The notes below the pieces were generated by a model. It did not search any database and was not told the origin of the DNA. It saw only the letters and a program-made list of their open reading frames with translations. Below are positions 1-64,000 of a DNA stretch of 64,000 nucleotides, one piece after another. Both the position numbers and the translations under genes were made by a program. The stretch's first letter is position 1, and the number at the start of each line of letters is the position of its first letter. Origin of the DNA: Desulfosporosinus sp. FKB (GTDB lineage: Bacteria > Bacillota > Desulfitobacteriia > Desulfitobacteriales > Desulfitobacteriaceae); assembly GCF_002196705.1 (NCBI RefSeq), contig NZ_NADJ01000013.1, forward strand, positions 1-64,000, read 5' to 3'.

Positions 1-132
1 GCCATACTCAATTTCTCTGAATTAAGCATTCAATGCAAGTTCTATCCTTGATAAGTTCTTTTGGTGAATTAGCAATTCTATGAAAACAAGAGGAAAACCA
101 AGAAAAATCAAATTTATATAGGGAGGATAATG

Positions 133-1431
133 ATGAGTTTGTTAACGAAAGCGTTGGAAGGAATAATTACACCTGAAATGGAGCAGGTAGCAGCCCGGGA
201 AAAAGTCTCACCGGAATTTATCAGACAGGGAGTTGCTGCTGGTACAATAGTAATCCCTTGTAATATTCATCATAAGACTATTGTTCCTATAGGGATAGGA
301 AATGGGTTACGGACAAAGGTCAGTGCCAGTATCGGTCTTTACGGTAGTAAAGCTACAATTAGTGAAGAAGTTGAAAAGATCAAAACAGCTTTAGCAGCAG
401 GTACGGATGCTCTGATGGATCTAAGCGTTAGCGGTGATATCGATACGATGCGTAAAGAGACACTAAGTTCTGTTTCCGTTCCGGTTGGATCACTTCCTAT
501 ATACCAGGCTATCGCTGAAGCTGGGGAAAAGTACGGTTCGACCGTGAAAATGGATGCTGAGGAAATGTTTGAGGTCATTGAACGGCATGCGGCAGATGGA
601 GTTGATTTCCTAGCCTTACACTGCGCAACGACCATGGATATTGTGGAACGAGCGAAGAGAGAAGGCCGCATCGACCCTTTGGTAAGTTACGGAGGTGCTC
701 ACTTAATTGGTTGGATGATCGCCAATCAATGTGAAAATCCTCTTTATGAACAATATGATCGGGTATTGGAAATCGCCAGAAAATATAACGTTACTCTCAG
801 CCTGGCTGACGGGATGCGGCCGGGTTGTCTTGCTGATTCTTTAGATGGAGCCCAGGTTCAGGAACTGGTTATCTTGGGCGAACTGGTCAGGCGTGCTCGG
901 GAGTCTGGGGTGCAAATCATGATTAAGGGACCTGGACATATGCCTCTTGATCATGCGAAGGCGACTGTTACTCTGCAAAAGAGCCTTTGTAAGGGAGCGC
1001 CATATTTTGTTTTTGGGCCATTACTGACAGATATCGCCGCCGGTTATGACCATATTAATGCTGCTATCGGAGGCGCCCTCAGTGCCTGGGCAGGCGCGGA
1101 ATTTCTTTGTTATGTTACCCCGGCTGAACATATTGGGGTACCCAGCGTTGATCAGGTACAGGAGGGAGTCATAGCCGCACGGATCGCTGCACATGCCGGC
1201 GACCTGGCCAAAGGGATGAAAGAAGCCCATCAATGGGATCTGGAAATGTCTATGGCTCGGAAGAACCTGGACTGGAAAAGACAACTGGAATTGGCACTTG
1301 ATCCGCAGAGAGCAAAAGAGATCAGGAAAACCCGAAATAGTGGGGAATCCACGGCTTGTGCCATGTGCGGGAAGTACTGTGCCATGGAAATTGTCGCTAA
1401 GTATCTGAACACAACAAAGCATAGCTGTTAA
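133..1431 (+). CDS. ThiC-family radical SAM enzyme, first of a tandem pair (bzaA/bzaB-like or ThiC)
   Basis: About 432 residues, the length of short ThiC proteins without the N-terminal extension. ThiC converts aminoimidazole ribotide to hydroxymethylpyrimidine phosphate; the paralogs BzaA/BzaB/BzaF convert the same substrate to 5-hydroxybenzimidazole, a cobamide lower ligand. Visible ThiC landmarks are EGPGH-like KGPGHMPL, TDIAAGYDHI, CYVTPAEHIGVP and a C-terminal Fe-S motif CAMCGKYC (CX2CX3C). The usual GDGLRPG reads ADGMRPG here. GGAGG at 122-126 favours the second ATG (133) over the ATG at 130. A second paralog follows 20 bp later. The pairing suggests bzaAB, but the two families cannot be told apart by eye. 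No TPP or cobalamin riboswitch is visible in the 132 bases upstream. Confidence 0.85.
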   Translation: MSLLTKALEGIITPEMEQVAAREKVSPEFIRQGVAAGTIVIPCNIHHKTIVPIGIGNGLRTKVSASIGLYGSKATISEEVEKIKTALAAGTDALMDLSVSGDIDTMRKETLSSVSVPVGSLPIYQAIAEAGEKYGSTVKMDAEEMFEVIERHAADGVDFLALHCATTMDIVERAKREGRIDPLVSYGGAHLIGWMIANQCENPLYEQYDRVLEIARKYNVTLSLADGMRPGCLADSLDGAQVQELVILGELVRRARESGVQIMIKGPGHMPLDHAKATVTLQKSLCKGAPYFVFGPLLTDIAAGYDHINAAIGGALSAWAGAEFLCYVTPAEHIGVPSVDQVQEGVIAARIAAHAGDLAKGMKEAHQWDLEMSMARKNLDWKRQLELALDPQRAKEIRKTRNSGESTACAMCGKYCAMEIVAKYLNTTKHSC

Positions 1432-1450
1432 GAAGGGAAAGGTGGTTAAG

Positions 1451-2731
1451 ATGACACAAGTTTTAAAAGCCCGTTCAGGAATCATCACCGAGGAAATGGA
1501 AGCTGTAGCGGCTGATGAGAATCTTGATGTGGAGTTTATCAGGCAGGGAGTTGCTGAGGGGAGAATAGTTATCCCAAGAAATAAAAAAAGGAAGGAATTT
1601 AAATACTGTGGGATCGGGGAAGGTTTAAGGATTAAGGTTAATGCCCTGATCGGCACCTCCAGCGATCGTGATGACATGGAAATGGAAGCACGAAAGCTAG
1701 CGATTGCGGAAGAAGCCGGTTGTGACAGTTTTATGGATTTAAGTACCGGAAAAAATATTGATGGAATGAGAAAACAGTCCTTGTCCCTAGCTCATGTTGC
1801 GGTTGGCAGCACGATGATTTACCAAGCAGGTATCGAAGCGATTGAAAAATACGGCAGTGTTGTCAACATGAGAGAAGAAGATATATTTGAGGTCATTGAA
1901 AGACAAGCGGCCGATGGTTTGGATTTTATGGCGATTCATTGTGCTCTGAATATGGACGTTATCAAACGAATGCAGACTACCGGACGGGTAACCGACGTGG
2001 TTAGTCGGGGCGGTGCTTTCCTCACTGGGTGGATGCTGCATAATCAGAAAGAAAATCCCCTCTACGAAAAATTCGATCGTGTGTTAGAAATATTAAAGGC
2101 ATATGACGTAACCTTAAGCCTGGGCGATGCTATCCGTCCCGGCAGCATTGCCGATTCGTTGGACGGCGCGCAGCTTCAAGGCATGATCATTCAGGGGGAG
2201 CTTACCAGGAGAGCACAGGAGGCCGGTGTTCAGGTCATGGTGGAAGGACCGGGTCATGTTCCCCTTAACCATGTCGATGCAACTATGCGCGTGCAGAAAC
2301 GGCTATGCAACAATGCCCCATATTATATTCTTGGAACCTTGGCGACAGATGTGACTCCAGGTTATGATCATATCAGCGGAGCAATCGGGGGAGCATTAAT
2401 CGGTGCGTGTGGTGCGGATTTTCTCTGTTATTTAACTCCCGCCGAACACCTGGGGTTACCGACTGAGGAAGACGTCAGAACCGGAGTAATCACTACCAGA
2501 ATGGCCGCTCATATTGCTGATATCGCCAAAGGCAATAAACAAGCTTGGGCTAGAGATCTAGAAATGGCCAAGGCCCGTGTTGCCCGCAACACGGACAGGC
2601 AGCTTAAGGCGGCTCTTTATCCTGAACAATTGAAGGCTGCTGCGGCAACTGCTGGAGACGACCACGGTTGTGTTGTATGCGGAACCGGATGTGCCGCCCA
2701 GGTCGCTGCCGAATATTTTGGTCTTGCTTAA
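1451..2731 (+). CDS. ThiC-family radical SAM enzyme, second of a tandem pair (bzaA/bzaB-like or ThiC)
   Basis: About 426 residues, clearly homologous to the preceding gene over its whole length but far from identical, so an old paralog and not a recent duplicate. ThiC landmarks: SRGGAFLTGWMLHNQ, GDAIRPGSIADSLDGAQ, VEGPGHVPLN, TDVTPGYDHI, CYLTPAEHLGLP, and C-terminal CVVCGTGC (CX2CX3C). AAGGTGG ends about 7 bases before ATG 1451, so that start is preferred to GTG 1442. With its neighbour it resembles the bzaA-bzaB pair, which together make 5-hydroxybenzimidazole in anaerobes; a thiamine role is the alternative. No other cobamide or thiamine gene is adjacent inside the window. Confidence 0.85.
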   Translation: MTQVLKARSGIITEEMEAVAADENLDVEFIRQGVAEGRIVIPRNKKRKEFKYCGIGEGLRIKVNALIGTSSDRDDMEMEARKLAIAEEAGCDSFMDLSTGKNIDGMRKQSLSLAHVAVGSTMIYQAGIEAIEKYGSVVNMREEDIFEVIERQAADGLDFMAIHCALNMDVIKRMQTTGRVTDVVSRGGAFLTGWMLHNQKENPLYEKFDRVLEILKAYDVTLSLGDAIRPGSIADSLDGAQLQGMIIQGELTRRAQEAGVQVMVEGPGHVPLNHVDATMRVQKRLCNNAPYYILGTLATDVTPGYDHISGAIGGALIGACGADFLCYLTPAEHLGLPTEEDVRTGVITTRMAAHIADIAKGNKQAWARDLEMAKARVARNTDRQLKAALYPEQLKAAAATAGDDHGCVVCGTGCAAQVAAEYFGLA

Positions 2732-2835
2732 ATCTGTAAGAATATCCCCAATAAGATAATTGGCGTAGCAAGCAGGAAGTAATGAGATCAATAAACCGGA
2801 TCCCCAAGAACCGGTGGACATTTTAGCCTTTTTTA

Positions 2836-2866
2836 ACCGTCGATATATTATCGGCGGTATATTTTT
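2836..2866 (+). terminator. Probable terminator after the ThiC pair
   Basis: Arms ACCGTCGAT (2836-2844) and ATCGGCGGT (2850-2858), one wobble pair, followed by ATATTTTTATG. Lies about 100 bases after the second ThiC stop. Confidence 0.55.
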
Positions 2867-2948
2867 ATGTTTATGTATTAGAATAACTCATAATTCTGAG
2901 TCCAGACAATAGGCTTTTCCAGCGTTCTTTTACTTATTACTTAAGACG

Positions 2949-2984
2949 TACCAAAATAATCACTCTTGAGCGATTATTTTGGTA
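2949..2984. promoter_or_regulatory. 36-bp near-perfect palindrome in the intergenic region
   Basis: Outer arms TACCAAAATAATC and GATTATTTTGGTA are perfect 13-bp complements and inner CTC/GAG also pair. No long T-run follows on either strand, so it may be an operator or a weak bidirectional terminator. It sits in the 640-bp gap between the ThiC pair and the PRD regulator. Confidence 0.5.
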
Positions 2985-3242
2985 TTGTCCGTATTTTTAA
3001 TGAGTATTTTCTAAGAATGTCAGGGCTTAGCTTGCGTTAACGGTCAAATGGAAACTAATATAGCAATTATAGTTGACAACTGCCTGTCATGCGGCTTTCA
3101 GGATAATCATGAGTCTGAAATAGCTTTCAAAATACTATTGTTTAATGGAAAACTAAGGTAATAACTAATGATTTTAACTTTAAATAATAGAAAAGTGTCA
3201 GTACAAATATGACAATGTATAATTAAGTTCATATTGCTATGT

Positions 3243-3275
3243 ATTATCTAACGTTTATAATAAACATTAGATAAT
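3243..3275. promoter_or_regulatory. 33-bp inverted repeat upstream of the PRD regulator
   Basis: Arms ATTATCTAACGTTT and AAACATTAGATAAT (one mismatch) around ATAAT, ending 99 bases before the regulator start. Position and symmetry fit an operator for the PRD regulator or a structured leader. No function is shown by the sequence. Confidence 0.45.
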
Positions 3276-3374
3276 TTAAATTATAAAACTCGAACAATTA
3301 AATTATTATTAAAAGTAATTAATATGATTAATCAATATATAGTTTAAATAATTGGTAAAGGTGGAAAGAACATA

Positions 3375-5477
3375 ATGATTAAGCTTAGTTCTAGACAACT
3401 TGATTTGTTCCGGAAGCTGATTAACCGAGAAAATATAAAGGTTAAGGATTTTGCCCACAAAAATAATATAAGTGTTCGAACAGTTTACCGCGAAATTGAC
3501 AATATTAATAAAGAAATTCATGCTTTTGGAGTTAAAGTTGCAAACGAGGCTGGAGGACTTGTCTTAAACGGAGATGCTGAACAACTTATTCATCTAAAAT
3601 TGAATATTCCTGGGATTGGCTCAGTTATGAAGGTTGAGAACAAGAAAAATCTGATCCTCTTGGATCTTTTGCAAGGTAAAGAACCTATTAAGATACAATA
3701 TTTTGCCAAAAAATTTAACGTATCCAGTGCAGCAATCAGTTATTACCTAAAAGATATTAAAGAATGGTTGGAGAGTAAAGATATCATTTTGGTTTCTAAA
3801 CCGGGTGTTGGAATTTATATTGAATCTGATGAAGGAAATATTCGTCATGCCATCATTGATTTGTTATATCAAACTTACAGTACCGATGAATTAGTAAGCT
3901 TTTTGCAAGAAGGTTATGAACATCAAGCTTACCCTACAAACAACAAGCTCAATAATGAATTAAATATTAGATTATTGAACATGATGGATCATAACACTTT
4001 AAAAGTTATTGAAAAGGCTTTAATAAACTTAGAGACTGAAATGAATTACCAGATAGAAGATAGACTCTATATTGAGTTAGCGATTCATCTAGCCCTAGCA
4101 ATTAAAAGGCTGCTTAACGGAGAAACAATAGATATTCAGAGTTCAACTTTAGAAAAATTAAAAGAATCGGAAGATTATATTTACGCCGAAAAGATTGCTC
4201 AGTATATTACCAGTGAAATTCCCATTGAAATTCCAGAAGCCGAGATCGGGTATATTACTATTCACCTTCAAGGATTAAGAATTGGCACTCAGGCCCTTCA
4301 GGTCGAGGATCAGTTTTTGACTACCACGACGAACAAAATTATTCAAAAGGCTTCTGTTGAATTTGGAATAAATTTTAGAGAAGATCAAACACTGTACAAG
4401 GACTTAAAATCTCATCTACTATATTCAATCTATCGCTTGAAAAACGGATTTAAGATCCGTAATCCTTTAATTCAGCAAATTAAAAATCAGTATACAACCG
4501 TTTTTGAGCAGTGCAAATTAACCTTAGTTAAAACTCTGCAAGACGATTTGGATCTCGAGATTAATGATGATGAAATAGGCTATGTTACGATGCACTTTCT
4601 CGCTTCGCGGGAACGTTTAAAGAATAAGACCAAAAAGATAAATGCTCTTTTGGTCTGTGCCAGTGGGATAGGAACTTCTAGAATGTTAATGGCCAAACTG
4701 AAGAAGATCCCTCAGTTAAATGTTGTATCAACGGCGTCTGTGCTTAAGATTAACGAAATGAAAGAGACTTTTGATTTAGATGTCATTATATCAACGGTGC
4801 CTATTCAAAGAGATGACATTAAGGTTGTTGTTGTTAATCCGCTTTTTTCGGAAAGTGATTTAGAAAAGTTGGAAAGTGAATTAAACGTAGGGATAACTGT
4901 CCAACCCCAGGAGCGAAAAATCGAGTATAAGAAAGACCAGTTAAGCCAATTGAGATATATCAAAGATTATAGTTCGCAAATTAGTGTTCTGACCAAGAAT
5001 GTATGTTTTACAACGATGAGTTTTACCCAAGTCAAGGCTATTATTAAGGGGCTTTTAAATGAGCTTGTTGAGCGAAAATTATTGAATCAACAGCAGGCCT
5101 TAAGTTTAAGACGGACACTGTTGGATAGGGAAAAACTTGGGGCTATTATTATCCCGAAAAAAAACTTCGCCATTTATCATTGTGTCAGCTCTGAAATAGC
5201 GGAACCGATGATTGCCGTCGCTCAGTTGGACAAGCCTGTTAATCTGATAAATTTACTGGGCAAAAATGAAAAAGTGACAACGGCTTTTTTAATGCTTGCA
5301 CCACTAAATGTTAAAGAAAGCTTGGAGGTCATCGGGGATATTTCAAGTTCCATTATCGAGAGTTCGGACTTTGTCTTCGAAATTAATCGCAGTTCAAACG
5401 TGGAGGACTGTCGTGCTTTATTGGAAGAAACTCTTCTTAAAAAGCTTTATATTCAAATAGAGAGAATCTTTTCTTAG
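3375..5477 (+). CDS. PRD-containing PTS-controlled transcriptional regulator (BglG/MtlR/LicR type)
   Basis: A 700-residue regulator. Order of domains: two N-terminal helix-turn-helix segments (roughly 1-150; RTVYREI and SSAAISYYL are recognition-helix-like), PRD1 (about 185-295), PRD2 (about 305-415), an EIIB-like domain with LLVCASGIGTS (Cys428) and an EIIA-like domain with FAIYHC (His602). In this family PRD histidines are phosphorylated by HPr and the EIIB/EIIA parts by PTS enzymes, so activity follows sugar flux. Start ATG 3375 is preceded by AAAGGTGG. It heads a same-strand locus encoding a complete PTS, so local activation is the likely role. Confidence 0.9.
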   Translation: MIKLSSRQLDLFRKLINRENIKVKDFAHKNNISVRTVYREIDNINKEIHAFGVKVANEAGGLVLNGDAEQLIHLKLNIPGIGSVMKVENKKNLILLDLLQGKEPIKIQYFAKKFNVSSAAISYYLKDIKEWLESKDIILVSKPGVGIYIESDEGNIRHAIIDLLYQTYSTDELVSFLQEGYEHQAYPTNNKLNNELNIRLLNMMDHNTLKVIEKALINLETEMNYQIEDRLYIELAIHLALAIKRLLNGETIDIQSSTLEKLKESEDYIYAEKIAQYITSEIPIEIPEAEIGYITIHLQGLRIGTQALQVEDQFLTTTTNKIIQKASVEFGINFREDQTLYKDLKSHLLYSIYRLKNGFKIRNPLIQQIKNQYTTVFEQCKLTLVKTLQDDLDLEINDDEIGYVTMHFLASRERLKNKTKKINALLVCASGIGTSRMLMAKLKKIPQLNVVSTASVLKINEMKETFDLDVIISTVPIQRDDIKVVVVNPLFSESDLEKLESELNVGITVQPQERKIEYKKDQLSQLRYIKDYSSQISVLTKNVCFTTMSFTQVKAIIKGLLNELVERKLLNQQQALSLRRTLLDREKLGAIIIPKKNFAIYHCVSSEIAEPMIAVAQLDKPVNLINLLGKNEKVTTAFLMLAPLNVKESLEVIGDISSSIIESSDFVFEINRSSNVEDCRALLEETLLKKLYIQIERIFS

Positions 5478-5492
5478 AAGGAGGTGAGTAAA

Positions 5493-5750
5493 TTGACATC
5501 AGAAGGCAAATTAATTTCAATTTCTAAAAAACAATTAGGGCTATTCTATATTCTCTTAGCTGCAGTTTGGTTTGGAGAATCTGCCAATGAAATTATTCAC
5601 TACCGTTTCTTTGCGGGTGTAAGTTTGTTTGTCTTTGGAAGTTTATTTCTTATTGTTCTCTATCTAATTCAGAGTTACTTCACGAGAATGCTTCTGCTTT
5701 ACCAGAAGAATTTAAATAGTTCCAGACATTCATTAAAAAATAGGAGGTAG
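5493..5750 (+). CDS. Small two-helix membrane protein in the PTS locus
   Basis: About 85 residues; I do not recognise a family. Two hydrophobic stretches (about 15-30 and 40-60 from the start) are separated by a short polar segment with ESANEIIHYR, followed by a basic tail. AAGGAGG ends 8 bases before TTG 5493, which is preferred to GTG 5484 because the latter overlaps the Shine-Dalgarno sequence. It begins just after the regulator stop and ends 6 bases before EIIB, so it is probably co-translated with the PTS genes. It could be a small accessory subunit of the permease. Confidence 0.65.
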   Translation: MTSEGKLISISKKQLGLFYILLAAVWFGESANEIIHYRFFAGVSLFVFGSLFLIVLYLIQSYFTRMLLLYQKNLNSSRHSLKNRR

Positions 5751-5756
5751 TTAATT

Positions 5757-6077
5757 ATGAAAGCGATTATTTTGTGCAGTTGGGGTGCCACATCAAGTTC
5801 ACTGGCAAAGAGTGTAACAGATGAAGCTAAGAAGAGGAATCTGGACATTACCGTTGATGCAGGGGGTACAGGTGAATTTAAGAAAAAAGCGGCGGATTAC
5901 ACCGTTGCTTTACTTGAACCTCAGGTTAGGCATCTCAAGAAGGAGATCGAAGAGGCGGCAAGTAAATATGGAATTCCGGTAGATCTCGTAGATATGCAGG
6001 CCTTTGCCATGATGAACGGCAGTAAAGTACTTGACCAGATCCTGGAGTTAGCTAAAAAGGCAAAGCCAAGCAGTTAA
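5757..6077 (+). CDS. PTS EIIB, lactose/cellobiose family
   Basis: 106 residues, the normal size of a free-standing CelA/ChbB-type EIIB. The phosphorylated cysteine is Cys7 in MKAIILCSWGATSSSLAKSV, the family signature. It passes phosphate from EIIA to the sugar during uptake through the EIIC below. AGGAGG lies just before ATG 5757. A 180-bp gap with a strong hairpin separates it from EIIC, unusual within a PTS operon. Confidence 0.92.
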   Translation: MKAIILCSWGATSSSLAKSVTDEAKKRNLDITVDAGGTGEFKKKAADYTVALLEPQVRHLKKEIEEAASKYGIPVDLVDMQAFAMMNGSKVLDQILELAKKAKPSS

Positions 6078-6104
6078 AAGTAAGGACTTTTAAAGTCCTT
6101 ACTT
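6078..6104 (+). other. Intercistronic RNA hairpin between EIIB and EIIC
   Basis: Arms AAGTAAGGACTTT and AAAGTCCTTACTT are perfect 13-bp complements around one T, starting directly after the EIIB stop. No U-run follows, so it looks more like an mRNA-stability or processing element than a terminator. The next 150 bases are non-coding up to the EIIC start. Confidence 0.6.
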
Positions 6105-6257
6105 AGGTCAACGAAATTTTTCTTCCAGGATTAACAAGGCTGAATGAGAGTGAGGTAGCATACGATTGGTCTTGTCAGCTGGGGGATAAGTAAGTGGCCA
6201 ATTTGTAAGGACATCATAGTCCCTATTTTAACGATAAATATTAGGGGGGCTAAATTA

Positions 6258-7565
6258 ATGAAAAACAGCCGATTTATGCAGTGGATGGATGAGCATTTTA
6301 TGCCTGTCTTGGCCAGAATTGCTCAAAACATCTATTTGCAATCGATTCGTGATGCATTTTGCATCTTTGCATTACCACTTATTATTACAGGTTCTGTTTT
6401 CTTGATTATCTCAAATCCACCCGTAGCCCTTCACTGGGGAATTATTACAGCCTGGAATAATGCTATTACACCCATCCAAGGCCAAATAATGACCGCATTT
6501 AATTTGAGTTTTGGCATTATGGCTTTGATGGTTGCCTTCGGGACAGCTTATAGTCTAGCTACGAGGTGGGACTTAGATGATGCTTTAGCTGGTATCCTCT
6601 CGATGGTCAGCTTCCTGATTCTCTGCTTTCCTGCAACAGATGTAAGCAAAGTCTCTTTCGGAGATGTTCTAAACTACCTCGGTGGTCAAGGATTATTTGT
6701 TGCGATTATGATTGGAATTATGACCGCTAAAATTATGAAGTTTTTCACGCAGAAAGGTCTCGTTATCAAGATGCCCGCCGGGGTTCCTCCCTATGTCGTA
6801 AGAACGTTTACAGCTCTTGTTCCGTTCTTTTTCATGATCACATTTTCTTGGGCACTTGAATGGATCGTATGGTCCCATATGCACATCACAGTTCCTCAAT
6901 TAGTACTAGAGATCTTTAAACCATTAGTCGCAGTGTCTGACAGCTATCCGGCTGCGTTAGCTGAAATTATTCTCATGATGTTGTTATGGTCACTCGGGAT
7001 CCATGGTATGAATGTTGTGTCTTCTGTAGCCTATCCGTTCTGGATGACCCAACTGGCAGCAAATGATGCTGCCCTCAAAGCCGGTCAATCGCTTCCCGGA
7101 ATTGTTACCGAACCGTTCTTCCATATGTTTACACACATAGGTGGTTCAGGGTTGACATGGCCATTAACGATTATGTTCTTAATGTCAGCATCCAAACAGC
7201 TTAAGGGTATTGGCAGAACAGAAATCATCCCTGCTATCTTTAATATTAACGAGCCTCTTCTTTTTGGTGCCCCGCTTGTTTTGAATCCAATTATGTTCAT
7301 TCCCTTAATCCTGGCTCCAGTTGCGGCTGTTACCATTAACTATGCGGCCTTTGCTTTTGATCTTGTACCGAGAATTGTTACGCAGCCCTCATTCACGACT
7401 CCGGTATTTGTTGGTGGTATCATTGCTACGGGTGGTTATTGGCAGGGGGCTGTTCTGCAGTTAGTGAACTTGGTTGTCGCTGCAATTATCTACTATCCTT
7501 TCTTCAAAATGTTTGAAAAGGAATTGGTAGAAAACGAAAAAGCAGCTGCACAAGAAGCTGCTTAA
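6258..7565 (+). CDS. PTS EIIC, lactose/cellobiose family permease
   Basis: 435 residues, typical for CelB/ChbC/LacE EIIC. Many hydrophobic helices are visible, and the conserved region around 230-330 contains SLGIHGMNVVSS, FFHMFTHIGGSGLTWPL and FNINEPLLFGAPLVLNP, the last being the substrate-site motif of this family. It translocates and phosphorylates a sugar with EIIB. A long G-rich Shine-Dalgarno (TTAGGGGGGC) precedes ATG 6258. The substrate cannot be read; members handle cellobiose, chitobiose, lactose or simpler sugars, and no phospho-glycosidase is nearby. Confidence 0.92.
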   Translation: MKNSRFMQWMDEHFMPVLARIAQNIYLQSIRDAFCIFALPLIITGSVFLIISNPPVALHWGIITAWNNAITPIQGQIMTAFNLSFGIMALMVAFGTAYSLATRWDLDDALAGILSMVSFLILCFPATDVSKVSFGDVLNYLGGQGLFVAIMIGIMTAKIMKFFTQKGLVIKMPAGVPPYVVRTFTALVPFFFMITFSWALEWIVWSHMHITVPQLVLEIFKPLVAVSDSYPAALAEIILMMLLWSLGIHGMNVVSSVAYPFWMTQLAANDAALKAGQSLPGIVTEPFFHMFTHIGGSGLTWPLTIMFLMSASKQLKGIGRTEIIPAIFNINEPLLFGAPLVLNPIMFIPLILAPVAAVTINYAAFAFDLVPRIVTQPSFTTPVFVGGIIATGGYWQGAVLQLVNLVVAAIIYYPFFKMFEKELVENEKAAAQEAA

Positions 7566-7625
7566 ACGAAATAAGTCTTTACAAGTACCAATTTCCAGAA
7601 TTATAAATTTTGGGGGGGCATAACT

Positions 7626-7967
7626 GTGAACATTGAAAACAAACTTGACCTGGAACAGATCATCTTAAATCTTGTCCTGCACGGCGGCAATGCCCGCGGC
7701 AAAGCTTACGAAGCTTTGGATGCTGCTGAAGATGGTGATTTTGCACAAGCAGAAAAAAACCTCGAAGAAGCTGATCAGGAATTTTATGAAGGCCATAAAT
7801 ACCAGAATCAACTTATTCAAGGTCAATTAGAAAAGGACACTGCACCTAATTTCCTTGTTATTCATGCACAAGACCAGCTCATGACTGCTCTTGCCGAAAA
7901 GAACCTTATAAAAAGACAAATCGCTCTTTATAAACGTGTTCATGAATTAGAAAAGAAAATTCGATGA
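7626..7967 (+). CDS. PTS EIIA, lactose/cellobiose family
   Basis: 113 residues, matching the all-helical trimeric ChbA/LacF EIIA. The sequence NFLVIHAQDQLMTALAEKNL contains the active-site histidine region of this family. It accepts phosphate from HPr and hands it to EIIB. GTG 7626 follows a GGGGGG tract. EIIB, EIIC and EIIA are therefore all separate polypeptides here. Confidence 0.92.
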   Translation: MNIENKLDLEQIILNLVLHGGNARGKAYEALDAAEDGDFAQAEKNLEEADQEFYEGHKYQNQLIQGQLEKDTAPNFLVIHAQDQLMTALAEKNLIKRQIALYKRVHELEKKIR

Positions 7968-8041
7968 AGTACGCAAATTAAGTATAAATTAGATTAGAAA
8001 ATAAGGAACTAAGCAAGTTTTTCGGGAGATTCAGCATTCAG

Positions 8042-8102
8042 TTTAAGGGGTGGTTCTTTGTACGATTGTTGCCAAGCAACGAACAGAGAATACCCCTTTA
8101 AA
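8042..8102 (+). ncRNA. 61-nt long stem-loop between EIIA and pfkA
   Basis: Outer arms TTTAAGGGGT (8042-8051) and ACCCCTTTAAA (8092-8102) pair, the helix continues with TTCTTTGT (8054-8061) against ACAGAGAA (8083-8090) including a G-U pair, and an apical helix GTTGC/GCAAC (8068-8072/8076-8080) closes on CAA. The only interruptions are small bulges. It sits about 75 bases before the pfkA start and carries no U-run, so it looks like an intercistronic structured RNA or processing site. No known RNA family is recognised. Confidence 0.6.
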
Positions 8103-8177
8103 TAGTACAAGCTTGAAACAGCTTGATACGTATTTGCAATTACTTCAAGAGCGTTTTTTGGGTGAGAGGTGATACTA

Positions 8178-9146
8178 TTGGGTGATATAAAAAGGATTGG
8201 CGTGTTGACAAGCGGTGGGGATGCTCCTGGTATGAACCCATCTATTCGAGCCATAGTTCGCAAGGGAATTTACCATGGCTTGGAAGTTTTCGGGATTAAA
8301 AGAGGGTATGAGGGTTTAATTCACGGGGAATTTCAGGCAATGCAGCTGGGTTCAGTGGCAGATATCATACACCGTGGAGGAACAATTTTAATGACAGCAC
8401 GCTGTGCAGATATGAAAACAGAAGAAGGTCAGTACGAAGCAGTAAAACAGCTCAAGTTGCATGGCATTGATGCTTTGGTTGTAATTGGCGGAGACGGTTC
8501 TTTCCGAGGTGCGCAAACATTAGCCGGTCGGGGAATTAACGTTGTGGGAATTCCGGCGACCATTGACAATGATATCCCTGGCACCGATCTGACTTTGGGT
8601 TTTGATACGGCTGTAAATACTGTGCTGGAAGCTGTGAGTAAGATCAGGGATACAGCGACTTCCCACGAGAGAACGTTTATCGTTGAGGTCATGGGCAGAA
8701 ATTGCGGCAGCATTGCTTTACAGGCAGGACTCGCCTGTGGTGCGGAATCGATCATAGTTCCTGAAGTAACTTTTCAGATAGAAGAGGTTATCAGAAAGCT
8801 GCTCCAGGGACATCAAAGGGGTAAAAACCATAGTATTATTCTGGTGGCCGAAGGGGCAGGCAGTGCTTACGAAATCGGAGCCAAAATTAAGTTAAAAACC
8901 GGTTTTGATACCAGGGTTACGGTTTTGGGACACTTGCAAAGGGGTGGAAGTCCCAGTGCTGTTGATGCAGTGTTGGCCTCTGCTATGGGCGGTAAAGCTA
9001 TCGAAATCTTGCTTTCCGGAGCGAGTGAGCGCATGACTGCTTATGTTAATCGCGAAGTTGTGTCACTTCCCTTAGAGGTTGCCTATGGTCCGAGGCCCTC
9101 ATTTGATAAAGTTTTGTATGATCTAGCCAACGAATTGGCAATCTAA
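8178..9146 (+). CDS. pfkA: ATP-dependent 6-phosphofructokinase
   Basis: About 322 residues, the bacterial PfkA length. It phosphorylates fructose 6-phosphate to fructose 1,6-bisphosphate. Motifs: RIGVLTSGGDAPGMN at the N-terminus (ATP site), VVIGGDGSFRGA, GIPATIDNDIPGTDLTLGFDTA with the catalytic Asp, VEVMGRNCG, and LGHLQRGGSPSA. AGAGGT ends 7 bases before TTG 8178, preferred to GTG 8169. It follows the PTS EII genes and precedes HPr, an arrangement that channels an imported sugar phosphate into glycolysis. Confidence 0.96.
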   Translation: MGDIKRIGVLTSGGDAPGMNPSIRAIVRKGIYHGLEVFGIKRGYEGLIHGEFQAMQLGSVADIIHRGGTILMTARCADMKTEEGQYEAVKQLKLHGIDALVVIGGDGSFRGAQTLAGRGINVVGIPATIDNDIPGTDLTLGFDTAVNTVLEAVSKIRDTATSHERTFIVEVMGRNCGSIALQAGLACGAESIIVPEVTFQIEEVIRKLLQGHQRGKNHSIILVAEGAGSAYEIGAKIKLKTGFDTRVTVLGHLQRGGSPSAVDAVLASAMGGKAIEILLSGASERMTAYVNREVVSLPLEVAYGPRPSFDKVLYDLANELAI

Positions 9147-9196
9147 GAAATAACCTACAACTTGATTTTTAATATCACTACAAAGGAGACTGTCAA

Positions 9197-9460
9197 ATGA
9201 TTGAAAAAGAATATATGTTAACGAATCCGCAAGGTCTTCATGCCAGACCAGCCAGTTTGTTGGTGCAGGCGGCTACCCAAAGTAAGTCAGCGGTCACCCT
9301 TATTAAAAATGGCAACGAATATAATGCTAAGAGTATTCTGGGAATTCTGAGTGTGGGAGCCCAGAAAGGGGATAGTCTTATAATTAGGATTGATGGTCCG
9401 GACGAAGTGGAGACGGAAAACAAGATTCAAGCTTTGTTTGCTGGGAATTTTGGTGAATAG
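9197..9460 (+). CDS. ptsH: HPr phosphocarrier protein
   Basis: 87 residues. The EI-phosphorylated His15 lies in NPQGLHARPAS and the HPr-kinase target Ser46 in NAKSILGILS, so this is a Gram-positive HPr able to take part in catabolite control, not a Crh-like protein lacking His15. AAAGGAG precedes ATG 9197. Having HPr and EI downstream of EII and Pfk genes is less common than a separate ptsHI operon. Confidence 0.96.
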   Translation: MIEKEYMLTNPQGLHARPASLLVQAATQSKSAVTLIKNGNEYNAKSILGILSVGAQKGDSLIIRIDGPDEVETENKIQALFAGNFGE

Positions 9461-9554
9461 GTTAATAATAGGGAGTTTGAGAACCAAGAAAGATTAAGAG
9501 AAAAATTGAAATTGAATGTATGAAGCCTAATTTAAAAATGGAGGGTCAAAAATA

Positions 9555-11249
9555 ATGGGGATAGGGGTATCACCCGGAATTGCCATAGGGAAAGCCTTAG
9601 TGCTCAAAGAGATTCCCTCAAATTTGCCAAAACAAAGCTACCATAACAATGAGGAAGAAAACCAACGTCTGGATAAATGTCTCAGTACGGTGCGTCATCA
9701 ACTGGAAAATATCCGAGTGGAAGCAGAAGCTAAATTGGGAGATATGGCCCAAATTCTTGATGCTCAAATCTTGGTCACTCAGGATGAAGAACTCCTGACG
9801 TTTGTGAGGGGTAAATTAAAAGAAGGTTTGACTGCTGAAGCGGCTGTTTACGATGGTGTGGAATTTTACGCCAATCTTTTGGCTAATATGGATAATGACT
9901 ATATGCGTGAACGGGCTGCCGATATTAGGGACGTGGGTCAGAGGATGATCCGTCATCTCTTGGGATTGGAACAATCCAATTTAACTCATTTGACTGAAAG
10001 CTGTATAATCGTTGCCCATGACCTGACACCGTCCGATACGGCGACGATGGACCAGGAACGTGTCCTGGGTTTCGTCACGGATATTGGAGGTCGAACATCC
10101 CATACTGCGATCATGGCAAGAACGCTGGAGATCCCTGCTATTGTCGGTACGGTTGACGGGACGAGCATTATCAAAACCGGAGATATGATGGTTTTTGATG
10201 GTGAAAGCGGGGAATTAATCTTGAACCCCAGTGAAGAAACCTTAAAAGTTTATTCTGCTAAGCAGAAACAGGATCGGGAAAACAAAGCAAGGCTGCAGAC
10301 ACTCAAGGAGCAGCCCTCAATGACGCTGGATGGGCGGAAAGTGATAGTTGCTGCTAACATCGGAACGCCTAAAGACTGCGAAGGAGCACTGAAGCATGGA
10401 GCCGAAGGAGTAGGATTATTTCGGACGGAATTTTTGTATTTGAACCGAGATACCCTGCCGAGTGAGGAGGAACAGTTTCAAGCGTATAAAGCAGCCCTGG
10501 AAGCGATGGCCCCAAACTCAGTAATTATCAGAACCTTGGATGTGGGTGGGGATAAGGAGATTCCGTATTTGGGCTTGGCCAAAGAGAGTAATCCGTTTTT
10601 GGGATATCGGGCGATCCGAGTATGTTTACGCCAGACCGAAATCTTTAAAACTCAGCTGCGTGCCCTTTTGCGAGCAAGTGTTTATGGTAAGCTTGGGATA
10701 ATGTATCCGATGATCTCCGGCCTGGCTGAAGTGCGTCAGGCCAATGCGATCCTAGCCGTTGCCAAAGCAGAATTGGCTGCTGAAGGAATTGCTGTTAGTC
10801 CGGATGTCGAGGTAGGCATCATGATAGAGATTCCGTCTGCCGCAGTGATCTCGGACATTTTGGCTAAAGAAGTGGATTTTTTTAGTATTGGAACCAATGA
10901 TTTGATTCAGTATACGACGGCCGTGGACCGCTTAAACGAAAATATCGCTTCTCTCTATTCACCCTATCATCCGGGGGTGTTGCGTCTGGTGCAAAAGGTT
11001 ATCGAAAACGGACACAAGTCCGGGATCTGGGTCGGGATGTGCGGCGAAGCTGCCGGAGATACAGCTTTGATCCCCTTGCTCCTGGGCATGGGACTTGATG
11101 AATTCAGCATGAGCGCCATATCTGTCCTGAAAGCAAGGGAACTCATCGGACAGCTGAATTATGCCGAAACGCAGGCTTGGGTGCCTGAAATATTGGCCAT
11201 GGGGACGGCAGAAGAGATCAAGGAAGCTTTGTTGTTAAAGTCGACCTAA
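9555..11249 (+). CDS. ptsI: PTS enzyme I (PEP-protein phosphotransferase)
   Basis: 564 residues, family-typical. It transfers phosphate from PEP to HPr. The phospho-histidine is His183 in GGRTSHTAIMAR. The C-terminal PEP-binding barrel shows EGVGLFRTEFLY, RTLDVGGDKEIPYL, FLGYRAIR, SIGTNDLIQYT and GMCGEAAGD. GGAGGG precedes ATG 9555. The stop is immediately followed by a decayed aldolase fragment, so the original operon was longer. Confidence 0.97.
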   Translation: MGIGVSPGIAIGKALVLKEIPSNLPKQSYHNNEEENQRLDKCLSTVRHQLENIRVEAEAKLGDMAQILDAQILVTQDEELLTFVRGKLKEGLTAEAAVYDGVEFYANLLANMDNDYMRERAADIRDVGQRMIRHLLGLEQSNLTHLTESCIIVAHDLTPSDTATMDQERVLGFVTDIGGRTSHTAIMARTLEIPAIVGTVDGTSIIKTGDMMVFDGESGELILNPSEETLKVYSAKQKQDRENKARLQTLKEQPSMTLDGRKVIVAANIGTPKDCEGALKHGAEGVGLFRTEFLYLNRDTLPSEEEQFQAYKAALEAMAPNSVIIRTLDVGGDKEIPYLGLAKESNPFLGYRAIRVCLRQTEIFKTQLRALLRASVYGKLGIMYPMISGLAEVRQANAILAVAKAELAAEGIAVSPDVEVGIMIEIPSAAVISDILAKEVDFFSIGTNDLIQYTTAVDRLNENIASLYSPYHPGVLRLVQKVIENGHKSGIWVGMCGEAAGDTALIPLLLGMGLDEFSMSAISVLKARELIGQLNYAETQAWVPEILAMGTAEEIKEALLLKST

Positions 11250-11357
11250 AGGAAATCACGGAAATCTGCCGGAAGGCTGGCTGTAGGTGTTTCTGTTGAA
11301 GGGGAACTTGGGACTATCGGCGGTACAGAAGATGATCTGTCCGTTGTTGATGATTAA
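11250..11357 (+). pseudogene. Relic of a class II fructose/tagatose-bisphosphate aldolase
   Basis: Directly after the ptsI stop one frame encodes KEITEICRKAGC and the next frame continues GVSVEGELGTIGGTEDDLSV before a stop at 11355-11357. Together they match the aldolase core pattern of helix, then a VSVE-E-LG-GG-EDD segment seen in FbaA/GatY proteins, where the glutamates and glycine loop lie near the active site. Only about 35 codons survive and the match changes frame once. An aldolase is the expected missing step between Pfk and triose phosphates, so the operon probably once held an intact gene here. Confidence 0.7.
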
Positions 11358-11384
11358 ATAAAATCCTATATTAGGAGATTAAAC

Positions 11385-12746
11385 ATGCTCGATAAAATTG
11401 AATTTGATTATTCTTATGCCCTGCCTTTTCTTAAGCAGGAAGAAATTATGAATATGCAGCCCTATATCTCACTGGCCCATGATTTGCTTCATCTAAAAAT
11501 GGGAGTCGGAAGTGAGTATACTGGATGGGTTGATTGGCCCCTTAACTATGATAAAGAAGAATTCGCCAGGATTAAACTGACTGCGCAAAAAATAATTGCT
11601 CAATCCGATGTATTCTTGGTTATTGGCATTGGGGGTTCTTATCTGGGAGGAAAAGCGGCCTTGCAGATGTTAAATCATACTTTTTACAAGCAGTTACCCG
11701 CGAGCAAAAGAACAACTCCGGAAATATATTTTGTTGGTCAGCAGCTAAGTTCGGTTTACTTGGCTGATCTTTTGGAAGTATTAGAAGGAAAAGAGATTTC
11801 CGTTAATGTCATCTCTAAATCAGGGACTACCACCGAACCGGCCGTCGCCTTCCGGATTATCCGCGAATATATGGAGAAAAGATACGGGAAGGATCAGGCG
11901 AAGGAGAGAATTTTTGTTACCACAGATCAGAAGCGGGGAGCCCTTAAACAAATGTCTGATGGAGAAGGGTATGAGAGTTTCGTTATTCCTGATGATGTCG
12001 GAGGAAGATATTCCGTCCTGACGTCTGTAGGGCTTTTGCCGATTGCCGTTAGCGGTGTTGACATTGATCAAATCATAGCTGGTGCTCAAGAGGGACATCG
12101 CTTATATTCGCAGGTTCCGCTGGAGGAAAACCTGTGTTATCAGTATGCAGCTATACGAAATATATTTTATCGCAAAGGAAAAAGTATGGAGTTATTGGTA
12201 AACTATGAACCAAATCTCCAATATTTTGCTGAATGGTGGAAGCAATTATTTGGGGAAAGTGAAGGAAAGGATCAAAAGGGAATATTCCCAACCTCGGTAC
12301 ACTTTACTACTGACCTGCACTCCTTAGGGCAATATATTCAGGATGGGCTGAAAAATTTATTTGAAACTGTAATTTTTGTTAAAAAGACTAGAGCTGAACT
12401 GATTGTACAAAAGGAAATAAATGATCTTGACGGTCTCAATTATCTTGCTGGAAAGAGTCTTCAATTTATTAATCAACGGGCCATGGAGGGGACTGTGTTA
12501 GCTCATACTGATGGAGGAGTTCCAAATCTGCTTATTCAAGTTCCCGAGATTAATCCCTATTATTTTGGCCAATTGGTATACTTTTTTGAAAAAGCTTGCG
12601 GAATCAGCGGTTATCTCCTGGGGGTAAATCCCTTTGATCAGCCCGGTGTAGAGGCTTACAAGAAGAATATGTTTGCTTTATTGGGTAAATCAGGATTTGA
12701 AAAAGAAAGAACTGAACTCGAGAAGAGATTGAGAAAATTATGTTAG
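11385..12746 (+). CDS. pgi: Glucose-6-phosphate isomerase
   Basis: 453 residues, the length of Firmicute Pgi. It interconverts glucose 6-phosphate and fructose 6-phosphate. Motifs: [82 protein letters not shown] (split pattern) and a C-terminal [13 protein letters not shown] with the catalytic lysine. GGAGATT precedes ATG 11385. It ends the PTS-glycolysis run and would feed glucose 6-phosphate to Pfk, arguing that the imported sugar yields glucose 6-phosphate. Confidence 0.97.
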
Positions 12747-13260
12747 GCGTTAACACTCCCTCCTTGATATCCGATATCCGCATTTTGGAAGCTTTCGCGC
12801 CAGTTGGGCGCAATCTCCTGCCAGGCGGATAGATGATGAATTTTTAATAAATGACAATAGTCAACAATTCCAAAAATCTGACTATTGTCTCCAAAGATTG
12901 GCCTTAAATGGAGCTTGAAACGAGTAAGGTTATGTTATGTTATGTTATTCCAATGCTTCTTGAGAAGTAAGAAAGTTCTTTGTTTGCTCATTACTAAGTT
13001 GTTGATGCATCGTTAATGTTATAAGTGAAATTGTATTTTGATTAAAAAGGGAACACCAGAACGTTTTCACACGTTCTGGTTAATTTTTTGGGATGTTCGC
13101 GTTTATGACAGGAATATCAGGAAATTTGTTGAATCCTAGGTTGAATCCTAGATAGAGGAAAATTATGGGATGCCCTTTCATTAACTTAATATAGATACCC
13201 GTATAGGGGGTTTAGGAGCTTATGCATCAAATGAGAACCTAAGCTTTTCTTCATATTTAA
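12747..13260. other. Non-coding gap after pgi
   Basis: Contains an 11-bp inverted repeat GACAATAGTCA/TGACTATTGTC (12853-12889), four tandem GTTAT units near 12932-12951, and the strong terminator listed next. No supported gene is seen. Confidence 0.6.
13055..13089 (+). terminator. Strong intrinsic terminator
   Basis: Perfect 10-bp arms ACCAGAACGT and ACGTTCTGGT around TTTCAC, followed by TAATTTTTT. It may end the PTS-glycolysis transcript, although it lies about 310 bases after pgi. Confidence 0.85.
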
Positions 13261-13458
13261 TTGGATGGATATATAGAAATGCATGACGAAATGATGTTTG
13301 ATATAACTTCACAAGAAAAGGCAAAGGGGTTTTTGAGCAATTTTTCAAACATGAGTATAGATAATATTGAAAATTACATTAGTAATAATGCTGAAGATTA
13401 TAATGTTGACGTTTTTGTAGAGAAACAGGTGCTTGGGGACATTGGAATATCCAACTAG
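13261..13458 (+). CDS. Doubtful short ORF, unknown
   Basis: 65 codons from a TTG, with ATG at 13279 as an alternative. No Shine-Dalgarno sequence is seen and no family is recognised. The peptide is acidic and could be the tail of a lost gene. Confidence 0.2.
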   Translation: MDGYIEMHDEMMFDITSQEKAKGFLSNFSNMSIDNIENYISNNAEDYNVDVFVEKQVLGDIGISN

Positions 13459-13566
13459 AATAATAAGCTCTAAAAGGAGTTTCTGAATAGCTCTGTAAGT
13501 TCCTATTTATGACCCTATGTTTTGAAGTCAAGATGCCCGATTTATATTTATAGAGGAAGGTTAAGA

Positions 13567-14114
13567 ATGAATACTTACATGAAACAGAAAGACTAATATT
13601 AAGACAATTCACTATTGATGACGCAGAAGAAATACAATCTATCTTCACCCAACCTCATATATTAAAATGGATGCCTGATTGGGAAATATCCCTGGAAGAA
13701 AGAAAGGGATGGATAAGATGGGTGGAAGAGGAGTATTTAAGAGCAAGCAAAAATAGTGTCAGAATAATGCTTGCCATTACCCTAAAATCAAATCAAAATC
13801 TTATAGGTATGGTCGGCATTGGAAATAAAGAGGAAGTCAATAACGAAATTGAAATAGCATATTTTGTTTCAGAAAATTATTGTCACAATGGATACATAGG
13901 TGAGGCTGCAAAGGCTATGGTAGAATGGGTATTTACCAACTTAAAACTTGATTATCTAATCGCCATTGTAGAGCCTGATAATATTCCCTCCCAAAGAGTC
14001 GTTGAAAAGTGTGGTTTTATCAAGCTTGCGACAAAAATGGTTATAAACTCTGGAGAGACCGAAGAAAAGCCATTCTATTATTATCGCTTGGTTTATACAG
14101 GGGCGGTTATGTAA
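13567..14114 (+). pseudogene. GNAT N-acetyltransferase (RimJ/RimL-like) with a frameshifted N-terminus
   Basis: The reading frame 13581-14114 encodes ETERLILRQFTIDDAEEI, IGMVGIGN, EIEIAYFVSENYCHNGYIGEA and VVEKCGFIKLA, the complete GNAT acetyl-CoA-binding fold. The only ATG with a good Shine-Dalgarno sequence (AGGAAGG, then ATG 13567) is in another frame and stops after a few codons, and the GNAT frame has no ATG/GTG/TTG before ATG 13671, which would remove the first strand. One indel near 13575-13582 would restore a normal protein. It is either a fresh pseudogene or a sequencing error. Confidence 0.75.
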
Positions 14115-14603
14115 AAGCATACGGCAATATTTTGGAAGTTTATGATACGATAGATTTATACCTGGCTAAAAAATAACAAATTTGAGTAAATTCGAAGTTT
14201 TTCTTTAGTCATCCTTGCTATCTGCTAAAACAAGTAGAGAAAAGGGGATGAAATGAGAAAGAACTATTTTGCAAAATTAGTAAACTTAATATGAAATATC
14301 TTAGCTAGTCAAGCCACACGTCGTTCTAATAAAAGGGTGTGTGGCTTTTTCCACATAAATGTCAAAAAATAGGAACATTGAATAACAAAATAATCTAACC
14401 ATCTGATTGGATCCATAAAGTAGTTTTCTTCTTGTTTGAAAAGGTAATAAGAAGATTCCAAAATTTACTTTAATCATTTAAAAATTAGTGTATAATTATA
14501 TAGAACAATAGATTAATAGAAGATGTGTATCATAAAAGACCTTTTGAAGGTTTTTTGTTTTACTCAATTGGTCCAACCACTAAACCACTGAGGAGGAGAT
14601 TTT
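14115..14603. other. Non-coding gap before the lactate operon
   Basis: Holds the terminator at 14311-14350, a second short hairpin with U-run at about 14537-14556 (ACCTT/AAGGT then TTTTT) that could act as a leader attenuator, and no supported gene. Confidence 0.55.
14311..14350 (+). terminator. Intrinsic terminator
   Basis: Arms AAGCCACAC (14311-14319) and GTGTGGCTT (14339-14347), loop of 19, followed by TTT. Separates the GNAT region from the lactate operon. Confidence 0.75.
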
Positions 14604-16769
14604 GTGGGACAAGATACTTACAAAATTATAAAAAATAAGGTTTCAGAAGGTCTTCAGGATTTAGAGTCGCGCAAAGGCCGGTTTCGGGCTTTTGAAGCAA
14701 TTCGGCCGGCCATGTTAAAGATGGTGCCGGATTATCCGGAACTTTCTAATCGTTTGCGGGAAATCAAAAAATACAGTATTGATCATTTAGAGGAAGTCAT
14801 TGTTCAGGCTCAAAGGTCTTTAGAAGAAAAAGGATGTAACGTCTTTGTTGCTGAGACAACTGAGGAAGCCCAGAATTATATCGCCGGTCTGATTCCCCCT
14901 AAAGGACTGATCGTCAAATCAAAATCTAATGCTGGTAAGGAAATTAATATTTCACACCACCTTGAAGATCAAGGAGCTACTGTCATAGAGACAGATCTTG
15001 GGGATCGGATTAACCAGCTCGCCAAGAGTGAGGCAAGTCATTCCTTAGCACCTGCTATTCATATTCCTATTGAGCGAGTTACTGAAGTTTTTTCCGAAGA
15101 AGCAGGAACTAAGCTGGAGTGTACTCCAGAAGCTTTGGTTGTAGCAGCTCGCCAACGTCTGCGCAATTATTTGATTAATGCGGATATAGGAATCTCCGGA
15201 GCTAATGCGATTGCCGCCGATACAGGCAGTATTTTTCTGACGGAAAATGAAGGGAATATTCGTGCTGTGACGATGATGCCTAAAACTCATATTGTGATTG
15301 CCGGCGTTGAGAAAATTGTCCCGACCTTGGAGGATGCTCTTCAAGTTGTCCGAGCTGCTGCAGTTTACGGTGTTGGACAAGATATCGGAACCTACGTTTC
15401 GGTAATTTCCGGGGTAAGTGAATCCCTTGATCCTGATTTAGATCAGCAAGTACACGGACAGGGACCTAAAGAAGTTCATGTTGTACTATTAAAAAACGGA
15501 CGTCAGGAAGCCATTCGAGCGGGTTATAAAGAGTCACTTTACTGTATTAACTGTGGTAGCTGTCTGAACTTTTGTCCTGTCTATGCAGAGGTGGGCAGCC
15601 GGTATGGATATAAGTACCTTGGAGGACGCGGCTTGGTTTTTGCGGCTTTTCACGGAGACTTAGAAAAATCAGAGAAAAACGGTCTATCCCTTTGTATTGG
15701 CTGTCAAAAGTGTAAGACGGCTTGTCCTGTGCAAATGCCCACTCCTGAGATGTTGTGGAAGCTTCGAAAAACTGCAGTTGAGAAAGAAGGGGTGGGTTGG
15801 AAAAAAGAAGCTATTTTCTCCATGTTAACTAAATCAAAATCCCTTCCTACGGTTACTAAACTTGCCGCGACCTTCGGCAAATTTGTTTTAAAGGATTCGG
15901 GTCAGGGAATGAGTTCTCGTTTACCCTTGAGTTCCTTAGGTATGCCAAAAGAACGAGTTATTCCCAAACTTACTGGAAAGTCCTTTTTGACGAAGGCTAA
16001 CCCCAAAACTATTACTCAACCCCTTAAAACGGTAGGCTTTTTTCCCGGGTGCGTGGTTAACTATTCCGAGACGGATTTAGGTGAGGCCCTTTTACACGTT
16101 TTGGCAGAAAACAATGTAGCCGTTAAGCTCGCTCAAGAAGATGTGTGTTGTGGAATCCCCAGTATTGTCAGCGGGGATATGGCTCATGCCAAAGCTATGG
16201 CCCTTAAAAACATTGAAATGTACAGCAAATTTGAGATGGATGCTTTGGTTTTCGTTTGTCCAAGCTGTGCGGTGGCCTTTAAAGAAGAGTACCCTAAGCT
16301 TTTTGCTGACGATTCTCCTGAGATTCAGAAGAAAGCGCAAAAACTTGCTGAGAGTGTACGAGATATTAATGAATTTCTGTTTCATGATATACAATTAAAA
16401 GCTCCAGATAAAAAAGTAAGTGAAAAAGTAACCTATCATGATCCCTGTCATTTGGCACGGAGTATGGGTGTGAAAGAAGAACCACGCAATTTACTGCAGC
16501 AAATTCCGGGTTTGGACTATGCAGAAATGAAAGATGCTGATACTTGTTGTGGTTTTGGCGGGTCATTTAGTTTAAGTTTCTACGAACTTTCACATCGAAT
16601 CAATGAAGGAAAACTACGGACTATTGCTGATACTCAAGCAACGATATTGGCTACGAGTTGTCCAGGATGTATGGTGCATTTTCGGGATGGAATATCCCAG
16701 AACAACATGAAGCAAAAAGTGCTCCATACGGTACAGTTATTAAGTCAGGCTTATGGAAGGAGGCTGTAA
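14604..16769 (+). CDS. LUD-ferredoxin-CCG fusion, lactate dehydrogenase large subunit (LdhH/LutBA-like)
   Basis: 721 residues joining parts that are separate in LutA/LutB: an N-terminal LUD domain (about 60-290, TGSIFLTENEGNIRAV), two 4Fe-4S motifs (CINCGSCLNFCPVY near 313 and CIGCQKCKTACPV near 358), and two CCG cysteine-rich domains (CCGIPSIVSGD, CPSCAV, CCGFGGSFSLS, CPGCMVHF). Such proteins carry electrons from L-lactate oxidation to the quinone pool or other carriers. GTG 14604 is preceded by GAGGAGGAG. The gene is followed at once by a second LUD protein, a transporter and a FadR-type regulator. No FAD-type lactate dehydrogenase gene is present here. Confidence 0.88.
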   Translation: MGQDTYKIIKNKVSEGLQDLESRKGRFRAFEAIRPAMLKMVPDYPELSNRLREIKKYSIDHLEEVIVQAQRSLEEKGCNVFVAETTEEAQNYIAGLIPPKGLIVKSKSNAGKEINISHHLEDQGATVIETDLGDRINQLAKSEASHSLAPAIHIPIERVTEVFSEEAGTKLECTPEALVVAARQRLRNYLINADIGISGANAIAADTGSIFLTENEGNIRAVTMMPKTHIVIAGVEKIVPTLEDALQVVRAAAVYGVGQDIGTYVSVISGVSESLDPDLDQQVHGQGPKEVHVVLLKNGRQEAIRAGYKESLYCINCGSCLNFCPVYAEVGSRYGYKYLGGRGLVFAAFHGDLEKSEKNGLSLCIGCQKCKTACPVQMPTPEMLWKLRKTAVEKEGVGWKKEAIFSMLTKSKSLPTVTKLAATFGKFVLKDSGQGMSSRLPLSSLGMPKERVIPKLTGKSFLTKANPKTITQPLKTVGFFPGCVVNYSETDLGEALLHVLAENNVAVKLAQEDVCCGIPSIVSGDMAHAKAMALKNIEMYSKFEMDALVFVCPSCAVAFKEEYPKLFADDSPEIQKKAQKLAESVRDINEFLFHDIQLKAPDKKVSEKVTYHDPCHLARSMGVKEEPRNLLQQIPGLDYAEMKDADTCCGFGGSFSLSFYELSHRINEGKLRTIADTQATILATSCPGCMVHFRDGISQNNMKQKVLHTVQLLSQAYGRRL

Positions 16770-16771
16770 GG

Positions 16772-17800
16772 ATGAGTGAGGCAAAAACAACTGTAAAGGC
16801 TCAAAGAATTTTAAATAACATTGACTCCAATCGAAATAATCTTATCCAAAAATATCCCAGGCTTGCCTCTCAAGTTAACGAAATTAAATCAGAGGTTGTC
16901 AAGAATTTTAAAGAACATGTAGAGAAAGCAATTTCATCTTTGGAAAACAAAGGATGTCATGTTCTTGTTGCGGCTGATTCGGCGAACGCTCAACAACAGG
17001 TTTTAAAAATTCTTGCCGGAAATAAGCAGGTCGCCATAAGTAAGAATCCTATTTTTTCGGAGATCGGTCTGAGGGATTTCCTAAAAGCAAACGGTGTGGA
17101 GGTTAAGGATACTGATCTCGGAGAAAGATTAGCCGGTACGGCAATTGATGTCCATCCCTGGATTGCTACGCTTAATAAAGAGATAACTGACCAAGCATTG
17201 GTTGCTCAAGTAAAAGATGAAATCAAACGCACAGTATCAAACTTAGAATATGGAATCACAGGTGCTGAGGCAATCGTGGAACAAAATGGAACGATTACCC
17301 TCTTGGAAAGTGAAGGGAACGTCAGATTTACCTCAAATCTTCCCTATAATCATATAGTGGTTACCGGTATGGATAAGATCGTTCCAACACTTGAGGATGC
17401 TTTAACGGTTTGTCGGACAATGAGTGTTTATGGGTTAGGAAAAGATATGCTTAGTTATATCTCCTTTATCAATGGTCCCAGTCGGACAGCTGATATCGAA
17501 TTCAAAATGGTCCAAGGTATGCATGGCCCCAAAGAAGTCTATGTCATTTTAATCGATAATGGTCGTTTGGCTGCAGCAGAAAGCGGGGAGGGGGATGTAC
17601 TGAAATGTTTAAACTGTGGAAGTTGTTTGGTTAATTGTCCCAAATATCTGACGGAAGGACTGGAAAGGGGTTATCGTTATACGGGTAAAAGGATGAAAGT
17701 TCTGACAGCTTTTTTAGAGGGGGGGCCTAAAACAGAAACTACAGATTGTGGAGATTGCCGGAAATGTAACGAACTATGTCCGGTCGGTATTCAGGTTTAG
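16772..17800 (+). CDS. LUD domain protein with C-terminal 4Fe-4S motifs (LutB-like)
   Basis: 342 residues from ATG 16772, chosen because GGAAGGAGG ends 8 bases upstream and the start lies 2 bases after the preceding stop. The LUD core reads NGTITLLESEGNVRFTSN, and the C-terminus has CLNCGSCLVNCPKY and CGDCRKCNELCPVG. It is homologous to the N-terminal half of the upstream protein but lacks CCG domains, so the pair probably forms one lactate-oxidising complex. Exact electron flow cannot be inferred. Confidence 0.87.
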   Translation: MSEAKTTVKAQRILNNIDSNRNNLIQKYPRLASQVNEIKSEVVKNFKEHVEKAISSLENKGCHVLVAADSANAQQQVLKILAGNKQVAISKNPIFSEIGLRDFLKANGVEVKDTDLGERLAGTAIDVHPWIATLNKEITDQALVAQVKDEIKRTVSNLEYGITGAEAIVEQNGTITLLESEGNVRFTSNLPYNHIVVTGMDKIVPTLEDALTVCRTMSVYGLGKDMLSYISFINGPSRTADIEFKMVQGMHGPKEVYVILIDNGRLAAAESGEGDVLKCLNCGSCLVNCPKYLTEGLERGYRYTGKRMKVLTAFLEGGPKTETTDCGDCRKCNELCPVGIQV

Positions 17801-17846
17801 ACATAAAAAATAATTTGCCTAAACGTACGGGGAGGATGAAAGTGAG

Positions 17847-19136
17847 ATGGAAATAAAACCAACGAAGATTCGCTGGGTTCTGGGAGTATTTCTTTTTGTA
17901 CTGGGATTTGTGGCTTATATGGATCGCGTTAATTTGTCCGTCGCTGGTCCTATGATTATGAAAGAGTTTCACTTTGACAAAGTTCAGTTCGGAATGATGC
18001 AAACCTTATTTTTTATCGGTTATGCTGTCATGCAAATTCCTGGTGGAATGGTCGCAGAATATTTTGGAGCACGGAAGGCCATGACCTTGGCAATTTCTTG
18101 GTGGTCGGCATTTACATTTTTCACAGCAGCTTCAAGTAATTTTTTGACGTTTGGTATTGTGCGTGCTCTGTTTGGCGTTGGTGAAGGACCGCTTTACCCA
18201 GGAGGCAGTGTTTTGGTCAGAAATTGGTTTAATGCTAAGGAAAGGGGAACAGCTAATTCTTTTATTTTGGCAGGTTCTTTTGTTGGGCCTGTCCTGGCTC
18301 CGGCGGTTACCGTAGCGGTTATTACGACGTTTGGCTGGAAAGCTATTTTTTATATCTTTGGAGGAATCGGAGTTTTAGTTGCGTTGGGTTGGTGGCTTAT
18401 TGCCCGTGATTATCCTAAGGATCATCCCCTTGTTAATAAGTCTGAGCTGGCAATAATTATGGAAGGCAAAACTAATCCGGAAACGACGAAAAAGGAAATG
18501 GCTCCTTGGCGAAACTTCATTGGTTCTGTCCAGTTCTGGGCGATTGGAATTGAATACTTTGTCGCGGACTATATTATGTATGTTTATTTGTCCTGGCTGC
18601 CTATCTATTTAATGGAAGCCCAGAAATTTTCTCTGAAGCAAATGGGAATCGCAGCAGCTTTTCCGTGGCTGGCTTTAGCTATTACGACCTTATCAAGTGG
18701 ATTCTTAAGCGATCGACTGATTGCCAAGGGAGTTTCGGTTAATCGAGTACGGACTGCTTTTGGAGCAATTGGTTTAGTAGTGTCCAGCATAGCCTTGTAT
18801 TTGGCTGCAGGATCAACAAATCCGATTATTACAGTGGTTTGGCTTTCCATATCCCTAGGGTCATTAGGATTTACGTTTAGTTCCTCGTGGGCAAGCTGTA
18901 ATGAATTGGGACAGAAATTTACGGGTTCAATATCAGGCTGGATGAATCTCTGTGGTAATATCGGAGGTGTGGTAGCACCCACTCTCACCGCAATTATTGC
19001 GCTTCGTTATGGATGGCAGTGGGCAATTTCAGCAACTGCATTCATTGGAGTTATTGGAGTGTGCGCCTGGTTCCTTGTTCGTCCGGATCAGCCATTAGTA
19101 ATTACAACCCTTCATAAAGAAAACAAGGCAGCTTAA
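17847..19136 (+). CDS. MFS transporter, anion:cation symporter (sugar-acid/hydroxy-acid) type
   Basis: 429 residues with about 12 hydrophobic helices. YMDRVNLSVAGPMIMKEF in helix 1 and GEGPLYPGG in the loop after helix 4 are marks of the ACS family (ExuT/GudP/glucarate-phthalate permeases). Within a LUD operon a 2-hydroxy acid such as lactate or glycolate is a plausible substrate; sugar acids are the usual family substrates. GGGGAGG lies about 12 bases before ATG 17847. Confidence 0.88.
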   Translation: MEIKPTKIRWVLGVFLFVLGFVAYMDRVNLSVAGPMIMKEFHFDKVQFGMMQTLFFIGYAVMQIPGGMVAEYFGARKAMTLAISWWSAFTFFTAASSNFLTFGIVRALFGVGEGPLYPGGSVLVRNWFNAKERGTANSFILAGSFVGPVLAPAVTVAVITTFGWKAIFYIFGGIGVLVALGWWLIARDYPKDHPLVNKSELAIIMEGKTNPETTKKEMAPWRNFIGSVQFWAIGIEYFVADYIMYVYLSWLPIYLMEAQKFSLKQMGIAAAFPWLALAITTLSSGFLSDRLIAKGVSVNRVRTAFGAIGLVVSSIALYLAAGSTNPIITVVWLSISLGSLGFTFSSSWASCNELGQKFTGSISGWMNLCGNIGGVVAPTLTAIIALRYGWQWAISATAFIGVIGVCAWFLVRPDQPLVITTLHKENKAA

Positions 19137-19194
19137 TAAGTTGCCATGGAATTCCGATTTCGTTTTTGATACACTGGTGTCATGGAGGGTCTTC

Positions 19195-19890
19195 ATGCAA
19201 TTTGAAAAAGTTAAGCCGCACCGGACGTATCAAGAGGTATTAAAACAAATTAATAATCTAATTATCGAAGGAAAGTTGAGTCCCGGCGATCGTTTGATGG
19301 GAGAACGGGAGATGGCTGCAGAATTGGGCGTAAGCCGTACAACACTGCGCGAGGCTTTGCGAACTATGGAACTTTTAGGCTTGGTAGAAATTAAGCCGGG
19401 GGGCGGGACGTTTGTTCGTGATGTTCAGCTGGACTATGTGATTAACCCCTTAGCCTTAGCCTTATCTGTCGAACCGACTCGCCTTGATGAACTATGGGAA
19501 ATACGTATTACCCTCGAGGCAGAATGTGCTCGCTTAGCTGCAGAGCGGGCCAGTGAGGAAAGCTTGCGTTGGATTGAGCATGCACTTAAGGATATGCAAA
19601 GAGAACATCATGACTTAGATGCCTATGCGAAGGCGGATATGCGATTTCACTATATGGTTGCCCAAGCTTCTCAGAACACTCTTATGAATCGGCTTCTCCA
19701 AACATTGGTTGTACATATTTTTGAGTTAATTAAAAGGGCTGGGCCCCTTCGTTTTAGTCATGACATAGGTGGACTTCGTACTGTTCAGGAGCATGTCGCA
19801 ATTTATGAGGCGATTTCGCGTCATGATTCAGGAGAAGCGCAGAGCCTTATGCGGAGGCATTTAGAGGAAGCAAGAAACGAGCTTGCATAA
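19195..19890 (+). CDS. FadR/GntR-family regulator (FCD domain), lactate operon
   Basis: 231 residues from ATG 19195 (GGAGGG 6 bases upstream); an upstream in-frame ATG at 19147 has no such site. An N-terminal winged helix (LMGEREMAAELGVSRTTLREALRTMELLGLVEI) is followed by an all-helical FCD domain whose metal/ligand residues are suggested by DMRFHYMVAQAS and REHVAIYEAI-like VQEHVAIYEAIS. FCD regulators in lactate operons (LldR/LutR) sense the acid. It is the last gene of the operon. Confidence 0.88.
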   Translation: MQFEKVKPHRTYQEVLKQINNLIIEGKLSPGDRLMGEREMAAELGVSRTTLREALRTMELLGLVEIKPGGGTFVRDVQLDYVINPLALALSVEPTRLDELWEIRITLEAECARLAAERASEESLRWIEHALKDMQREHHDLDAYAKADMRFHYMVAQASQNTLMNRLLQTLVVHIFELIKRAGPLRFSHDIGGLRTVQEHVAIYEAISRHDSGEAQSLMRRHLEEARNELA

Positions 19891-20052
19891 CGCGCCTATC
19901 TCTCGAATGTTGTACTCAATGAACATATTGTCTTCTGCTTCGGTATTGACTTCATTCGTAATTTTTTTGACACCGATATAAACAGTTTTTGGTTAACTAC
20001 ACCAATTGTACAGGAATTTAGTCTTCGCACTTAAATAATGGAAAATTGTAAA

Positions 20053-20099
20053 AACCGGGTAGGGGGCTGATCAATTAATGATCAGCCCCCTACCCGGTT
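20053..20099 (-). terminator. 21-bp perfect stem-loop, probable minus-strand terminator
   Basis: Arms of 21 bp (20053-20073 and 20079-20099; core GGGTAGGGGGCTGATCA) pair perfectly round ATTAA. On the minus strand it is followed by TTTACAATTTTCC, so it probably stops transcription coming from sfsA. It may also work for the plus-strand lactate operon. Confidence 0.7.
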
Positions 20100-20117
20100 A
20101 GAGGTAGAAAACGGGAG

Positions 20118-20216
20118 GTTACTGCCATCCATATACAGAAGAAGCATATTACCGGGCATTCTGCTGCCGCAATTATCGAAGAAGCTGAGAGAGACTTTGA
20201 CCTCGTAGTAAAATAG
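20118..20216 (+). pseudogene. Relic of a universal stress protein (UspA family) C-terminus
   Basis: One plus-strand frame encodes EVTAIHIQKK, then GHSAAAIIEEAERDFDLVV and a stop. This fits the Usp pattern of a strand, a G-x-A-x-x-I-x-x-A helix and a D-L-(I/V)-V strand, but the final nucleotide-binding G-x2-G-x9-G(S/T) segment is missing. About 32 codons remain, with no start. Confidence 0.5.
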
Positions 20217-20227
20217 TCGGTCTATTA

Positions 20228-20914
20228 TCAAAAACGGACCTCTACCGGAGCTCCTATGCTTATCTCGTCATCAGAAACTATCGAATCATAAGCCAGGACC
20301 TTCACTCCTTTTTCACTTGCCAACCGCAGTGCCTTGGCAAATTCCGGATCCCTTAATTCAAAGGGGGTAAAATACTTTACACCCGTCATCTGGATGAGAA
20401 AGAAAATGAAACCGGCATACCCTTCTTCCACAGCCCTGATCATTTCGTAGATATGTTTGCAGCCCCTTTGAGTAGGAGCATCCGGGAACATGGCAATTCC
20501 CTCGGTTTCAAGTGTTACACCTTTAACTTCTACAAACCCTCTTAGTTCTTTAGTTTCAAAGTACAAATCAAATCTGGAATTATTATAAACTCTCTCTTTG
20601 GAGAGTTTTGTAACATCGGGAATCCCCTTAATTTTCCCTTCCTTAATACCTTGATATACAACCATATTGGGGATCTGTGAATCAATATTGATCAGAGCAT
20701 CTCCCTTATATACGGCAATCAACGAGTACTTAGTTTTTCGCTCCTTATTTTTTGCTTCTTCCAAAATCACCGTTGCGCCTTCCTGGAGGATCTCTTTGCA
20801 CCGACCTGTGTTTTTTACATGAACAATTTCTTCATGGTTGTCTAATAGGACATGAGCGATAAACCTATTAGGTCGTCTTATAAATTCAGCAACTTTGATA
20901 GATGGATACTTCAA
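20228..20914 (-). CDS. sfsA: SfsA, sugar fermentation stimulation protein homolog
   Basis: 228 residues, full length. Conserved regions: RPNRFIAHV, VKNTGRCKEIL, NSRFDLYF, GFVEVKGVTLE, AMFPDAPTQRGCKHI and FFLIQM. SfsA has an OB-like N-terminal domain and a nuclease-like fold with the D/E-x-K pattern in VEVKG; it binds DNA non-specifically, and its precise role is unsettled. It is monocistronic or follows the acyltransferase gene on the same strand. Confidence 0.93.
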   Translation of the reverse strand: MKYPSIKVAEFIRRPNRFIAHVLLDNHEEIVHVKNTGRCKEILQEGATVILEEAKNKERKTKYSLIAVYKGDALINIDSQIPNMVVYQGIKEGKIKGIPDVTKLSKERVYNNSRFDLYFETKELRGFVEVKGVTLETEGIAMFPDAPTQRGCKHIYEMIRAVEEGYAGFIFFLIQMTGVKYFTPFELRDPEFAKALRLASEKGVKVLAYDSIVSDDEISIGAPVEVRF

Positions 20915-20990
20915 TGCTCGTTCCCCTTTATCTCTCGTTTGGTTTGACGGATTCTCGATTGATCAAAATAATAGCGTGCTTGAAACAGAT

Positions 20991-21022
20991 CCCCCTATGA
21001 TATGTGAACGTATCATAGGGGG
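20991..21022 (-). terminator. Hairpin between the acyltransferase gene and sfsA
   Basis: Arms CCCCCTATGATA and TATCATAGGGGG (12 bp, perfect), loop of 8. There is no U-run on the minus strand, so it may be a weak terminator or an mRNA 3' stabiliser after the acyltransferase gene. Confidence 0.55.
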
Positions 21023-21040
21023 TTAGTATGTCTCGCAGAT

Positions 21041-21826
21041 TCAGGTGGTTTCCCAATCATTCAAATTTCTCTGTATAAAATCAACGATGGCTTGATGTTC
21101 ATCCTTACCACTGCCTTTTATTGAGAATGGCTCGCCAAAATTCATGTATATAGGCTTATTCCTGCTTATTGGGCCCAAATCTTTAAGAATTTTGCCATAT
21201 CCCCAGAAATCAGTTTTAATTGCTGCCGGAATTACTTTAACCCCAGCAGCCTTGGCTAATTTGATCCCTAAGGAATTAAATTTTTCAGGTTCAAAGGTTA
21301 AGGTTCTCGTACTCTGAGGGAATATGATAACAGATGTTCCTTTATTTAAAAGCTCTTTTCCTTTTTCCATGACTATTTTAAAGTCTTCCCGAGGGTTATC
21401 TCTGCCTACGACGATGGGATCTCTTGAACGCATGATTGAGCCAAAGAACGGATGTTTAATTAAGCTGTCTTTAACAACAAACGTCACATTCATGAAGGGT
21501 TCGATTAAGCAAGGAAATACAAAGGTTTCCAAGGTGCTCATATGATTACTGATAAATACAACCGGCTCATGACAAGAAGAGATATTATCTAACCCTCTTA
21601 AATGAAATTTACCGCCGCACCCCTCAATAATTTTTAAGATATCGATGCTCGATTTAACCCAAACAGCATCATCATAGCGTCCTTGATTCGCCAAAATACG
21701 TGCCCGGTTTATAACATTGACTACTCCGGCTACAAAAACCAATCGGGTATCCAGAACAAGACGGTCCCCCAAAAAACGTTTATTTGGAGGGGTGTCATAT
21801 GAGTTAGTATGAAAGTAAGTCTGCAA
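21041..21826 (-). CDS. PlsC-like 1-acyl-glycerol-3-phosphate acyltransferase, HX4E variant
   Basis: 261 residues. The PlsC domain spans about 85-230: block I is SNHMSTLETFVFP, block II VVGRDNPRED, block III VIIFPQSTRTLTF and block IV VIPAAIKT. The normal block I is NHX4D; here glutamate replaces the aspartate, and block III has QST in place of the common EGT. The enzyme would be membrane-associated and transfer acyl chains in phospholipid synthesis, but the altered catalytic block leaves the acceptor uncertain. Confidence 0.8.
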   Translation of the reverse strand: MQTYFHTNSYDTPPNKRFLGDRLVLDTRLVFVAGVVNVINRARILANQGRYDDAVWVKSSIDILKIIEGCGGKFHLRGLDNISSCHEPVVFISNHMSTLETFVFPCLIEPFMNVTFVVKDSLIKHPFFGSIMRSRDPIVVGRDNPREDFKIVMEKGKELLNKGTSVIIFPQSTRTLTFEPEKFNSLGIKLAKAAGVKVIPAAIKTDFWGYGKILKDLGPISRNKPIYMNFGEPFSIKGSGKDEHQAIVDFIQRNLNDWETT

Positions 21827-22108
21827 AACGTGATACCTCCCCGAGAAATTATAATTAAATCCGTAATAAATTCCCGATTCCTAGGTCACATTGTATCATT
21901 ATCCTCCGGACGAGTGAAGTAGTTGGTCGATAGTTGTATGGCACTTGTATGTACGGATAACTAATCAGCATAATCGTGTAATCTCCGGTTTGTAACATTT
22001 GTTCACACTTTCGTAAAACACGTTCATAGTTTGGTAAATACCATTTAATATGCCTCCGGTATAATTACGAAATGAGGCGAAGAATTCTTATCATTTTAAC
22101 GCCTTCCA

Positions 22109-22131
22109 GTCAAGGAAACATTTTCCTTGAC
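22109..22131. promoter_or_regulatory. Inverted repeat just upstream of the riboswitch promoter
   Basis: Perfect 10-bp arms GTCAAGGAAA and TTTCCTTGAC around CAT, ending 8 bases before the -35 box. A plausible operator; no bound protein can be named. Confidence 0.5.
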
Positions 22132-22139
22132 GAATAAGG

Positions 22140-22168
22140 TTGACACGCCTTGACTGCCAACTTATAAT
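22140..22168 (+). promoter_or_regulatory. Sigma-A promoter for the c-di-AMP riboswitch transcript
   Basis: TTGACA (22140-22145), spacer of exactly 17, TATAAT (22163-22168). Both hexamers are consensus and the riboswitch begins about 30 bases downstream. Confidence 0.85.
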
Positions 22169-22196
22169 GCTAAAAAATAGTTGTCAGCCATTCCAA

Positions 22197-22335
22197 CTAA
22201 ATAGCTTAAGACGCGCTGAGTTCCGCACTTAGTGGAAACGGGGGACCCATATTTTCGGGGCGAATCCGGCTTAAGCCGGTAGGGCTATCTCTTAGCCCGA
22301 ATCCATCAGCTAACTTCGTAAGCGCTTTCAAGAGA
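22197..22335 (+). promoter_or_regulatory. Cyclic di-AMP riboswitch (ydaO/yuaA class)
   Basis: Ordered conserved blocks of the ydaO class are present: GCTTAAG (P1 5' side), GGAAACGGGGGACCCA, GGGGCGAATCCGGC, GCCGGTAGGGC, TAGCCCGAATCCATCAGC, TAACTTCGTAAGCG (P1 3' side). In this class ligand binding normally turns expression off through a following terminator, which is present at 22352-22387. Usual targets are cell-wall hydrolases and potassium or osmolyte uptake; here the next genes are yopX-like and a two-component system. Confidence 0.9.
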
Positions 22336-22351
22336 AAACTTCTGAAATAGG

Positions 22352-22387
22352 GTCCTGCGTTCAGTTTGTTAACGCAGGACTCTTTTA
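22352..22387 (+). terminator. Riboswitch expression-platform terminator
   Basis: Arms GTCCTGCGTT and AACGCAGGAC (10 bp, perfect), followed by TCTTTTAT, immediately downstream of the c-di-AMP aptamer. Confidence 0.88.
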
Positions 22388-22590
22388 TGCATTTTGAAAG
22401 GAGGACTGCCAACTTGCCGGTTCCTTCCGGGATATAAATCGGTGGATGAAATAACGGTCTAAGTTAAACATTTTAGGGAATATCCCGTTACGCTGAAAAA
22501 TGAGTTTATTATTATTGGTACCCCCATAAAAAGTAATATTCTTAAGTATTACTAAGTGAGACACTATGGAGGTCTCAAGGAGGAAGTAAA

Positions 22591-22965
22591 TTGAAAGAAC
22601 TTAAATTCCGAGTTTGGGATAAGGTCAGACAAAAAATGTTTAAGCCTCAAGCCATTTCCTTTGATACACAGACGTTAGCTCCCTTCGCAGTCAGTGTGCC
22701 CGGTCGTTCGTGGGAACCGGCTGAAAAGTTTGACTTGCTGCAGTGGACCGGTTTGTCTGATGCCAAGGGTAGTAATGTTTATGAAGGTGATTTTATTAGC
22801 ATTTCCTCGGTTATGTACCAGGTGATTTGGAATAAATCCATCGGCGGTTTCGAACTCTTGGAAGCAGGAAGCTCTTTTAAGCGAAACATTATTGATGTTG
22901 GAATTGGCGAGATCGTTGGAGATCCATACCAAAATGTCCCTTTGACTGTAACTTCAAGATTGTAA
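22591..22965 (+). CDS. YopX-family protein
   Basis: 124 residues. MKELKFRVWDKVRQKMF, LLQWTGLSDAKGSNVYEGD and a closing GEIVGDPYQN are the pattern of YopX proteins, small oligomeric proteins of unknown function known mainly from phages and related elements. TTG 22591 follows AAGGAGGAAG by 6 bases. No other phage gene is nearby. It is downstream of the c-di-AMP riboswitch and 50 bases upstream of a response regulator gene. Confidence 0.8.
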   Translation: MKELKFRVWDKVRQKMFKPQAISFDTQTLAPFAVSVPGRSWEPAEKFDLLQWTGLSDAKGSNVYEGDFISISSVMYQVIWNKSIGGFELLEAGSSFKRNIIDVGIGEIVGDPYQNVPLTVTSRL

Positions 22966-23015
22966 AAATGGGCTCAATGCTTTGTTGGAAAGGCTGCCGC
23001 CGAGGGAGGAAAAAA

Positions 23016-23726
23016 ATGGCCTATTGTGGTAAGGTGCTGCTGGTTGACGATGACCAAAACGTTTTGGAACTGGTTAAATTATATGGTGAAAGGGAAGGTT
23101 TTAAAGTTATTGGTGTGAGCGACGGCGACTTGGTTCTCGCCGTATTCGACCGAGAAAATCCTGATGTGGTAATCCTGGATATCATGCTTCCTGGTCAGGA
23201 CGGGTTAACCCTCTGTCGTAAATTAAGGGCGGTTCGGATGGTTCCGATTATCATGCTCACAGCTAAGGGGGAGGAAGCAGACCGCGTTTTGGGACTGGAA
23301 ATGGGAGCCGATGATTATGTTTCCAAACCTTTCAGTCCCAGGGAATTGGTGGCCAGAATAAAAGCGGTCTTGCGCCGTACCCAACCGATAGAAAAAGCAA
23401 CGTATTGGAAATTAAAATATCCGGGGCTGGAAATCCTGGCGGATACCAGGACCGTTTTGATTGATGGTGAAAAAGCGGAAGTTACTCCCAAAGAATTCGA
23501 TTTGATGTATTACCTAGCCCTGAATCCGCGCCGGATTTTCAGCCGGGAGGAACTGCTTGCAGCTGTTTGGGGATATGATTTCTTCGGTGATCAGCGGACG
23601 ATAGATGTCCACATCCGCAGGTTAAGGACCAAACTGGCATCTTTGCCGGTTGAATACTTGACTACCGTTTGGGGTGTGGGATACCAGTTTACACCTCCTG
23701 CCAAAGGAGGAGCGACCACGCCGTGA
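23016..23726 (+). CDS. OmpR-family response regulator
   Basis: 236 residues from ATG 23016 (GGGAGG 6 bases upstream); an in-frame ATG at 22968 would add residues outside the receiver fold. The receiver has acidic pocket DDD (11-13), phospho-acceptor Asp55 in LDIMLPGQDG and Lys104 in SKPFSPRELVARI. A winged-helix output domain (about 135-232) ends in TIDVHIRRLRTKL and TVWGVGYQF. Its stop overlaps the kinase start, so the two are translationally coupled. Confidence 0.93.
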   Translation: MAYCGKVLLVDDDQNVLELVKLYGEREGFKVIGVSDGDLVLAVFDRENPDVVILDIMLPGQDGLTLCRKLRAVRMVPIIMLTAKGEEADRVLGLEMGADDYVSKPFSPRELVARIKAVLRRTQPIEKATYWKLKYPGLEILADTRTVLIDGEKAEVTPKEFDLMYYLALNPRRIFSREELLAAVWGYDFFGDQRTIDVHIRRLRTKLASLPVEYLTTVWGVGYQFTPPAKGGATTP

Positions 23727-25294
23727 ATAGTTATCTGGAGAAGGGCAGGGAAAAACTTCAATGGGTTATCCGAGCCCTCCATCGATTTGGGCTTCGTATT
23801 AAACGTTTACTTCAGGAACAATTCAACAAAAATCTTTACACTAGGATCTTGTTTACGAATGTCACAGCTTTTGTCATAGCTTTTATTGTCGTGATGCTTT
23901 TTTCCGGCTTTGTGGTTAAGCAGGTAACCTATGATCAGATTCAACAAGAATTGTTACGGGAAGCTAAACGAGTAAACTTTGCTTTACTCCAGCAAACGGA
24001 CAGCGCATGGAGTGTCCCGTTTGATCAGCGATCAAACAGTCAGGTTCAGGCTCAGCAGGACTTCTTGAAATATCTGGCCGGTATCTTTGACGCTAAAATT
24101 ACAATTTTTGATATGACAGGAAAGATTACAGCCACATCTGCTGAGCAGGAAATGGTGCCTGGCAGCCAAATCGATAACAAATACATTCAAATACTTCAAA
24201 AAGGTTTAATATCGACGACCCGATCTGTGGATCCGGATACCGGACAGCCAATCTTTGCTGCCGCCGTGCCCATGGGGAACAATAAGGGTAGTTTAACGAA
24301 CGGTATTTTGCTGGAAACGAAATCATCCAATCTCGACCTTGCTTTAAGCAAAATGCGTTTTTACATGCTTCTCGGGGGTATGGTCATTCTGCTGTTTATT
24401 ATTATCGTTTCTGTTTATCTGGCTATGTACATTTCCAGGCCAATTTCTCGTTTAACGGCTAATGTTGCTGAGATTAGCAGAGGGAGTTATGTTTTGAGCG
24501 ATAGGGACCAGCCCTTGGACGAGATCAATGTTCTCGGCGGCCAGCTTAATAAATTGGCGGAACGACTGCAGAAGATTCAGACCGAGAGCAGCAGGATGGA
24601 AGAGGAACGAACCCGCTTATTTGCTGAGATATCTCATGAGTTACGGACCCCTCTGACGGCTGTCCAGGGCTTTGTTGAGGCCATCCGCGACGGCATTGTA
24701 CAAGATGAGGCTGTCCAGGGGAGGTATTTAGACACGATTCACACGCAAACGGTTCATATCTGCAGACTGGTGGATGATCTTTTGGAATTAAGCCGTCTGG
24801 AAAGCGGCAATGTCACGGTAGAAAGACTACCCATTGACTTGAATGCTCTGGCACAGGGAGTGGCTACGTCCATGGAGCCAGTGGCCAATCGCACAAACAT
24901 CTCGATTTTAGTGCTCAGGAAAAGCGAAAAGGCCATGGTACTTGGGGATGCTGACCGGATGGAACAGGTGATCAGAAATCTGCTGAAGAATGCAATCAGG
25001 GCTACGGAGAATGGTGCAATCAGGATTAGTGTGGAAAACCGACGGGGTAATATTCTGCTTAGTATTGAGGATAATGGGATTGGCATAGCACCTGAGGATC
25101 TACCGCATATCTGGGAACGCTTTTACCGGACCAAAAACCAACGTGATAACCGCATTCAGGAAAATGGGAGTGGCCTGGGTCTGGTGATTGTGAAAAAGAT
25201 GGTACAGTTACAAGGCGGCAACATTGATGTGGTCAGCCAGTTGGGGAAGGGGACAACCTTTCACATCGATTTCCCAGCGTTTGAGCAGAAATGA
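23723..25294 (+). CDS. Sensor histidine kinase with HAMP domain
   Basis: About 523 residues from GTG 23723, which overlaps the regulator stop by 4 bases. A cytoplasmic leader is followed by TM1 (about 48-70), an extracellular sensor of about 130 residues, TM2 (about 208-232), HAMP, HisKA with phospho-acceptor His305 in FAEISHELRTPLTAVQGF, and HATPase_c with N box NLLKNAIRATE, DNGIGI, FYRT and GSGLGLVIVKK. The ligand is unknown. Position after a c-di-AMP riboswitch suggests an envelope or osmotic signal. Confidence 0.92.
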   Translation: MNSYLEKGREKLQWVIRALHRFGLRIKRLLQEQFNKNLYTRILFTNVTAFVIAFIVVMLFSGFVVKQVTYDQIQQELLREAKRVNFALLQQTDSAWSVPFDQRSNSQVQAQQDFLKYLAGIFDAKITIFDMTGKITATSAEQEMVPGSQIDNKYIQILQKGLISTTRSVDPDTGQPIFAAAVPMGNNKGSLTNGILLETKSSNLDLALSKMRFYMLLGGMVILLFIIIVSVYLAMYISRPISRLTANVAEISRGSYVLSDRDQPLDEINVLGGQLNKLAERLQKIQTESSRMEEERTRLFAEISHELRTPLTAVQGFVEAIRDGIVQDEAVQGRYLDTIHTQTVHICRLVDDLLELSRLESGNVTVERLPIDLNALAQGVATSMEPVANRTNISILVLRKSEKAMVLGDADRMEQVIRNLLKNAIRATENGAIRISVENRRGNILLSIEDNGIGIAPEDLPHIWERFYRTKNQRDNRIQENGSGLGLVIVKKMVQLQGGNIDVVSQLGKGTTFHIDFPAFEQK

Positions 25295-25348
25295 CTTGTT
25301 ACCTCTGATACTCTTGCGATAGATTCTTATATAACTCTATCCGGACTC

Positions 25349-25549
25349 GTGGGGTTGGTGAAGCCAATATCCCGTGTGCTAGAAGGGCAATTTGCTGAGC
25401 TTGAACAAGAGATGAACTTTCTGCCGATTTTAGGGCATTTCTCCTATGATCCGGTTGTTGTAGATGCTGATTTTCATGGCAAAAATCTTTTCGATCTAAG
25501 CAAAAGGTTTGTTCAAGAAGCTGAAAAGATAAAATGGCTCCTTCTGTGA
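25349..25549 (+). pseudogene. Relic of a CooC/MinD-like P-loop ATPase C-terminus
   Basis: About 66 codons from a GTG without a Shine-Dalgarno site. PILGHFSYDPVVVDADFHG and the following LFDLSKRFVQEAEKI resemble the end of CooC-type ATPases (nickel insertion into CO dehydrogenase), where a G-x-I-P-x-D-P-x-V-x-x-A-D stretch precedes the last helix. The Walker A half is absent. Confidence 0.5.
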
Positions 25550-25579
25550 ATTTGAATCATGCTCCTTTTGTCTTACAGG

Positions 25580-25618
25580 TACCCCAGGGAAATCATATGA
25601 CTTCCCTGGGGTATCTGA
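25580..25618 (+). terminator. Intrinsic terminator after the two-component system
   Basis: Arms TACCCCAGGGAA and TTCCCTGGGGTA (12 bp, perfect), loop of 10, then TCTGATTT. Confidence 0.8.
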
Positions 25619-25811
25619 TTTAATCTCCTGTATGATGTTCTTCGATGGAATGATCATGACTATGGTTACAGGCGAGTCAAACTGGGGATTCGTAAAATTA
25701 TCGTGGCGTTTAATTTGCGGAAACGCTTAAATATTTGGAATATTTATTGGGGACGTATTATGGTATTATTCGTATTATGATAACAATTCTGGAGAGAGGA
25801 GCGTAGGAACC

Positions 25812-27365
25812 GTGTATTTGCGCATATCATTTATCGATCGTGTCGGCATTGTTTATGATATTACGTCGATTTTGACGAAGCGTGAGACTAATATTATATC
25901 AATGGAAGTGGAAGAGGGCGTCGTATTTTTGGAGTGCCAGACTGTTCTCCAAGACCAACGTATCGGGTTTATTCAAGAACTGAGCAGCATAAGTGGGGTG
26001 CAAAAAATAGAGGAGATTTCCTTTATGCCATCAAAAGGACGAGCTGAACAACTGGATGCCATTTTAACTTCTGTACATGATGGTATTTTAGCTGTTAATC
26101 AGGATGGTATTATTACACAATGTAATCCCGCGGCCGTTCGTATGCTTAGGTTGTCGGCTCAACAGGTTCAGGGACAACCATTAGGATCTACGCTCTTTAA
26201 AAACTTGCTGATACAAGAAACTCTGCAAACTGGTTGTCAGCATAACAATCGGGAAGTGTTCATTGCCTTAGATCATGCTTATTGTGTTGTCAATACCATA
26301 CCTCTAAGGAATAAAAGCGGTGATGTGGTTGGTGTGGTTGCAGTAATTAGGGATTCTCAGGATGTAAGGAACTTAATGCGTAGTATGACAACTTCGTTAC
26401 CTATGACCTTTGACGACATTCCTTTTGCCAGTCCGGTCATGGAAAAGGTGCTGGGACAAGCTCGCCGATGTGCTGCAAGTGACTCAACGATACTCATTAA
26501 TGGTGAAACCGGAACGGGTAAGGAATTATTCGCCAGGGCCTTGCATAGTGCTTCAAGAAGGGCTAATGCTGCCTTTGTACCTATTAACTGTGCGGCCATT
26601 CCAGATACGTTGCAGGAAAGTGAACTGTTTGGGTATGAAGAAGGCGCTTTTACTGGGGCGGTCAAAGGAGGCAAGCCGGGGCTATTTGAACTAGCCAATG
26701 GCGGAACTTTATTTCTTGATGAAGTGGGAGACGTATCTGCTCATTTACAAGTGAAGTTGCTGCGTGTACTGCAGGAACAGCGCGTACGGCGGGTGGGGAG
26801 CAACAAGGAAGTAGCCGTTGATGTGCGGATTATTGCTGCTACTAACCGTAATCTGGAGGATATGGTGGCAGATAAGACGTTTCGGGAAGATTTATATTAT
26901 CGACTGAATGTGATCTCATTGGTAATACCGCCTCTAAGAGAACGATTTGAAGATATCCGATTGCTCAGTGAACTTTTTTTGAAACATTTTGCCGATAAAT
27001 TACAGCGTTCGGTAAAGGGATTTTCTCCCTCGGCGTTACAACGCTTAGAGGGTTATAATTGGCCAGGTAATGTGCGGGAATTAAAAAACATTATTGAGCG
27101 GGCAGTGAATCTGGTGGACGGCGCCGAAGTACAGTCAGAGCATATATTTTTAGGTCGTCGGTTATCTGGTTTATCGACACTGCCAAATCTAGTGCAGTTT
27201 GAAACATATCAAACATTAGAAGAACGCTTAGGGGAAATAGAGCGTATTATTCTACAGGAGACCGCGCTGCGTTTCCCATCATCGAGGCGTATGGGGGCGG
27301 TACTTGGACTGTCTCATACTGCAGTTCTAAAAAAAATGCGCAAGTATGAGTTGTCTTTTAAATAG
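25812..27365 (+). CDS. Sigma-54-dependent activator with ACT and PAS domains (TyrR-like)
   Basis: 517 residues: ACT domain (about 1-70, ISFIDRVGIVYDITSILTKR), PAS (about 78-185), AAA+ sigma-54 interaction domain with Walker A GETGTGKELF, the sigma-54-contacting GAFTGA loop, GGTLFLDEVGD and RRVGSN, and a C-terminal helix-turn-helix (SSRRMGAVLGLSHTAVLKKM). ACT domains bind amino acids, and the next gene is alanine dehydrogenase with a sigma-54 promoter, so it probably activates ald in response to an amino acid. GTG 25812 follows GGAGAGGAG. Confidence 0.92.
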   Translation: MYLRISFIDRVGIVYDITSILTKRETNIISMEVEEGVVFLECQTVLQDQRIGFIQELSSISGVQKIEEISFMPSKGRAEQLDAILTSVHDGILAVNQDGIITQCNPAAVRMLRLSAQQVQGQPLGSTLFKNLLIQETLQTGCQHNNREVFIALDHAYCVVNTIPLRNKSGDVVGVVAVIRDSQDVRNLMRSMTTSLPMTFDDIPFASPVMEKVLGQARRCAASDSTILINGETGTGKELFARALHSASRRANAAFVPINCAAIPDTLQESELFGYEEGAFTGAVKGGKPGLFELANGGTLFLDEVGDVSAHLQVKLLRVLQEQRVRRVGSNKEVAVDVRIIAATNRNLEDMVADKTFREDLYYRLNVISLVIPPLRERFEDIRLLSELFLKHFADKLQRSVKGFSPSALQRLEGYNWPGNVRELKNIIERAVNLVDGAEVQSEHIFLGRRLSGLSTLPNLVQFETYQTLEERLGEIERIILQETALRFPSSRRMGAVLGLSHTAVLKKMRKYELSFK

Positions 27366-27387
27366 TAAATCGTTAGCTAAGCTGGAT

Positions 27388-27436
27388 CAATACAAGCAGC
27401 ATCTCTGATTGGGGGTTCTGCTTGTATTGATTTTGG
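27388..27436 (+). terminator. Terminator after the sigma-54 activator
   Basis: Arms CAATACAAGCAG and CTGCTTGTATTG (12 bp, perfect), loop of 18, then ATTTT. Confidence 0.75.
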
Positions 27437-27471
27437 AAACTTTTCGTAACAGTGGAAGTATCTTTGGAAAC
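27432..27471 (+). promoter_or_regulatory. Candidate upstream activator sites for ald
   Basis: TTTGGAAAC occurs at 27432-27440 and again at 27463-27471, exactly 31 bp (about three helical turns) apart on the same face of the helix, 62-101 bp upstream of the -24 element. That distance suits enhancer sites for the adjacent activator. Confidence 0.4.
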
Positions 27472-27532
27472 AGAAGTTTACAGAACAAACAGACGATTAT
27501 GGTTAATTCAGACAGAATAGGCGTTGGTGAAT

Positions 27533-27548
27533 TGGTACGCTTCTTGCA
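27533..27548 (+). promoter_or_regulatory. Sigma-54 (-24/-12) promoter of ald
   Basis: TGGTACGCTTCTTGCA matches the consensus TGGYACR-N4-TTGCW at every defined position, 84 bases before the ald start and just downstream of a sigma-54 activator gene. Confidence 0.88.
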
Positions 27549-27573
27549 TCAGTGAGTCAACAGGAGGATAACG

Positions 27574-27660
27574 ATGGATTTAGAGAACCGTACACAGTAT
27601 ATGATGCAAGAAATAATAAGGGGGATTCATCATGATTATTGGTGTTGTAAAGGAAATTAA
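27574..27660 (+). CDS. Possible 28-residue leader peptide overlapping ald
   Basis: ATG 27574 is preceded by CAGGAGG at ideal spacing and opens a 28-codon frame (begins MDLENRTQYMMQEIIR) that ends 29 bases inside ald in another frame. The last residues, DYWCCKGN, come from the overlap. It could couple translation to ald or be a chance ORF. Confidence 0.4.
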   Translation: MDLENRTQYMMQEIIRGIHHDYWCCKGN

Positions 27661-28780
27661 AGACAGCGAAAACCGTGTCGGGCTGACTCCAGCAGGTGCA
27701 GAAGATTTGTGCAGAGCAGGGCATACAGTATTAGTTGAGCAAAGTGCCGGTTTGGGTAGTGGTTTTTTAGATGAAAGTTATATTAAAACTGGTGCAACCA
27801 TCATCGCCGACAAGAAAGATTTATTTGACCGTTCGGAAATGATTATTAAAGTGAAAGAACCCTTAGCTGCGGAATATGATTTATTTCACGAAGGGCAAAT
27901 CTTATTTACGTACTTGCATTTAGCACCTGAGGTTGAGCTCACTAAGGCAATGCTGGAGAAAAAAGTAACTGGAATTGCTTATGAAACTATTGTAGGACGA
28001 AATAATACCTTGCCTCTCTTATCCCCTATGAGCGAAGTTGCGGGCCGTATGGCAGTGCAAATTGGCGCACAAATGCTCGAAAAACCAAGGAGTGGTAAGG
28101 GTATCCTCTTAGGCGGCGTCCCTGGCGTAGAATCAGCCCAAGTCGTCATTATTGGTGGTGGTATTGTAGGTACCAATGCAGCGAAAATGGCTATTGGGAT
28201 GGGTGCCCGGGTTACGATTATTGATAACTCAGGCGACCGTCTTGCTTATCTGGATGATATTTTTGGCGGTAGAGTCACGACGGTCATGTCCAACAGTTAT
28301 AATATCGGAAAGTGGGTAGCAAAAGCTGATCTTTTGGTTGGGGCAGTGCTGATCCCTGGTGCTAAAGCTCCCAAGATTGTGAGCGAAGAGATGGTTAAAT
28401 CCATGGAAGCGGGTTCGGTGATTGTTGATGTAGCCATTGATCAAGGCGGTTCTATTGCGACCATTGACCGGGTCACAACTCATAGCGATCCTACATATAT
28501 GAAGTATGGCGTAGTGCATTATTCAGTTGCCAATATGCCTGGCGCAGTGTCGCGTACTTCCACCTTTGCTTTAACGAATGCCACACTCCCATATGCTTTG
28601 AAAATCGCCAATAAAGGCTGGCAACAAGCTCTTAAGGATGATACTGGCTTAGCGCGTGGGCTTAATGTTTATAATGGACAGGTAACTTTTAAGGCTGTAG
28701 CTGATGATCAAAATCTGCCTTATACACCAGTAGAAGTAATCCTGGCCCAGAACCCAGAAAAATCGCCTGCAGCAAGATGA
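27632..28780 (+). CDS. ald: Alanine dehydrogenase
   Basis: 382 residues. It catalyses NAD-dependent reversible deamination of L-alanine to pyruvate and ammonia. Start MIIGVVKEIKDSENRVGLTP, catalytic-site VKVKEP-type IIKVKEPLAAEY, LFTYLHLAPEVELTKAML, the nucleotide-binding GGGIVGTNAAKMAIGMGA and IDQGGSIATID with VANMPGAVSRTST are all present. AAGGGGG lies before ATG 27632. Expression should be sigma-54 dependent. Alanine uptake genes are not in the window. Confidence 0.96.
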   Translation: MIIGVVKEIKDSENRVGLTPAGAEDLCRAGHTVLVEQSAGLGSGFLDESYIKTGATIIADKKDLFDRSEMIIKVKEPLAAEYDLFHEGQILFTYLHLAPEVELTKAMLEKKVTGIAYETIVGRNNTLPLLSPMSEVAGRMAVQIGAQMLEKPRSGKGILLGGVPGVESAQVVIIGGGIVGTNAAKMAIGMGARVTIIDNSGDRLAYLDDIFGGRVTTVMSNSYNIGKWVAKADLLVGAVLIPGAKAPKIVSEEMVKSMEAGSVIVDVAIDQGGSIATIDRVTTHSDPTYMKYGVVHYSVANMPGAVSRTSTFALTNATLPYALKIANKGWQQALKDDTGLARGLNVYNGQVTFKAVADDQNLPYTPVEVILAQNPEKSPAAR

Positions 28781-28872
28781 TTTGTGATATGAACACTAAG
28801 GCTTTGATAAGCACAGACCTCTCCAGCGCTGAGGATATGTGTGCTATGCGATATTCAAGCAATTAAGCAGAA

Positions 28873-28904
28873 AAAACCGAGGTAGTCAGTCCTCGGTTTT
28901 TTTG
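28873..28904 (+). terminator. Terminator after ald
   Basis: Arms AAAACCGAGG and CCTCGGTTTT (10 bp) around 8 bases, followed by TTTG. Confidence 0.85.
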
Positions 28905-28949
28905 TCGCCCGTAAAGAAAATTTGTATTTAGAAAAATCATAACTAGGTA

Positions 28950-29004
28950 TTGACACATTCGCAGCAAATGAAGATAATTATTATATACACAATGTGTAAT
29001 TGTG
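28950..29004 (+). promoter_or_regulatory. Promoter and candidate TetR operator
   Basis: TTGACA (28950-28955), 17-bp spacer, GATAAT (28973-28978). An inverted repeat CACAAT-5-ATTGTG (28988-29004) overlaps the expected start point, a typical place for a TetR operator; the next gene is a TetR regulator. Confidence 0.6.
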
Positions 29005-29074
29005 CCCAACGTATATTTATTATCATCATTAACTTCGGTTTGTTGTAAGGAAATAAATACAGAGGAGGCGTAGT

Positions 29075-29701
29075 GTGGAACCAAGAGATATAGCGGTCGA
29101 AGGCAGGGTCGAAAGGAAGAAGAAGGAAACACAGCAGAAAATTATTAAAGCAGCAATTGATTTATTTCAAAGCCAGGGGTTTAACAATACAACTATGGAG
29201 CAGATAGCCGAAGAAGCAGATATTGCCAGGAAAACCCTGTACAATCACTTTCCTGTTAAAGAGGCCATTGTCGACGATTATGTTAGAGGCCTTTCCAAAG
29301 AATTTACACAGCAGGCTTTGGTCACACTACCTGACTTCCCCGATACAAGGTCGCGTCTGCTAAATACACTGGACAAAGTATATAAAGAAGTAGAAATTAA
29401 CCCGGAGCTTATAGGGATTAGCTTAGGCTATCGTTTCAAAAACATGTCTCAGGGAGCAGGATACGAAAGCGGCGGTACTCAAAGCCTTCTTGCCGAGATT
29501 ATTAAGTTAGGCCAGGAGGCAGGTGAAATCAGGCAAGATATCTCGGCTAACCTGTTGGTAAAACAATTAGACTTTCTGCGCGGCTTTGTTGTCATGGAGT
29601 GGTTGAATGACTCATCAAAGATAGAACTGCGCAAAGAGATCGCTAATATGGTCGATCTATTCTTAGAGGGGGCCAATTACAGAGGAGGGTCCAAGATATA
29701 A
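29075..29701 (+). CDS. TetR-family regulator
   Basis: 208 residues. The N-terminal helix-turn-helix reads GFNNTTMEQIAEEADIARKTLYNHFPVKEAIVDDYV. The C-terminal ligand domain is not recognisable. GTG 29075 follows AGAGGAGG. It is 40 bases upstream of a large phosphotransferase-like gene on the same strand and presumably controls both. Confidence 0.9.
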   Translation: MEPRDIAVEGRVERKKKETQQKIIKAAIDLFQSQGFNNTTMEQIAEEADIARKTLYNHFPVKEAIVDDYVRGLSKEFTQQALVTLPDFPDTRSRLLNTLDKVYKEVEINPELIGISLGYRFKNMSQGAGYESGGTQSLLAEIIKLGQEAGEIRQDISANLLVKQLDFLRGFVVMEWLNDSSKIELRKEIANMVDLFLEGANYRGGSKI

Positions 29702-29741
29702 TGCAGCACATGCCATAAATAGTTTGGGGGGAGTGGTTTAA

Positions 29742-32411
29742 GTGACTAAATCCAAAGACAAATACGTTTTAACGTGGGATGAAGCTTTCTGGTGCGGAGT
29801 ACAAGAGGCCGGCGGGAAGGGCTGGAATTTGGGACGTCTGGCGAAGTACGGCTTCAAAATTCCCATGGGAGGGGCCCTTATTACCCGCGCTTACGCTGAG
29901 TTTATCAAGCACAACAGATTAGAGGACAGAGTTAAAAACATTTCCGAATCAGTAACTCTCGGAAACATAGAGGAACCTGAAAACCAGGACAAATTGAGTC
30001 AATTAAGGGAAAAAATCAAAGGGGGCTCTATACCTCAGCTTATCATAGAAGAATTAAGAACCATGCTCGACAGCCTGGGCATTCTTGAAAGACCAATGGC
30101 CGTAAGATCGTCCGCTTCAGCGGAAGATTCCGCACAGGCCTCCTTTGCGGGTATCCATGAATCGTTCCTAAATGTCCGTGGCTGGAATAATATCCTGGAG
30201 TCTATAAAAGGGTGTTATGCCTCCCTGTGGTCGAATCAAGCGATAGCATACCGCAGGAAACTAAGGATCAGCGATGATGAGGTAGTTACTGGGGTGGTCG
30301 TGATGGAGATGGTGGACGCCCAAGCTGCCGGAGTCGGTTTTACCTGTGATCCCCAAACCGGACGGCGGGATATTTTGGTTATCAATGCTAATTTTGGCCT
30401 GGGCGAAAGCGTTGTAGCGGGCACTGTGGAGCCGGATACATATTATCTGGAGGCCAATCCAGCGTACGCAGTGCCTCAGTTAATTGAACGAAAAACTGGG
30501 CGGAAGGAAGGAGCAACCTGCCTTAAAGATGGTGGAGGAACTCAATTTGTGCCAACTGCGGAATATTTTACCAGACGGGTGTTGCCGGATGAGAAAATTG
30601 AAAAGTTGGGCTTACTCCTTTTAAGGGTTTTCGAAGCTCTGGGGCATTTTGATCAACACCAGGATGTGGAATGGGTTTTTGATGGCCGGGATTTCGTTTT
30701 AGTACAGGCCAGACCGGTAACTTCCTTACCCCGTAAGACCTTTGACGCTTTAAAGAACCAAGCTGATATCTGGTCCAACGGAAATTATAGGGATGCCATG
30801 CCAATGGTCCTGTCACCCCTCAATCGTCGTTCAGCAATTAATACCATCGATAAAATTCTTAAATTCAATTTTACCGAAACCGGTTATCCTTTACCGGAAG
30901 GATTACAATTCTCCAGGTTTTTCAACGGCCGTCTGTATTGTAATCTATCGGCGCTACAATGGGCTATGTTTGATGCGATGGGGGCATTGCCCCGTGACTT
31001 TAATGCTGGCTGGGGAGGGCACCAGCCGGAAATTGAGCTAAAGGACCCCAAACCTTTTGAAGGGATCATTGGTAAGAAACGAATAGAGCGAGGAATAAAA
31101 TACAACGATTTAGTGAATGAGGCAACAAAAAATGCCGGGACAATTCATGCTCGGGTCATGGGTTCCATCAACGACCTAACGAAGGATGGATTTAGGCATT
31201 TATCAGATAAGAGGTTTATTCAACTACATAACGATCTGGGTAAGATATCTCAAGGATTTGCTGGGGAGTTCACCTTTTTAAGCGGAGCGGCTTCTATGGC
31301 CATAGGGAGACTCATTAATATCCTAATGGAATATTTCGCTTACGGGACTCCGATGATTATCAATGGCTTAATGGTTGGTGGAACGGCGGACATAACGAGC
31401 GCAGATCATGGCTACAAACTTGTAGAATTGGCCGAAATTGCTCGCCAGGATCATGATGCTGTTCAATTTTTAACCGGCCCAGCCTTTGACCCGACGGGCT
31501 GGGAAGAGCAATTATCTGAACGATCACCTTTTAAGCAGGCCTTTCGCGAGTTTTTAAAAGAATACGGGCATCGGGCAGTCTACGAGCTGGATATCATTAA
31601 CCCCAGGTGGAAGGAAGATCCTTCTTACCTGATGGACATTATACGTAGTACAATAAACACCGCTGATCTGGCTAAATTGAAGGCAAAGCAAAAGGAAAAA
31701 TTCGAACAAGCTTGGTGGGAAATTGAAAAAACAGTACCCTCTAATATGCATAGTTCGATTAAGGAATTAATTAGGGGAGCTCAGGAAGGAGCTGCTGTAC
31801 GGGAAAAGACCAAATCAGTGATGGCCGTACTGATGGAGGCTTACCGGATGATAGCCCAGGAGATAGGTTCTCGTTTTTGTGAACGGGATATTATAGAAAA
31901 GCAAAGCGATATTTACTTCTGTACCTGGCCTGAGCTGATTACAATATTAGACGGCGAATGGGAAGGTGACGGGCTCCGGGCACTGGTTGCCGAACGAAAG
32001 ATCTTCATGAGTGAAATGGAGGCTATTGCACCTCCGGATATTATTATGGGAGACACTCCTAAGTATTCGGAACCTGCTGCCCGAAGTTCCGGCAATTTCC
32101 TGGCAGGTGTGCCTGTTGCCGCCGGAAGAGCCTCCGGAACAGCTCGATTGATCCGTCATCCGGATGAAGGAAGCAGATTGCAGCCGGGGGATGTAATGGT
32201 AGCGCCATCCACTGATCCAGGTTGGACGCCGTTGTTTTTAAAAGCCAGTGCTGTGATTATGGAAACCGGAGGTTTCTTATCCCACGGGGCCATTGTGGCA
32301 AGGGAATATGGCATTCCCGCTGTCGTGAATATACCTGGAGTCATGCAAGTGATTAAAGAGGGCTGGAAGGTAGATGTCGATGGGGATGAAGGTAAAATAT
32401 TTCTACATTAA
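29742..32411 (+). CDS. PEP-synthase-like / rifampicin phosphotransferase (Rph)-like enzyme
   Basis: 889 residues. The N-terminal ATP-grasp PEP/pyruvate-binding domain (about 15-330) shows GGKGWNLGRLAKYGFKIP, AVRSSASAEDSAQASFAGIHESFLN and QDVEWVFDGRDFVLVQARPV. A middle region of about 450 residues matches no core enzyme I recall. The swivelling phospho-histidine domain is at the extreme C-terminus (GGFLSHGAIVAREYGIPAVVN). PEP synthase has a PEP-binding barrel after the histidine domain; that is absent here, and the order ATP domain, substrate domain, His domain is that of Rph. The actual substrate may be rifamycin or an unknown metabolite. Confidence 0.85.
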   Translation: MTKSKDKYVLTWDEAFWCGVQEAGGKGWNLGRLAKYGFKIPMGGALITRAYAEFIKHNRLEDRVKNISESVTLGNIEEPENQDKLSQLREKIKGGSIPQLIIEELRTMLDSLGILERPMAVRSSASAEDSAQASFAGIHESFLNVRGWNNILESIKGCYASLWSNQAIAYRRKLRISDDEVVTGVVVMEMVDAQAAGVGFTCDPQTGRRDILVINANFGLGESVVAGTVEPDTYYLEANPAYAVPQLIERKTGRKEGATCLKDGGGTQFVPTAEYFTRRVLPDEKIEKLGLLLLRVFEALGHFDQHQDVEWVFDGRDFVLVQARPVTSLPRKTFDALKNQADIWSNGNYRDAMPMVLSPLNRRSAINTIDKILKFNFTETGYPLPEGLQFSRFFNGRLYCNLSALQWAMFDAMGALPRDFNAGWGGHQPEIELKDPKPFEGIIGKKRIERGIKYNDLVNEATKNAGTIHARVMGSINDLTKDGFRHLSDKRFIQLHNDLGKISQGFAGEFTFLSGAASMAIGRLINILMEYFAYGTPMIINGLMVGGTADITSADHGYKLVELAEIARQDHDAVQFLTGPAFDPTGWEEQLSERSPFKQAFREFLKEYGHRAVYELDIINPRWKEDPSYLMDIIRSTINTADLAKLKAKQKEKFEQAWWEIEKTVPSNMHSSIKELIRGAQEGAAVREKTKSVMAVLMEAYRMIAQEIGSRFCERDIIEKQSDIYFCTWPELITILDGEWEGDGLRALVAERKIFMSEMEAIAPPDIIMGDTPKYSEPAARSSGNFLAGVPVAAGRASGTARLIRHPDEGSRLQPGDVMVAPSTDPGWTPLFLKASAVIMETGGFLSHGAIVAREYGIPAVVNIPGVMQVIKEGWKVDVDGDEGKIFLH

Positions 32412-32600
32412 CAAACAAGTAGCCAAACTTTAATCGATAGGCCAAACACCTGAGTGCTGCTAGATAGTATGGTTGGTCATGAATTCAAGGTCGCTAGGAA
32501 AGTTTTGTTGGACAATAGCGGCAAGTCCATCAATGGACTTTCGCCAGATTTTTGTGTAAAATCTTTATTTAGAAAACTAAAATGGATTGAGTGATTTGAG

Positions 32601-33776
32601 ATGGAAAATAAAATGAAAATGGGAGGACATCCGCACGGTAAAGGTGGCCATCCAGGTGGGCACCCAGGAATGAACGTTGACTACGATAAGAACCCGTTCA
32701 TCGTAATCTGGGAAACTACTCGTGCATGTGGGCTTAAATGCCAACACTGTCGTGCAGATGCGCAACCTGATCCGCATCCAGAGGAGTTAACGCACGAGCA
32801 AGGTATCGCGCTAATCGATGAAATCTACGAAATGGACAACCCGATGCTAGTTTTCACTGGTGGGGACTGCATGCTTCGAAAAGACCTTTTTGAATTAGCA
32901 GACTACGCTATTAAAAAAGGAATGCGTGTTTCGATGAGCCCAAGTGCTACTGTTGAAGTAACAAAAGAGCGCATGGACATGGCGAAAAAAGTTGGGATTT
33001 CTCGTTGGAGTTTCTCAATTGACGGTGCAGATGCTAAGACGCACGATGCTTTCCGCGGAATCGAGGGAACTTTTGATTTAACAATCGAGAAACTTAAGTA
33101 TTTAAATGAAATTGGTATTTCTCATCAAATCAATACTTGCATTAACAAAGCAAACTTACACCAACTTGAGCCAATGGCGGAATTGATGAAAGAGTTGAAG
33201 ACTTCGGTTTGGTACATTTTAATGATGATTCCAACTGGACGAGCTTCAATAGATGATTGCATATCAGCTGCTGAGCACGAAGAAGTATTCAAGTGGCTAT
33301 ACCAGTTAAGTAAAGTTGCGCCTTATGATATAAAAACAACTGCTGGTCAGCACTATCGTCGTGTTGTATTCCAACAACGTGCTAAGGAAAACGGTACTAC
33401 AGGTGAGGAAATCACTTTCGAAGGTACTAAGACGCGTGACATGGCTCAGTTCATTGACGGTCTAGCAAGAGCACCAAAAGCAGTTAACGATGGAAATGGT
33501 TTTATCTTCGTATCACACACTGGTGATGTTACACCAAGTGGATTTTTGCCATTAGTAGTTGGTAACATTAAGGAAAATAGACTGCGCGACATCTACCGCG
33601 AAAGCCCTATTTTAAAAGACTTGCGTTCACCAGATAAGTACGAAGGTAAATGTGGTATTTGTGAGTTCAACAAAGTTTGTGGTGGATCAAGAGCACGTGC
33701 CTACGGCGCAACTGGAAACTATATGGCATCAGAGCCATTTTGCGTGTATATTCCAGAGAAGATGAGAAAGAAATAG
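32601..33776 (+). CDS. Radical SAM/SPASM protein with Gly/His-rich N-terminus
   Basis: 391 residues. A start of GGHPHGKGGHPGGHPG (about 8-23) could bind metal. The radical SAM core carries CX3CX2C in TTRACGLKCQHCRADA and VFTGGDCML. The C-terminal SPASM-type cluster region has CGICEFNKVCGGSRARAYGA and a final Cys (EPFCVYIP). This resembles the family near heme d1/AhbC-type enzymes and NCBI TIGR04053; the substrate is unknown. Arginine codons are mostly CGT/CGC, unlike the AGA/AGG-rich neighbour, which hints at transfer. Confidence 0.88.
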   Translation: MENKMKMGGHPHGKGGHPGGHPGMNVDYDKNPFIVIWETTRACGLKCQHCRADAQPDPHPEELTHEQGIALIDEIYEMDNPMLVFTGGDCMLRKDLFELADYAIKKGMRVSMSPSATVEVTKERMDMAKKVGISRWSFSIDGADAKTHDAFRGIEGTFDLTIEKLKYLNEIGISHQINTCINKANLHQLEPMAELMKELKTSVWYILMMIPTGRASIDDCISAAEHEEVFKWLYQLSKVAPYDIKTTAGQHYRRVVFQQRAKENGTTGEEITFEGTKTRDMAQFIDGLARAPKAVNDGNGFIFVSHTGDVTPSGFLPLVVGNIKENRLRDIYRESPILKDLRSPDKYEGKCGICEFNKVCGGSRARAYGATGNYMASEPFCVYIPEKMRKK

Positions 33777-33788
33777 AATTATATTGTG

Positions 33789-33818
33789 AACGCCTGCGAT
33801 TTTCGTGGGCGTTTTTTT
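33789..33818 (+). terminator. Terminator after the radical SAM gene
   Basis: AACGCC (33789-33794) pairs with GGCGTT (33808-33813), with partial pairing inside, followed by TTTTT. Confidence 0.75.
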
Positions 33819-34180
33819 GTGCCATCCCAACAATATTTTTCGTTACTAATTCAACAGACTCCAATAGGGTTCAATAGGATAACTTATAATTACTTTTAGA
33901 AATAAGAAACAATAAACTTGTCATTTTAAAATAAATATATGGGATTTTAGATTTGATTTTTAAATTTGTATTTAGTGAAACAATATATTGCTTACATTTT
34001 CCATTATTTAAAAAACAGCTTAGAATATCTATGATTCAAAGCAATACCGTTAATAAAAGTTTATTTTTTAATTAACTTGCCGCAGATATTCAGCAAACTT
34101 TCAGGTTGTACTCATTTTATTTTAAGATTTATCCTCCATAATGACAAAGTAATAAATAACTTACTTTTGGAGGTAATTTT
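33819..34180. other. AT-rich non-coding gap
   Basis: Nothing convincing is seen apart from the Shine-Dalgarno site of the next gene. Confidence 0.5.
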
Positions 34181-35428
34181 GTGAAAAATATACAGAGTGA
34201 AAAAGGAAGGTTGCAAGGTATGAAAAAAGGACGAATTAAATGGGTTATCTCCGGTGTCCTAATTGTAGCTGTAGCATTGGTTGGTGGAAATATACTCTAC
34301 AACACCAAGAATGCTAAAGCAGCCACACCAAGTTATATTAGTGGGACAGTGAGAATGGGTACTGTTGAAAAATCAGTGACTGCCTCAGGAACAATTCAAC
34401 CGCTCAATGAATACGATTTGTCTTCAAGCAGCGGAGGAAAAATTACTGAAATTGACGTCAAAGTCGGTGACTCGGTGAAGGCTGGCCAACAATTAGCCAA
34501 ACTTGATCCCAGTCAGGCTCAAGCTCAGCTCGATACAGCGCAGGCAAATCTTATCCAAGCCCAAGCAAAAGTGGATCAATCCGGATCTAACAGCTCCAAT
34601 CTTGAGTCTGCTCAGCTTCAACTTTCTGCAGCCCAAATCGCTTATAATACTGCGGAGACTGCTCTTGCCGATACAACCATTAAAGCGCCCGCCGCTGGAA
34701 TTATTACCGCTATCAATGGACAGGTTAACTCAGCCTCATCAAGTGGAACTTCCTCAAGTAGCCAGTCTTCCTCAAGTAATACAGGGAGCCAAGGGAGTAG
34801 TGCTTTGATCACGATGATGGGCAGCTCTGATACAATGCAAGTGGTTGTCCCTGTCAACCAAGTGGATATCGCTAAAGTCAGTGTAGGTCAGTCAGCAAAT
34901 ATAGCCTTGGATGCTTATCAAGGTCAGACGTTTTCCGGAAAAGTAACTAAAGTGAGTCCGACGGGTACATCGCAAAGCGGAGTAACAACCTTCGATGTAA
35001 CCCTTAATGTTACTAATAAAAATAGCGAAATGAAATCCGGAATGACTGCTAATGTAACCATAATTATTGCTCAAAAACAAAACGTCCTCACAATCCCAAG
35101 CTCAGCTGTCCATACAAATGGATCAACAGAAACTGTATCTGTGCTGAACTCTGGTTCCACGACACCGGTGACTCAAACAATTGAAACAGGGTTGGACGAT
35201 GGCAAAAATGTTGAAGTCGTTAAAGGGCTCCAAGCTGGAGATAAAGTTGTAGTGGGAATCCGCAGCTCGCAAACAAATTCTTCAACTTCAAAGTCAAGCA
35301 ATTCTTTAAATAAAGCATTAAGCGGAAGTACGGGTAATTTCGGAGGCGGCAATGGCGCTGGCTTCGGAGGTGGCCGAGGCGGCAATGCAGGTGGAACTAG
35401 CGGTTCCTTTAGCAGAACTCAAGGTTAG
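34181..35428 (+). CDS. HlyD/MacA-type efflux periplasmic adaptor
   Basis: 415 residues. A hydrophobic signal/anchor (about 18-37) is followed by a biotinyl-lipoyl-like half motif (SSGGKITEIDVKVGDSVKAGQQLAKLD), a helical hairpin (DTAQANLIQAQAKV), a Ser-rich linker, a beta-barrel domain, and a Gly-rich C-terminus. Adaptors of this type link an ABC transporter to the outside; in Firmicutes they act with MacB-like permeases. GTG 34181 has GGAGG 8 bases upstream; ATG 34220 is an alternative. Operon with the next two genes. Confidence 0.9.
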   Translation: MKNIQSEKGRLQGMKKGRIKWVISGVLIVAVALVGGNILYNTKNAKAATPSYISGTVRMGTVEKSVTASGTIQPLNEYDLSSSSGGKITEIDVKVGDSVKAGQQLAKLDPSQAQAQLDTAQANLIQAQAKVDQSGSNSSNLESAQLQLSAAQIAYNTAETALADTTIKAPAAGIITAINGQVNSASSSGTSSSSQSSSSNTGSQGSSALITMMGSSDTMQVVVPVNQVDIAKVSVGQSANIALDAYQGQTFSGKVTKVSPTGTSQSGVTTFDVTLNVTNKNSEMKSGMTANVTIIIAQKQNVLTIPSSAVHTNGSTETVSVLNSGSTTPVTQTIETGLDDGKNVEVVKGLQAGDKVVVGIRSSQTNSSTSKSSNSLNKALSGSTGNFGGGNGAGFGGGRGGNAGGTSGSFSRTQG

Positions 35429-35443
35429 GAAGAAGGTGATTGG

Positions 35444-36190
35444 ATGATAATACTCAGAGAGATTACCAAAATTTATAAGACGGGAGATATTGAACTTAGA
35501 GCACTTTCCGGAATTAATTTGACAGTGGAAGACGGAGAATTTGTAGCCATCATGGGGCCTTCCGGTTCCGGTAAATCGACGATGATGAACATTCTCGGTT
35601 GTTTAGATACCGCCACATCAGGAGAGTTTTGGTTAGATGATTTGAATATCAACTATGCCCGTGAGGATGAGCTGGCTGACATCCGCAATCGCAAGATAGG
35701 CTTTGTCTTTCAGAGCTTTAACCTTTTATCCCGAACGACGGCGTTAGAAAATGTTGAATTGCCCATGCTTTATCACGGAATAGGTGCCTGGGAAAGGCAG
35801 ATTCGAGCGACAAATGCTCTGAACGCAGTTGGACTCTCCGCTCGGCTTCATCATAAACCCAATGAATTATCCGGAGGGCAACAGCAGAGGGTTGCTATTG
35901 CCCGTTCTCTAGTTAATAATCCAGTCATAATCATGGCGGATGAACCGACTGGAAACCTCGACAGCAAATCAAGCATAGAGGTTATGAATATCTTTCAGCA
36001 ATTGAACGCCATGGGAATTACCATAGTCCTTGTAACTCATGAACCGGATATTGCTCAATACAGTAAACGTATTATCCACTTTAAAGATGGAATCATTGCC
36101 CAGGATGAAACCGTTAAAAATAGAAGTTTCGCTGAAGGTGAGCCTCTAAAACTTGACTTGAATTGGCGAACGGAGGTGGCCAGCAAATGA
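35444..36190 (+). CDS. ABC transporter ATP-binding protein (MacB/LolD type)
   Basis: 248 residues. Walker A GPSGSGKST, Q-loop FVFQSFNLLSRTTALENVELP, signature LSGGQQQRVAIARSL, Walker B VIIMADEPTGNLDS and H-loop VTHEPD are all intact. It powers export with the permease whose start overlaps its stop. A degenerate copy of its C-terminal coding segment lies at 42.5 kb. Confidence 0.95.
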   Translation: MIILREITKIYKTGDIELRALSGINLTVEDGEFVAIMGPSGSGKSTMMNILGCLDTATSGEFWLDDLNINYAREDELADIRNRKIGFVFQSFNLLSRTTALENVELPMLYHGIGAWERQIRATNALNAVGLSARLHHKPNELSGGQQQRVAIARSLVNNPVIIMADEPTGNLDSKSSIEVMNIFQQLNAMGITIVLVTHEPDIAQYSKRIIHFKDGIIAQDETVKNRSFAEGEPLKLDLNWRTEVASK

Positions 36191-37407
36191 ATTTTCTGGA
36201 AAATATCCGAGTTGCTCTGCGTGGCCTAAGATCAAATAAACTTCGTTCTATTCTAACGATGTTGGGAATCATTATCGGAGTGGGTGCGGTGATCATTATG
36301 GTTTCCATCGGTCAAGGTGCCAAGGCATCGGTTGCCGATCAGATCCAGGGATTGGGGTCGAATTTACTCATTGTAACGCCAGGTCAATCCAATACAGGTG
36401 GCGTTAAAGGTGGTATGGGAAGTTTAAATAACATGACCATAGATGATGTTAATGCCATTAAAAGCGGTGCTGATGCCGTCGCAAATGTTGCCCCCACGAC
36501 CAGTAAACAGGAACAGGTCGTTTACGGGAGCGAGAACACGAGCACAACGGTTGTGGGAGCAACCTCTTCCTATGCAGATGTCCGTAATCAGCAAGCAAGT
36601 ATAGGACGATTTTTCACCGATCAAGAAAACCAAGAAAATGCTCAAGTAGCCGTGATCGGTACAACCGTCGTACAAGATTTAACGGGTAATCCCAATACCA
36701 ATATGGTTGGAGAAACAATTAATATCAATCAAGTACCATTCGAAGTCATCGGAATCTTACAGAGCAAGGGCTCTAGCGGTGCAAGCAACAACGATGATCA
36801 AATCGTAGTGCCGATTTCCTCGGCTGAAACCCGGCTCATCGGCTCAGATAGTATTCGCACAATCTATGTCGAAGCAAAAAGCTCTGATTTGATGAATACA
36901 GCAAGCGCTGAGATTACTCAAATTTTACGCCAACAGCATGGTTTGAGTATCAATGCAACCAATGACTTTACGGTAACGAGTCAAACGGATATTTTGTCCA
37001 CTGCCGAAGGTGTATCTCAATCCTTGACTCTCTTACTCAGTGGGGTTGCGGCCATTTCCCTCTTAGTTGGTGGAATTGGAATTATGAACATTATGTTGGT
37101 TTCCGTAACAGAGCGAACACGCGAAATAGGAATTCGTAAGGCAATAGGTGCCAAACGAAAAACGATTATGCTTCAGTTCTTGATAGAAGCGGTGATTATA
37201 AGTATGCTCGGAGGTGTTCTGGGAATTGGGTTTGGAGCCGGTGGCTCATCCTTGCTCAATAAATTTGCGGGAATGACCACTCAAATCTCAACTTCACCGA
37301 TCATCATGGCATTTGCCTTTTCATTCGCCATCGGGATAATTTTTGGAGTATTCCCAGCTCAAAAGGCTGCGAAACTACACCCCATTGATGCTCTGCATTT
37401 TGAGTAG
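36187..37407 (+). CDS. MacB-like ABC transporter permease
   Basis: 406 residues from ATG 36187, which overlaps the ATPase stop by 4 bases (GGAGG 11 bases upstream). TM1 (about 22-45, LTMLGIIIGVGAVIIMVSIG), a large extracytoplasmic MacB_PCD domain, then three helices of the FtsX domain with ERTREIGIRKAIGAKRKTIMLQFLIEA. The usual function is export of peptides, macrolides or lipids; the substrate is not readable. Confidence 0.94.
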   Translation: MNFLENIRVALRGLRSNKLRSILTMLGIIIGVGAVIIMVSIGQGAKASVADQIQGLGSNLLIVTPGQSNTGGVKGGMGSLNNMTIDDVNAIKSGADAVANVAPTTSKQEQVVYGSENTSTTVVGATSSYADVRNQQASIGRFFTDQENQENAQVAVIGTTVVQDLTGNPNTNMVGETININQVPFEVIGILQSKGSSGASNNDDQIVVPISSAETRLIGSDSIRTIYVEAKSSDLMNTASAEITQILRQQHGLSINATNDFTVTSQTDILSTAEGVSQSLTLLLSGVAAISLLVGGIGIMNIMLVSVTERTREIGIRKAIGAKRKTIMLQFLIEAVIISMLGGVLGIGFGAGGSSLLNKFAGMTTQISTSPIIMAFAFSFAIGIIFGVFPAQKAAKLHPIDALHFE

Positions 37408-37456
37408 CTTGGAAGTGAGAATTGAATAAATATTGATATAAGAGATCAAGAATAAT

Positions 37457-37516
37457 AATCCCCCTGTACGTTGATGAACGGAAAAGGACATCTAACGTGC
37501 AGGGGATTATTTATTA
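37457..37516 (+). terminator. Terminator after the efflux operon
   Basis: AATCCCCCTGTACGTT (37457-37472) pairs with AACGTGCAGGGGATT (37494-37508) and is followed by ATTTATTAA. Confidence 0.75.
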
Positions 37517-37662
37517 AGTCACCTATATAAGTGCAATCTGATCTTTACACTATAAGTCTAAGTATTATTAACTTTTGTATGCTAGAGGAACATTGTGAAT
37601 AAAGAAACATTGTTTCAGGAAATTTCCCACAGAGCCTTCTTAGCAGTTCGGCGGACCTGGAT

Positions 37663-38004
37663 TTGAGTGATATTCTCCATACAGACTATAAGCCTTGCAG
37701 TGAAAATGAATTTCAAGCTTTAGCCATTAAAACTTCCAGAGCCCATAGCCGGGAGGAACTGGAGCAAATTCTGACTTCCCTCAGCCAGCCCCAGAATGGA
37801 CAGGTCTTGAGAGGGAAAGGGTTCCTCCAAAGTACCCAGGGATACTGGGATTTCAGTTATACTAACGGACAGTTTATTATTTCGAAAAGTCGTTTCAAAG
37901 CCAGCGGTAAGCTCTGTCTGATCGGGAAAGACCTCAAGGAAAAAGAAATTAAAGACTTGTTTAAGGTCAAAAGCAGGGGGTTGTTTAGTTGGTTGAAATT
38001 CTGA
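37663..38004 (+). pseudogene. CobW C-terminal domain without its GTPase
   Basis: 113 codons from a TTG. VLRGKGFLQSTQGYWDFSY followed by SGKLCLIGKDLKEKEI fits the CobW C-terminal domain of G3E metal chaperones (R-x-K-G pattern). The frame stays open upstream only to a stop near 37599, so the whole GTPase half is missing. It may still be translated as a stand-alone domain, but a truncated gene is more likely. Confidence 0.5.
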
Positions 38005-38114
38005 CTGACAGCTTCCAAGATGTCATAGCAACTGTTCCCGTGCTATTCCTTGTCATTCTTTTGGTTAATTGGATTACCAGTAAGGTTAACAAAGGCACGC
38101 ATTATTTTAGTTAG
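37989..38114 (+). pseudogene. N-terminal fragment of a membrane permease
   Basis: TTG 37989 has GGGGG 8 bases upstream and starts a 41-codon frame with SFQDVIATVPVLFLVILLVN, a first-helix pattern like putative manganese/arsenic efflux permeases often found near CobW-type proteins. It ends abruptly at 38112-38114, before a terminator. It overlaps the end of the CobW fragment by 16 bases. Confidence 0.4.
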
Positions 38115-38124
38115 GCCAGAAACC

Positions 38125-38156
38125 GATAGAAGAAATTGATTCTGTCGGTTTTGCTT
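38125..38156 (+). terminator. Terminator after the CobW/permease relics
   Basis: AACCGATAGAA pairs with TTCTGTCGGTT (one wobble), followed by TTGCTTCTG. Confidence 0.6.
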
Positions 38157-38268
38157 CTGAACAATTTTTCAACCTACTTAAAAACTATTGTTTTGAATAA
38201 ATATATTTAATATAATATATCTTGAAATTCAAACAGTAAAATATTCTTACTATACTGGGGGATGTTAT

Positions 38269-38682
38269 ATGATTCAGGAGTTAACAAATGAACTCTTATT
38301 TTTCTTTAACGGATTTTCGTCTTGGGAAAATTCAATAGTACGTGCTAGTGATTTAACAATTTCAGAGGCACATGCCTTGGAGGTATTGGGAGAACACGAA
38401 AAAATAAATATGAAAGCTCTAGCGCAAAAACTGGGAGTTACGACGGGAACTACGACGGTAACGGTCGATAGACTCGAAAAGAAAGATTTCGCAAAACGTG
38501 AATCAACACGGGAAGATAGAAGGGTTAACTTAATTGTTCTAACAGAAAAAGGTAAGAAAGCCTTTGAGGAACACCATAACTACCACATGCAATTAACTGA
38601 ACAGATGGTTTCAGTTTTGAACGAAGATGAAATAAGGCAATTTCTTGATACCCTTAAAACGATAAATATGGAGACATTCTAA
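38269..38682 (+). CDS. MarR-family regulator
   Basis: 137 residues, with winged helix LAQKLGVTTGTTTVTVDRLEKKDFAKRESTREDRR at the centre. GGGGG-type Shine-Dalgarno before ATG 38269. It precedes a YnfA-type membrane protein gene by 50 bases, its probable target. Confidence 0.9.
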   Translation: MIQELTNELLFFFNGFSSWENSIVRASDLTISEAHALEVLGEHEKINMKALAQKLGVTTGTTTVTVDRLEKKDFAKRESTREDRRVNLIVLTEKGKKAFEEHHNYHMQLTEQMVSVLNEDEIRQFLDTLKTINMETF

Positions 38683-38733
38683 TCTAAATTAGAATGTGCA
38701 TAGGTAATTTAAAACAAAAAGGAATTGGTTTAT

Positions 38734-39057
38734 ATGAATGCAATCATGCTATTTGTTATTGCTGGTTTTGCGGAAATTGGGGGAGGTTATTTAGTGTGGC
38801 TTTGGCTTCGGGAATCAAAGCCATTCTGGTTTGGTATTCTTGGAGGAATCATACTTGTCATTTATGGTATCATCCCCACTTTACAAAAGTTTCCGAACTT
38901 TGGCAGAGTTTATGCTGCTTATGGAGGGGTATTCATATTTTTAGCTGTTTTATGGGGCTGGCTTATTGATAAAAGAGTGCCCGACCGGTGGGATTGGATA
39001 GGCACAGTAATTTGCTTATTGGGCGTATCGATTATGCTTTGGGCACCACGTCACTAA
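38734..39057 (+). CDS. YnfA/UPF0060 family membrane protein
   Basis: 107 residues from ATG 38734, with four hydrophobic helices. AGFAEIGGGYLVWLWL, GRVYAAYGGVFI and a final DRWDWIGTVICLLGVSIMLW are the UPF0060 signature. The family resembles small multidrug resistance proteins; a transport role is inferred. TTG 38725 is an alternative start. Confidence 0.9.
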   Translation: MNAIMLFVIAGFAEIGGGYLVWLWLRESKPFWFGILGGIILVIYGIIPTLQKFPNFGRVYAAYGGVFIFLAVLWGWLIDKRVPDRWDWIGTVICLLGVSIMLWAPRH

Positions 39058-39058
39058 T

Positions 39059-39205
39059 ATGAATCCTCAACAACACCAACCGTTGCAGCAGTATGAGCGC
39101 AGAAATGGTTATCGTACTCATCACAATGAAAATCTAAATATAAATACGTCTGGGTATCATATGTCTGAGAATCATATGGCGGGCAGCCAATATGGTCATG
39201 AATGA
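39059..39205 (+). CDS. Small Gln/His/Asn-rich ORF, unknown
   Basis: 48 codons starting 1 base after the ynfA stop, so possibly coupled. The peptide is rich in Q, H, N and Y (for example QQHQPLQQY), reminiscent of spore-coat tails, but no family is recognised and no own Shine-Dalgarno is seen. Confidence 0.3.
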   Translation: MNPQQHQPLQQYERRNGYRTHHNENLNINTSGYHMSENHMAGSQYGHE

Positions 39206-39404
39206 TAAAATCTACTAAGTAATTTTTTGCTAAACTGAAAATGAGTAAGCGAGTATAAAGTCAATACTTAACTGCCAAAGATATTCTATAAGCAAGTAAA
39301 AAGGTTTTATCCGTTTATAAGTATGATGGAGTTAACCTTTGTTGTAACACTGGGATATATTTGGGAAGATGTGAGTTGGACTGGAGAGGATTGAGGAAGA
39401 GTCA

Positions 39405-39773
39405 ATGCATACGGGAATAATTTTACTTGGACATGGTAGCCGAAATTCCGAGGCGAATCATGGACTTGTCGAAGTGGCAGATAAGGTAACTCACATTCTT
39501 AGCAGCTCTGTAATACCCGCTTTCGGGTCTCATGGTACGCCGGACTTACCGAGTGCTATTACTGAAAAAATACTAAGTGGGGCTATGCGCATCATCATTA
39601 TGCCCTTGTTCTTATTCCGTGGGATGTATGTTAGTACAGAGATTTATAAAGAAATTGAGGACATTAAAACACAATTTCCTCAAATCGAAATTATAGTTGC
39701 TAAAGAATTAGGAACTGATGATACTATTGCCAATTTGGCATGCTCGCGTATAAAGGAGATCATTGAAACATAA
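39405..39773 (+). CDS. CbiX/SirB-type sirohydrochlorin chelatase
   Basis: 122 residues, the length of short CbiX (CbiXS). His10 in ILLGHGSR and the second site in IIIMPLFLFRGMYVSTEI are family marks. It would insert cobalt or iron into sirohydrochlorin for cobamide or siroheme synthesis. It stands alone here, upstream of a CDF metal exporter. Confidence 0.85.
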   Translation: MHTGIILLGHGSRNSEANHGLVEVADKVTHILSSSVIPAFGSHGTPDLPSAITEKILSGAMRIIIMPLFLFRGMYVSTEIYKEIEDIKTQFPQIEIIVAKELGTDDTIANLACSRIKEIIET

Positions 39774-39835
39774 ATTTTCTTACTGAATGGAAAGAACAAG
39801 CGCAGGCCTGACATGTTAATTCAGGAGGAGTTAAA

Positions 39836-40786
39836 ATGAGTTCAGATAGCCATAAACATGATCACGAACACGAGCATGGATTGTTTCATTCCCATGCGCC
39901 AGAAGGCAGTATGAAACTAGCGTTTTTCCTAACGCTAGTTATTTTAATCGTTGAAGTTACGGGTGGATTTATTTCCCACAGTTTAGCGTTATTATCTGAT
40001 GCGGGGCATGTACTTACAGATATCGCAGCTATTGGACTGTCATGGTATGCTATTAGGCAATCTAGGAAACCTTCGGACGAGGGTATGACTTTTGGGTATT
40101 ACCGTGCAGGTGTTTTAGCGGCTTTTATCAACGCTGTCACATTGGTTTTAATTACTCTTTGGATATTTTGGGAGGCATATGGTCGCTTTCGTTCCCCCGA
40201 ACTTGTAACGCCAACTTGGATGTTTATTAGTGCAGGGGTGGGCTTAGCAATAAACTTGTATCTTGGATTAGGGATGCGTCATGATGAAAATATCAATGTA
40301 AAAAGTGCGGTCCTCCATATGCTGGGCGATGCCGCTGCATCAGCTGGGGTTATCGTGGGCGGAATAATAATAGCTTTTACGAAATGGTATGTCATTGACC
40401 CAATTCTAAGCGTTCTGATTGCCTTGCTAATTGCCTTTGGAGCATGGAGAATTATAAAACAAACCGTGAATATCTTGATGGAAGGAACCCCTGCTGGAAT
40501 TGAAATTAAAAAAGTACATGATACAATTCTTTCGGTAAATGGCATTCAAAAGGTCCATGATTTAGACGTATGGACAATTACAGACGGAAGAATTGCTTTA
40601 TCCTGCCATACGGTAGTAGATACTAAAACGACCATTGGGGAAATGCAGAACCTTCTTAGGACCGTAGAACACAAATTAGTACATCTGGGAATTGGACATG
40701 TTACAATTCAACCTGAAGATAAGAGTCACCCACATGACGAGGCAGTTTTGTGTGGAAATGATTATTCACAGGGACATAAGCATTAA
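39836..40786 (+). CDS. Cation diffusion facilitator (CzcD-like Zn/Co exporter)
   Basis: 316 residues. A His-rich N-terminus (HKHDHEHEHGLFHSH), six helices with metal sites HVLTD in helix 2 and HMLGD in helix 5, and a C-terminal cytoplasmic domain. GGAGGAG precedes ATG 39836. It follows cbiX by 60 bases, suggesting a shared response to cobalt or zinc. Confidence 0.94.
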   Translation: MSSDSHKHDHEHEHGLFHSHAPEGSMKLAFFLTLVILIVEVTGGFISHSLALLSDAGHVLTDIAAIGLSWYAIRQSRKPSDEGMTFGYYRAGVLAAFINAVTLVLITLWIFWEAYGRFRSPELVTPTWMFISAGVGLAINLYLGLGMRHDENINVKSAVLHMLGDAAASAGVIVGGIIIAFTKWYVIDPILSVLIALLIAFGAWRIIKQTVNILMEGTPAGIEIKKVHDTILSVNGIQKVHDLDVWTITDGRIALSCHTVVDTKTTIGEMQNLLRTVEHKLVHLGIGHVTIQPEDKSHPHDEAVLCGNDYSQGHKH

Positions 40787-40910
40787 GGCTTTAACTATGT
40801 AAAGTAAAATATATTATTTAAGGAAAATTGTTTATCCGTTATACCCAAACATACTCTCTTAATCAAGAAGTAGAAATTTGGATTGCAAATAATGATGCTT
40901 CACCTAATGT

Positions 40911-40950
40911 AGCCCCCCCCAGATATTTGTTTACCTAGGGGGGCTCTTAG
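40911..40950. terminator. Bidirectional terminator-like hairpin between CDF and cotD genes
   Basis: AGCCCCCC (40911-40918) pairs with GGGGGGCT (40938-40945) between convergent genes. U-runs are weak on both sides. Confidence 0.5.
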
Positions 40951-41010
40951 CAAAGATAATCAGAAGAAATAGATATTAAAAATTCATCGGTAATATAGTC
41001 GTAATTGTTT

Positions 41011-41259
41011 CTAACCTCTTCCTCCAGTAAATCTAGCAGTTTCAACAACTTGTGGTTGAACCCTTCTTGGGTCATAACCGGGGCAGCCTGGATCAAAAAC
41101 AACGTTTCTAACCATTGGTTGATAAAAATGCTGAGGAACATTCACTATATTTTGACGCATGACATGCACTACCGGATGAATATAAGGAACCATCCGAGGA
41201 ATAAAACAATCATGCACACAGTATTGTGGAGGACAGATCACAGGTGGGCAACTATACAT
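41011..41259 (-). CDS. CotD-like spore coat protein
   Basis: 82 residues. SCPPVICPPQYCVHDCF, YIHPVVHVMRQN and QHFYQPMVR resemble CotD inner-coat proteins rich in Cys, His and Pro. AGAGAGGTGAT lies just before the ATG on the minus strand and a sigma-K-like -10 element precedes it. This supports an endospore former. Confidence 0.8.
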   Translation of the reverse strand: MYSCPPVICPPQYCVHDCFIPRMVPYIHPVVHVMRQNIVNVPQHFYQPMVRNVVFDPGCPGYDPRRVQPQVVETARFTGGRG

Positions 41260-41291
41260 TTGAATATCACCTCTCTTAATTTATATATAGT

Positions 41292-41300
41292 TACTATATG
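41292..41300 (-). promoter_or_regulatory. Sigma-K-like -10 element of cotD
   Basis: On the minus strand the sequence reads CATATAGTA, matching CATA-N3-TA, with an AC dinucleotide 15 bases upstream and 33 bases of leader before the cotD ATG. Spacing is slightly short for sigma-K. Confidence 0.45.
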
Positions 41301-41324
41301 TAGTGGGATATTTTAGTGGCATAA

Positions 41325-41792
41325 TATCCCAGTTATAATTTTTATGTTGATGTCTTCGAAGACCAACCAATTGTTTTAGATGATATACCAGCTTCTGTAG
41401 AACGTATATTATGTAACTTAAGAGAAAATAATCTTGTTAAGGCGGGTATACCGCGACTGACGTTCAATATTTCTCATTATGAGCTTTTTGGACTTAGGGA
41501 TGAGGATAGTTCCAGGGAAGATCTATTTCATCAATTTGGGATTGTTCGAGATGATTCACCGCAACCGGCTTAGAATACGTTTAAGAGATTAATCAATGAA
41601 TTAGGTAATTAATCATATCTAAAGCCGTGGGAACAATTATTTTAGAACATATTTGAAAAAAATGTTGTTAATCAGCCCCAAAATATCGAAGCCAAACAGG
41701 CACGGCTTATTAAGCTTGCCTCAACACCAATCGAACGAATGATCTTCGTGAGAAGTTATAATACACGTAGACGGAGAATGAATGCTACGTAA
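41325..41792 (+). pseudogene. Unidentified coding remnants
   Basis: Two open stretches without start codons: 41325-41573 (82 codons, includes VFEDQPIVLDDIPASVERIL) and 41667-41792 (includes QARLIKLASTPIERMIFVRS). Amino-acid composition looks coding but no family is recognised. The rest of the gap to 42015 shows nothing else. Confidence 0.35.
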
Positions 41793-42015
41793 TTAATGGA
41801 ATTCTTCGATTTAGGAAATTAAGCAGGCAAAACGTCTAGAGCAAGGCGGCTCCTTTCGGGAAAATAAGCGGCCTTGTGACGTTATGATTCTGAAACATGC
41901 TCAGTAATTACTTACTTTCGAGCATAAGAGACTAGGCTTGATATCCATGGCAAATAATCCCTGAAATCCAAGATTAAGCACTACCAAGCAGGAGAATGAA
42001 AGAAGGAAGGAAAAA

Positions 42016-42390
42016 ATGAGACCTAAGTCAGTTGATGAATATATTTTGCAATTTCCTCCTGATATTCAGAAAATACTTGAGATGTTAAGAAAAGTTATAA
42101 AAGAAGCAGCACCAGATGCAAAAGAAAAGATTAGCTATCAAATGCCAGCTTTTGATTTGCACGGAATTTTAGTATATTTTGCTGCTTGTAAAAATCACAT
42201 AGGCTTTTATCCAACTTCAAGTGGGATTGAGGCGTTTAAACAGGAATTAATGGAACATAAGAGTTCTAAAGGAGCAGTCCAATTTCCAATAAAAAAGCCG
42301 ATACCTTATAGCCTAATAAGTAAAATAGTTAAATTTAGAGTTGCTGAGAACATGAGGAAGGCAGCTGACAAACTGAATAAAAAGAGATGA
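42016..42390 (+). CDS. DUF1801 (YdhG-like) family protein
   Basis: 124 residues. VDEYILQFPPDIQKILEMLR, ISYQMPAFDLHG and GFYPTSSGIEAF are the DUF1801 pattern; members include the Bacillus iron chaperone-like YdhG/Fra. GGAAGGA precedes ATG 42016. Function here is unknown. Confidence 0.88.
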   Translation: MRPKSVDEYILQFPPDIQKILEMLRKVIKEAAPDAKEKISYQMPAFDLHGILVYFAACKNHIGFYPTSSGIEAFKQELMEHKSSKGAVQFPIKKPIPYSLISKIVKFRVAENMRKAADKLNKKR

Positions 42391-42461
42391 TAAAAAAAGG
42401 AGAGGCACAATTAATAAGGACTGTTCCTTTATTGGCGGAAAATAAAACGGCGCGAAAGCTG

Positions 42462-42503
42462 TCCCCTGTGATGAGAGTATCGATCACAGGGGATTTCTAT
42501 TTG
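42462..42503 (+). terminator. Terminator after the DUF1801 gene
   Basis: TCCCCTGTGAT (42462-42472) pairs with ATCACAGGGGA (42483-42493), followed by TTTCTATTTG. Confidence 0.75.
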
Positions 42504-42523
42504 CCAAGGGATAGTAGGAAGTG

Positions 42524-42764
42524 CAGCAATTGAATGCTAAGGGCATTACCATCGTCCTTGTTACTCATGAACCGGATATTTTTCCCAATATAGTAAGCGT
42601 ATTATCCACTTTAAAGATGGGTTTATTCCCCAGGATGAAACAGTTAAAAATAGAAGCATCGCTGAAGGTAAGCCTCTAAACTTTGACTTGAATTGACGAA
42701 GGGAGGTAGCCACCTGGTAACGAGTCAAACCGATATCTTATCAACTGCCGAAGGTGTATCTCAA
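42524..42764 (+). pseudogene. Degenerate, internally deleted copy of the MacB ATPase/permease genes
   Basis: 42524-42715 closely matches nucleotides 35996-36182 (the ATPase C-terminus and the following Shine-Dalgarno region), with a frameshift after the EPDI codons. At 42716-42764 it jumps to a match with 36972-37020 inside the permease gene. About 790 bases between the two parts have been lost. No function is expected. Confidence 0.85.
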
Positions 42765-42867
42765 CTTAACAGAATTGCTGGATGATGAATGGGACCACCG
42801 ATCAGGGAAAAGTGAAAGTGCAATTTTATAGAAGAAGACCATTAAGCATGATTATATTACAAAATCC

Positions 42868-42898
42868 TTGCTATAGAGTGGAGTCTATAGTCTAAATT
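42868..42898 (+). promoter_or_regulatory. MerR-type promoter with 19-bp spacer
   Basis: TTGCTA (42868-42873), 19-bp spacer, TAAATT (42893-42898). The spacer region holds the dyad CTATAGA-6-TCTATAG (42871-42890). Long-spacer promoters with such dyads are activated by MerR-family regulators, and the gene fragment that follows is MerR-like. Confidence 0.65.
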
Positions 42899-42915
42899 AA
42901 AATCAGGTGAAACCT

Positions 42916-42993
42916 ATGAGTTATTCGACCAAAGAAGTAACAAATAAACTGAATATCTCCATGCATACTAGAGCAAATAGATTTAGCTTATAA
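42916..42993 (+). pseudogene. Truncated MerR-family regulator (N-terminal fragment)
   Basis: ATG 42916 starts a 25-codon frame beginning MSYSTKEVTNKLNISMHT, the first helix-turn-helix of MerR proteins, then loses similarity where LRYYE is expected and stops. The upstream MerR-type promoter is intact. Confidence 0.65.
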
Positions 42994-43143
42994 AAAATAC
43001 TGAATTCCAAAATTCGCTATAGAGCTGTTTTAGTTCTGGGAAAAGTTACAGATTAAACTGCAAAGGCTTTTGTCAGCGTATTGCTGTATAGCGGAAATCA
43101 AATTTGCCTAAGGGTTCTATGTGGGGCGTAGGTAAAGAAGCTA

Positions 43144-43172
43144 TTGACACAATTGTTCTAAAAATATACAAT
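43144..43172 (+). promoter_or_regulatory. Promoter of the GntR gene
   Basis: TTGACA (43144-43149), 17-bp spacer, TACAAT (43167-43172). The operator at 43188-43205 lies just after the expected start point. Confidence 0.75.
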
Positions 43173-43187
43173 TAATTCTAAATAATA

Positions 43188-43205
43188 TGGTATTCCAGAA
43201 TACCA
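43188..43205. promoter_or_regulatory. GntR operator copy 1
   Basis: TGGTATTCCAGAATACCA: 8-bp arms TGGTATTC/GAATACCA. It directly abuts the AGGAGG Shine-Dalgarno of the regulator, so binding would block transcription of its own gene. The same core recurs at 44018-44034. Confidence 0.75.
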
Positions 43206-43217
43206 GGAGGGTATTGT

Positions 43218-43928
43218 ATGGAAATTATGATAGAGGGTCAGGAACTCAGTAAGACGACAGATAAATCTTCACTGTATATACAAATTGTTGAAAGAATACG
43301 TCATTGGATCATAAAGGGATACCTAAAAGATGGCGATGTTCTCCCTTCCGAAAGAGAGCTTGCCAAAATTTTGGGTGTAAGCAGGATGCCAGTAAATCAA
43401 GCATTGAAGATTCTGGAATATTTAGGAGCAATACAGTATGTAAGAGGAAAAGGTGTTTGCGTTCGAAATCTCGATATCCATCAATTATTAAATAATATAG
43501 GTTTTTTAACTTTAGATCCTGCTAATAGTTTGAAGAATTTATTTGAAGTAAGGGAGGCCATTGAAGTTAAAGCGGCTTGGTTAGCTGCACAGCGAAGGTC
43601 AAACGACGATTTGGATGATATTGAAGATCCTATTCTTGAAATGGAACGCAATATTTTAATGAATAAAGACATAGAAAATTCGTCGTTGCGTTTTCATTCA
43701 GCTATAATTAAGGCTTCCCAAAATGATATTCTAGTCAAAATAAATGATTTTTTAAGTGAATTGTTGCTATTTTCGAGAAAAGAAACTTTGAATGATTCCA
43801 ACAATCGAGATAAAGCTCTGGATTATCATAAGAACATATTTCGGGCGATAAAAGATAAAAATAGTGAATCTGCTGCTCTTTTGATGGAAAAACATTTAAA
43901 AGTACTGGCAACGGCTCTAGACACTTAA
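43218..43928 (+). CDS. FadR/GntR-family regulator (FCD domain)
   Basis: 236 residues. Winged helix LPSERELAKILGVSRMPVNQALKILEYLGAIQYV at about 45-80 and an FCD helical domain with LFEVREAIEVKAAWLAA and SLRFHSAIIKAS. ATG 43218 follows AGGAGGG. Matching palindromes flank the gene, which suggests autoregulation and a target to the right, but the first intact gene to the right encodes a DUF1847 protein about 280 bases beyond the second site. Confidence 0.9.
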   Translation: MEIMIEGQELSKTTDKSSLYIQIVERIRHWIIKGYLKDGDVLPSERELAKILGVSRMPVNQALKILEYLGAIQYVRGKGVCVRNLDIHQLLNNIGFLTLDPANSLKNLFEVREAIEVKAAWLAAQRRSNDDLDDIEDPILEMERNILMNKDIENSSLRFHSAIIKASQNDILVKINDFLSELLLFSRKETLNDSNNRDKALDYHKNIFRAIKDKNSESAALLMEKHLKVLATALDT

Positions 43929-44011
43929 CTTACAAGGAGTCGAGTTACGAGTTAGTAGTTATGACATTCCATACATAATAAACTATTTTTTTACTTTAAT
44001 ATATTTGTGAA

Positions 44012-44039
44012 GATTATGGTATTCCGGAATACCATAATC
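44012..44039. promoter_or_regulatory. GntR operator copy 2, perfect 28-bp palindrome
   Basis: The half-site GATTATGGTATTCC is followed by its exact complement. The core TGGTATTC/GAATACCA equals operator copy 1. It lies 84 bases after the regulator stop. Confidence 0.75.
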
Positions 44040-44317
44040 CGAATTAAACCATAAGGCTAATTGATTCTCAGCCAAAAGAAAGGGTAGTACAAATTAACGA
44101 GTGTGAGAGGAGGACTGTTTTATCTAGAATGTTTATTTGGCTCTGTCGCGTAGGTAATCTATGATGTTCATATTAATGTCTCTGTTGCGGAAACCCCTGT
44201 TTTTTCACATCACAGGCCATATTTAGTGTCTTTTGTAAAGACGACTAGATAACTATAATCGCAGAATGGAACTTTCTGTATTATAATCAATAACTATAAT
44301 TTTGTGAGGGATAAAAA

Positions 44318-44971
44318 ATGGAAAAAGAAACGACAAAATCTCTAAGCTGCAGTGATTGTGGAGCAGCAAACTGTTTTCACCAGGATAAGAAATTCCCGAG
44401 CTTTTGTTTGACCACGAATACTCGACAAGGACTAATTGATGAATGCATTGACTTATATAAGGGAGATGATCTAGTAGCTAAACTGGCAAAAACTGCTGCT
44501 GAAATAGAAGGAATTTATTATGGCAAATTGACTCGTGCTGAAGAAATTGTTGCTTTTGCCAAGCGAATAGGAGCCCAAAAAATAGGGATTGCTACTTGTG
44601 TTGGTTTACATAATGAAGCAAAAGTATTCAGCAAAATTTTAAAGGCAAAAGGGTTAGAGTGTTATTGTGTAATATGTAAGGTCGGATCGGTTGATAAAAC
44701 AGAAATCGGAATTCCCAATGAATTAAAGTTACAAAAAGATTCTTTCGAAGGAATATGCAATCCCATTTTACAAGCAAAGTTGTTAAATGAAGCTAAAACG
44801 GATTTGAATGTTATTGTTGGTTTATGTGTTGGACATGATTCATTGTTCATAAAGTATTCTGAAGCAATAGTAACAACTCTCATTACTAAAGATAGAGTTA
44901 CGGGGCATAATCCTGCAGCAGCTTTATATACAAGTAATTTTTATTATAAGAGATTATTAGAGGAAGAATAA
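44318..44971 (+). CDS. DUF1847 family cysteine-rich protein
   Basis: 217 residues. An N-terminal metal-site-like CSDCGAANCFHQDKKFPSFC, then EIVAFAKRIGAQKIGIATCVGL, CNPILQAKLLN and GLCVGHDSLFIKYS. These are features of DUF1847, a predicted metal-binding family common in anaerobes. GAGGGAT precedes ATG 44318. It may be the target of the upstream GntR regulator. Confidence 0.82.
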   Translation: MEKETTKSLSCSDCGAANCFHQDKKFPSFCLTTNTRQGLIDECIDLYKGDDLVAKLAKTAAEIEGIYYGKLTRAEEIVAFAKRIGAQKIGIATCVGLHNEAKVFSKILKAKGLECYCVICKVGSVDKTEIGIPNELKLQKDSFEGICNPILQAKLLNEAKTDLNVIVGLCVGHDSLFIKYSEAIVTTLITKDRVTGHNPAAALYTSNFYYKRLLEEE

Positions 44972-44985
44972 TATTAAGCTAATGA

Positions 44986-45114
44986 AAAAGCAGCCCAATA
45001 GGTCATGTAGCCACTGTGGAGTTATCCATTGACCCAGTTGGCGGTCATAAACTTAGAGTCTATTATGATCCTAGAACTGGCAATAGATTTTATCACAAAG
45101 TTAACGATGAATAA
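44986..45114 (+). pseudogene. Unidentified C-terminal gene fragment
   Basis: An open stretch without a start encodes GHVATVELSIDPVGGHKLRV and YYDPRTGNRFYHKVNDE before a stop. It looks like the end of a small protein; the family is not recognised. A terminator follows. Confidence 0.3.
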
Positions 45115-45120
45115 TACGAT

Positions 45121-45157
45121 AGAATCCCAAACCTTTTCGGTCTGGGATTCTGTTTTT
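45121..45157 (+). terminator. Intrinsic terminator
   Basis: AGAATCCCA (45121-45129) pairs with TGGGATTCT (45143-45151), followed by GTTTTTC. Confidence 0.8.
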
Positions 45158-45459
45158 CAGAGCTATTCGATTAGTTCATTCTTGCAGGGATATTTTTCAG
45201 GGATCTCAGTTTATTATTGCAACTCATTCACCAATAATAATGACTTATCCCAATTCATTGTGTCAATATTCTCTATTTTGCCAGCACACCAAGTGAACTT
45301 CTATGGCTTTTGATAATTACTTTCCATTCTGTAAATAAGATAAAAGTATGCCAAATCGAGGGTAGTAAGACTTTACTTCGCCTTCTTTTCCTGATACGTT
45401 TACTTTAGCGCATTCGAGTGACACGAAGTCAGGCATTTTTTCCAAGAGAAGGCAGAGCA
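45158..45459. other. Non-coding gap
   Basis: No supported gene. Open frames on either strand lack start signals and family features. Confidence 0.45.
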
Positions 45460-45636
45460 ATGTATACTGTCAAAGAAGTAGCTCAGAAAACAAATCTTAC
45501 AGAGCATACCATCAGATTTTATACCGACAAGGGATTAGTACCGAACATACAACGCGACTAATATAACAATCGTCTGTTTGACGAAGAGTCTCTTAATTGG
45601 CTTAAACAGGACCAATGGAAGTTTGAATTTGTATGA
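45460..45636 (+). pseudogene. MerR-family regulator with in-frame stop and truncated end
   Basis: MYTVKEVAQKTNLTEHTIRF and YTDKGLVPNIQRD form the MerR helix-turn-helix and wing, then TAA at 45559-45561 interrupts the expected NNNRLFDEESLNWL, which continues in the same frame. The frame ends at 45636 without an effector domain. Confidence 0.75.
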
Positions 45637-45720
45637 GAATAGACTACTCCCTGTCTAACCACAACCTACCACATAGCCAAGGGGACTTCGTAATATAAAA
45701 GTGTTACATCGGAGGGCTAT

Positions 45721-46284
45721 ATGTCTAACATTGCAATCACACAAACTGCGCTTGCTAATTCGTTAAAAAAGCTTATGTTGTCCCACTCTATTAACCATAT
45801 TCATGTCAGGATGATTACCGATGATTGTGGATTCACAAGGCATACATTTTACAATCATTTTCATGATGTCTATGAACTGCTTGGTTGGATCTTTAGCCGT
45901 GAAGTAATCGACGGTGTTGATCAATACTGCACGCTAGACCAATGGCAGCAAGGACTTCAGTTGATTTTGGATTATACGGCAGACAATCGCATGATCTGCC
46001 TAAACACATACCGTTCCTTGGGAAGAGACCATTTGGAAGCATTCTTGCAACGTGTATTTTATCGTTTTTTGTTCAGGATTATAGAAGATATCTCCAAAAG
46101 CATGGTGTTGTCTGAAGAGATTAAGTTTGAATGCTGCGAATTTTATTCAAATGCCCTGATGGGTGTGTTTATTTCTTGGCTTAAGCGAGATTTACGGGAA
46201 ACTCCTCAGCATATGTTAAAACAAATCGATCAAATGATGAGTGGAAACATTGTAAATACTCTTAGAAAATTTAATAGATGCTGA
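45721..46284 (+). CDS. TetR-family regulator (DhaS-like), next to oleate hydratase
   Basis: 187 residues. The N-terminal helix-turn-helix reads INHIHVRMITDDCGFTRHTFYNHFHDVYELLGWIF, typical of the TetR group with a TetR_C_8/DhaS-like C-terminus. CGGAGGG precedes ATG 45721. An inverted repeat lies between it and the oleate hydratase gene, so it probably represses that gene in response to fatty acids (inference). Confidence 0.85.
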   Translation: MSNIAITQTALANSLKKLMLSHSINHIHVRMITDDCGFTRHTFYNHFHDVYELLGWIFSREVIDGVDQYCTLDQWQQGLQLILDYTADNRMICLNTYRSLGRDHLEAFLQRVFYRFLFRIIEDISKSMVLSEEIKFECCEFYSNALMGVFISWLKRDLRETPQHMLKQIDQMMSGNIVNTLRKFNRC

Positions 46285-46285
46285 A

Positions 46286-46313
46286 ATTACACACTTTCAA
46301 TAATCTGTGTAAT
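46286..46313. promoter_or_regulatory. Candidate operator before oleate hydratase
   Basis: Arms ATTACACA (46286-46293) and TGTGTAAT (46306-46313), perfect 8 bp, loop of 12, starting 2 bases after the TetR stop. Confidence 0.5.
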
Positions 46314-46447
46314 TATTGCACACGTATCCCTTTTTGTTCATTGAGCACTCTTCTGATTTATACTATCTTTTTTATAGCAAGTCTTGCGGAACGGCTGAAG
46401 ATAGCCTATATCCAAAGATTACTTGCTTGAAAAGGAGAGTGTTTTTT

Positions 46448-48136
46448 ATGTATAACTATGAAAGAATCACCCCAAAGGCTCCGAAGAACATTGAAAAACG
46501 GCATGCTTACCTTATCGGTGGTGGAATCGGTTCTCTCTCTGCAGCAGCATTTCTGATTCATGAAGCGCATATGCCGGGAGAAAATATTCATATATTGGAA
46601 TCCCTGGATCGTCTTGGAGGGTCAATGGATGGTGCAGGAACGGCTGAAAAGGGTTACACTGCACGGGGCGGACGCGAAATCGAATCGCATTTTGAGTGTT
46701 TCAGTGAACTGTTTAGTTTTATTCCCTCGCTTTCCGACCCGAAAGTCAGTGTACTTGATGAGTTTCATCAACTGAATATCGATGAGCCAATTGAATCCCA
46801 CTGCCGTTTGTTAGAGAAGCAGGGTACTCCGGCGGATTTCTCTTCTTTCGGTCTCAGCACGAAAAATGCTCTGGAATTGGCAAAGCTCCACATGCTGACA
46901 GAAGAGGCGCTGGGGGCAACGACCATTGAACAATACTTCACTCCCCAATTTTTCAGGACAAACTTCTGGTATTTCTGGGTTACAATGTTTGCCTTTGAGC
47001 CGTGGCACAGTGTCGTTGAAGTTAAACGATACATGGAACGTTTTATGCACCTGATTGATGGAATGAACCAGCTGAAAGGCATCCTGCATACTGATTATAA
47101 CCAGTACGATTCACTGATTTTGCCGTTAATTACATGGCTGAAACAGAACGGTGTGCAGTTTGACTGCGGCTACACAGTAACCGACATTGATTTTGACTTT
47201 TCCAAGGATACAAAAACAGCAACCAGTGTCCATTATTCTAAGGACGATAAAACCGGCAGGATTGCCGTCTCCGAAGATGATCTTATTCTCTTCACAAACG
47301 GTTCAATGACCCAGAATACTGAGCGTGGGGATTTCAATACACCTGCTCCGCTTAACCGTTCGGACGATAAGGGCTGCTTCTCCGTTTGGGAGAAAATAGC
47401 CGTGAAGTCACCCGATTTCGGTCATCCGGAAGCATTCTGCTCCAATATTGACAAAACAAAGTGGATGAGCTTTACAATTACCTTAAAAGACGATGGTATC
47501 GTGTTCCCGCACATTCTGAGTTTGACGGGTGACAAGCCGGGTATGGGGGGACTGGTAACAATTAAGGATTCCAGCTGGCTGATGAGCTGGGTTGTCCCGA
47601 AACATCCGCATTTTATCGGTCAACCCGACAATGTTAAAGTTCTATGGGCCTATGCACTAAACATGGATGTACCCGGCGACTATATCAGAAAAACGTATTC
47701 CGAGTGTACCGGACGTGAGATGTTTGAAGAACTGCTTTATCACATGGGACTAAAAGACCGTATTTCGGAAATTTTGTCTCACACGGTCAATGTAATTCCG
47801 GCAATGATGCCTTATATTACTTCTCAGTTTATGCCGCGTGTTGCAGGCGACAGGCCGGATGTGATTCCCGCAGGAAGCAGGAATTTCGGTTTCCTTGGTC
47901 AGTTTGCGGAAATTCCGCATGATTGCGTATTCACTGTTGAATACTCGGTCCGCAGTGCAATGATGGCCGTCTATGGACTGCTTGGCTTAGAAAAACCCGT
48001 CGAACCAGTTTACCCCGGATGGTATGATATACGGGTGCTTACCAAAGCGGCGAAGACCTGTCTTGGTGTAAGTTCGCTCAAAGATATTCCTCTTGGACTT
48101 CTTTTAAAAAACCTTGAAATTGGAAATTTGTTATAG
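46448..48136 (+). CDS. ohyA: Oleate hydratase (myosin-cross-reactive antigen family)
   Basis: 562 residues from ATG 46448 (AAGGAGA upstream); upstream in-frame codons lack a site. FAD-binding start AYLIGGGIGSLSAAAFLI, ESLDRLGGSMDGAG, the RGGREIESHFEC loop with the catalytic Glu region, and PYITSQFMPRVAGDRPDVIP near the end are hallmarks. It hydrates cis-9 double bonds of free unsaturated fatty acids, a detoxification reaction at the membrane. Confidence 0.93.
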   Translation: MYNYERITPKAPKNIEKRHAYLIGGGIGSLSAAAFLIHEAHMPGENIHILESLDRLGGSMDGAGTAEKGYTARGGREIESHFECFSELFSFIPSLSDPKVSVLDEFHQLNIDEPIESHCRLLEKQGTPADFSSFGLSTKNALELAKLHMLTEEALGATTIEQYFTPQFFRTNFWYFWVTMFAFEPWHSVVEVKRYMERFMHLIDGMNQLKGILHTDYNQYDSLILPLITWLKQNGVQFDCGYTVTDIDFDFSKDTKTATSVHYSKDDKTGRIAVSEDDLILFTNGSMTQNTERGDFNTPAPLNRSDDKGCFSVWEKIAVKSPDFGHPEAFCSNIDKTKWMSFTITLKDDGIVFPHILSLTGDKPGMGGLVTIKDSSWLMSWVVPKHPHFIGQPDNVKVLWAYALNMDVPGDYIRKTYSECTGREMFEELLYHMGLKDRISEILSHTVNVIPAMMPYITSQFMPRVAGDRPDVIPAGSRNFGFLGQFAEIPHDCVFTVEYSVRSAMMAVYGLLGLEKPVEPVYPGWYDIRVLTKAAKTCLGVSSLKDIPLGLLLKNLEIGNLL

Positions 48137-48138
48137 AC

Positions 48139-48184
48139 CTTACAGCCAGCATTTCGTCCATTAGGGGCGAAGTGTTGGCTTTGG
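48139..48184 (+). terminator. Imperfect hairpin after oleate hydratase
   Basis: AGCCAGCATTTCG pairs imperfectly with CGAAGTGTTGGCT, followed by TTGGTATTTC. Confidence 0.45.
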
Positions 48185-48204
48185 TATTTCACCGTTTTCT
48201 TTTC

Positions 48205-49347
48205 TTAGGTATTCGAGTATTGTTTGCAAATCCATTTGTAAATCCTCCTTTGTATGCTTGTTACTAGTTTGGGTTAGCTTTAAGCCTCATTAATTTCAAC
48301 GACACGTCCACGAATCAGGATATAACTTAAGCAAAGCGTAGCGACTAAAGCAGCTCCGTAAATAATGAACAATTGTAGTAATCCATAGGCTGCAATGAGT
48401 CTGCTTCCAATCGCAGTGCCAACACCACCACCACCCATAAAACAGAAGGCAACTAGGGACATAGCTGCTCCACGGGCCTTTTGGGCAAACTCTGTGGCTC
48501 TTGTAAGAAGCGTTGAATTCGTAAAAATAAAACCAAGCCCCAACATGGCAACTCCTAAAATCAATAGGATTAAGTTCGCCCCCAGATAATGGATGATCAT
48601 GTCAGCCAGAGAAGCACATAACAGGTCTAACGTTAATACTGTTCTAGCTCCCACTTTTGCTGAGAGTTTGCCGCTCAAACGTCCGCCTATAACCGTCATG
48701 ATCCCAAAACCGGTCATGATAAGGCCAATATAAAAGAAATTATAGTGGTAAGTTTGCGCAATAAATGAGCCGATATAGGAAAAGCTGCCCACAATGAAAA
48801 TGCCTTCCAGCAAAACTAAAATATAGGTCAGAAGACTCTTGGAAGTCGCTAGGAGTTTTTTGTAGGGTGCCAGTATTTTACTGTCAGGGTGTTTTTCCGA
48901 GGGCAGACTTTTGTAGTTTATTAGAAGTAAGATCGTTGGAATCAAAGAAAAAACAGAATAGGCGGCGAAAACCCCTCGCCAGTTTAGGAAAAAAGCGATG
49001 GTTCCGCCAATAACCATACTCAAACCTTGACCTAGAAAAGAAATGCCCATAAAGTTGCCAATGGCCCCCTGGCGTTCTTGAAGAGGAAAGACATCAGCAA
49101 TTAAGGCTAGGGAAATTGGTATTACGGATGCAGCAAAAATTCCTGTTAAGGCCCTAAAAATAGCGAGACTAGTCAAAGTGCTGCCGAAAGCACAAAGCCC
49201 CGTGACAACAGTGAAAGCAATCATAGAAAAGGTAATTATTTGTTTCTTGCCATATCGATCGGCTAAAGGTCCAAAAATAACCTGAAAGATGCCAAAAGGT
49301 ATCATGTAAGCACTGATTAATAAGCCAGCCTTTGCTACATCAATGTT
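48205..49347 (-). repeat. Duplicated segment, copy A (matches 62251-63393)
   Basis: About 1.14 kb is nearly identical to the segment 14,046 bases to the right, without indels inside the MFS gene. It carries most of an MFS gene and the first codons of an AhpD-like gene (MDLQTILEYL on the minus strand, versus MDLQTVLDNL in copy B). Identity stops at CAATGTT (49341-49347). Confidence 0.9.
48280..49305 (-). pseudogene. MFS transporter, 5'-truncated duplicate
   Basis: 341 codons from the first internal ATG, versus 391 in the full copy at 62326-63501. Only a handful of residues differ (for example Met/Ile, Gly/Asp, Tyr/His, His/Asn, Val/Ala, Gly/Glu), so duplication is recent. The first 43 residues with TM1 are replaced by unrelated sequence with a stop in frame. 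It lacks a Shine-Dalgarno site at 49305 and is probably non-functional. Confidence 0.85.
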
Positions 49348-49548
49348 GTAAACATATAATCACTTCCTGTATTCCTATTTAAGCTGGTTATGTGCTTAGA
49401 AAGAGAGGTTGTTAGTGGCTATAACCCCGATTAGAAGAGACTAGTCTGCTAGAAGTTCACCTCATCAATAAGTAATTAAGTAAATTCTAATATTATTATA
49501 GTGGCACGACTTTTCTTTTTCAAGAGAGTCAGGCCAAAAGAACCAAAA

Positions 49549-49575
49549 AAAACCGTCATCCTCGATGACGGTTTT
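49549..49575 (-). terminator. Bidirectional terminator
   Basis: AAAACCGTCATC (49549-49560) pairs with GATGACGGTTTT (49564-49575). On the minus strand it is followed by TTTTGG, so it ends the arsR-thioredoxin transcript. Confidence 0.85.
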
Positions 49576-49620
49576 AAGGTTAAGTTGTAGAAGTCTGATA
49601 GACAAGGAAGCTTAGCATAA

Positions 49621-49860
49621 TTAATTTTGTGCTTGAATTAACGTTTTAATTTCTGCAGTAGACAATACTTTTCCATAGGATTTTACCTTTTCGTTAATCA
49701 CAAATCCAGGAGTTCTCATGACGCCATATTTTATGACCTCTTTAATGTCCTCAACTTTTGTTACTGAGGCATCGATTCCCATCTCTGCAATAGTTGCTCT
49801 GGTATTAGCCTCTAATTTTTTACAGTTGGCACAACCGCTGCCTAGAATTTTGATCTCCAT
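49621..49860 (-). CDS. Small thioredoxin-like protein (redox-active disulfide protein)
   Basis: 79 residues from the minus-strand ATG ending at 49860, preceded by AAGGAGGAAC. MEIKILGSGCANCKKLEAN holds the CxxC pair and VMRTPGFVINEKV the cis-proline. Such proteins are usually encoded with ArsR regulators and predicted permeases, as here and at the right edge. It probably exchanges disulfides with a partner membrane protein. Confidence 0.88.
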   Translation of the reverse strand: MEIKILGSGCANCKKLEANTRATIAEMGIDASVTKVEDIKEVIKYGVMRTPGFVINEKVKSYGKVLSTAEIKTLIQAQN

Positions 49861-49873
49861 TTCCAGTTCCTCC

Positions 49874-50188
49874 TTAAATAATAGATTCCTGTATGCTCTT
49901 AATATGGGCAATAGCAAACTCATCCGTTAGTTCGATAATTGCTTTTACTTTCTCGCTGCTGATACGGTAATGGACATTGAGACCAACTCTCTCGCTTACA
50001 AGCACACCAGCCTCTTTGAGGATCTTTAAGTGCTGTGATAAGTTGGATTGGCTAAATTCGACATCTTCAGTGAGTTTACAGACACATTTCGGTTCATCGA
50101 GCAAAAATTTAACAATCTTATAACGAATAGGATGGCCTAGCGCCTTTAAAACTTTCGCACTTAATTCTATTTGGTTCATGATGTTCAT
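49874..50188 (-). CDS. ArsR-family regulator
   Basis: 104 residues. Winged helix FSQSNLSQHLKILKEAGVLVSERVGLNVHYRI. A CVCKL cysteine pair in helix 3 (EPKCVCKLTEDV) matches the metalloid-sensing position of ArsR/CadC proteins. AAAGGATG precedes the start. Operon with the thioredoxin-like gene 13 bases downstream. Confidence 0.9.
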   Translation of the reverse strand: MNIMNQIELSAKVLKALGHPIRYKIVKFLLDEPKCVCKLTEDVEFSQSNLSQHLKILKEAGVLVSERVGLNVHYRISSEKVKAIIELTDEFAIAHIKSIQESII

Positions 50189-50274
50189 CTGTTCATCCTT
50201 TATCGGTAATTGTTTTATGAAATTAATTATGTTATAAAATACTTATATTATCAATTTTCATTATATGCATTGTC

Positions 50275-50545
50275 GAATCAAAACCACGAAGAAGAGAATT
50301 GGATGTCCATGGAATTGTCCATTCGCAGAATGAAATTGGAGTCTTAACCGAGGATTTTAATAGAATGACAGTATCTCTTAGCCAGAACCATCGCGAACGA
50401 GAGAAATTGCTGGATGCACTTAAGGAAATTTAATATTGAATCACAAAAAGGTATCGGAACAACGGTCTTTATTAAGATTCCGGTAAACATGAATCAGGTG
50501 CAGGGAAAGATTCTGGATGAACAAAAGTATCTACGGATTGCTTAA
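50275..50545 (+). pseudogene. Histidine kinase relic with internal deletion
   Basis: 50275-50433 encodes a HAMP half (RELDVHGI, NEIGVLTEDFNRMTVSLSQN, REKLLDALKEI) ending at TAA. From 50435 another frame gives the final ATPase strand pattern IESQKGIGTTVFIKIPV and stops at 50545. The HisKA domain and most of the ATPase domain are missing. Confidence 0.7.
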
Positions 50546-50715
50546 GGTGAGAAGTAGCAGATGCCATGAACCTGGCCCATATGCAGCAATTGCATATAGT
50601 TGCCGGTCTTACTTCGTTCTTAAAGTGTAGGTAGGGGAGGTTCACTAACTATGATAGAATGTATTTAACACTAGGAGATGATGCTCAGATTTAAGTCGAA
50701 AGCAAGGTGTTAAAT

Positions 50716-51852
50716 ATGGCAACGATAATTTACTCTGAAAAATATTCGGACTGTGAAGGAAACCAAGTAACCCCAGAAGGATTAAAGGAAATTTTCAGAG
50801 AAGCGATCGCAATTAATAAAATCCTATCTTCAAATAAAAAAAGGATAGCCTATTTTTTTATTGATCCCCTCCTAAATAGTTTTGAAGCTGCTAATGACTT
50901 CTATTTTAATATCATGGGGTGTCATTCAATCGACAAAATACATACTTATAAAAGCGGCGCGAGCCCCGTGCAGGCACTCTATGATGCTAAAGAACTGATT
51001 AATGAGAATCTGTATGATGCAATTTTTATTTTTGGATATGACCCTTTGTTAACAAATAAACAGCTATATGGAAAAGACATCGTAAAACAAGCCATGGACA
51101 TTTTCAAAAGTAAAAGTATTATTGAGTGCTACAATTTAGCGGCTCACAAAATGTGTGAAGAACTGGGCATCTCAAAGGAATATTTCTTAGAGCTATCCGA
51201 CCAATTATATAGAAATTATCGAAAAACGTATGCCCAAAAAATAGGCCGGGAAGTTTCTTATGACAGAGGCAGATTTCTTGACGATCTAAAGGGAGATTTG
51301 TTTAGAATAACAGATTGCGCAAACCCCAATGTTGATTTTGCCGGGGGCGTTATTCTTGTAAATGACAGAACTGCTAATCTATTAAATATCCCATCTGGAA
51401 GAGTCAAAGTTTCAGGGGCTAAATACAGAATGGTTAAAGGTATACCTGAAGGCATTGGTCAACTTGTTGGGCAAAAAGGTAACCTCTTTGCCCATTTAAA
51501 AAGCTCCTTTTTAGAAGCTCAAAGACAAGCGAAAATTGACGTTCTTAAAGAATTCAAACGTGGGAATTTGTACTTAGAATTGTATACATGTTATCCCCCG
51601 ATTCCTTTGGCATTTTTATTAACCACAAACATGGTGGAGAACCCCTGGGAATTACCGGAGTTTTTATCAAATCATGAAATTACAATTACCGGCGGAATGA
51701 ACTTCGCGAGAGCACCCTGGAACAACCCAGCCTTAAATGCTTTGATTGAAATGTGTGCTGCCATGAAAAAGGGAGATATTAAATATGGTTTAATTCACGG
51801 CAATGGCGGAATTGGTGAAGTCCAAGGCGTAGCTATTTTAGAAAGGATATAG
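50716..51852 (+). CDS. Thiolase-fold protein lacking the usual catalytic cysteine
   Basis: 378 residues from ATG 50716. The C-terminal half has LYTCYPPIPLAFLL, ITGGMNFARAPWNNPALNAL and GLIHGNGGIGEVQGVAIL, as in thiolase-like acyl-CoA transferases of the SCP-x/acetyl-CoA acetyltransferase group. In the N-terminal half the nucleophile segment, normally N-x2-C-x-S-G, appears as YKSGASPVQALYDA, with no cysteine. It may have a modified reaction or need a partner. The neighbouring amidohydrolase gene points to a small degradation cluster. Confidence 0.65.
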   Translation: MATIIYSEKYSDCEGNQVTPEGLKEIFREAIAINKILSSNKKRIAYFFIDPLLNSFEAANDFYFNIMGCHSIDKIHTYKSGASPVQALYDAKELINENLYDAIFIFGYDPLLTNKQLYGKDIVKQAMDIFKSKSIIECYNLAAHKMCEELGISKEYFLELSDQLYRNYRKTYAQKIGREVSYDRGRFLDDLKGDLFRITDCANPNVDFAGGVILVNDRTANLLNIPSGRVKVSGAKYRMVKGIPEGIGQLVGQKGNLFAHLKSSFLEAQRQAKIDVLKEFKRGNLYLELYTCYPPIPLAFLLTTNMVENPWELPEFLSNHEITITGGMNFARAPWNNPALNALIEMCAAMKKGDIKYGLIHGNGGIGEVQGVAILERI

Positions 51853-51860
51853 ATGAAAAC

Positions 51861-51906
51861 AGGGGACAGGTTCGCCGTTCAGAAATGAACAGTGTACCTG
51901 TCCCCT
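51861..51906. repeat. REP-like hairpin
   Basis: AGGGGACAGGT and ACCTGTCCCCT (11 bp) enclose an inner GTTCA/TGAAC helix. Such GGGGACAGGT palindromes are often dispersed in Peptococcaceae genomes. It follows the thiolase-like gene and could also end its transcript. Confidence 0.55.
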
Positions 51907-51919
51907 TATTTCCTTTACC

Positions 51920-52240
51920 AATGAGAGCCGAGAGAATGCTATCACATTAAAAAATGCAATTAGGAGAACCATTAATCGTTTGTTAGAAGAAGTTACCTTT
52001 GATAAGGGAGTTAGTACCAAAGAAGTTATGAAAATGACAATTGTCAGTAATACGACGATGTACCATCTATTTACGGGTTTGAAGTATCACATTTTGCGAT
52101 TTCTCCATTTGTATCTACCTGCAATCTTCCATTAGAATTTTCGACTCATGAATTGAACTTGGACATTAATAACGAAGCCAAGGTATACATCTTTCCGAAT
52201 ATCGGGAGGTTTGTAGGTGAAGATACTATAGGAGCAATTA
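51920..52240 (+). pseudogene. Frameshifted relic of a RACo-type corrinoid activation protein (DUF4445)
   Basis: One frame encodes AIRRTINRLLEEVTF and IVSNTTMYHLFTGL; after a +1/-1 shift near 52085 another frame gives SPFVSTCNLPLEFSTHELNL and then EAKVYIFPNIGRFVGEDTIG. These match, in order, the ASKHA ATPase core of RACo proteins that reactivate corrinoid proteins (G-N-T-x-M-x-H, then P-x-I-G-x-F-V-G-x-D-T). N- and C-terminal parts are missing. Confidence 0.65.
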
Positions 52241-52455
52241 ATAGGAGCGAAGAAGATGTTCGAACTTGGGAGAAATGCTCATCTGTCAGGAAGTTAATAA
52301 ATATTTACAAAATCATAAGGCTAATATCCCTGTGAAAACGGCCTTCGCTAATGCATTAGCGAAATTTAGACAGGAACAATAACAAAATGAAGATATGATA
52401 TAATGAAATAAACATATTTGAAATTGAAAGGATAACAAATACGGGGGATGTTATT

Positions 52456-53304
52456 TTGAAAATCATTGATGCGCATTTGCATTTTTCCTGTCGCTCTGGA
52501 TTTTATGAAACGGCCAAACATATATCACAAGTGGAATTTAGTGCTCAAGGGCTAAGACAAGAGTTTGAACAAGCCGGTGTTGTTGCTGGAATCATCATGT
52601 CAACGCCCAGCCGAGAACCCAACCAACCTTCGGGGAGTCCGGAAGAATTTGTTTTGGAAGATGGGACTGTAGAAAGATTACTTTCTTGTGTAGGGGTCAA
52701 TCCTGAAAGGCTGAAGGAAGATCACAAAGAACTTGATTATATTGAAGGAGAACTTAAAAAAAGGGTGGTGACAGGGATTAAACTCTATCCCGGTTATTTT
52801 CCATATTACGTGTATGACTCGATTTATGATCCCATCTATGAGCTTGCTCGCAAATATCAAGTTCCCGTGGCGATTCATTGTGGGGATACACAATCCCCAA
52901 AAGGGCTTTTAAAATATTCCCATCCGTTAACAATTGATGAGTTAGCTGTAAAACAAGAGGACGTTACGTTTGTGATCTGTCATATGGGCGTCCCGTGGAT
53001 GATTGATGCAGCAGAGGTCACCGCCAAGAACCAAAATGTTTACGCCGACTTATCCGGACTCATTGCAGGGAATAAAGAGCACGTGATGAAAACCAAAGCT
53101 AAAAGACTTTACGTTGAGTATATTCAACAAGCCTTAGTCATATCGAATTGCTATAATAAAGTTCTTTTTGGATCGGATTGGCCACTTGTACCGATTAAAC
53201 CTTATGTAGAATTTATCAAGCATGTTATACCGGAGGAGTACCACGAAGCTGTATTTTATCGAAATGTGCTTACGGTTTATCCTAAACTAAGTGAAATTTT
53301 GTAA
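52456..53304 (+). CDS. Amidohydrolase-family (amidohydrolase 2) TIM-barrel protein
   Basis: 282 residues. Metal-site motifs: DAHLHF at the N-terminus, GIKLYPGY, VAIHCGDTQ, VICHMGVPWMIDA and LFGSDWPL. The fold and spacing are those of amidohydrolase-2 decarboxylases/hydrolases. TTG 52456 is placed after GGGGGATG. The substrate is unknown. Confidence 0.87.
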   Translation: MKIIDAHLHFSCRSGFYETAKHISQVEFSAQGLRQEFEQAGVVAGIIMSTPSREPNQPSGSPEEFVLEDGTVERLLSCVGVNPERLKEDHKELDYIEGELKKRVVTGIKLYPGYFPYYVYDSIYDPIYELARKYQVPVAIHCGDTQSPKGLLKYSHPLTIDELAVKQEDVTFVICHMGVPWMIDAAEVTAKNQNVYADLSGLIAGNKEHVMKTKAKRLYVEYIQQALVISNCYNKVLFGSDWPLVPIKPYVEFIKHVIPEEYHEAVFYRNVLTVYPKLSEIL

Positions 53305-53343
53305 GAGAAGTATTAGCAAAATATAGTAATTGTAAACACCGAT

Positions 53344-53410
53344 AGCCTGAAAAATCACTGATGCGGATAAGTTTGCTTATAAATCCGAATCGAGCTTTTC
53401 AGGCTGTTAT
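53344..53410 (+). terminator. Terminator after the amidohydrolase gene
   Basis: AGCCTGAAAA (53344-53353) pairs with TTTTCAGGCT (53396-53405), with an inner CGGAT/ATCCG helix, followed by GTTATTAGTT. Confidence 0.7.
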
Positions 53411-53559
53411 TAGTTATTACCCCCTACAGTAAAATATACACTACTTTACATAATAACTAAAATACGATGTTGAAAAATCAACGGAAAGGGTGGAAATCCC
53501 CAATATATAAGGGATTAGAGGGTTAGGATTATTGAAAATTTATAATGGTAGCAGTAAAA

Positions 53560-53571
53560 TGAATGTATTCA
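53560..53571. promoter_or_regulatory. TetR operator-like site 1, TGAATGTATTCA
   Basis: Palindrome of form TGAA-N4-TTCA, 31 bp before the tetR start. Three more follow the gene. Confidence 0.6.
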
Positions 53572-53602
53572 TAAATGAATGTGGAGGTAAACCGTTGTTA
53601 AT

Positions 53603-54187
53603 ATGAATACTCGACGTGAGCGAAAAAAAATGCAGGCAAAAAAATCAATATCAGAAAACGCTTTGAGACTCTTTCTGACAAAAGGTTTTATGGATACCAC
53701 AGTTGCGGAAATAATGGAAGAGGCTGACCTAGGGACCGGTACCTTTTATAACTACTATGATTCAAAGGAAGATGTACTTAAATACTGTCTCGGAGAAAAA
53801 ATAAATGAAGTCCGGCATTTTGTTGAAGAGATACAAAAATCCCCCCTGGAGCCGTCTCAAAAATTGTCGGAAATCCTTTTAACCGCTGGTAAAAATTTCG
53901 AAGAGAACAGTCAGCTTATAAATCTGTTTATGCAGTTTCGTCGCCAGGCCTCGCGCACCCAACGGGAGTCCCCCCACGGCCCTGTTTTTAAAGAGATACT
54001 GGCTGACATTGTGTGTGAGGGGCAGGAAAAAGGCGTATTCCGTAAGGATATCGCTGTGGGAATAATTATCGAAATGTTCATGGGCCTGATACAATCCACC
54101 ATGAACAGCAACCTGGATATTCCATTTATGGATAACCTGAAACAAAAGCTATATTTATTCCTGGAAGGTCTTGGAGTAGAACAATAA
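53603..54187 (+). CDS. TetR-family regulator
   Basis: 194 residues. Helix-turn-helix FLTKGFMDTTVAEIMEEADLGTGTFYNYYDSKEDVLKYCL. The C-terminal domain is not specific. GGAGG lies 16 bases before ATG 53603, a long spacing. Four TGAA-N4-TTCA palindromes surround it, one before and three after, so it likely represses itself and the C_GCAxxG protein gene. Confidence 0.88.
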   Translation: MNTRRERKKMQAKKSISENALRLFLTKGFMDTTVAEIMEEADLGTGTFYNYYDSKEDVLKYCLGEKINEVRHFVEEIQKSPLEPSQKLSEILLTAGKNFEENSQLINLFMQFRRQASRTQRESPHGPVFKEILADIVCEGQEKGVFRKDIAVGIIIEMFMGLIQSTMNSNLDIPFMDNLKQKLYLFLEGLGVEQ

Positions 54188-54226
54188 CCCTTATACATTA
54201 TTGGAAGGAATAAAAGAGTTTTAAAA

Positions 54227-54254
54227 TGAACATATTCAATTATGAATATGTTCA
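54227..54254. promoter_or_regulatory. Tandem TetR operator-like sites 2 and 3
   Basis: TGAACATATTCA (54227-54238) and TGAATATGTTCA (54243-54254) are exact complements of each other, so the pair also forms a hairpin with a T-run after it; it may double as the tetR terminator. Confidence 0.65.
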
Positions 54255-54260
54255 TTTTTA

Positions 54261-54305
54261 TTGACTTCGAACAGATTGCGGGTTAAGATAAAGTGAACGC
54301 GTTCA
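54261..54305 (+). promoter_or_regulatory. Promoter with TetR operator-like site 4
   Basis: TTGACT (54261-54266), 17-bp spacer, TAAGAT (54284-54289), then TGAACGCGTTCA (54294-54305) over the expected start point: a typical repressor-controlled promoter for the next gene. Confidence 0.7.
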
Positions 54306-54365
54306 TATATGTATAAATTCATAAAAATATCTCAATAAATGCTAAAATTGTGGGAGGAATGTAAT

Positions 54366-54797
54366 GTGAAGGTTTCCGATAAAGCGGTAGATATGATGAA
54401 GAACGGCTTTTTATGTAGTCAGGCGGTTTTTTCCACCCTAGGGGAACAGCTTGGAATGGACCGCAGCCAGGCCATTAAATTGGCCACCGGATTTGGGGCT
54501 GGGATTTCTGGCACAGGTGAAATATGCGGCGCGGTAAGCGGAGGAATCATGGCTATGGGATTAAAGCATGGCAACGATGAAAACACCGTCTTCGATATGG
54601 GAAATAGGACTTTTCCCTTAGCCCAGGAACTAATAGAAAAAATTAAGGTAAAACATGGCTGTTCCACGTGCAAGGGCCTAACTGGAATTGACTTTACTCC
54701 AGAAGGATCTAAGTTATTTAAGGAACAGAATATAGCAGAGAAAATCTGCTTTAATGTTATAAGAGATGTTATAGATACTGTGGAGGAGCTGTGGTAA
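54366..54797 (+). CDS. C_GCAxxG_C_C family redox/Fe-S protein
   Basis: 143 residues from GTG 54366 (GGGAGG 8 bases upstream). Conserved cysteines: GFLCSQAVF, GEICGAVSGGIMAMG, KHGCSTCKGLTGIDF and KICFNVI. The family is small, probably metal- or disulfide-active, and of unknown function, common in anaerobes. The usual GCAxxG reads CGAVSGG. It sits behind a TetR-controlled promoter. Confidence 0.85.
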   Translation: MKVSDKAVDMMKNGFLCSQAVFSTLGEQLGMDRSQAIKLATGFGAGISGTGEICGAVSGGIMAMGLKHGNDENTVFDMGNRTFPLAQELIEKIKVKHGCSTCKGLTGIDFTPEGSKLFKEQNIAEKICFNVIRDVIDTVEELW

Positions 54798-55723
54798 GAC
54801 GGTTATTACGGTACTGAAGCAGCTATTGCACCAACCAAAAGTCTTGTAAATGCGAGAATAAAAGCTCTCGTGCAAATGGAACCAGAATTGATTCCATTTG
54901 CACGGCTAATGGCTCGAACGTGATTAATCGCTCTGTGTCATGGTAAGAGCTACCTGCAAAAATTCCAACTCAGGGAGGCATTGTAGTATCATGGCTTTTC
55001 ATCTTGGAATGGGCTATAAACCTTTGTGTTGCCTAGATACAAATAATTAATTGATTTTATAGCAGAAAACGCAGTGTGAAAATTGTGGTAAAAATTGTAA
55101 TTCGTTTTAAACGGATTGCAAGACTATATAGAGGATGCGTATAGAAAAACTGCCAAAATTTTTAATAAGAGTAGTAGAAAATTAATTTGATATTGTTCAG
55201 AAGCATAACAAACAGCCCAACAATGGTTTGAAACTTATCGCAACATAGATTAATAGATTATATGTATAAAATCGAAAGGATCTTTAATAAAGAATACAAA
55301 AACGTTGTAATAGTAGATAAATTGCGATACAAAGGTAAAGATAAATATAATTCTTATCTAAAACATAAAACTCTTCATTAAAATGATATTTAACGATAGT
55401 TGATAGTGCGTGTGGTCGGGCAATTTTTCATCGTAAGTGCTTAATAAGTATAATTGGTCAAGCAAGAAATCAGATTATTTTAGGACAAAATAAATCATAT
55501 TTAAAAGGAAAAGAGGTTCCAATTAAAGTTCAAACCCTTTAATTGGAACCTCTTTACATCATGGATATAGTTAAGCCACTGGAACTGTTCTGAAGTTTAT
55601 ATATAAAAAAGTCGTTTCATTCTTATCCCATCAGACGTTGGCCTAAGATCTATATATTTGATTTTCAAAGTCTACAAATTATTGCACGTGGCAATTCTAT
55701 AAGCATAAGGGGGAACTTTGATA
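54798..55723. other. About 0.9 kb without an intact gene
   Basis: Short open stretches (for example LVQMEPELIPFARLMA near 54870-54920 and CENCGKNC near 55072-55100) look like decayed coding sequence but cannot be identified. One striking hairpin lies at 55510-55555. Confidence 0.5.
55510..55555 (+). terminator. 18-bp perfect hairpin in an otherwise empty region
   Basis: AAAGAGGTTCCAATTAAA (55510-55527) pairs perfectly with 55538-55555, loop of 10. It resembles an intrinsic terminator, but no intact gene ends near it. Confidence 0.6.
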
Positions 55724-56212
55724 ATGACGGTCACAATTGCTTATAGAATAAAGCAAGACATTGTCCTAAGCCATACTTTCGAGGATGCAGGGGAGTTGGC
55801 TTCTTTTGAAGAATTGTTCAGCTATCTTCGTAAAAACCCATGGTTATGGAGTCGCCTGTTTCTGTGTGATGATGGGCTTGTTTCCACGCTCCATGGTGGA
55901 ACGCTTCAGTATGCTGGAAATATCAAGAAGCATCCCGTGCCGTTATGGTTAGCAGCTAAAGACTTTCGCGGCACGATCGACTTCTATTATAGTCAATTTG
56001 AATGGTCATTTCAGATTCAGTTTCAGCCGCATGGGTTTCTTAAAGATTTTGTAATTAACAGGATCGAAAAGTGCTTTGTGGTTCCGGGTTTTACTCGTCA
56101 GATTTTAAAGCTGCAATCAGGCATGTCTGACGCACATCAAAAATATGCAAAGGAATCATTAAAACAAGTCAGAAAAAGGATAGAATGTTCTGTAAAACTA
56201 TCCGCAAGATAG
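55724..56212 (+). CDS. Hypothetical protein, unknown family
   Basis: 162 residues from ATG 55724 (AAGGGGG upstream; TTG 55718 alternative). Soluble, with aromatic stretches FYYSQFEWSFQIQFQPHGF and a basic C-terminal helix QKYAKESLKQVRKRI. No signal peptide or known motif. Flanked by long non-coding gaps. Confidence 0.55.
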   Translation: MTVTIAYRIKQDIVLSHTFEDAGELASFEELFSYLRKNPWLWSRLFLCDDGLVSTLHGGTLQYAGNIKKHPVPLWLAAKDFRGTIDFYYSQFEWSFQIQFQPHGFLKDFVINRIEKCFVVPGFTRQILKLQSGMSDAHQKYAKESLKQVRKRIECSVKLSAR

Positions 56213-56624
56213 TAATCAATTAATTTGTGATGAGATACAAGTAGTTGATTGTTTCCAGGATATCAAGATGTACATTTTGGCCTTATATTTTAAGGCCTGC
56301 AAGATTGAGATAACATAGAGTATGAACAAGTCAAATAAAGTGAGGATTAGAAAATTGACATCTTTTTATAGTCTTAAAATTTACTTTGTGTAATTTTTAC
56401 AGGCCACAAGTTTGGATGCTAGGGATGTAAGCTACAGGGCAAGTTTGATGGAGGTTATGGAGTGAATTAAGGAAACAGTCCTGTTATGAATCTAAAATAT
56501 GAGTAGCTGAAAAAAAGTGAAAGGACATATTGACACCCCATGCTTAAGGGGGTATATTTACATCAATACATTTACATATTTGAATATATTGTTGGGAGTT
56601 ATGAACGAGAAAGATGGTGGCCTT
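56213..56624. other. Non-coding gap before the MFS pump
   Basis: AT-rich; no supported gene or clear hairpin. Upstream in-frame codons of the MFS ORF from 56517 lack a ribosome-binding site and are treated as leader. Confidence 0.5.
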
Positions 56625-58019
56625 ATGAGTATACAAGCTAAAGCACAGTCAAAATTTATTTTGTATACCATTATGATCGGTGCTTTTATGTCTATGTTTG
56701 ACAGTGGCGTGGTCAATGTAGGCTTGCCTGTCATGGCCAAGCAGTTCGGTGTTGATATGAATTCCGTGCAATGGGTTACGTCAATTTATCTTCTTGTCAT
56801 GTCTGCGCTATTGCCCATATTAGGGACATTAGCTGATCATTTTGGCAGAAGAAAGATTTATAACCTTGGTTTTTTTGTGATTTCAATATTTACTTTGTTT
56901 TGTAGCTTTTCGATGAATCTGCCAATGCTGATAATCATGAGAGCTTTGCAGGCAGTGGGTGGAGCAATGGTTATGGCTAACGGAATGGCTATTGTTACAG
57001 AAAATTATCCTCCAACCGAAAGAGGTAAGAACATTGGAGTTTTAGCAATGACAATGGCTATTGGCAGTATTGCTGGACCTCCGTTAGGGGGATTAGCTAT
57101 AGGTTTGTGGGGATGGCAGACAGTATTTTTTCTGACCTTTATTGTATCAATTTTGGGTTTTGCAGCATCCTACTTTTCCATACCACGGAATAAAAAGACC
57201 AAGAATAAACATTTCGAATTTGACGCTTTAGGCTCAGTATTGCTTGTGATCGCAATTATTACATTTATATACGGTTTTTCAAATATTAATACTATGGGAT
57301 TGAGTAATCCGTTGATCTATGGAAGCGTTTCGGCATTTTTGATTTCTAGCATATCCTTCATCTTATATGAAAGAAAAGTTTCGTATCCGGTGATGGATTT
57401 GAGCCTATTTAACAATTGGATCTTTACATCATCTGTCATATCATCGTTAATCTCATTCATAACTATGTATTCTCCAACGGTACTGATACCTTTTTACTAT
57501 CAAAGAGTTTTGGGTTTCAGTACTGAAAAATCCGGTCTGTATATGATGGCTTTTCCCATCGCTATGGCTGTCATATCGCCCTTAAGTGGAGCGCTTTCTG
57601 ATAAAATCGGAGCAACGATACTGACATCGTCAGGGCTTTTAATAAATGGCGTTGCTTTGATTTTATTGGCGAATTCCACTTTGCAAACGCCGGTATATCT
57701 GATTCTCATTTATCTTGCTTTGATGGGGCTCTCTTTGGGACTGTTTCAATCACCAAACAATAGCTGCATTATGGGGAACGTACCAAAGAACAAGCTTGGA
57801 GCAGCCAATGGCATTACTCAGCTTGTAAAAAATCTTGGAATGGTTATAGGTATAGCGTTTTCGGTTACTTTATTTTCAGCTTTTTTGGATAACACCGCGA
57901 ATAATTATGGCACAAATTTTCTGGAAAGCACCCAGAAAGTTTATTACATTGCGGCAGTAATGAGCTTTATAGGTGCTCTAATCTCAGGCATTAGAAACAA
58001 AAATCAGAAGGAGGAATAA
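56625..58019 (+). CDS. MFS drug exporter, DHA2 (EmrB/QacA) family
   Basis: 464 residues from ATG 56625 (GGTGG just upstream; ATG 56601 is possible). About 14 hydrophobic helices. Motif A region LADHFGRRKIYNLGF, motif C region AIGSIAGPPLGGLAIG, FDSGVVNVGLPVMAKQF in helix 1. It would export lipophilic compounds by proton antiport. The DGC-domain gene starts 4 bases after its stop. Confidence 0.9.
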   Translation: MSIQAKAQSKFILYTIMIGAFMSMFDSGVVNVGLPVMAKQFGVDMNSVQWVTSIYLLVMSALLPILGTLADHFGRRKIYNLGFFVISIFTLFCSFSMNLPMLIIMRALQAVGGAMVMANGMAIVTENYPPTERGKNIGVLAMTMAIGSIAGPPLGGLAIGLWGWQTVFFLTFIVSILGFAASYFSIPRNKKTKNKHFEFDALGSVLLVIAIITFIYGFSNINTMGLSNPLIYGSVSAFLISSISFILYERKVSYPVMDLSLFNNWIFTSSVISSLISFITMYSPTVLIPFYYQRVLGFSTEKSGLYMMAFPIAMAVISPLSGALSDKIGATILTSSGLLINGVALILLANSTLQTPVYLILIYLALMGLSLGLFQSPNNSCIMGNVPKNKLGAANGITQLVKNLGMVIGIAFSVTLFSAFLDNTANNYGTNFLESTQKVYYIAAVMSFIGALISGIRNKNQKEE

Positions 58020-58023
58020 ACAA

Positions 58024-58530
58024 ATGGACGAAAAAATAATTTTGGTAAGCACAGAAACAATCGAGGGGCAAAAAACGAATGAGGTTAAAAAGGAAAAAGA
58101 AAATTGGTATCTTCCATATATGGATAAGAAGACAAAGGGTATAGAAGTCGAGGAAAGGAAAAGCCCGGTTGCTGTATTCTATTGTGCAGGTGCTTCTAAT
58201 GTGGGTCAGTCTACAATGCTTTCTTCAGTGAAGGCTGCAAATGAGGTTGGTTATGATAAGGCGGCACTTCTCTGTCTCGCCAGTATCTCCGCCGGTCTTG
58301 CCAATATTACTAATGGGGCAAAAAATGCTAAAGGAATTGTTGCCATCGATGGTTGTCCAATGAGTTGTGCTAAGAAGACTCTAGAGAAGGCCGGTTTTAC
58401 CCCGGATGAACATCTAATCGTTTCCAAGGACTTAGGTATTTCAAAAAACTTTGACCTAAATTCATCGACCGACTTAGGGAAGATAAAAGATGCTGTAGTA
58501 GAAAAAATAAATAAAATATATGAAAAATAA
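58024..58530 (+). CDS. Putative zinc-binding protein with DGC domain
   Basis: 168 residues. FYCAGASNVGQST, CLASISAG and AIDGCPMSCAKKTLEKAG give the four-cysteine pattern of the DGC family, named after the Asp-Gly-Cys motif. AGGAGGAAT lies before ATG 58024 inside the end of the transporter gene, so the two are coupled. Function is unknown. Confidence 0.85.
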   Translation: MDEKIILVSTETIEGQKTNEVKKEKENWYLPYMDKKTKGIEVEERKSPVAVFYCAGASNVGQSTMLSSVKAANEVGYDKAALLCLASISAGLANITNGAKNAKGIVAIDGCPMSCAKKTLEKAGFTPDEHLIVSKDLGISKNFDLNSSTDLGKIKDAVVEKINKIYEK

Positions 58531-58675
58531 TTTCTAACGTCACTTTCCTTACCAGAGAGGTGGAGAATTATAAAGGAAATTCTTAAACCTTTACTAATTG
58601 CTATCTTTGTAAAGTCATCGCTTTGCCAAATATGCTTACCGGGTATTTCTTTAATTTAATCAGTTTAGGACTTCG

Positions 58676-58710
58676 GGGTTTTGCTAGATATGATGCAAAA
58701 CCCTTTTTAA
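58676..58710 (+). terminator. Intrinsic terminator before the DUF3343 gene
   Basis: GGGTTTTGC (58676-58684) pairs with GCAAAACCC (58695-58703), followed by TTTTTAAT. The gap from 58531 also holds KEILKPLLIAIF-like codons that resemble a permease start but lead nowhere. Confidence 0.75.
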
Positions 58711-58737
58711 TGATCGATGGGGGGACTTTAACTTTAG

Positions 58738-59004
58738 ATGCTTTATGGTGAACTTAAGCAGTACAGAGCTCTAATCACGTTCGATTCATTAACTCAAGCG
58801 ATGGCGGCTGAGAAAGTCTTTAAGAAGCTTGACTGCCCCTATGCTTTAATTCCAACTCCTAGAACCTTACGGTCTGGGTGTAATAATGCTTTGTGTTTTC
58901 CACACGAGCGGAAAGAAATCATCGATGATTTAATTGATGAAATGGTAGTGTTTACTGGAGTCTATGAAGCGAACAATGACGGATTTGCTCCGTTAAAGTG
59001 GTAG
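58738..59004 (+). CDS. DUF3343 putative Se/S carrier protein
   Basis: 88 residues. ALITFDSLTQAMAAEKVFKK, ALIPTPRTLRSGCNNALCF match the DUF3343 family, proposed persulfide/selenide carriers. The central cysteine lies in SGCNNALC. GGGGGG lies 13 bases before ATG 58738. It is 18 bases upstream of a cysteine desulfurase gene, the expected donor. Confidence 0.82.
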   Translation: MLYGELKQYRALITFDSLTQAMAAEKVFKKLDCPYALIPTPRTLRSGCNNALCFPHERKEIIDDLIDEMVVFTGVYEANNDGFAPLKW

Positions 59005-59022
59005 CTTTCGGAGGGTGTAATC

Positions 59023-60174
59023 ATGATTTATTTAGATAACGCCGCAACTTCTTGGCCCAAGCCTCAAGGTGTTGTCGAGGAAATGCGGCGAGTGATGACA
59101 AATCTTGCTGGCAATCCCGGTCGTGGCAGCAACCGTGCTGCAGTTGGGACTGCTCATTTAGTCTATATTGTTCGTGAACAGATTGCCGGATTTTTTAATT
59201 CTGGCGCCCCTCAAAGAGTTATTTTTACTAACAACACGACTCATGCGATCAATCAGGCGTTGTTTGGGATTTTACAACCAGGAGATCATGTCATCACCAC
59301 ATCATTAGAGCATAATGCTGTCGTCAGGCCACTCAAAGCGCTCACTGAACTCGGTGTTTCAGTAACAGAGATACCGGTTGTACCAGGTGAGAAATTTCCC
59401 TTTGCTGAATTTAAGGCATCCTTTCAGAAAAGCACTAAATTGGTGGTCACGTTACAGGCATCCAATGTTAGTGGTAATCTCTTGCCAATACATAAAATCG
59501 GAGAATTGGCCAGAGAAAAGGGAGTTCTTTATCTAGTTGATGCCGCCCAAACGGCAGGGATATATCCTATTGACGTTAAAAAGATGGCTATTGACCTGTT
59601 AGCGTTTCCAGGTCATAAGGGATTACTTGGGCCCCAAGGAACAGGTGGCTTAATTATCGGACCCAATATAACATTGTGCCCGCTTATATACGGTGGTACC
59701 GGAAGTTTATCGGAATCCGATCGACAACCTGATTTCCTTCCAGATGCTCTTGAAAGTGGGACCTTAAATGTAGTCGGTATTTCAGGTTTAGGGATGGGCT
59801 TAAAATATATCCGCAAGTATGGTATTGATAATATCAGAATGCGAGAACAAGAGAAGTGTCAACAACTAATTGACGGACTACAAACAGTACCTGAAGTTAG
59901 GATATATGGCGGAACAAATGCTTCCGAAAAAGCACCGATAGTAGCTTTTAATATTGGTGGTCATGATTCCATGATAATTAGTTACCTTTTAGACAAGGAA
60001 TTCGGAGTTATCTCCAGAGCTGGATTACATTGCGCGCCCCGAGCTCATACTGTACTTGGAACAATCGATCAAGGATTAGTTCGTCTTAGTCCCTCGCACT
60101 TTACGACAGAGATAGAAATAGAACAAGCTATTGAAGCTGTACGTAACGTGGCGAAAGAGCTTGTTGATAGGTAA
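59023..60174 (+). CDS. Cysteine desulfurase (class V aminotransferase, EF2568-like)
   Basis: 383 residues. PLP lysine in LLAFPGHKGLLGPQGTGGL, the substrate loop cysteine in SRAGLHCAPRAHTVLG, and N-terminal YLDNAATSWPKPQGV. It makes a persulfide from cysteine. GGAGGG precedes ATG 59023. The pairing with DUF3343 suggests sulfur or selenium delivery to a cofactor such as that of molybdenum hydroxylases, none of which is in the window. Confidence 0.93.
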   Translation: MIYLDNAATSWPKPQGVVEEMRRVMTNLAGNPGRGSNRAAVGTAHLVYIVREQIAGFFNSGAPQRVIFTNNTTHAINQALFGILQPGDHVITTSLEHNAVVRPLKALTELGVSVTEIPVVPGEKFPFAEFKASFQKSTKLVVTLQASNVSGNLLPIHKIGELAREKGVLYLVDAAQTAGIYPIDVKKMAIDLLAFPGHKGLLGPQGTGGLIIGPNITLCPLIYGGTGSLSESDRQPDFLPDALESGTLNVVGISGLGMGLKYIRKYGIDNIRMREQEKCQQLIDGLQTVPEVRIYGGTNASEKAPIVAFNIGGHDSMIISYLLDKEFGVISRAGLHCAPRAHTVLGTIDQGLVRLSPSHFTTEIEIEQAIEAVRNVAKELVDR

Positions 60175-60277
60175 CAGATGAATTATTTACCCTAAAATCG
60201 ATAGAATACGTTGTAAATAAAAACTCAAAATACTATAATATGTTGTAATATCTACAAACTTAAATGTATTAATAAAA

Positions 60278-60667
60278 ATGGAGGTATTTATTATTACCAT
60301 TCAATTAGGAAAAATTGCTGAGTTTTATAAGGCTTTGGGCGACGAAATCAGATTGAGGATCATTGATATGCTCTCCGAACAGGAAATGTGTGTCTGTGAA
60401 ATTATAGAGCGACTAGGTCTTTCCCAACCGGCAGTATCGCATCATTTAAAGATTCTTAAACACGCTGGGATTTTACGCGACACAAAGGAAGGGAAATGGA
60501 TCTATTATTCCCTCAACACAGACGTCTTTAGTATAGTATTTCCAGGAGAAGAAGAGACTTTTTTGGCAAGTTATGCCCAATCTCTCAAGTCTAAACTCAA
60601 ACAAACGATGCCCTCACGGATTAGGAAGGACCCGGCTTTATGTGAGCGATTAACCAATAAGAAGTGA
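60278..60667 (+). CDS. ArsR-family regulator
   Basis: 129 residues. Winged helix MCVCEIIERLGLSQPAVSHHLKILKHAGILRDTKEGKWIYYSL, with a CVCE pair at the metal-sensing helix. ATG 60278 has no upstream Shine-Dalgarno; a GGAGG sits 3-7 bases inside the frame, followed by in-frame ATT codons at 60290 and 60293, so the true start may be non-canonical. It converges with the permease operon and may regulate it. Confidence 0.88.
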   Translation: MEVFIITIQLGKIAEFYKALGDEIRLRIIDMLSEQEMCVCEIIERLGLSQPAVSHHLKILKHAGILRDTKEGKWIYYSLNTDVFSIVFPGEEETFLASYAQSLKSKLKQTMPSRIRKDPALCERLTNKK

Positions 60668-60752
60668 TGAAGCAGTAGGGATAAATATGCTGCGGGAAAA
60701 GAATACATGGAAGCCTGGTTAATTATATTAAGATGATTTAGTTATAACAAGG

Positions 60753-60787
60753 GACCTCTGATCAATGATTCAGAGGTCTCTATTTTT
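60753..60787 (+). terminator. Terminator between convergent arsR and permease operon
   Basis: GACCTCTGA (60753-60761) pairs with TCAGAGGTC (60770-60778), followed by TCTATTTTT. Confidence 0.8.
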
Positions 60788-60796
60788 CTGTGGGGA

Positions 60797-61351
60797 CTAT
60801 AGAGATTCGGCACGTTGTTGAATATGCTTAATTTCTTGTCGGGAGAGAAAAGTTGACAAGATATATGCCATAATTATGATTCCAGGTATATCAATTAGTA
60901 GGCGAGTGATGGCAAATTTTGCTCCAAGTGAAGACATTTCAAATAGAAACATGGGAATCTTTGTTGTGGACCAGGCACCGATAAAGATCAGGATATTACT
61001 GAACTTAACTCCTTTTTTCATAAATACGGCTGCTATGGGGAATGCCCCATATAATGGACCTGCTGCAGCTGAACCTATGACGAAGGAAATGACGATCCCT
61101 TTAAGCCCCGATCCTTCGCCCATGTATTTTACCATGGTCTCTCTTGGAACCCAAACGTCTAAAAGTCCTAGTAAGATAAAGATCGGAGGAATAAAAGAAG
61201 CCATCTCTTCTATACTGTAACCGGATACCATTAGGGCTTTTATGCCAAGATCCCGGTTAAAGATCGTTAATAAGAGTGTTACAAGAATAGTTAAAAGAAA
61301 TAAGCGATATCGTTTAACCAATTTTAGCAATGGGCTTTGTTTTTGATTCAT
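60797..61351 (-). CDS. Predicted permease subunit (half-length, ArsP/DUF318 type)
   Basis: 184 residues, about five helices. SFVIGSAAAGPLYGAFPIAAVFMKKGV and FIGAWSTTKIPM are typical of the PF03773-like permeases. Starts within the stop of the upstream half-permease gene (4-base overlap), so the two halves are translationally coupled and probably form a heterodimer. Last gene of the minus-strand operon. Confidence 0.82.
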   Translation of the reverse strand: MNQKQSPLLKLVKRYRLFLLTILVTLLLTIFNRDLGIKALMVSGYSIEEMASFIPPIFILLGLLDVWVPRETMVKYMGEGSGLKGIVISFVIGSAAAGPLYGAFPIAAVFMKKGVKFSNILIFIGAWSTTKIPMFLFEMSSLGAKFAITRLLIDIPGIIIMAYILSTFLSRQEIKHIQQRAESL

Positions 61352-61833
61352 AGTCCTATCATCACCTTACCAATAATGAACGCCACAAAAAAGGAAAAGA
61401 GAAAGGCGAGAGTATTACGCAGTATGGTCAGTTTTTTACCGAAATATTTAATTTCGACAGGCATTGTTATGATGCCAACCATCATAAGGGTGGAAACAAA
61501 GGCACCTATCTGCATATAACCAGCACCCTCGTGAAGCATTAAGGCTGCAGTCGGAAAGGCAACGAAACCAGGAATCAACGTGATAGCTCCGACTAATGCA
61601 GAAATGATAACCCCAAACCATCCTGACTCCTTGCCAATGACTTTGGAAATAACTTCTGGATTCAGTACGGCCAGTAAGATACCCACCAGCATTAAAACTC
61701 CCAAAAATTCCGGAAGAATATTCTCAAAGGATTTCCAGGCTTTTTTAAGAGCAGTCTTTGTCTTCTTTGGATCTTTTAAATAAGAAATAACTAGGAATGC
61801 ACCAGCGACTAAATAAAGAAAATAGGTAAACAT
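61348..61833 (-). CDS. Predicted permease subunit (second half-length protein)
   Basis: 161 residues, about four helices. VGAITLIPGFVAFPTAALMLHEGAG parallels the corresponding region of the other half (AAAGPLYGAFPIAAVFMKKG), so the two look like diverged repeats. Overlaps the next gene by 4 bases. The substrate may be a metalloid or small organic compound, in line with the ArsR regulators nearby. Confidence 0.82.
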   Translation of the reverse strand: MFTYFLYLVAGAFLVISYLKDPKKTKTALKKAWKSFENILPEFLGVLMLVGILLAVLNPEVISKVIGKESGWFGVIISALVGAITLIPGFVAFPTAALMLHEGAGYMQIGAFVSTLMMVGIITMPVEIKYFGKKLTILRNTLAFLFSFFVAFIIGKVMIGL

Positions 61834-61852
61834 CTCGACTCACTGTCCTTTT

Positions 61853-61894
61853 TTGGCATGGCTTAAAGGGGACATCCCCCCAAAGCCATGCCAA
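61853..61894 (-). other. Intercistronic hairpin between AhpD-like and permease genes
   Basis: TTGGCATGGCTT (61853-61864) and AAGCCATGCCAA (61883-61894), perfect 12 bp. On the minus strand it is followed by A residues, not U, so it is more likely an mRNA processing or stability element than a terminator. Confidence 0.55.
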
Positions 61895-61924
61895 GAAGTT
61901 TGCTGTTTAAGATCATAAATGAAT

Positions 61925-62281
61925 TTATTCCTTATTATTAGCGAGCCACTCTAAGGCAGGAGCAGCACTGGAGATTGCCGTCGCTCCTTTAGCAAATTTG
62001 GCTAAAGCAAAGACTTCCATAATTTCTTCAACCGTCGCTCCAAGTTTTTTGGCCAGTTTGGTATTATTCAAAATGCAAGCCTGAGAGTCGAGTGCGATAC
62101 CGGCGGACAATATTAGCAGTGCCTTATATTTCTGAGGTATTGTTGGCATTTCCATGACAAACTTTTTATCAATTACGTGATTAATTACAAGACTTTCATC
62201 GAGTTCACTTAAACGTTGCATTGGTTTTGGTATTTCTCCGTTTTCTTTTTTTAGATTATCTAGCACTGTTTGTAAATCCAT
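61925..62281 (-). CDS. Carboxymuconolactone decarboxylase/AhpD-fold protein without the redox dyad
   Basis: 118 residues. The AhpD-fold core reads KALLILSAGIALDSQACILNNTKLAKKLGATVEEIMEVFALA. The usual C-x2-C-x3-H appears as S-x2-C-x3-N, so both the first cysteine and the histidine are replaced; peroxidase-type chemistry is unlikely. Strong Shine-Dalgarno (AGGAGGAGT). It lies between the MFS gene and the permease halves. Confidence 0.85.
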   Translation of the reverse strand: MDLQTVLDNLKKENGEIPKPMQRLSELDESLVINHVIDKKFVMEMPTIPQKYKALLILSAGIALDSQACILNNTKLAKKLGATVEEIMEVFALAKFAKGATAISSAAPALEWLANNKE

Positions 62282-63393
62282 TTGTAACTCCTCCTTTGTA
62301 TGCGTGTTACTAGTTTGGGTTGTTTTTAAGCCTCATTAATTCCAACGACACGTCCGCGAATCAGAATATAGCTCAAGCAAAGCGTTGCGACTAATGCAAC
62401 TCCGTAAATAATGAACAACTGTAGCAATCCATAGGCTGCAATAAGTCTGCTTCCAATCGCAGTGCCAACACCACCGCCACCCATAAAACAGAAGGCAACT
62501 AGGGACATAGCTGCTCCACGGGCCTTTTGGGCAAACTCTGTGGCTCTTGTAAGAAGCGTTGAATGCGTAAAAATAAAACCAAGCCCCAACATGGCAACTC
62601 CTAAAATCAATAGGATTAAGTTCGCCCCCAGATAATAGATGATCATGTCAGCCAGAGAAGCACATAACAGGCCTAACGTTAATACTGTTCTAGCTCCCAC
62701 TTTTGCTGAGAGTTTGCCACTCAAACGTCCGCCTATAACCGTCATGATCCCAAAACCGGTCATGATAAGGCCAATATAAAAGAAATTATAGTGGTAAGTT
62801 TGCGCAATAAATGAGCCGATATAGGAAAAGCTGCCCACAATGAAAATGCCTTCCAGCAAAACCAAAATATAGGTCAGAAGACTCTTGGAAGTCGCTAGGA
62901 GTTTTTTGTAGGGTGCCAGTATTTTACTGTCAGGGTGTTTTTCCGAGGGTAGACTTTTGTAGTTTATTAGAAGTAAGATCGTTGGAATCAAAGAAAAAAC
63001 AGAATAGGCGGCGAAAACCCCTCGCCAGTTTAGGAAAAAAGCGATGGTTCCGCCAATAACCATACTCAAACCTTGACCTAGAAAAGAAATGCCCATAAAG
63101 TTGCCAATGGCCCCCTGGCGTTCTTGAAGAGGAAAGACATCAGCAATTAAGGCTAGGGAAATTGGCATTACGGATGCAGCAAAAATTCCTGTTAAGGCCC
63201 TAAAAATAGCGAGACTAGTCAAAGTGCTGCCGAAAGCACAAAGCCCCGTGACAACAGTGAAAGCAATCATAGAAAAGGTAATTATTTGTTTCTTGCCATA
63301 TCGATCGGCTAAAGGTCCAAAAATAACCTGAAAGATGCCAAAAGGTATCATGTAAGCACTGATTAATAAGCCAGCCTTTGCTATATCAATGTT
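62251..63393 (-). repeat. Duplicated segment, copy B (matches 48205-49347)
   Basis: Same 1.14-kb segment as copy A but embedded in an intact operon, so this is the parent or the better preserved sister. Confidence 0.9.
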
Positions 63394-63501
63394 CAAGTTT
63401 TGGGATATGGCAGGTAATATAGGAGAGACAACCCAGTTATCGGCCATAACAATGAATCCCGCCAGACCGAGCAACGCAATAAGATTTTTTTTCACGTCCA
63501 T
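62326..63501 (-). CDS. MFS transporter (12-TM), full copy
   Basis: 391 residues. Helix 1 ALLGLAGFIVMADNWVVSPILP, motif A FGPLADRYGKKQIITFSM, then SFLGQGLSMVIGGTIAFFLNWRGVF. It resembles drug/arabinose-type proton antiporters. The start has AGGTG nearby. It is followed by the AhpD-like gene 44 bases downstream. A 5'-truncated near-identical copy is at 48280-49305. Confidence 0.92.
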   Translation of the reverse strand: MDVKKNLIALLGLAGFIVMADNWVVSPILPAISQNLNIDIAKAGLLISAYMIPFGIFQVIFGPLADRYGKKQIITFSMIAFTVVTGLCAFGSTLTSLAIFRALTGIFAASVMPISLALIADVFPLQERQGAIGNFMGISFLGQGLSMVIGGTIAFFLNWRGVFAAYSVFSLIPTILLLINYKSLPSEKHPDSKILAPYKKLLATSKSLLTYILVLLEGIFIVGSFSYIGSFIAQTYHYNFFYIGLIMTGFGIMTVIGGRLSGKLSAKVGARTVLTLGLLCASLADMIIYYLGANLILLILGVAMLGLGFIFTHSTLLTRATEFAQKARGAAMSLVAFCFMGGGGVGTAIGSRLIAAYGLLQLFIIYGVALVATLCLSYILIRGRVVGINEA

Positions 63502-63579
63502 ACACCTCGTTTCACTAATCTTAGGGGGGAGAGAATAAACTTAGTCCCAAAACAACGGATGAGTTTAAGAGTAAATGGC

Positions 63580-64000
63580 TTATGAAATGATGAAGTTAAA
63601 CATATAACCCGTAAAAATAATTCCGCAGCCGACAATCGTTACAAAAATTGCAAGCAGTTTTGGCTTTAAAACCTTACGCAGTAAGATCATTTCCGGAATA
63701 CTTAAGGCAGTGACCGCCATCATGAAAGCGAGCGCAGTGCCCATAGCGACACCTGCTCTGGTTAACTCACTGACCAGAGGAATGACTCCTGCAGCATTCG
63801 AATATAACGGGATGCCAAAGAGAACTGCGACCAACACAGCAAAAGGATTGTTTTTCCCAGCGTATTTGGCGAGTGCATCTTTAGGGATCCATCCGTGCAT
63901 AAATCCCCCAATCGCAATACCTATCACAACATAGATCCATATTTTCTTAATGAGGTCCAAGGTGAAAACCCAAGCATCACGAAGTCGCTCGCTTAACGTG
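63580..64000 (-). CDS. Predicted permease (PF03773-type), partial at the window edge
   Basis: The frame is open through to base 64000 (upstream residues LSERLRDAWVFTLDLIKK), so the gene starts outside the window. The visible part has IGIAIGGFMHGWIPKDALAKY, GIPLYSNAAGVIPLVSELTRAG and AFMMAVTALSIPEMILL, the C-terminal half of this permease family. It is the first visible gene of the minus-strand operon permease, MFS, AhpD-like, half-permeases. Confidence 0.85.
   Translation of the reverse strand, partial: TLSERLRDAWVFTLDLIKKIWIYVVIGIAIGGFMHGWIPKDALAKYAGKNNPFAVLVAVLFGIPLYSNAAGVIPLVSELTRAGVAMGTALAFMMAVTALSIPEMILLRKVLKPKLLAIFVTIVGCGIIFTGYMFNFIIS

Follow-up and report, generated by a model that had tools for sequence, protein, structure and literature searches.

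The locus studied here raises the question of what a c-di-AMP riboswitch controls when the genes behind it encode a YopX-like protein and a two-component system (TCS). Excerpts from the literature on this riboswitch class name as its targets K+, ion, osmoprotectant, and amino-acid transporters, the cell wall peptidase nlpC, rpf genes, kdp, and lysine aminomutase. An earlier note on this DNA had described a promoter, a complete ydaO-class aptamer, and a terminator ahead of yopX, a response regulator (RR) gene, and a histidine kinase (HK) gene; it had regarded these as new targets for the class and had suggested that the original target of the riboswitch had been lost. Based on the analysis reported here, we favor, with a probability of roughly two-thirds, the reading that a canonical transcriptional OFF riboswitch controls a single yopX-RR-HK transcript, with a probable role in cell wall or osmotic homeostasis.

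The riboswitch and its promoter

The window, that is, the whole 64-kb stretch of DNA that was analyzed, comes from a 5.12-Mb genome (G000) whose neighbors in the same genus include Desulfosporosinus nitroreducens and D. lacus. A scan of the window with the Rfam covariance models at gathering scores gave a single match, RF00379, which extended over the full length of the model (positions 1 to 134 of 134) and scored well above its gathering score of 38 bits (E = 8.2e-22). Alignment with the Rfam consensus was likewise full length, with an accuracy of 0.92 and two nonstandard pairs marked, and an alignment of 15 aptamers, that of the window included, contained 36 invariant columns. The RNA is a genuine c-di-AMP riboswitch of a known class, ordinary as an RNA, and is predicted to bind c-di-AMP. 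The elements that the earlier note had listed are all present, in the order promoter, aptamer, terminator, mini-ORF, yopX, OmpR-type regulator, and histidine kinase (Table 1).

Table 1. Features of the c-di-AMP riboswitch locus in window coordinates
Feature	Position	Strand	Basis
Perfect 10-bp inverted repeat, GTCAAGGAAA-CAT-TTTCCTTGAC	22109..22131	.	Repeat search; upstream of -35
Sigma-70-type promoter, TTGACA-17-TATAAT	22140..22168	+	12/12 match
Dyad around -10, TGNCAACT-N16-AGTTGNCA	22155..22186	.	Pattern search; putative function
c-di-AMP (ydaO/yuaA) riboswitch aptamer, RF00379	22204..22339	+	97.4 bits; alignment
Predicted anti-terminator, aptamer-core stretch AAACGGGGGACCCATATTTTCGGGG	22236..22260	+	Predicted pairing with terminator left arm
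Intrinsic terminator hairpin, expression platform	22349..22383 (tail to about 22392)	+	Fold; covariation over 5 leaders
7-codon mini-ORF TTG-TAA behind Shine-Dalgarno sequence AAAGGAGG	22414..22437	+	Sequence reading; peptide not conserved
yopX-like gene, PF09643	22591..22965	+	First conserved gene after riboswitch
OmpR/PhoB-type response regulator	23016..23726	+	Response_reg/Trans_reg_C
Sensor histidine kinase	23723..25294	+	HAMP/HisKA/HATPase_c; overlaps regulator gene by 4 nt

The promoter is the sole exact match to the consensus within the 64 kb, where 0.07 such matches were expected from shuffled sequences. Two dyads accompany it. The inverted repeat, whose first base is also the first position of the region described in the earlier note, is possibly a protein-binding site, and the dyad around the -10 element is perhaps an operator for a further regulator acting on top of the riboswitch. 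The exact pattern of the latter, TGNCAACT-N16-AGTTGNCA, occurs at one site only in the genome; a like dyad lies at the corresponding promoter of D. nitroreducens, D. lacus, and Paradesulfitobacterium ferrireducens (loci L066, L067, and L070), and none was seen at the promoter of Acididesulfobacillus acetoxydans or Peptococcaceae bacterium CEB3 (L071 and L073).

Proposed switching mechanism

Folding of the sequence behind the aptamer revealed the strong terminator hairpin, which consists of 13 pairs (-19.8 kcal/mol) and is followed by the tail TTTATGCATTTT. Its loop measures 9 nt, and the automatic terminator scan allows 3 to 8 nt; hence, the hairpin does not appear in the list produced by that scan. 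Over five leaders (those of the window, L070, L069, L066, and L067, the terminators of the last two being identical), 94.1% of the cells of the stem were paired and 4 pairs had changed on both sides, with a covariation score that was equalled by 2 of 500 shuffles. By this comparative measure, the terminator is under selection. In D. nitroreducens and D. lacus, the stem is followed by a U-poor tail (CATTATTG), so that the strength of termination in these two species is uncertain.

The stretch AAACGGGGGACCCATATTTTCGGGG in the aptamer core is predicted to pair with the left arm of the terminator at -25.8 kcal/mol, an energy reached by 5 of 500 shuffled arms. For D. nitroreducens and D. lacus, whose platform is that of the window, the corresponding counts were 11 and 17 of 500, and the pairing was no better than in shuffled sequences in P. 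ferrireducens (168/500), A. acetoxydans (308/500), and CEB3 (291/500); an anti-terminator mechanism is thus backed in three of the six leaders only. It can be proposed that one transcript would start at about position 22175 and extend through yopX and the RR and HK genes. At high c-di-AMP levels, the aptamer would fold, the left arm of the terminator would be left free, and the terminator would form and switch the operon off; at low c-di-AMP levels, such as under potassium or osmotic limitation, read-through would instead be permitted by pairing of the aptamer core with that arm. YopX and the TCS would then be made, the TCS would form a second regulatory tier beneath the c-di-AMP signal, and its output would probably lie in cell wall or osmotic homeostasis.

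The direction of switching is expected by analogy with characterized members of the class. Excerpts from two papers describe these riboswitches as OFF switches operating through termination or, in Corynebacterium, at the level of translation (PMC6488665, PMC9960051), and attribute OFF behavior to the kdp riboswitch of B. thuringiensis (PMC6488665); in excerpts from a third, the c-di-AMP riboswitch of Dehalobacter sp. CF shows OFF behavior in vitro, and bases of its aptamer core are proposed to pair with the left shoulder of the terminator (PMC9337991). Given these OFF members and the pairing proposed for Dehalobacter, the yopX operon would be expected to be on when c-di-AMP is low.

We also considered sequestration of the Shine-Dalgarno sequence before yopX as a general mechanism and rejected it: five of the six starts did not fold clearly better than shuffled sequences (z = -1.46 in the window and 0.02 to 1.63 at four other loci). 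The sixth, that of D. lacus, has a z value of -7.62; here (L067, positions 5940 to 6000), and in the same region of D. nitroreducens, a hairpin stands directly before yopX, with the likely Shine-Dalgarno sequence in its 3' arm.

The YopX protein

The YopX family (PF09643) is mostly known from phages, and the protein of the window had been called phage type. Its place in the family was upheld: it scored 48 bits against a Pfam cutoff of 22.4, and its AlphaFold model (pLDDT 88.9) matched the solved structures 2qyz (E = 1.4e-7), 2ox7, and 2p84 in a Foldseek search, the first of which was also found by sequence (E = 2.9e-15). The four fold matches under E 0.001 were all YopX-type proteins without a stated function. 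The comparison with phage proteins called for an adjustment. The protein falls below the cutoff of the phage YopX subgroup in NCBIfam (TIGR01671; 23 versus 41.3 bits), and most neighbors in the loci listed look chromosomal. Its relatives at 18 named loci are 49 to 75% identical to it, the members found in the class search are 46 to 73% identical to the Paradesulfitobacterium protein, and 18 sequences of the clade share 20 invariant columns; the best 80 of 248 viral YopX proteins are 27 to 42% identical over the matched segments and at most 34% identical where nearly the whole protein was matched. On these identities, the YopX protein of the window belongs to a separate clade that is distinct from viral YopX. 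Purifying selection acts on yopX, as judged from its dN/dS values (0.05 to 0.18 for four pairs).

A phage origin of the aptamer-yopX pair was considered and rejected, as no aptamer was found at the 80 viral loci (best 80 of 248) or at 39 distant YopX loci in genomes (L084 to L122); one of these viral loci (L197) and three of the genome loci (L086, L100, and L117) offer less than 500 nt of sequence ahead of yopX and could not have shown one. Part of the clade itself may be mobile, since at one locus without an aptamer (L053, positions 269 to 2313, genome G013), yopX is preceded at 2 to 4 kb by genes for a phage integrase and an S24 repressor, a hint of recent mobility, and at another (L061), also without an aptamer, an IS200-type transposase adjoins yopX. 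Desulfosporosinus also carries a second YopX clade, which lacks the riboswitch and lies near sporulation-type genes (L055, L056, L058, and L077); the neighbors in L055 are Spore_YtfJ and two Gate-domain proteins, and the same order was recognized by eye at the other three loci.

Conservation of the arrangement

Among 60 genomes (that of the window and 59 relatives), the same neighborhood was present in G018 and G021, and an aptamer with yopX was present in G031. A pattern-based scan of a named genome collection returned 57 YopX relatives, 18 of them with at least 49% identity, and a covariance model of our own (R1) placed aptamers at 5 of these 18 near loci, each beginning no more than 462 nt ahead of yopX. 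The 15 aptamers underlying R1 included those of five of the six aptamer-yopX loci (the window, L016 of D. nitroreducens, L070, L071, and L073), for which a match to R1 is thus built in; the Rfam model, independently of R1, recovered all six. At one near locus (L077), the sequence between about 383 and 572 nt ahead of yopX consists of N. In 82 genomes of the class, the YopX clade occurred in 23 (E = 1e-25 or better), with an aptamer at yopX in 6, the window included, and without one in 17; in 398 genomes drawn from the phylum, the clade was present in 4, all already known from the class.

The six carriers are the window species, D. nitroreducens, D. lacus, P. ferrireducens, A. acetoxydans, and CEB3, and they represent three genera, the last two falling into one genus in the class search. 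A tree of 19 was poorly resolved, with 4 of 16 inner branches starred, and the aptamer-yopX arrangement required 3 changes on it; a single origin is possible. Genome G057 (L069, positions 5830 to 6000; L050) has a terminator before yopX without an aptamer, and the sequence preceding the terminator belongs to another ORF, which favors an old association from which the aptamer was lost in that lineage and the platform left behind. Recurrence in related species makes the arrangement look like a maintained branch of c-di-AMP signaling rather than a leftover.

The two-component system and its neighbors

RR and HK genes follow yopX in four of the six aptamer-yopX loci. The pair of the window resembles cell envelope TCSs (WalRK, PieRS, and MtrAB) in combining an OmpR-type regulator with a HAMP-HisKA kinase but lies below all curated equivalog cutoffs: the best NCBIfam match of the kinase is WalK (257.4 versus 725 bits), and none of the 25 matches listed for the regulator reaches its cutoff, including the best, PieR (240.2 versus 450), and MtrA (232.6 versus 300). 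In view of these scores, we do not claim membership in any of the three systems.

The fullest operon is that of P. ferrireducens, in which aptamer, yopX, RR, and HK are followed after 15 nt by a class A penicillin-binding protein of the PBP1A family (599 bits versus a cutoff of 509); it is because of this operon in a related genus that a cell wall or osmotic role is proposed. A penicillin-binding protein is part of the riboswitch operon in one of the six loci only. Two genomes without the aptamer have the orders RR-HK-yopX-PBP1A (G044) and yopX-PBP1A (G057, a MAG in which PBP1A is split over two frames), and taken together, the three gene orders indicate that yopX, RR-HK, and PBP1A tend to travel together. 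These neighborhoods suggest that yopX, the TCS, and wall synthesis are functionally connected. In A. acetoxydans (L071/L048) and CEB3, where yopX is followed not by a TCS but by an ECF-type sigma-70-type factor, and in CEB3 additionally by a MucB/RseB-domain protein, another regulator resembling those of envelope stress seems to occupy the position of the TCS.

Orthologs of the penicillin-binding protein, at 64 to 85% identity, were found in 25 of the 60 genomes searched (one partial, in G005), in most of the 25 away from yopX, which speaks against the functional connection suggested above. None lies beside an aptamer among the aptamers listed, from which some, e.g., of G006, G032, and G033, are absent, and the window genome contains no match above 43%. 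Neither Pfam nor PHROG gave a match for the ORF of 66 amino acids behind the kinase gene of the window (positions 25349 to 25549); its product looks, on visual inspection, like the C terminus of a MinD/CooC-type ATPase, so that the ORF is perhaps the remnant of a gene.

Other c-di-AMP aptamers in the genus

The window genome has six aptamers, the other five of which precede three NlpC/P60 genes, a Kup-type potassium transporter gene, and a citrate synthase gene. Aptamer matches in the 29 searched genomes of the genus sum to 105, and for 101 of these, the nearest ORF downstream that had 95 codons or more was assigned to a sequence cluster, the clusters being named from Pfam or NCBIfam matches of one to three members each. 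The NlpC/P60 group accounted for 62 ORFs, citrate synthase for 15, lysine-2,3-aminomutase for 14, yopX and Kup-type transporters for 3 each, and others for 4 (two of unknown kind, one trehalose-phosphate synthase, and, at a distance of about 800 nt, one cytochrome bd subunit I). The trehalose-phosphate synthase-type protein (PF00982), an osmolyte gene product, lies behind the aptamer of L245 (positions 373 to 2184, genome G011).

Citrate synthase follows the aptamer at L001 (positions 1501 to 1643, reverse strand) and at 14 other loci (e.g., L008 to L011, L013 to L015, and L023), and 6 of the 15 ORFs begin about 850 to 1,010 nt from the aptamer. Pyruvate carboxylase is under known c-di-AMP control, and citrate synthase as a target would fit either that control or the use of glutamate as a counter-ion. 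No publication on citrate synthase as a target of c-di-AMP riboswitches was found, as judged by titles.

Discussion

The reading set out above has to be weighed against its rivals. It is unlikely that the riboswitch governs yopX only and that the RR and HK genes are expressed mainly from a promoter of their own, situated between yopX and the RR gene or inside yopX. RR-HK orthologs without an aptamer and without an adjoining yopX exist in two genomes (G032 and G049), where such genes can therefore have their own promoter, the aptamer-yopX pair exists without a TCS in Acididesulfobacillus and CEB3, and a weak promoter-like site that matches at 9/12 and carries a TG extension is found at positions 22942 to 22969; however, sites of that kind are within chance (17 found versus a shuffle mean of 13.3, with a standard deviation of 3.8), and the RR gene begins 50 nt past yopX with no terminator listed in between by the scan. 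Moreover, in P. ferrireducens (L070, positions 5400 to 11200) and D. lacus (L067, positions 5400 to 9500), promoter-like sites above 9/12 occur only ahead of the aptamer, and none is listed between yopX and the RR gene. The promoter scan of the window also showed no strong separate promoter for the TCS or for yopX; a separate yopX promoter, with no read-through, was one of the outcomes that the earlier note had named as speaking against its own reading. We give hardly any credence to the view that the RNA is vestigial or yields a short terminated transcript only, with no read-through of consequence. Such a transcript would be in keeping with the stable terminator hairpins of the six leaders (-17.1 to -30.5 kcal/mol), but the aptamer of the window is identical to those of P. 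ferrireducens, D. nitroreducens, and D. lacus at 118 to 121 of 134 positions, whereas the promoter (20 to 25 of 34), the terminator (29 to 31 of 48 to 49), and the spacer (53% in two) are less conserved in the same comparison. Stronger conservation of the aptamer than of its flanks would be expected if ligand sensing and its downstream output were under selection.

The proposal that the original target was lost, with a gene behind the terminator deleted or decayed and the yopX-TCS genes coming under the riboswitch by accident, was not borne out, and we regard it as very unlikely. The strong Shine-Dalgarno sequence and the seven codons on which it was built are present as described, a Shine-Dalgarno sequence with a short ORF can also be read after the terminator in D. 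nitroreducens (22 codons) and P. ferrireducens (24 codons), the spacer of the window is long (207 nt) and, in the leader alignment, partly conserved, and that of D. nitroreducens additionally holds a 70-codon ORF without a conserved counterpart. Nevertheless, the three mini-peptides look unrelated, and the mini-ORF lacks conservation both at the peptide level and as a larger gene. A 22-residue translated match (54%) between the spacers of D. nitroreducens and P. ferrireducens was considered as a decayed gene and rejected: in the best-conserved stretch before yopX in this pair, the differences are even across the three codon positions (4, 4, and 4 over 68 nt), and the stretch is therefore taken as noncoding conservation. 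A tblastn search with 444 neighborhood protein entries, some of them repeated, gave no match to the spacer of the window at E 0.01; its matches in the other four spacers searched (L066, L070, L071, and L073) were to the ORFs of those spacers themselves, between related spacers, or over 14 to 35 residues of unrelated proteins. No conserved gene was found between terminator and yopX, a distance that ranges from 73 to 278 nt and is only 73 nt in D. lacus; when the downstream genes of relatives are compared, it is yopX, a gene under purifying selection, that recurs as the first conserved gene in all six loci, in six species of three genera.

The reading that the riboswitch controls one yopX-RR-HK transcript would widen the c-di-AMP regulon beyond transporters and wall hydrolases to a dedicated signaling pair and the YopX family, for which no stated function was encountered, and the conserved arrangement offers a testable lead on the function of YopX and on a tie between c-di-AMP and peptidoglycan synthesis in these anaerobes. 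More tentatively, and with the odds against it, it can be envisioned that the chromosome of Desulfitobacterium-like bacteria took up the gene for a phage-type protein, which, together with its own TCS and a penicillin-binding protein, became a c-di-AMP-controlled cell envelope module in which YopX serves as an envelope or kinase-accessory protein. If so, a second messenger read by an RNA would gate the synthesis of a sensor kinase, the signal of the kinase would be answered only at low c-di-AMP levels, and a first cellular role would be assigned to the YopX family.

The novelty of the locus lies in the target operon, for which no description was found: as judged by titles, the beginnings of abstracts, and term counts, no publication joined YopX or such a TCS operon with a c-di-AMP riboswitch, in agreement with the earlier view of these genes as new targets, and the founding surveys (Block 2010, Nelson 2013) lay outside the search, so that these targets may be listed in their supplements.

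Dehalobacter is a fairly close relative. Like other members of the RF00379 class (ydaO/yuaA and kimA), the riboswitch of the window has the characteristic aptamer sequence and layout, a terminator platform, and a strong upstream promoter, but yopX, an OmpR-type regulator gene, and a kinase gene do not appear as targets in the passages on that class. The Na+/c-di-AMP tandem riboswitch of the Dehalobacter sp. CF lysine-2,3-aminomutase gene, as described in excerpts of its report (PMC9337991), has the same OFF terminator logic and the same kind of proposed pairing between aptamer-core bases and the left arm of the terminator. Unlike that tandem, the window has a single aptamer and a different target, and the predicted partner of the terminator arm is the GGGACCC core rather than the right shoulder of P1.
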